20,943 nucleotides of DNA from Dunaliella salina. Its lineage: Eukaryota > Chlorophyta > Chlorophyceae > Chlamydomonadales > Dunaliellaceae. A program made the position numbers and the translations under genes. Location of the stretch: the NCBI GenBank assembly GCA_002284615.2, contig MU069739.1:295898-316840 (forward strand), written 5' to 3'. Positions within the stretch are counted from its first letter, which is position 1; each line of letters opens with the position of its first letter. The notes below the pieces were generated by a model. It had not been told where the DNA came from. It worked only from the letters and a program-made list of their open reading frames with translations, and searched no databases. Shown here one piece after another: positions 1 through 20,943 of the stretch.

Positions 1-48
<48 letters not shown>
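1..48. repeat. (TG)n microsatellite at window edge
   Basis: The window opens with about 21 uninterrupted TG dinucleotides, then one TA interruption. The tract probably continues beyond the window. The Cys-Val open frame through it is an artefact of the repeat. Confidence 0.97.
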
Positions 49-49
<1 letters not shown>

Positions 50-195
50 TGCAAATCTGCATGACTGTGTCATCTCTAACTTCAGTGCCTGACAGTCCTT
101 TTATCAATTCCATGCATGAAGGCATGCTCGCAGAAGTGATGACAGGGCCTGGAAGTTTTGAGTCTTCTTGTGCCTCTTTAACTCTGAATGTAATG

Positions 196-260
196 ATTGC
201 TAAATGGTGTGCATTGTGCCTATTTCCTGAATATACTGGTTGCTAAATGGTGTGCATTTC
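196..260 (+). repeat. 43-bp direct duplication
   Basis: The 20-nt word TTGCTAAATGGTGTGCATTT/G occurs near 197 and again near 240, a 43-bp offset. It lies directly upstream of the 98-bp array and shows local duplication starting before the array proper. Confidence 0.7.
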
Positions 261-265
261 TACAG

Positions 266-687
266 CATGGAGCCATACATCCCCAGCGCACCTGAAGTTT
301 GGACGCCCTCTAGTGCTCGATGTCTGACTGTGATGTTTGCTTGATGATACGCGTTTCTGCAGGCATGGAGCCATGCACCCCCAGCACATCTGAACTTTGA
401 ACGTCCTCTAGTGCTTGATGTCTGACTGTGATGTTTGCTTGATGATGCGCGTTTCTGTTGGCATGGAGCCATGCACCCCCAGCACATCTGAACTTTGAAC
501 GTCCTCTAGTGCTTGATGTCTGACTGTGATGTTTGCTTGATGATACGCGTTTCTGCAGGCATGGAGCCATGCACCCCCAGCACGTCTGAACTTTGAACAT
601 CCTCTAGTGCTTGATGTCCGACTGTGATGTTTGCTTGGTGATGCGCGCTTCTGCAGGCATGGAGCCATGCAACCTCAGCACATCTGC
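266..687 (+). repeat. 98-bp tandem array, four full units plus a partial fifth
   Basis: The word CATGGAGCCAT recurs at 266, 364, 462, 560 and 658, exactly 98 bp apart. Most units carry the palindrome GCATGG-AG-CCATGC. Each unit ends in a splice-acceptor-like TTTCTGCAG or similar, immediately before that palindrome. Because 98 is not a multiple of three, the overlapping minus-strand frames here are not a repeat protein. The fifth unit diverges after about 30 bp into a unique, coding-looking exon. Confidence 0.95.
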
Positions 688-757
688 CCCTTCCACCTCC
701 ATGTTCCTGAAGCCTTGCATGCGATATAGCACCGAGGAGTTGTGCGCAGCGCTGCGG
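657..757 (+). CDS. Candidate exon with eIF4E-binding-like RYSTEEL motif
   Basis: This candidate exon follows the acceptor CTTCTGCAG and ends before the donor GTGGGT at 758. It enters with two bases of a codon and ends in phase 0. It encodes about 33 residues, ending MFLKPCMRYSTEELCAALR. The segment Y-S-T-E-E-L-C resembles the Y-x4-L-phi motif by which 4E-T, GIGYF and similar proteins bind the cap-binding factor eIF4E, but Cys replaces the usual large hydrophobic residue. The ATG at 702 could be a start. Exon length is modest and the motif is short, so the functional reading is tentative. The glutamine-rich exons downstream could belong to the same gene, as such translation regulators are often low-complexity. 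Confidence 0.4.
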
Positions 758-1274
758 GTGGGTGTTTCCCCAGGGTGTAGGGAAGGAAAACACATGTAGA
801 CGAGGACTGCCATGCAGTCTACACGTTTTAGCACAAGCTTCCTGGAATTTGTTTGCCAAAATTCATGCAGTGGACATGCAACACAGGAGCAGCATGCAGT
901 TGCGGTTGCCAGGTGTTCTATGCGCAGAAAGCGCATCTGGCCAATTCCTGGCCAAACCTCAACCCGTCCTCCAGCTCCTCATGCAACATGCTCACGATGC
1001 ACGAAATGAGCACTTGAGGAGGTATGAACATGTAGAACACCTATTGTGAGCATGTAGGCCAGGCCCTGCTTGTGCCCGCACTGGCAGTGCTGAACTGCGC
1101 AAGGATCCTTGATGTTTGAAGGGAATGGTGTGCGTGTGGCTTGCCCCTCACAATGTTGTTTGGGTGTGCTTCCTGACCTGTGCATCCGCTGCCGACCATG
1201 ACTTTGACGATGTTTTTTTCATGGTTTTCTGAAGCACACTCGATGCCGACCCTGCGCTTGTTTGCTCTGCACAG
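758..1274 (+). other. Probable intronic sequence, no gene recognised
   Basis: This stretch lies between the donor-like GTGGGT at 758 and the acceptor-like TTTGCTCTGCACAG ending at 1274. Short open frames occur on both strands but none shows a recognisable domain. A small exon may be hidden here. Confidence 0.4.
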
Positions 1275-1495
1275 AGCACAAGCTTGGCCCACCCAAGTGG
1301 GCAGCCAGGCCCTCCAGCGGAAGCGCAAACAGCTGCAAGCGGCAGCAACAGCAGCAGCAGTGGCTTCTCGGCCACGGCCAGTGGTTCCGCAACCACATGC
1401 AGAAGTAGCAGCAGTCAGTGCAGTGGCGAGGGGGGCAGCAACAGTGGGCTGTGGGTAGCCCAAGCACGCCCCTTTGGCACAGCCTCTCAAGTCCT

Positions 1496-1526
<31 letters not shown>

Positions 1527-1740
1527 CAGGAGTCATCAAGCAATGGTGCAGAGGCAGAGCCGATTAGAAGCACAGCTGCGCCATCATCAGGATCGTTGTC
1601 ACCTGCAGCAGCAGCAGCAGCAGCAGCCGCATTCGCAAATTTGCTGCAGCCCTCCGCACGCCAAAGCCAACAACACCCCTGGGGCACGAGCTTGGCTCTT
1701 GGAGCGCATCCCAGCACAGCCTTGCAATCTGCTCCAATAA
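1275..1740 (+). CDS. Candidate exon of a Ser/Gln/Ala-rich protein (polyQ and polyA)
   Basis: The exon would begin after the pyrimidine-rich acceptor ending CACAG at 1274 and end before GTGGGT at 1741, in phase 1. The frame begins Ser-Thr-Ser-Leu with no ATG, as expected for an internal exon. It encodes about 155 residues: a Ser/Gly/Thr-rich part, about 12 Gln from a CAG tract (1495-1530), a short acidic stretch, about 9 Ala from a second CAG tract (1605-1626) read in another register, then FANLLQPSARQSQQHPWG. The frame stays open beyond 1740 to 2027 but becomes Cys-rich and less protein-like. No catalytic domain is visible; this looks like a disordered region of a regulatory protein. Confidence 0.6.
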
Positions 1741-2360
1741 GTGGGTGCCAAGGTGCCTTCCTTTCCTTGATCGATGTGCGGAGAGTTTTTCCTCTGTCTG
1801 TGTTTTGTCCAGGGTTGCAGTGCTGTTGTTGCTGCTGCTCTTGTTGTTGTATGCTGATATTAACCGCCGAGGCTGGAGCAATCCCAGTACACCTTGCATG
1901 CTTTTATGCTTGTCCTAATGCATTGCGGTGCAGCCATGCACACTCAATGGCTGTTGCAATCCCTGCACACTCTGCATATCTTTGCTTTCTCTGGTTCGTC
2001 GTGATGAAGCTATGCACACCCTGCTGACACATTGTCGTATATGCCATGCAGTCAATACATAACAGGCAGCTGCTTACGCATTGATTGGTCTGGCTGATCA
2101 GCCCTCCTGAAACCTATGAGCCTCTGTTGCAAGGATTTGCCAAGATGCAACTTATCTTTTGAAACTCACAGGATCACGCCAGTGGGGAAAGTCCTGGTAT
2201 ATATTTTTTGTTAAGTATGAAGGTGATGCTGGTATGGTAACTGATACCATGCCGTCAGTAAATTAATGGCAGATGCCTGCAAAATGGCTAGTCAGGCTGA
2301 CCAGCCTCACCCAAACTATTGAGTCTCTGTCGCAACAATGAGACAGAGTGCGAGGGGTTG
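1741..2360 (+). other. Probable intron, no gene recognised
   Basis: It follows the candidate donor GTGGGT and contains a CTG/TTG-rich run (1819-1850) and short partial repeats (for example GCTGATCAGCC-like words near 2095 and 2295). I see no domain or RNA gene. Confidence 0.4.
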
Positions 2361-2690
2361 TTGAGAACAAGCAGAATCACGAACAGCACATCATCTTGTA
2401 AGCAACCACCTGCGCGCATCTTTTTTCCATGCCAGCATGTTCACCTTGTTGTTTTCCGTACCAGCATGTCCACCTTGTTGAGAACAAGCGGAATCACAAA
2501 CAGTACATCATCGCCTTGTAAGCAACCACCTGCACGCATCTTTCTTCCATACCAGCATGTCCTCCTTGTTGTTTTCCATACCAGCATGTCCACCTTGTTG
2601 AGAACAAGCGGAATCACAAACAGCACATCATCGCCTTGTAAGCAACCACCTGCACGCATCTTTTTCCCATACCAGCATGTCCAAATCAGG
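2361..2690 (+). repeat. 117/120-bp tandem array, about 2.8 units
   Basis: The word TTGAGAACAAGC starts units at 2361, 2478 and 2598 (periods 117 and 120). Each unit holds GTAAGCAACCACCTGC and ends in a pyrimidine-rich run with CCATRCCAGCATGT, which resembles a 3' splice site. Both periods are multiples of three, so a 273-codon open frame (2319-3140) runs through it. The divisible period explains that frame better than selection for a protein. Confidence 0.93.
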
Positions 2691-2745
2691 GGCGCAAAAA
2701 GGAACCCCTTCCAGTTTGCTCTCCCCGCAGGAATGCTTGACAGAG
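2676..2745 (+). CDS. Weak candidate exon after the 117/120-bp array
   Basis: After CATACCAG the sequence reads from an ATG as MSKSGAQKGTPSSLLSPQEC, then Leu-Thr-Glu up to a possible donor GTACAA at 2746. The Ser/Gln-rich composition resembles the neighbouring exons and contrasts with the array. The phase cannot be matched to flanking exons with certainty, and the frame runs on to a stop near 2819 if no splice occurs. Confidence 0.25.
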
Positions 2746-2939
2746 GTACAAAATCATGTGGCATGCTTCCAAGGAACAAAACGTGCTCTGCACTACAAAC
2801 ACTCGGGACACATTTTATGACAGGTGATGCACAACAGCTTAGAAACTCAAGAGCTTCACTTTTAAAAGCTCATGTATTGAGCAGGTATTCAGGCTTCAGG
2901 CCTTTCTCCTTATTTTCCTCAACACATAACAGCTTTATC

Positions 2940-3430
2940 TGCTTTTTGAAAAGGATCCGTGCACTTTGCACATTCCTCACAGACTTCCTGGCTACGCCAC
3001 ACATCAGGGCAATGATGAGCAAGGTGGCCAGCTTTGCAGCAGCATCAGGCGGCAGGGGCAGCACCTGCTTCGTAAAACGTTTTGTGCGCCTTGCACATTC
3101 CTTGCAGGCTCCCTGGCTACACCACACACTAGGGCTATGATGCCTAAGTTGGCCAATTTTGCAGTATCAGGGGCAGTACTGGCTTTTAAAAAAAACTCCA
3201 TGAGTCCTGCAACATATTCCTTGCAGGCTCCCTGGCTACACCACAGACCAGGGCAATTGTGCGCAAGGTGGCCGCGTTGCAGCTTCACCAAGCGGCAGGG
3301 GGAGCACCCGCTCTTTAAAAACGATGTATGCGCCCTGTACATTCCTCGCAGGCTCCCTGGCTACTCCACAGACCAGGGCAATGGTGCGCAAAGTGGCCAG
3401 CTTTGCAGCATCATCAGGCGGCAGGGGCAG
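2940..3430 (+). repeat. About 125-bp tandem array, four units carrying repeated acceptors
   Basis: CTGGCTAC recurs at 2988, 3113, 3232 and 3357 (periods 125, 119, 125). Each unit has a CATTCCT(T/C)(G/A)CAG-like acceptor, then (G/A)CT(C/T)CCTGGCTAC, then a GGCAGGGGCAGCACC-type segment. The last unit is continuous with the candidate exon 3352-3507; the earlier units carry degenerate copies of the same exon start. Confidence 0.93.
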
Positions 3431-3507
3431 CACCCTGCCACGAGTGAGCGAGGAGCTGCCACCACCACCCCCGTGCAGCACCAGCAGGAGCAGTAGTGCT
3501 GGGGCAG
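3352..3507 (+). CDS. Candidate 156-nt exon, Ser/Pro-rich
   Basis: It is bounded by the acceptor ATTCCTCGCAG (ending 3351) and the strong donor GCAG|GTGAGG at 3508. Both flanking introns would be phase 1, and 156 nt is a whole number of codons, so the exon could be skipped or duplicated without a frameshift. The 52 residues include RKVASFAASSGGRGSTLPRV, a Glu-Glu-Leu then Pro5 run, and a Ser-rich end. No known domain is visible. It is the last and most intact member of the 125-bp array. Confidence 0.45.
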
Positions 3508-4078
3508 GTGAGGTTGCAGACAGATCTGATGTGCATCCAAAACGATGGTGACAAAAACATGATTCATCCCAGGAGGGTGGAAAAAAAAGTAATGACGTCA
3601 TGACTTCTTCGAGGGTGGGACCCCTGACCCACCCACCACCCCTCAAACCTTCCTTCCTGTGCCCCAATCCAAACAACAAGGGTACCAATTTTTGCCTGTT
3701 TCGATTCTGCATCCTTGTGCGCATTCACGGCACTTAAAAAGTGTTTTGCAGCAGATTTATCAGGCAAAAGCTGAGCAGTGGACGCCCATGCATTCCTGTC
3801 CTTCAAGATACCCACAACTGGCTTGCAAGTCCACAAACAACCCTCTTGACTGCACCATGCGATAAAGCATCCTACCTTGTCACTATCCTGCAAGTTTGCA
3901 TTTGCTTGCCACATTTTTGCCTCTGCACCCCTTGGGACCTACAACCATGCACATACAGCACTAACTTGATGATGATTCATGCACAGAGACCCACACTTTT
4001 ACATGATTTGCTTGACCAAGGTGCCAATCAACAGTCTTGAGCCAAGGAAGCCGATCAGGGGGGTGTCACTGGGCCTGT
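3508..4078 (+). other. Probable intron; contains a TGACGTCA palindrome
   Basis: No gene is recognised. A perfect CRE/bZIP-type palindrome TGACGTCA lies at 3593-3600, within the 10-bp palindrome ATGACGTCAT. Inside a probable intron this may be chance. Confidence 0.35.
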
Positions 4079-4412
4079 TTGGGGGGCTGAGCATTCCATA
4101 ACTTCTGTTATTTGGGGGCTGAGCATTCCATAACTTCTGTTATTTGGGGGCTCAGCGTTCCACAGCTTAACTTCTATTACTTGGGGGCTCAGTGTTCCAT
4201 AACTTCTGTAATTTGGGGGCTCAGCGTTCCATTACTTAACTTCTGTTGTTTGGGGGCTCAGCGTTCCACAGCTTAATTTCTGTTATTTGGGGGCTGAGCG
4301 TTCCATAACTTCTGTTATTTGGGGGCTCAGCGTCCCATAACTTCTGTTCTTTGGGGGCTCAGCGTTCCATAACTTCTGTTATTCGGGGGCTCAGCGTCCC
4401 ATAACTTTTCTG
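4079..4412 (+). repeat. 32/37-bp minisatellite, ten units
   Basis: GGGGGCT blocks begin at about 4082, 4114, 4146, 4183, 4215, 4252, 4289, 4321, 4353 and 4385. Spacing alternates between 32 and 37 bp; the longer units have a 5-nt insertion (CAGCTTAACTTC versus ATAACTTC). The unit core is GGGGGCTCAGCGTTCCATAA, followed by CTTCTGTTATTT. Confidence 0.95.
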
Positions 4413-5280
4413 AGTCCTTCTGACCAAACCATTCCCCAAACTTTTGGCAGAGGCATATTCTATGTTTTAAAGGGCACAACTCTGCCCCACAAAGTTGTGC
4501 AAAAATTGGCTTTGTGTGTGACGAGGGTGCTCCAAAAGGGGAAAAAGGGGCATGGTGGTGAAAAATGGGGTTTTTCCACCCTACCCCATTTTGTAAAATT
4601 CACGAGTGTGTGTAGCAGTTATGTTGCACACACCGTTGCAAAAGAAATGGGTTCAATTGGTGGTCTGGCTGGGTCAGTGTGGGCGATGAGGTGTAGGAGG
4701 GGAGGCAGACTACCGGGGAGGCTGACTACCCCTGTTTTCACTCAGGGAGCACTTCCCGTGAGCTTTTTTCACCATTTTTTTTATTATAACAACTTTTTAA
4801 TCACAGCTAGGCCTCCTGTGATATGTGGGGTCAACACTCCTAGGTTTTTTCCAGATCTCCTGCCAAACATTGGTCTGGCAAAGACCACTGTAACAATTAA
4901 TTAAACACAAACTATAAGATAGTAGGATTCAGCTAGGATATGAATCCGGTGATATGCTTTTTGAATTGTATTTTGATCTATAAGGTGGTCGAATTCGAGG
5001 CCACAGGTCCACACATCTGTGACACCCCTATGGAATCCGATGATGCACTTGAAAATTTGTGGAAGTGGCTCAAACAAATGGGGGATCCCAAAAAGTAGGA
5101 ACCCCCCTAAACCACCCACCACCTTCTCCATTTGGACCCATATATGTACCAATTGATAGATCCCAAAGTGAGATTTTCGAATGTATAGTCTTAAAGGAGA
5201 TTTGAGGGCATGGTTTGTCACAAACGATGATGCCCTCGCAACAGGCTTCTGGCCTCCGTCTGCCTTCCTGCATCCCCCTT
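4413..5280 (+). other. Probable intron with a 10-bp hairpin
   Basis: No gene is supported; the 135-codon frame at 4497-4904 has no recognisable domain. A perfect inverted repeat, AAAATGGGGT (4562-4571) and ACCCCATTTT (4583-4592) with an 11-nt loop, is the clearest structure. Confidence 0.4.
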
Positions 5281-6145
<865 letters not shown>

Positions 6146-6170
6146 ACTCAGCAAGAATGTACTTTTGTAA

Positions 6171-7241
6171 AGGCAAGCAGGCAGCCCATTTTTTGTGTGT
6201 GCTTGATTTGCCGGGCACGTGGCAGGGGCCTTCCAATCCATCGATTGTACACATGTATCTATATTGTGGATGAGCACAGCTCACGAAGATAGCAAACATG
6301 GAAGAGACCTGCAGTTTCTGACGCGGTTTTCCTTTGCACAATTGCACCAATGCTTCAAGCCTGGCATCCTTTTTAGCAAGCGTTGTTGTTAGTTACACTT
6401 GTTTCCAACCTCTCACTAGTAGAAAATGTTTGGCTGCATAAGAAGGCCTGCAGAGGAGCAGTACCCATGTGAGGGACTTGTGAATGAGAGAGCCTACACA
6501 TATGGCGGAGATGGAAATCTTGATTTTGGACCTTGACCTCAGACCTTGATAGGGCCGAAGTCCTATCGACCGATCAGTAGGGGCTTGTCTGCTGGCTTGC
6601 CTGGAGGCTGGCTTACCTGGAGGTATGTTATTTTTGTAGCTCATCAAAACAAAATAGGTAGAGTAGTGGAGGGCAAGGGTCTCCTGGGCAGGCATCACAG
6701 CTTTTTGGGGCACACTTGCAAGCCTTGCACTCCTGGGCACACACCACAGCACTTGAACACAATTTTGCAGGCGTTGAGAATGCAGATGCACGCACACCAG
6801 TGTTTGACAAGGTCGGCTCGCAATTGAAGGATGCCACTTGTAACTGGATGTTTCTTGGGCCTAGAGCTGAGCTATAGGAGGCAGGTGGGGCCAAGCAGCC
6901 ATGCTCGGCTAGCATGTGTAAAGATTTTGACGTGGTTTCATTTGCTGGAAAACAAGGTTTTTAGCTACCTGCTGGCTGGTATGTAAGCACTGTGCAGGAG
7001 ATATCCAGGCCAAGCAGCCATGCTAGGCAACCACAAATGCATTGCCTTGTGCATGACAAGGAAGCCTACACAAGATGACCGCAAATATTTACCTGTTAGA
7101 AACTGATCTTTCCACTGCAAACTGATACACTGATACCCCTTTTTGACCTTTTACAGCGAAGACGCCATCCTATGTGAATATTTCATTTCTTGGTACTTTT
7201 TTTTTGCTGGTGTTTTTGTGGGGCCATCTATTTCTGTGCAG
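6171..7241. other. Intergenic or intronic stretch, nothing recognised
   Basis: Several 60-130 codon frames occur on both strands without domains. Short repeated phrases such as AAGCAGCCATGCT(C/A)GGC near 6893 and 7012 suggest decayed repeats. Confidence 0.35.
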
Positions 7242-7369
7242 TACAACAAGCACAGTTCGGAAATCATTTTTGAAAACACTTCACCTGTTCATGCAGCAAC
7301 CTGGAACCATCAACAAAAGTTTCTAGTTGTTGCCTGTTCAGGCGATATTTTGAGGGAAGGAGAGGATGG
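7242..7369 (+). CDS. Candidate exon encoding a WD40-like blade
   Basis: It lies between the acceptor TATTTCTGTGCAG (ending 7241) and the donor GTAAGG (7370), entering in phase 0 and leaving in phase 2. The 42 residues contain EIIFENTSPVHAATWNHQQK followed by FLVVACSGDIL. The pattern (a strand, then V-H-A-x-x-W-N, then a hydrophobic strand and a small-residue turn) is that of a WD40 or beta-propeller blade, as in intraflagellar-transport proteins such as IFT122. One blade cannot identify the gene, and I found no neighbouring blades in the window. It could also be a lone remnant. Confidence 0.4.
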
Positions 7370-7553
7370 GTAAGGTTGTACAGCTGTACCTGCCTACAAG
7401 GGCAGCTGAGCTGGAGGTAAAAAGTGCCTGTGATCAAAGCAAATCAAGCTTGGGTAAAAATGTCATCAGAAGAAAAGGAAAGGGGCCTTGTGCTGAGTTC
7501 TGAATAATACATTGCCACACACAGTAGTTATTCTAGTCAAAACGAAGTGACAA

Positions 7554-7666
7554 ATTCCATCGCTACATTCCTGGTGAGGCCTCTAGCTTTCCAGTTTGGG
7601 GTCCTTCCCTTAATGCACGTGGCCTCTGGCTTGTGTAGACTTCACTTTTTCTATTCCATCGCTACA
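7554..7666 (+). mobile_element. Copy G: 85-bp retroelement 3'-UTR insertion with 14-bp TSD
   Basis: The 14-mer ATTCCATCGCTACA occurs at 7554-7567 and 7653-7666. The 85 bp between them match the 3' UTR of copy B: CTGGTGAGGCCTCTA, CTTCCCTTAATGCACG, GGCTTG(T/C)GTAGACTT, then a pyrimidine tail CACTTTTTCT. No coding sequence is present. It is an extremely 5'-truncated target-primed insertion, or a tiny non-autonomous element consisting of little more than the 3' hairpin. Confidence 0.88.
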
Positions 7667-7769
7667 AACATGGCTTGTACAGGGCTTACAGGGTTTAGAT
7701 AAGAAAAGAAGAAAAGAAAAAACTATGTGCGCAGAGAAAAACTCCCTACATCAATTGGGGAAATGGAGA

Positions 7770-7796
7770 CACACTGGCTTGAAAGAGAGCCATGTG
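7770..7796 (-). other. 3'-UTR hairpin of copy A
   Basis: On the + strand CACA (7770-7773) pairs with TGTG (7793-7796), and GGCT (7776-7779) with AGCC (7788-7791), leaving a 2x1 internal loop. Copy C has the same architecture at 15253-15279. Confidence 0.6.
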
Positions 7797-8567
7797 CCCT
7801 TTCCACCACAAGGTATGAAAAAGAGAATGCTAATGTGGATCTGGAGGATTACTAGAAGCACCTGGCTCTATAATCTGACAATGGGGAGTATTCTTGTTTT
7901 CAATAGCGCGGCGTGTGGTGACTAGTTTGCAGGCATTTTGAACAGAATGGGCATGAAGTTGTTGAGCAAGCTTTGTGGCACGCTGGTGATCCAATCCTAG
8001 ATGTATGAGTTGCTTCAGGGTATGCTCAGTGTAAATAGTTCCACCTACACCCAGGAGAACAGGGTTAATTGTGATAGCTCTAGCGTTAATAAGTTTACAA
8101 AGTTTTGCATGCTGCTGCTTTGCCGCATCCAACTGATGCTCTGGCCTTGTGTCTTCACAGACCTTGATTTCTATTAGGTGCACATGGCGTTCATTTGCAC
8201 GAAGTTCATGGGGTTGCCTCATGCGACTAGCTCTGGTGGTCCTCCGCGAGGAGCTGCGCAAAGCGTGATGGGAATGGGTGGGAGAAACACTGCTAGAAGT
8301 ATATTTGGTACCAAAAGGGATGAACAAAACTTTTGTTGAACAGCATCTGGTCGACTGGAGTTGAGTCTTCTCCTCTCTGGAAGGTTACGAGGGAAGAAGT
8401 AAGCAGGTGAAGTTCTGTTTGAGGCATGTGCGGGAAGCTGGAGGTTGTGTTGAGCAAGCTTAAAATCGCTCCCTATGTCTGTGTATACTAGGCCTGCCCC
8501 AACAGGGCATTCGCTGAGGGCTTTTGTAATCATTCTGCCTGCAATGTTATGGCATTCAGTTTCATGT

Positions 8568-8780
8568 TGGAGATGAGAGGAAAAGGAAAAGGAAAAGGGA
8601 AAACTACGCGGGAGTTGCCCCCAAGCATCACTGAACGAACAAACGTGGCACCCAGAAAGGCCGGCCGTAAAGAACTCCCATAGAATCAAACCATGTAATG
8701 TAAACCCTAAACCCTAAACCCTAACCTCCGCGTACCTTTGGGGATGTGATTCATATGAACCACACCAGGTTCCTGGAGAT
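8568..8780 (-). mobile_element. Insertion H: 199-bp element with telomere repeats, 7-bp TSD
   Basis: Comparison with copy C shows extra sequence in copy A between two copies of TGGAGAT (8568-8574 and 8774-8780). On the minus strand the insert ends in CCGCGTAGTTTTCCC plus about three CTTTTC-type units, similar to the 3' end of copies A and C (ACGTAGTTTTTC plus TTTTC repeats). A weak GGGGG-CAA-CTCCC hairpin precedes this end, and three TTTAGGG repeats lie inside. It is probably a short retroposed element (SINE-like, or the 3' end of a third subfamily). The internal Pol III boxes of a tRNA-derived SINE are not convincingly present. Confidence 0.75.
8701..8725 (-). repeat. Interstitial telomeric repeat (TTTAGGG)3
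   Basis: Three AAACCCT units plus partials are present on the + strand. TTTAGGG is the Arabidopsis-type telomere repeat found in land plants and many algae. It lies inside insertion H and not at a chromosome end. Confidence 0.93.
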
Positions 8781-9240
8781 CATATCGCATAGGCAGCCTG
8801 AGATCATGTGTAGTGCGCTGTCCAAATGATGCCAGCCTGGGAGGAGGCAAGATGGACCAGTTGACCTTTTAAAACGTACTGCATGTTTTCGGTTGTAGAG
8901 GGTGCCTGTGCGGTACTGCAGGATGGTGCGCTTCATGGGCACAGGAATGTTGGGTTTCATCTGCTTGCGGTAATCAGTTTTGATAGTAAGAGTAGTAGCC
9001 TGTTTTGGCATTGGCATATCCAAGCTTGTCTTTAGTATGCATGTGGGATTTGAGGGCATCTTGAAGATTGGGAAAATAGGTGAGCTTGTGGGCGGGTGGT
9101 GGACCCGCAGATGTGCCTGCAGCATGCACTCTTTCTTCCTTGGCTAACCAGAAAATATTCGTAAATGAATTTCCACCAGGACCTGCACCAGGAATCTCGG
9201 TGCCTGCCACGCAGTTCTTTGCTTGCTTTGCCTGATGTTT

Positions 9241-9597
9241 TCAGATTGGTTTACAAGGTTTACAAGGGAACATAACTTTCTGCCAGAAAGCTTGGTTGCT
9301 CGGTGTGGTGAAAGAAATTCATAAGCTCAGAGATGAAGCGATAAGTCTGAGTATCTTGCTTTTGAAAAAAACGAGCTACATCCAGAGAGCAGGAATCAGA
9401 AAAAAAGAAAGATACTGTATCATCTGACACTACTCTGTGAGCAGGAAAGGCACTAAAAAGGTGTGCATACTTTCTTCCAAGACAACATAGGAAGTTGCAA
9501 GGGCAGAGAATGATGACGTACTTTTCATCCTGCCATTGTTCTCAAACACATAAATCACATTTAGGTGCATGTCCATGCCAACGAAAAGTTTCAATCA
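9241..9597 (-). pseudogene. Fragment E: C-terminal zinc-finger end of a different LINE
   Basis: Minus-strand translation, with a few stops, gives KCDLC (about 9549-9562), then DEKYVIILCPCNFLCC and KYAHLF, then about 40 residues on VARFFQKQDTQTYRFISELM. The pattern C-x2-C...D-E-(H/Y)-V-I-x2-C-P...L-F matches the zf-RVT-type knuckle closing many LINE polyproteins, with Tyr in place of His. Two TTGTAAACC words near 9247-9268 look like poly(A)-signal sequence at its 3' end. It is heavily decayed. Its sequence is not homologous to copies A-D. Confidence 0.5.
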
Positions 9598-10216
9598 AAG
9601 TTTATGGGCATGCAATCGGAAGCAAGCAATGTTCCTCTGCATATGCCTACCCATCACCAATCCTACTCCACCTTCCTATCCTATGCAACTCATCGTTGTG
9701 TGGAACACTAACGCCAGAGAAATATTAGATACCGCAAACAAAGACTGGTTTCAGTCCCTCCAGCGAGGTGTAAAGCAAGTTACACCAGAAGCTTGCTGGC
9801 TACCTTTGGATTCTCCAAATACTGTCACGCCGCTGCGTACCCACCAACACCTTGTATCAAATACTTGAAAACAAAAATTCCAATCACTCCCCCCTGACAC
9901 CCATAGCTGCTCACACAAGTGCCCTCAGGAAAGGGCAGAATTCACCCCTGCCAAGTACAAAAAGACATTCACGCCCAAAATCAAGGATTGGAGGGAAATG
10001 ACCTACACTGACGGCAGTGTGATCAAACACAAAGATGATGATTCCCCACCACTATCAGGCTCAGGTGTTAACAAACCAGGAAGAGACATTACTCAACCTT
10101 CTCAACACTTACAAATACACATAAAACACAATGGCCATGGGCCTACCAATACCATCACCAGAGCAGAACTTGTGGGTATCCTTGTGACACTCCAACACGA
10201 GCAAACTGAGATTGCC

Positions 10217-11358
10217 ACTGATACAGCTTGGGTGGCTTGTCCCCTCAGACCCCCCCCCCGGCATGAGCAAGAGCAGCACGGGCCACTTCAATGGCCCCAA
10301 CACGAGCCCCGGCAAGAGCAGCAAGAGTAGGAGCGTTACCAGGCTTTGCATGAACAGCAACGGAGAGGGCTAGAGGGGCACAGGCGCAGCCAGGGGCCTC
10401 TCCAATGGCACACTACGCAAGGCCACCTCAGCCTCTCTTCCAAAAGCTTCACAGTCCGGCAAGTTACGGCTCTACAGCTCTCCTCGGAGCGAGCAGCAAG
10501 GCAAGCAGCCTGGCTCCAATACGCTTGCTCAGCAGTCTCCCTTGCTCCAACCTCTCTTCCTGCGCCCGACCCGTCTCCCCAAGCCAACCACCCCATCCAG
10601 GACCTCCCGAGCAGGACCAATGAGGTGTGGAGGCTCCGTTGGGATAATAAGTGGAAGGAGATCTGGTGGCGGTTGCTCTTGCATGGGGTCCCGGGTGCAG
10701 GGGGCCATGGTATCGCCTGGGCCAGAGGTTCGGCGTGTGCTTGTGGGTGGCAGGCTGCGAATGCAGCCGGCTGTGAAGTGCGTGCCCTTCAACAGAGGGA
10801 GCATGTCTTTTGGACATGTCCCCGTGCCCAAGCAATAGTGGATGTCCTGGTTGAGAACCTGCCTCCTGGCACTACCGTGCTCCCAAGCATGTGTGGTTGC
10901 TTGTGCCTCCTTGCCCTAACATGAACGAGCGTGTTTGGTGGGTAGTTTGTCTGTGCTCTTTGAACTCGGTGCGAAAGCTTCGATATGACCTCTCACAGGA
11001 CCTTAAGGAGCAAGCTCAAGTCTTCTTGGTTGAGGGTTTGATAGATTTTATAGCTTGCCAAGGGGGGCAGTCCCCCTTGGCCAACGCTCTCCGCCAGGAC
11101 CATCCTTTCATTGCTTCTGACCAGAGCTCGAACTTGGTCTTAAGACTTGCGTCTTAGGGCAGTGGTCTGTGTCTTTGCTTCTTCCTTCTTTGGTGTGTAG
11201 GTGCGTGCGTGTCTCGTGTGCGCCCCTCCTTCTCTCTCTACCTTTGGACTTGCGCCGGCCGCTCTTTCTCTTTGTTTAGGAGCCTTCCTTCCTCTAGCAG
11301 AGGCCCTCTAGGGACATCGCCATGTCCTTGGGCACATGTAACCCAAAAAAAACTGATA
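10217..11358 (+). mobile_element. Insertion I: 1128-bp 5'-truncated poly(A) LINE inside the RNase H of copy B
   Basis: ACTGATA occurs at 10217-10223 and 11352-11358 and flanks 1128 bp. Removing the insert and one repeat rejoins the RNase H reading as A-T-D-S-A-S-C-L-F, restoring the third catalytic Asp motif. The insert ends in TGTAACCC plus seven A (11345-11351), typical of target-primed insertion of a polyadenylated transcript. It carries the C-terminal part of an unrelated LINE. Confidence 0.9.
10346..11157 (+). pseudogene. LINE C terminus with zf-RVT-like region inside insertion I
   Basis: The frame 10346-10924 reads NEVWRLRWDNKWKEIWWRLL, then a Gly/Cys region ending REHVFWTCPRAQAIVDVLVE. 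The W-R-L-L-L-H-G-V-P and E-H-V-F-W-x-C-P pattern is that of the zf-RVT zinc-binding domain after LINE reverse transcriptases. A one-base shift near 10885 moves to the frame ending at 11157 (HVWLLVPP, then VWWVVCLCSLNSVRKLRYDL). Only the end of the protein is present, as expected for a 5'-truncated copy. The reverse transcriptase itself is absent. Codon use is more GC-rich than in copy B. Confidence 0.65.
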
Positions 11359-12880
11359 GTGCATCCTGCCTTTTTTAGATTTCTAATGAAACCCTTAACC
11401 TGATGCGCATGAGGCATCACCTACACGCAGAGCTCATTCATGCAATATCAACCATATTAAAGCACTCCCCTCATCCTATCCATTTTTACAGAGTTAAAGC
11501 CCACTCTGGCATCATAGGAAATGAGGGGGCCGACGCTTGCACTCGCACCGCAGCCCTCTCTCACGCCATAGACATTGCACTTCCAGATGCCAGGGACCCT
11601 TTCCACAATTTCTATTGGCTTTCATTGAAGACCTCTTCCACACAAAATGATGGCATGCACCGCTCCCACACGCTTCCGATGCACTATCTCACCAACCTGA
11701 GCGACAAACTTGAAACACACATGCACAAGAAACACAAGCTTGGCTCTGCTAACACCTCTGGCTACCACTACCAGAGATGGCAGAAGCTTGACGGTGCAAC
11801 ACCACCCACCACAAATACAAACACTGAAGAGTACAACCCAACCCCTCAACTTGCAAACAAGGAGATCAGCAACTCCTTTTGGAAAAGCCCAAAGATAACC
11901 CTTAAACAGCAAATAAACCTTCTGAAGAACCGAACGGTTACACTGTACACACAGAGTCATGCCTCCAACTTCAACTTTTCCAGATCTGATAGATGCCCAC
12001 TCTGTGCAAATACGGACAGCTTTTATCACGTTCTGCTTAGGTGTACCAACCCAACAATGAGTGGGATGCACACCAACAGACACCATGCGGCCCTTAGTCT
12101 CTGTGTAGAAGCCCTGAGTAGAGGCCGGTATGGCTCATCCCTCATTAGCATGGATGGCTGCAATCATGACAGACTTCTGGACCAAGGCATACAATCCCTG
12201 AAAACACCTCTCGAGCTATTCCAGATCGGGTCTTCCCAAATTACATTGCCTCACCTGCTCGGCACCAAAGCCGCCCTGATGCTCTTTTTGTGCGCACCAT
12301 CCCAGGCAGACAAGCCCACCTTGATCCTACCAAGACCCCCCCAAAAGATAGGGATATTCACCTCGTCGAACTTAAATTCTGCCCTGACACAAATCCCTTC
12401 ATCACTTTAGAACGTGCACGGACTCAACATTCCCACACCATAACTAGACTTAAAACACGCAGCTTAAAAAACCCAAAAAGGAATAACAAAGTGACTCTGC
12501 ATACCATCTTAATTGGTGTGGGTGGCACGATTTACAATGAGCTAACAATGCCACCTCTCATAAATCTGGGTCTAACCAAACAGAAAGCCAAATCACTAGC
12601 ATCCAAGCTCAGGGACCATGCCATCCAAAGATTATCCACCATCATTAACACTAGACATGCACTTTGCTTTCAGAGGGCACCTGGGAGGGGGTTTGCTGGG
12701 CGCGCGGCGGCGGCTGAGGATGGAAGAAGGAGAGTCCTAGCGCTCAGGGGCATGGCCAGCAATCCTCCAGATCCCCATTAGTTTTCTCTCTTGCTCTCTC
12801 CTAGGCTAATTTTGTCTAGTCTAGGTGGAAAGCCTCCTGGTGAGGCCTCTAACTTTTGTTAGGGGTTCTTCCCTTAATGC

Positions 12881-12900
12881 ACGCGGCCTTTGGCTTGCGT
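12881..12900 (+). other. 3'-UTR hairpin of copy B
   Basis: ACGCGGCC-TTT-GGCTTGCGT folds with ACGC/GCGT and GCC/GGC pairs around a small internal loop, just upstream of TAGACTT and the tail. Copies F and G have the same element. Confidence 0.6.
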
Positions 12901-13165
12901 AGACTTGTCTTTTCTTTTCCTAGGAGTATAAAGGAGTATAAAGAGGTTTACCAAGAGCAGAATTATGCCGGAAGGGAAGCGCTACCCAGCTATGATACTT
13001 GCTAACTTGTTTAAATGAACACCATGTTCAGCCTGATCCTCAGGTGGCCACATGCTCCTATGCCTTTTTTATAAATCAACCACAAAATCATTTATCCAAA
13101 TGGGCTGGCCTGAGTACACGCAAAGTGTGAAGTAGTTGCGTCTGTCCAATCCCTGAAAACCAATT

Positions 13166-14611
13166 GCATCTGCACATTCATTTCCAGCGATGCCAGCATG
13201 GGACTTCACTTCGCAAATTCGTTTTGGTACGGAAGTCTCTAATGAGAGTTGAAATCATTTCAAGGACTTCTCCTTGGATATGCCTCAGGTGTTTCTCAGG
13301 AAAGAAATTGTTTACATATTTGTTCGAGAGAGGTGAGGCTGTCTGATGCAATGTCTGCATGTTTGGTAATGACAACAGCAGCAATTGCTGCCAATTCAGC
13401 TCGAGCGATGGCTTTAGTAATCCCAGCACTGTTTGGTTGTACAAGGTTCTTGCTGTCAGTGGACGGGTAGCAGATGCCTGCTCCAATTTATTGCTCACCG
13501 TTATGGACAAGGCAGCTGCCATCTGTGTATGCCCATGTCCTCCAACCAGCAGCTTTGAGAGTAAGGAGAGTACTGGATTGGCTGGGCACTAAGTCTGTAT
13601 CTTGGATACTCATGTGTGAATAACTAGGCTGCTTGGAGACGTGTTGTTTTTCAAATGGGAGGCGTTTCATTTTATTGAAACCTGGCATGTGAGCATGCAT
13701 GGGATTTAGGAGAGGGTGGCTGCTGACATTTGTCGGCTTCCACTCTGTGGCTTCTTTCGAACCTCCTTTAAGCCCCTGTAGCCAGTCTTTGCTATGGTTG
13801 TTGAGATGAACTCGAGCTGCAGTGTTCCAAACAGCGAAGTTACGAAGGCCCCAGGTATGCTGTGGTAGAGGTGTGTCTTGTTTAGGGCAGGATTGAGGGG
13901 CACTGTAACCAAGTTTTTCGCGAGGTATGGTTCCAAGATCGTAACAGAGGTGGGGGTAGGCAGTGACAAGTTTGGAGGAGGGGTTGGTTATCATTTTCTT
14001 ATTCCAAGCCAGAAGGAACACAAATGTAGCAGTGGCTTCTGTGTTGCAAATGGCAGAGTAAATGGCATGTTGCAAAACTTGGGTCAGATGGGATGGCAGA
14101 CTGAGAAGCCCGAAAATTTGGATGAGAAGGCATTATGCATGGCACCAAAAAGAGTGTCTCGGGAGTGCGCACTCCAATAATTCTGGTACTGTGGTTGTGG
14201 TCTGGTGAGGAAGCCATTTTTTCTTGGGCTACCAAAGCCCATTATTGGAGGGCAGTATGGATGTGAGTTGGAAAGGCTCGTAAAAAGGAGTCTTTGATCT
14301 GCTTGCTCAAGTTTTTTTTTTTTTCAAGCATGGATTTGCGGGAAAGGAGCCCTTGCAGCTTAGTAACAAAGCTGCCAGGAGCTGGTGTTATTTTCTCGTG
14401 CGCGCCAGCAAGCTTGGCCCCATAAAAAGCCCTGAGAAGGATTTAAATTCCAAATCCTTTAAATTCCAAATTTGGAAGCGGTTCAGGGATATCATGTCAA
14501 CACATTTGCCTTGCATATCATGGTTCGGGGTATCATACCAACACATTTGCCTTGCGTACTATGGTTCGGGGGTATCATACCAACACGTTTGCCTTGGGGT
14601 TCCCCTTTCAG
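13166..14611 (-). pseudogene. Copy D: internal fragment of a subfamily I element (linker and RNase H)
   Basis: On the minus strand it aligns with copy C from GAKLAG...LLSRKSMLEKK through AWNKKMITNPSSKLVTAYPH and FAVWNTAARVHLNNHSKDWL to RNase H (TYTDGSCLVHNGEQ, then A-E-L, A-S-D-S and N-E-C-A-D-A). Homology stops abruptly at 13166, just past the last catalytic Asp, so the zinc knuckle, nuclease and 3' UTR are missing. It retains about 100 bp (13998-14095) that copy C lacks. It has an expanded A/T run at 14313-14325, in-frame stops and frameshifts. No TSD was seen; a recombination or deletion remnant is likely. Confidence 0.78.
14487..14611 (+). repeat. 41/42-bp triplication at the end of copy D
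   Basis: TATCAT(A/G)(C/T)CAACAC(A/G)TTTGCC recurs about 41 and 42 bp apart (ATCAT at 14491, 14532, 14574). Copy C has a single copy near 17740, so the expansion happened in copy D. Confidence 0.88.
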
Positions 14612-15180
14612 ATTGAGCCATCAGTCACAACATTTGGCAGCTAGGCTGCATGTCCAGTAGGTAGACTTTAGCTGAACAAGGATGTACCAAAAAGTCTTAG
14701 GAACAGAGAAAGCCCATGAACATTCCATGAAAGCACACAGCATAAGAGACAGGGCACTCAGGACAAAATTCGAAGAAAATGTGTCCAGGTCAGAAGGCAG
14801 CTGTGACACACAAATTGGAAATTGTATGCTTGTTTTTGTAGCTCGATGCAAGTGGTGACTGCAAAGGTAGGCAGAGGAAATGGACACCTGGCATGTGTAG
14901 TTCACCATGAACTTCATACAAGCAGCGATTAGAGTCTGACATATTTAAAGGTTTACAAGAACAAGCTATTTGTCTACACGCATGGCTGTACTAATAAATG
15001 TAGTATATAAAGGGGATACAATTGTGACGGTAAGGGTAGAGGTGTACAAGGTTACAAAAAAATAGCCATCAGTCTAAACGCATGGCTGCTAGGCTGCAAA
15101 TGAAGAAGGGAATTTGGCAAAAAGTAGTTTTGTTGCTGCTATTCAATCAGTGTAGCACAAAAAGATTAGGCAGCTGTGTG
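14612..15180. other. Spacer between copies D and C, no gene recognised
   Basis: A 98-codon minus frame (14621-14917) has no recognisable domain. AGGTTTACAAGAACAAG near 14946 and TACAAGGTTACAAAAAAATAGCC near 15045 resemble, on the minus strand, the TTGTAAACC words at the end of fragment E. They may mark ends of decayed LINE copies. ACGCATGGCTG occurs twice (near 14978 and 15078). Confidence 0.35.
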
Positions 15181-15252
15181 AAAAGAAAAGAAAAAAAAAG
15201 AAAAACTACGTATGCAGAGAAACTCTCCCTACATCAATTAAGGAAGAGGAGA

Positions 15253-15279
15253 CACATTGGCTCAAAAAAGAGCCGTGTG
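15253..15279 (-). other. 3'-UTR hairpin of copy C
   Basis: On the + strand CACA-TT-GGCTC, loop A6, GAGCC-G-TGTG: a 5-bp inner stem and 4-bp outer stem separated by a 2x1 internal loop. Copy A keeps the outer stem and four inner pairs, with a different loop. Confidence 0.65.
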
Positions 15280-15312
15280 CCCCCTCCACCACAAGGTATG
15301 AAAAAGAGAATG

Positions 15313-18300
15313 CTAATGTGGATCTGGAGGGTTACTAGAAGCACCTGGTTCTAGAACCTGGCTGTGGGAAGTATTTTTGTCTTCAATAGCGCGGCGTGTG
15401 GTGACTAGTTTGTGGGCATATTGTACAGAATGAGTATGAAGTTGTTGGGCAAGCTTAGTGGCACGCTGGTGATTCAATCCTAGTTGTTTGGATTGCTTCA
15501 GGGTATGCTCAGTGTAAATAGTTCCATCTACACCTAGGAGAATAGGGTGAATTGTAACAGCTTTATCGTTAATAAGTTTACAGAGGTCTGCATGCTGCTG
15601 CTTTGCCGCGTTCAACTGATGTACTGGCCTTGTGTCTTCACGGAACTTGATTTCTATCAAGTGCACATGGCGTTCATTCGCATACAGTTCATGGGGTTGC
15701 CGTCCACGCCTAATCCTGGTGGCCCTCCACGTGGACCTGCACAAAAGATGCTGTGTTTGAATGGAAGTAACATTGTGAGAAGTTGGCTTGGCATTAAGAG
15801 GGGTGATCAAAATAGCATCTGGTCGACTTGTATTGAGTCTTTTCCTTTCTTGAAGGTTACGAGGGAAAAAGTGAGCAGGTATAGTTCTATTTGAAGCATG
15901 TGTAGGGAGTTGCAGCTTATGTTGTGCAAGTTTGAAATCGCTTCCAATGTCTGTGTAGACCAGGCCTGCTCCTACACAGGGCTTTTGCTGAGTGCTTTGG
16001 TAATCATTCTGCCTGCAATGTTATGGCGTTCACTTTTCATGTTGGAGATGATATGGTTCTGGCAGCCTGAGAGCATGTGAAGTGCGCTATCCAAGTGATG
16101 GCAGCCTGGAAGGGGGCACATTGGGTCAGAAGACCTTTTGAAACGGACTGCATGTTTTTGATTGTAGAGGGTGCCTGTGCGATACTGTAGGATGGTACGC
16201 TTCATGGGTACAGAAATGTTGGGCAAATGTCTGAAGGCATTACTGATTTTTTTATCTACTTGCGGTAACAAGTTTTGATAGTAAGAGTAGTAACCAGTCC
16301 TGGCATTGGCATATCCAAGCTTGTGTTTAGAATGCATGTGGGATTTGAGGGCATCTTGAAGATTGGGGAAATAGGTGAGCTTGTGGGCGGGTTGTGGACC
16401 CGCAGATGTGCCTGCAGCATGCACTCTTCCTTCCTTGGCTAACCAGAAAATATTCGTAAATGGCTTTCCACCAGGACCTGCACCAGGGATCTCGGTGTCT
16501 GCCACACAGTTCTGGGCTTGCTTTGCCTGATGCTTTGCAATGGCATCTGCACATTCATTTCCAGCGATGCCAGCATGGGACTTCACTTTGTAAAATCGAA
16601 ATTTGGTATGGAAGTCTCTAATGAGCGTTGAAATCATTTTAAGGACGTTTCCTTGGATATGCCTCAGATGTCTTACAGGATAGAGAAGCTGTTTACGTAT
16701 TTGATTGATAGAGGTGAGGCTGTCTGATGCAATATCTGCATTTTTGGTAATGATAGCAGCAGCAATTGCTGCTAATTCAGCTCTAGTGATGGTTTAAGTA
16801 ATCCCGGCACCGTTTGGGTCTACAAAGTTCCTGCTGTCAGTGGACGGGCAGTAGACGCCTGCTCCAATTTCTTGCTTACCGTTATGGACAAGGCAGCTGC
16901 CATCTGTGTATGCCCATGTCCTCCAATCAGCAACTTTGAGAGATAGGGGAGTTCTGGATTGGCTGGGCACCAAGTCTGTATCTTGGGTTCTCAAATGTAA
17001 ATTTCTAGGGTGTTTAGAGACGTGTTGTTTGTCAAAAGGGAGGCGTTCCAGTTTACTGAAGCCTGCCATGTGAGCATGCATGGGATTTAGGACAGGGTGG
17101 CTGCTGACGTTCGTCAGCTTCCACTCTGTGGCTTCTTTCAAATCTCCTTTCAGGCCCTGTAGCTAGTCTTTATTATGATTGTTGAGATGAACTCGAGCTG
17201 CAGTGTTCCAAACAACAAAGATACAAAGGTCCCAGGTATGCTGAGGTAGAGGTACCTCTTGATTAGGACATGATTGAGGGGCACTGTAAACAAGTGTTTT
17301 GCGAGGTATGGTTCCAAGGTTGTAACAGAGGTGTGGGTAGGCAGTGACAAGTTTGGAGTAAGGGTTGGTTATCATGTTCAGACTGAGAAGCCCGAAAATT
17401 TGGATGAGAAGGCATTATGCATGGCACCAAAAAGAGTATCTCTGGAGTCCGCACTCCAATAATTCTGGTATTGTGGGTTGTGGTCTAGTGGGGAGGCCAT
17501 TTTTTCTTGGGTTACCAAAGCCCAATTTTGAAGGCAGTATGAATGTGAGTTGGAAGGGCTCTTGAAAAAAAGTCTTTGATCTTCTTGCTAGAGTACTTTC
17601 TTTCAAGCATGGATTTGCGGGTAAGAAGTCCTTGCAGCTCAGTGGCAAAGCTGCCAGGAGGTGGTATCATTTTCTCGCGCATGCCAGCAAGTTTGGCTCC
17701 ATAAAAGCCCTGTAGAGGATTTGGAAACGGTTAGGGGATATCATACCAACACATTTGCCTTGCGTATTATATATGCAAGCCATGTGTGCCTTGCAAATTT
17801 CTGGGAGAATGAGGGGTGTTGGAGTAGGGGGGGAACGGCTGTGGGATCCTGTGTCAGGTGATACTGGATAAGGGGGTTGCTCATCTGTGTATTTTACGAG
17901 GTCAACCTCACGCAGCCAATATTCGCATGAGCTCGTAGGTTTATGTCTGCTTGTGGATTAGTGGGTTCAGTATCGAATGTGATTTTGTTGCGCAATTCTG
18001 TGTCCAATTTTTGCTGCCACACATTGGTTACATTAGGATTTTCAAAGCCTTGTCTTTCAAGATCTGAGAGGGTAGAGTCTGTTTTGGGTGTTGAAAGGTT
18101 AGGCTCGCTTTGTCGTGCTTCAAACTTAAGCAAACACTCTTTGAATTTAGGCCACGCCTCCTGTAAATCCTCTGATTCCCAAGAGGGTTTCCAAGTGACC
18201 CTCCAGAGTTCTTGCTTTGTCTGTCGCTCTCTATCAGTTTTTTGGGCATCATTTAGGCTTGCACAGGCGGGGCATGCCCATGTGTTAGCCGCTGCAATTT

Positions 18301-18486
18301 CTTGTCTTTGCTCATCCGAGTATCATCCAAGTTCCTTCATGCATTCCCAATGGTACGTCCGGTGGCACACATCACAATATAAATAAGTGTACACATATAC
18401 ATAGTGCAAGAAGAGCATGTGAAAAGCAATTTAGCATCAGTTGTAATTTGTTTCAGGTTTATTGGATCCTTGTCTTTCAGGCTGGA
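15313..18486 (-). pseudogene. Copy C coding remnant: PHD - linker - RNase H - CCHC - PD-(D/E)XK
   Basis: RNase H residues are clear on the minus strand: T-Y-T-D-G-S near 16900, A-E-L near 16777, A-S-D-S near 16725, and FYKVKSHAGIAGNECADAIA near 16541-16600. The knuckle is CPLPGCHHLDSALHMLSGC (C-x4-C-x7-H-x4-C). R-P-D-A-I is at 15817-15825 and HVHLIEIKF with E-I-K at 15646-15654, followed by PILLGVDGTIYTEHTLKQSK and the end SNPPDPH. Between PHD and RNase H are about 400 codons (for example KPSWESEDLQEAWPKFKECL, GKCVGMISPNRFQILYRAF, AWNKK-less MITNPYSKLVTAYPH). No reverse-transcriptase YADD-like box is visible. Damage includes a TAA just after G-A-G-I-T, a 2-nt shift near 15975, a stop in the PHD finger and frame changes near 17700-17900. 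Confidence 0.78.
18263..18417 (-). other. PHD zinc finger remnant in copy C
   Basis: Zinc ligands in order on the minus strand: C-S-S-C (18406-18417), C-D-V-C (18365-18376), H-W-E-C in YHWECMKELG (about 18341-18355) and W-A-C-P-A-C (18263-18274). The spacing C-x2-C...C-x2-C-x4-H-x2-C...C-x2-C is the C4HC3 pattern of PHD fingers, which read histone H3 tails. One frameshift separates the first pair from the rest, and a TGA follows KELG. PHD fingers have been described in ORF1 of some CR1-like LINEs. Confidence 0.65.
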
Positions 18487-18507
18487 GAGGGTCCACTATG
18501 GGTAACA

Positions 18508-18945
18508 ACAGGACACAGTAAAGTAAAGTAAAGTCTACGCTGGTACTTACCAGCGTGCATTAAGGAAAGACCCAACAGTTAGCACTGGCACTAACAGTGA
18601 GCCCCACCAAAGAAGGCTAGCTATGAGCAGCCCAGCTAATGAGGGTCCGGCGGGTCGTCGCCCATCCGTCCGGCTGCGCGTCTCGCTGTCCTGTGCACAG
18701 ACCTCCCTGTAGGCCCCTCCCCCAAACGCCCATTGCTTACGTTACTGAATTGGATGGCATTTTTGATGTTGTGAATTTTTGTTACGGACTTTACAGCATG
18801 ATAGTGGAGTTGTTTGGCAGTTTTGTGTGCTTTGTCTTTGGTTAGGCCAAGTTTGCAGAGGGGATCAATAGTGTAGGGATTGAAGATAGTCCCTGCAACT
18901 CCAATTAGTATGGTATGTAGTGTGACTTTGTTATTACAGGACACA
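18508..18945 (-). mobile_element. Copy F: 418-bp 5'-truncated subfamily II insertion with 10-bp TSD
   Basis: ACAGGACACA occurs at 18508-18517 and 18936-18945. Between them, on the minus strand, are the last 101 codons of the protein (NNKVTLHTILIGVAGTIF, closing GDDPPDPH at the 18636 stop). A 3' UTR with the subfamily hairpin follows, then the tail (CTTTA)3. It resembles copy B more than copy C. The coding part is undamaged over its whole length, suggesting a fairly recent insertion. The upstream GCAACC-free frame starts exactly at the TSD. Confidence 0.9.
18537..18556 (-). other. Perfect 3'-UTR hairpin of copy F
   Basis: ACGCTGGTA-CT-TACCAGCGT (+ strand) is a perfect 9-bp stem with a 2-nt loop, next to the CTTAATGCACG-like block and the tail. 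It is the cleanest version of the subfamily II hairpin. Confidence 0.75.
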
Positions 18946-19270
18946 ATCAAATATCAAGCCCTACAAAGCCTCCAGGATGCTCAAGAAAAGCACACAAATG
19001 CCATGAACAGCTAGTGTATCAAATACTCATCTGGAAAAATGGAGCCACATCATGCGCATTCCTTTTGGTCCCATTTGCGGGTTGTGGGCACTGTCTTAGG
19101 ATCGATGTGCAATTGACCCATTCTGCAAAATAGGCTTATTCGAAGAAAAAGTGTACTTGCAACAGAACTCTAAAAAAATGTTTTCAGAACCTCAGAAAAT
19201 ATTGACATCACCACATGCCATCCAATTTAGCAACTCAAACAACGGAGACGTTTTTAAGTTTTGAACTCTC
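18946..19270. other. No gene recognised
   Basis: A short + frame (YQALQSLQDAQEKHTNAMNS near 18953-19012) looks helical but is only about 20 codons long before a stop. Nothing else is supported. Confidence 0.35.
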
Positions 19271-19592
19271 ACGGTGCATTTCCAAAGGGGCAGTGAACAA
19301 TTAATCATTAATTCAAAAAATGAATTAATTGCAAATCACGTTTCCAAACCGCAATTAATTAGTGCAATTAATGGCGAAATGTTATTAATTCATGGAATTA
19401 ATGATTAATGGACCCCCCCCCCCGGTCCATTAACCATTAATTCCTTGCAATTAATTCATAAATTCAATCAATTGCACTTGTTAATTACAAATTTGGAAAT
19501 GCAAAAGCAATTAATTCACCAATTTTCTGTGAAGTGCAATTAAACAGTGCAATTAACGCTAGATTAATTGCAAGTGGTTGGAAATGCACCGT
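19271..19592. mobile_element. 322-bp fold-back (MITE-like) element
   Basis: Terminal inverted repeats ACGGTGCATTTCCAA (19271-19285) and TTGGAAATGCACCGT (19578-19592) match perfectly. The interior is filled with TTAATT-type words, and the centre is TTAATGGACC, a C run, then GGTCCATTAA (19405-19433). Reverse-complementing the right arm shows scattered matches along the left arm, including a 20-of-21 match next to the centre. It has no coding capacity. The flanks (CTC on the left, CAG on the right) show no clear TSD, so the transposon family is unassigned. Confidence 0.8.
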
Positions 19593-20090
19593 CAGTGTTC
19601 CTTCCCAGACACTGAGGCCAAAATGTCCCACAGGTACAATGTAAATCTGCTGCTTTTCTCATTCCCTATGTACGAGGAGGAGGAATCCCCAACTAACTTG
19701 CCTCACTTGGTAATTTGGGGATGTTGGACACAATGTTATTTACTCCCCTGCCTAATTCTGGACGCCCTCGCTAGAATCTGGTCTGTAGGGAGTCCTGCAT
19801 CCTTTTTAACTTAAAGGATGTCGCCGGGCCTGGTCTGTCTTGGCCATGTGTGCGTCTACCAAGATTATTTGATCCAATCTTTATCTCCTCATGAACCACC
19901 GACCTGTGGCATGCATTGGACGCTTAGCGCGCATGTGCAAGCCCACCCGGAGCCCCGGCTTTGTATTGTAGAGGAGGATGATCCTCTGTCTAGTCAGCCT
20001 CACTTATCAAGAACGATTTGGGAACGTAAAACGTTTTTATAATATGCTATCCATCTGCATGTGCACCTCACCCAGGTTGGGGTCTATTGA
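19593..20090 (+). other. Possible non-coding or exon-bearing stretch, unassigned
   Basis: Two + frames of about 75 codons occur (19578-19814 and 19818-20042). The second contains PRLCIVEEDDPLSSQPHLSR, which is protein-like, but no domain or clear splice pair could be fixed. Confidence 0.3.
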
Positions 20091-20848
20091 ACAGGCCTGC
20101 TGGTGCGAGAGGGAGGGCAACAGCGCTATGCGCTGTCCTTGTTGTGCTGTCCTTTCATGCCGGCCGTCAAGACTGTTCTCGACATAAAGTGTCACATGGA
20201 GGTAGAAGGACTTGCACGTGTCAAGGCAGGCTTGGAGTGCTGTTTTTCATATCCAATAACCCTGTTATCAGGCGGTGTCTCCCTTGTGTGCCTGCTAGTA
20301 CAAGGACAAAGTGTAACTGGCCAGGCAGGCTACAAAGCAAAAGGGTGGTGGAAGGTCTCAGGGGAAGTTGGGCAGGATTTGGACATACTGCTGAGATTGG
20401 TAGCTAAAATGACACAAATAATTGCAAGCGAAATCTGGGCAGGAGCTCTCTTTGGAAAGAAAGTTGGTGCGATAATTTCCCCGTATTGCAACCCCAGGGA
20501 ACCTCGCAAAGGAAAGAAAAGAATCTCTTTCCTGCTTTCTTTCCAATTGATTGAAGTAGTCCTGGATGCTTGCCAGGTATTTAACTTTGGCGCCTGGACC
20601 TCACGGCTTATGCCTCTAAAACTTGAACCCTGTGGACAAGTGAAGGAAGAGGGTGGCCAAGGAGGGGGCTTCCACCCTGCACAAGAGATCCCCTCCAAGA
20701 CAGAAAATACAGTTGAATGTGTTGACCTCTGTAGCAGCAGCAGCGAGGAGGAGGATAGGCCTGGGAGAGACAAGGCTGTAATAGACCTGACGCTGTGCTC
20801 CAGCAGCATGGAAGGGCAGCAGGGAGACCCAGAAGGTCAGTCAAAAAG
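20091..20848 (+). CDS. Candidate exon(s) with tandem SUMO-interaction motifs
   Basis: The frame stays open for about 275 codons from near 20091 to 20921. The part after about 20600 is the most protein-like. In order it shows L-K-L-E and V-K-E-E (both psi-K-x-E, the SUMO acceptor consensus), a Gly-rich stretch, then TVECVDLCSSSSEEEDRPG and KAVIDLTLCSSSMEG. V-D-L-C followed by Ser/Glu, and V-I-D-L-T followed by Ser, are typical SUMO-interaction motifs like those of PIAS/SIZ E3 ligases and RNF4-type ubiquitin ligases. No RING or SP-RING lies in the window. A donor may be AAAAAG|GTATTT (20849) or AGAAG|GTCAGT (20836). The beginning of the frame (20100-20560) is less convincing and may include intron. 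Confidence 0.5.
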
Positions 20849-20917
20849 GTATTTGAAATTTGGGCATATATCTGTCCCCTCATTTGACTCACATGCAACT
20901 GAAGGCGTGCACATCAC

Positions 20918-20943
20918 ATGAACACGCACGCGCGCACACACAA
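20918..20943. repeat. CA/CG dinucleotide run at window edge
   Basis: The last bases are an alternating ACACGCACGCGCGCACACAC run. It probably continues as a (CA)n microsatellite beyond the window. Confidence 0.75.

What the first reader, a model, noticed from the sequence alone, without database searches (positions are those of the whole stretch)
15181..18490. Retroelement protein with PHD finger, RNase H, CCHC knuckle and PD-(D/E)XK nuclease but no visible reverse transcriptase
Seen: in copy C the order is PHD (C4HC3), about 400 codons of unrecognised sequence, RNase H with D-E-D-D, CCHC, RPD...E-I-K and a PPDPH end. Known: RLE-type LINEs (R2, NeSL, CRE, Dualen groups) place CCHC and a PD-type nuclease after a reverse transcriptase, and PHD fingers occur in ORF1 of some CR1-like LINEs. 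Unusual here: the expected YADD-type catalytic region between PHD and RNase H is not visible, and RNase H sits directly before the CCHC-nuclease unit. Inference: either the RT was lost in this copy, or this is an RT-less partner element mobilised in trans that supplies target reading (PHD), nicking (nuclease) and RNA removal (RNase H).
Basis: partly seen in the sequence, partly recalled or inferred. Interest (0 to 1): 0.75.

Follow-up and report, generated by a model that had tools for sequence, protein, structure and literature searches.

The report
Dual-nuclease LINE with cap-methyltransferase fold
The 'RT-less' element is a 5'-truncated dead copy of a large green-algal jumping gene whose reverse transcriptase lies upstream, and the unrecognised stretch between its PHD finger and RNase H is a relative of the enzyme that methylates mRNA caps, with an altered active site.

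Summary
The domain order in copy C is largely real, but the element does not lack a reverse transcriptase. The window lies in a 285-Mb genome, probably Dunaliella (inferred). Among 20 fetched copies, depth falls stepwise upstream of a shared 3' end: LINE 5' truncation. Longer copies carry an RT upstream of the PHD finger; one carries an APE endonuclease further upstream. Complete relatives read APE-RT-PHD-X-RNase H-CCHC-RLE in one protein: the Dualen/RandI plan. Copy C merely stops inside the PHD finger.

The parts
15181..18385 (-). copy C: 5'-truncated, decayed copy of the Dualen-type LINE; TTTTC-like 3' tail on the coding strand at about 15181-15210
   Evidence: blastn to L021: 15186-17379 and 17379-18385 at 94% identity; depth profile; tail read
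18240..18376 (-). C-terminal half of the PHD finger (CDVCHRTYHWECM..CPAC)
   Evidence: translation; tblastn P0001 residues 827-970 and P0002 549-692 at 17942-18376; whole segment in L035, clear PHD in relatives
17260..17975 (-). remnant of the PCIF1/CAPAM-like domain; about 115 bp, including the place equivalent to the NPPF loop, are missing at 17379
   Evidence: tblastn with P0001, blastn gap, row L038; limits approximate
16524..16913 (-). RNase H (D-E-D-D) with an in-frame stop at 16794
   Evidence: Pfam RNase_H pieces, below cut-off; whole in L021, L035, L025
16062..16118 (-). CCHC knuckle
   Evidence: translation; family profile against R2
15316..15825 (-). restriction-like endonuclease region RPD...EIK to SNPPDPH
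   Evidence: translation; P-D and E invariant in 21 of 21 aligned rows; model of the same region in L021 best matches the R2 endonuclease
13159..14570 (-). 5' part (PCIF1-like to RNase H) of a second copy of the same family, split by later insertions
   Evidence: tblastn P0001 residues 1017-1481
7704..9246 (-). 3' part (from P0001 residue 1480 to the PPDPH end) of that same second copy
   Evidence: tblastn P0001 1480-1722 and P0002 1199-1606; blastn
9654..12931 (+). family B, a related element (about 29-36% identical), 5'-truncated near the end of its PCIF1-like domain, nested in the second copy; limits approximate
   Evidence: tblastn with P0001, P0002, P0003 and P0005 at 9671-10288 and 11316-12778
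18500..18950 (-). 3' fragment of a third related family (ends DDPPDPH) with a TTTAC-type 3' tail; limits approximate
   Evidence: tblastn P0002, P0003, P0005 at 18639-18950; sequence

Best explanation
Copy C is a dead, 5'-truncated copy of an autonomous Dualen/RandI-type non-LTR retrotransposon of a green alga (probably Dunaliella). The family protein carries, in order, an APE endonuclease, a reverse transcriptase, a PHD finger, a PCIF1/CAPAM-like methyltransferase-fold domain, RNase H, a CCHC knuckle and a restriction-like endonuclease; some relatives also have an N-terminal Josephin-type cysteine protease. It most likely spreads by target-primed reverse transcription: one or both nucleases nick the target, the RT copies the element RNA from the nick, RNase H removes RNA; incomplete reverse transcription leaves 5'-truncated copies such as C (anatomy shown, steps inferred from known LINEs). 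The CAPAM-like domain is retained by selection but lacks the canonical catalytic tetrad; I infer that it binds the capped 5' end, or RNA/RNA-DNA hybrid, of the element transcript (template selection or 5'-end completion), like a pseudo-methyltransferase, rather than methylating caps in the usual way. The PHD probably aids targeting to chromatin. The stated confidence is for the anatomy; for the cap/RNA-binding role it is about 0.35.
Against: No single Dunaliella copy read here has APE to RLE in one intact frame; the plan in this host is pieced from ORFs of one contiguous broken copy (C1264: L042, L025) and from relatives, and its 5' end was not reached. Foldseek TM-scores to CAPAM are modest (0.36-0.46) and the domain's first 60 residues are modelled poorly. 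The match covers human CAPAM 417-668 only, so the m7G pocket was not compared. NPEY keeps N, P and the aromatic residue, so activity is not excluded. Haematococcus relative P0066 shows no PCIF1_WW match at 0.01, though my profile aligns it. No experiment shows any function. RT phylogeny was not tested, as no reference Dualen sequence is held.
Confidence: 0.85

Rival explanations
1. The CAPAM-like domain is an active methyltransferase with a changed motif (NPEY/HPIY) that methylates the element's own RNA (cap-adjacent or internal A) or DNA, for example to protect the transcript or mark new insertions.
For: Fold close to an adenine-N6 methyltransferase; the next-best VIA rows after CAPAM are also adenine-N6 methyltransferases; N, P and aromatic residue kept in NPEY, the commonest form (29 of 70); purifying selection. 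A review reports PCIF1 activity on ssRNA, RNA/DNA hybrids and DNA (PMC10544176, passages).
Against: 0 of 70 proteins have [DNS]PP[FYW]; N553/F556 mutants of PCIF1 are the usual inactive ones (PMC10544176, passage); the Dunaliella family has His in place of Asn, and 12 of the 70 rows, Haematococcus ones where named, read NVPA.
Confidence: 0.25
2. RT-less partner element mobilised in trans.
For: Copy C itself has no RT.
Against: RT-bearing copies of the same family exist; the start point varies between copies, not a fixed RT-less form.
Confidence: 0.03
3. The PHD segment is an unrelated host exon next to copy C.
For: Copy C begins inside it.
Against: PHD segment, CAPAM-like domain and RNase H lie in one open frame in L021 and L035 and in P0009, P0011 and P0026.
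Confidence: 0.02

Closest known systems
Dualen/RandI non-LTR retrotransposons (Chlamydomonas; Kojima and Fujiwara 2005, recalled, not read; described as encoding both APE and RLE in PMC4640811, passage)
   Same: APE + RT + RNase H + RLE; cysteine protease in relatives (Josephin; a cysteine protease in Dualen is recalled); green-algal hosts where named
   Different: PHD finger and PCIF1/CAPAM-like domain between RT and RNase H. The word PHD does not occur in PMC8226300 or PMC4640811, nor PCIF1 in PMC8226300; the original paper is not held, so the domains may be present but unnamed in the type elements
PCIF1/CAPAM cap-specific adenosine-N6 methyltransferase (PDB 6irv-6is0)
   Same: Sequence and fold over human residues 417-668, including the FASPLN signature
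   Different: Part of a retrotransposon protein; NPPF replaced (NPEY, HPIY, NVPA...); no WW-domain match in the Pfam scans apart from the misnamed PCIF1_WW; N-terminal half of CAPAM not matched
R2-type RLE LINEs
   Same: RT, CCHC and RLE order; the family profile's best PDB matches are R2 proteins (E 7e-17); RLE model best matches R2
   Different: APE, PHD, CAPAM-like domain and RNase H in addition
METTL14-type pseudo-methyltransferases (recalled)
   Same: Adenine-N6 methyltransferase fold with altered catalytic tetrad
   Different: Different family; RNA binding not shown here

Membership tests
Dualen/RandI non-LTR retrotransposons | APE endonuclease | tested here: met
   PF03372 8.3e-7 in the C1264 copy; in P0011, P0012, P0006 and P0026
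Dualen/RandI non-LTR retrotransposons | Restriction-like endonuclease in the same element | tested here: met
Dualen/RandI non-LTR retrotransposons | Reverse transcriptase | tested here: met
   RVT_1 5.6e-23
Dualen/RandI non-LTR retrotransposons | RNase H | tested here: met
   4e-14 in L035
Dualen/RandI non-LTR retrotransposons | Cysteine protease (recalled as a Dualen feature) | tested here: inconclusive
   Josephin in Haematococcus relative P0066; no family in two ORFs upstream of the APE ORF on contig C1264, which may lie outside the element; 5' end not reached
Dualen/RandI non-LTR retrotransposons | RT phylogeny between RLE and APE clades | not tested
   no reference Dualen sequence held
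PCIF1/CAPAM | Homologous sequence and fold of the methyltransferase domain | tested here: met
PCIF1/CAPAM | Catalytic NPPF motif | tested here: not met
   0 of 70 proteins have [DNS]PP[FYW] at the aligned position; in Dunaliella CHPIY in 15 of the 17 genomic rows that reach the place, CQPIY in one, deleted in copy C
PCIF1/CAPAM | m7G-cap binding helical domain | tested here: inconclusive
   aligned range is human 417-668 only
PCIF1/CAPAM | Methyltransferase activity | not testable with these tools
   needs biochemistry
PHD finger (C4HC3) | Pfam PHD match and full Cys/His set | tested here: met
   P0026 E 8e-8, P0011 3e-7; in Dunaliella copies below cut-off (0.98 in L035, 0.4 in L025, none up to 1 in L021); only half present in copy C

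The most novel reading that the evidence does not exclude
A widespread lineage of dual-endonuclease LINEs (green-algal where named) captured a cap methyltransferase domain, abolished or rebuilt its catalytic loop (NPEY and variants), and kept it as a reader of the capped 5' end of its own transcript, so that full-length capped RNA is recognised during target-primed reverse transcription; together with the PHD finger the protein would read chromatin at the target and the cap on the template.
Probability: 0.35. Interest if true: 0.8.

Novelty: new variant of a known kind. Interest (0 to 1): 0.6.

Why it matters
It shows what lies between RT and RNase H in a large group of Dualen-like LINEs: a chromatin-reader-type zinc finger and a relative of the mRNA cap m6Am enzyme. 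How LINE proteins find their own full-length RNA and complete the 5' end is an open question; a cap-methyltransferase-derived domain inside the LINE protein makes a cap-dependent answer directly testable. It also turns a hypothetical RT-less element into an ordinary 5'-truncated copy, and adds a natural series of altered active sites (NPPF to NPEY/HPIY/NVPA) to the CAPAM family.

Tried and rejected
Rejected: RT-less trans-mobilised element; host-exon PHD (see rivals). Tried without result: phmmer of P0002 alone against PDB (0 hits at 0.1); tblastn of the CAPAM-like domain against phage records (no match); whether the host has its own PF12237 gene: the request was unanswered seven times.

Literature: ten searches, of which I saw listings with titles and starts of abstracts, often only the top 10-40 of many. 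The two complete listings that bear most directly are 16 of 16 papers holding both PCIF1 and retrotransposon; 3 of 3 holding the Pfam name; none, by title and abstract start, treats a PCIF1/CAPAM domain in a retrotransposon. Kojima and Fujiwara 2005 and a 2016 review on eukaryotic adenine methylation are not held, so 'not in print' holds only for these searches. Seen as passages by term search only: PMC8226300, PMC4640811, PMC12695648, PMC7641849, PMC10544176, PMC6431247; in PMC5718144 no term was found. No paper was read whole.

The dN/dS values come from 20 copies that are partly pseudogenes and whose pairs are not independent; codons with stops, gaps or N were skipped and pairs with too little overlap left out (6 to 190 pairs kept by domain). 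The part before the PHD rests on 6 pairs.

For the RLE I had only motif evidence, so I added.

Full report
What was claimed. A protein with PHD finger, RNase H, CCHC and PD-(D/E)XK nuclease but no reverse transcriptase, at 15181-18490.

What the sequence shows. The element is on the minus strand and broken over three frames. RNase H with its four acidic residues, CCHC, RPD...EIK and the PPDPH end are present; only the second half of the PHD finger is. The window lies in a 285-Mb, 1403-contig genome in which 150 of 150 scored candidates (of 9531 first-look candidates) match the RNase H-CCHC part at E below 1e-128. The host is probably Dunaliella: one database match is a named D. salina protein, 84% identical over 13% of the query; this is an inference.

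Why the RT is missing. I fetched 20 stretches (19 of 9.9 kb and the window's own of 7.2 kb), chosen mostly for long open frames from the matches listed, so they are not a random sample. Compared with each other, all share the 3' part and drop out one by one upstream, the signature of 5' truncation in LINEs. Copy C stops at about 18380, inside the PHD. Copies that go further have an RT upstream of the PHD: RVT_1 5.6e-23 in L033, 3.9e-10 in L025 and a weak tail match (0.016) in L035, with the FADD motif. The C1264 copy has an APE endonuclease still further upstream (PF03372, 8.3e-7).

Relatives. Three protein searches gave 21, 7 and 49 hits, overlapping in part. In one search, 31 of 49 carry PF12237, 45 of 49 RVT_1 and 27 of 49 both in the precomputed annotation, 15 of 21 carry PF12237. 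P0011 and P0026 have APE, RT, PHD, PCIF1-like domain and RNase H in that order in one protein, followed by CCHC and a PD...E[IVL]K site. Seven Haematococcus lacustris proteins carry Josephin (PF02099); P0066, scanned here, has it N-terminal to APE, RT and RNase H. Most other relatives are unnamed metagenome records. Three of the seven hits (P0027-P0029) are KDM5-type demethylases that match over 10-18% of the query only; they are not elements. A family profile matches R2 proteins, RNase H1, PCIF1 and PHD proteins in the PDB. This is the Dualen/RandI plan of APE plus RLE (PMC4640811, passage).

Is it maintained? Among genomic copies dN/dS is 0.34 for the CAPAM-like domain, 0.35 for CCHC-RLE, 0.23 for RNase H, 0.50 for PHD and 0.54 for the linker before RNase H. 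Among nine relatives, mean pairwise identity is 35% for the domain, 44% for RT, 40% for RNase H, 31% for CCHC-RLE, 29% for APE, 26% for the stretch between PHD and the domain, 25% for PHD (21 of 36 pairs), and 15% for the linkers before the PHD and after the domain. So it is under constraint like the other functional parts; the PHD less clearly.

Is it catalytic? Of 75 proteins held, 70 gave a row at the motif (the five without: P0015, P0027-P0029, P0073); 29 read NPEY, 12 NVPA, 4 HPIY and the rest other forms; none has [DNS]PP[FYW]. The 70 include two copies from this genome and near-identical Haematococcus rows, so they are not independent. In Dunaliella, 17 of 20 copies reach the place: 15 read CHPIY, L025 reads CQPIY, and copy C has lost it in a deletion of about 115 bp. 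N553/F556 mutants serve as inactive PCIF1 (PMC10544176, passage). I think a non-catalytic RNA- or cap-binding role somewhat more likely than a changed catalysis, but NPEY keeps the Asn, the first Pro and an aromatic residue, and this is open.

Mechanism. Shown: domain order, truncation pattern, homology, constraint. Inferred from LINE biology: target-primed reverse transcription with APE and/or RLE nicking; RNase H removing RNA; PHD reading chromatin; CAPAM-like domain recognising the capped 5' end or the hybrid.

Surroundings.

Verdict. Not an RT-less element. A truncated copy of a Dualen-type LINE whose family carries a PHD + CAPAM-like insert that I found in no listing of the ten paper searches: a new variant of a known kind.

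Noticed in passing
window 7704-14570: Copies at 7704-9246 and 13159-14570 are one element copy split by insertions: an element at 9248-9653 plus 12932-13068 (nearly contiguous in L023) that is itself split by family B (about 9654-12931, + strand), which in turn is interrupted at about 10290-11315.
   Followed up: partly
window 18500-18950: 3' fragment of a third related family with a TTTAC-type repeat tail; a similar-looking block recurs at 7594-7649 and 12858-12913.
   Followed up: partly
P0063-P0066, P0068, P0070, P0073 (Haematococcus lacustris): Annotated 'hypothetical proteins' of 2901-4408 aa with Josephin, APE, RT and RNase H look like LINE proteins entered as host genes; P0061, P0067, P0069 and P0072 carry LTR-element-type domains as well (annotation).
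   Followed up: partly
P0046: A 4078-aa relative with a Ulp1-type peptidase (PF02902) and a sub-threshold OTU match upstream of the APE domain, no Josephin listed: different cysteine proteases in one element lineage.
   Followed up: no
window 19260-19580: AT-rich stretch dense in ATTAAT/TTAATT words around a C-run; looks palindromic, not computed.
   Followed up: no
window 4055-4399, 265-754, 2389-2683, 2941-3434: Short tandem arrays (periods about 32/37, 98, 120 and about 120-125 bp).
   Followed up: no
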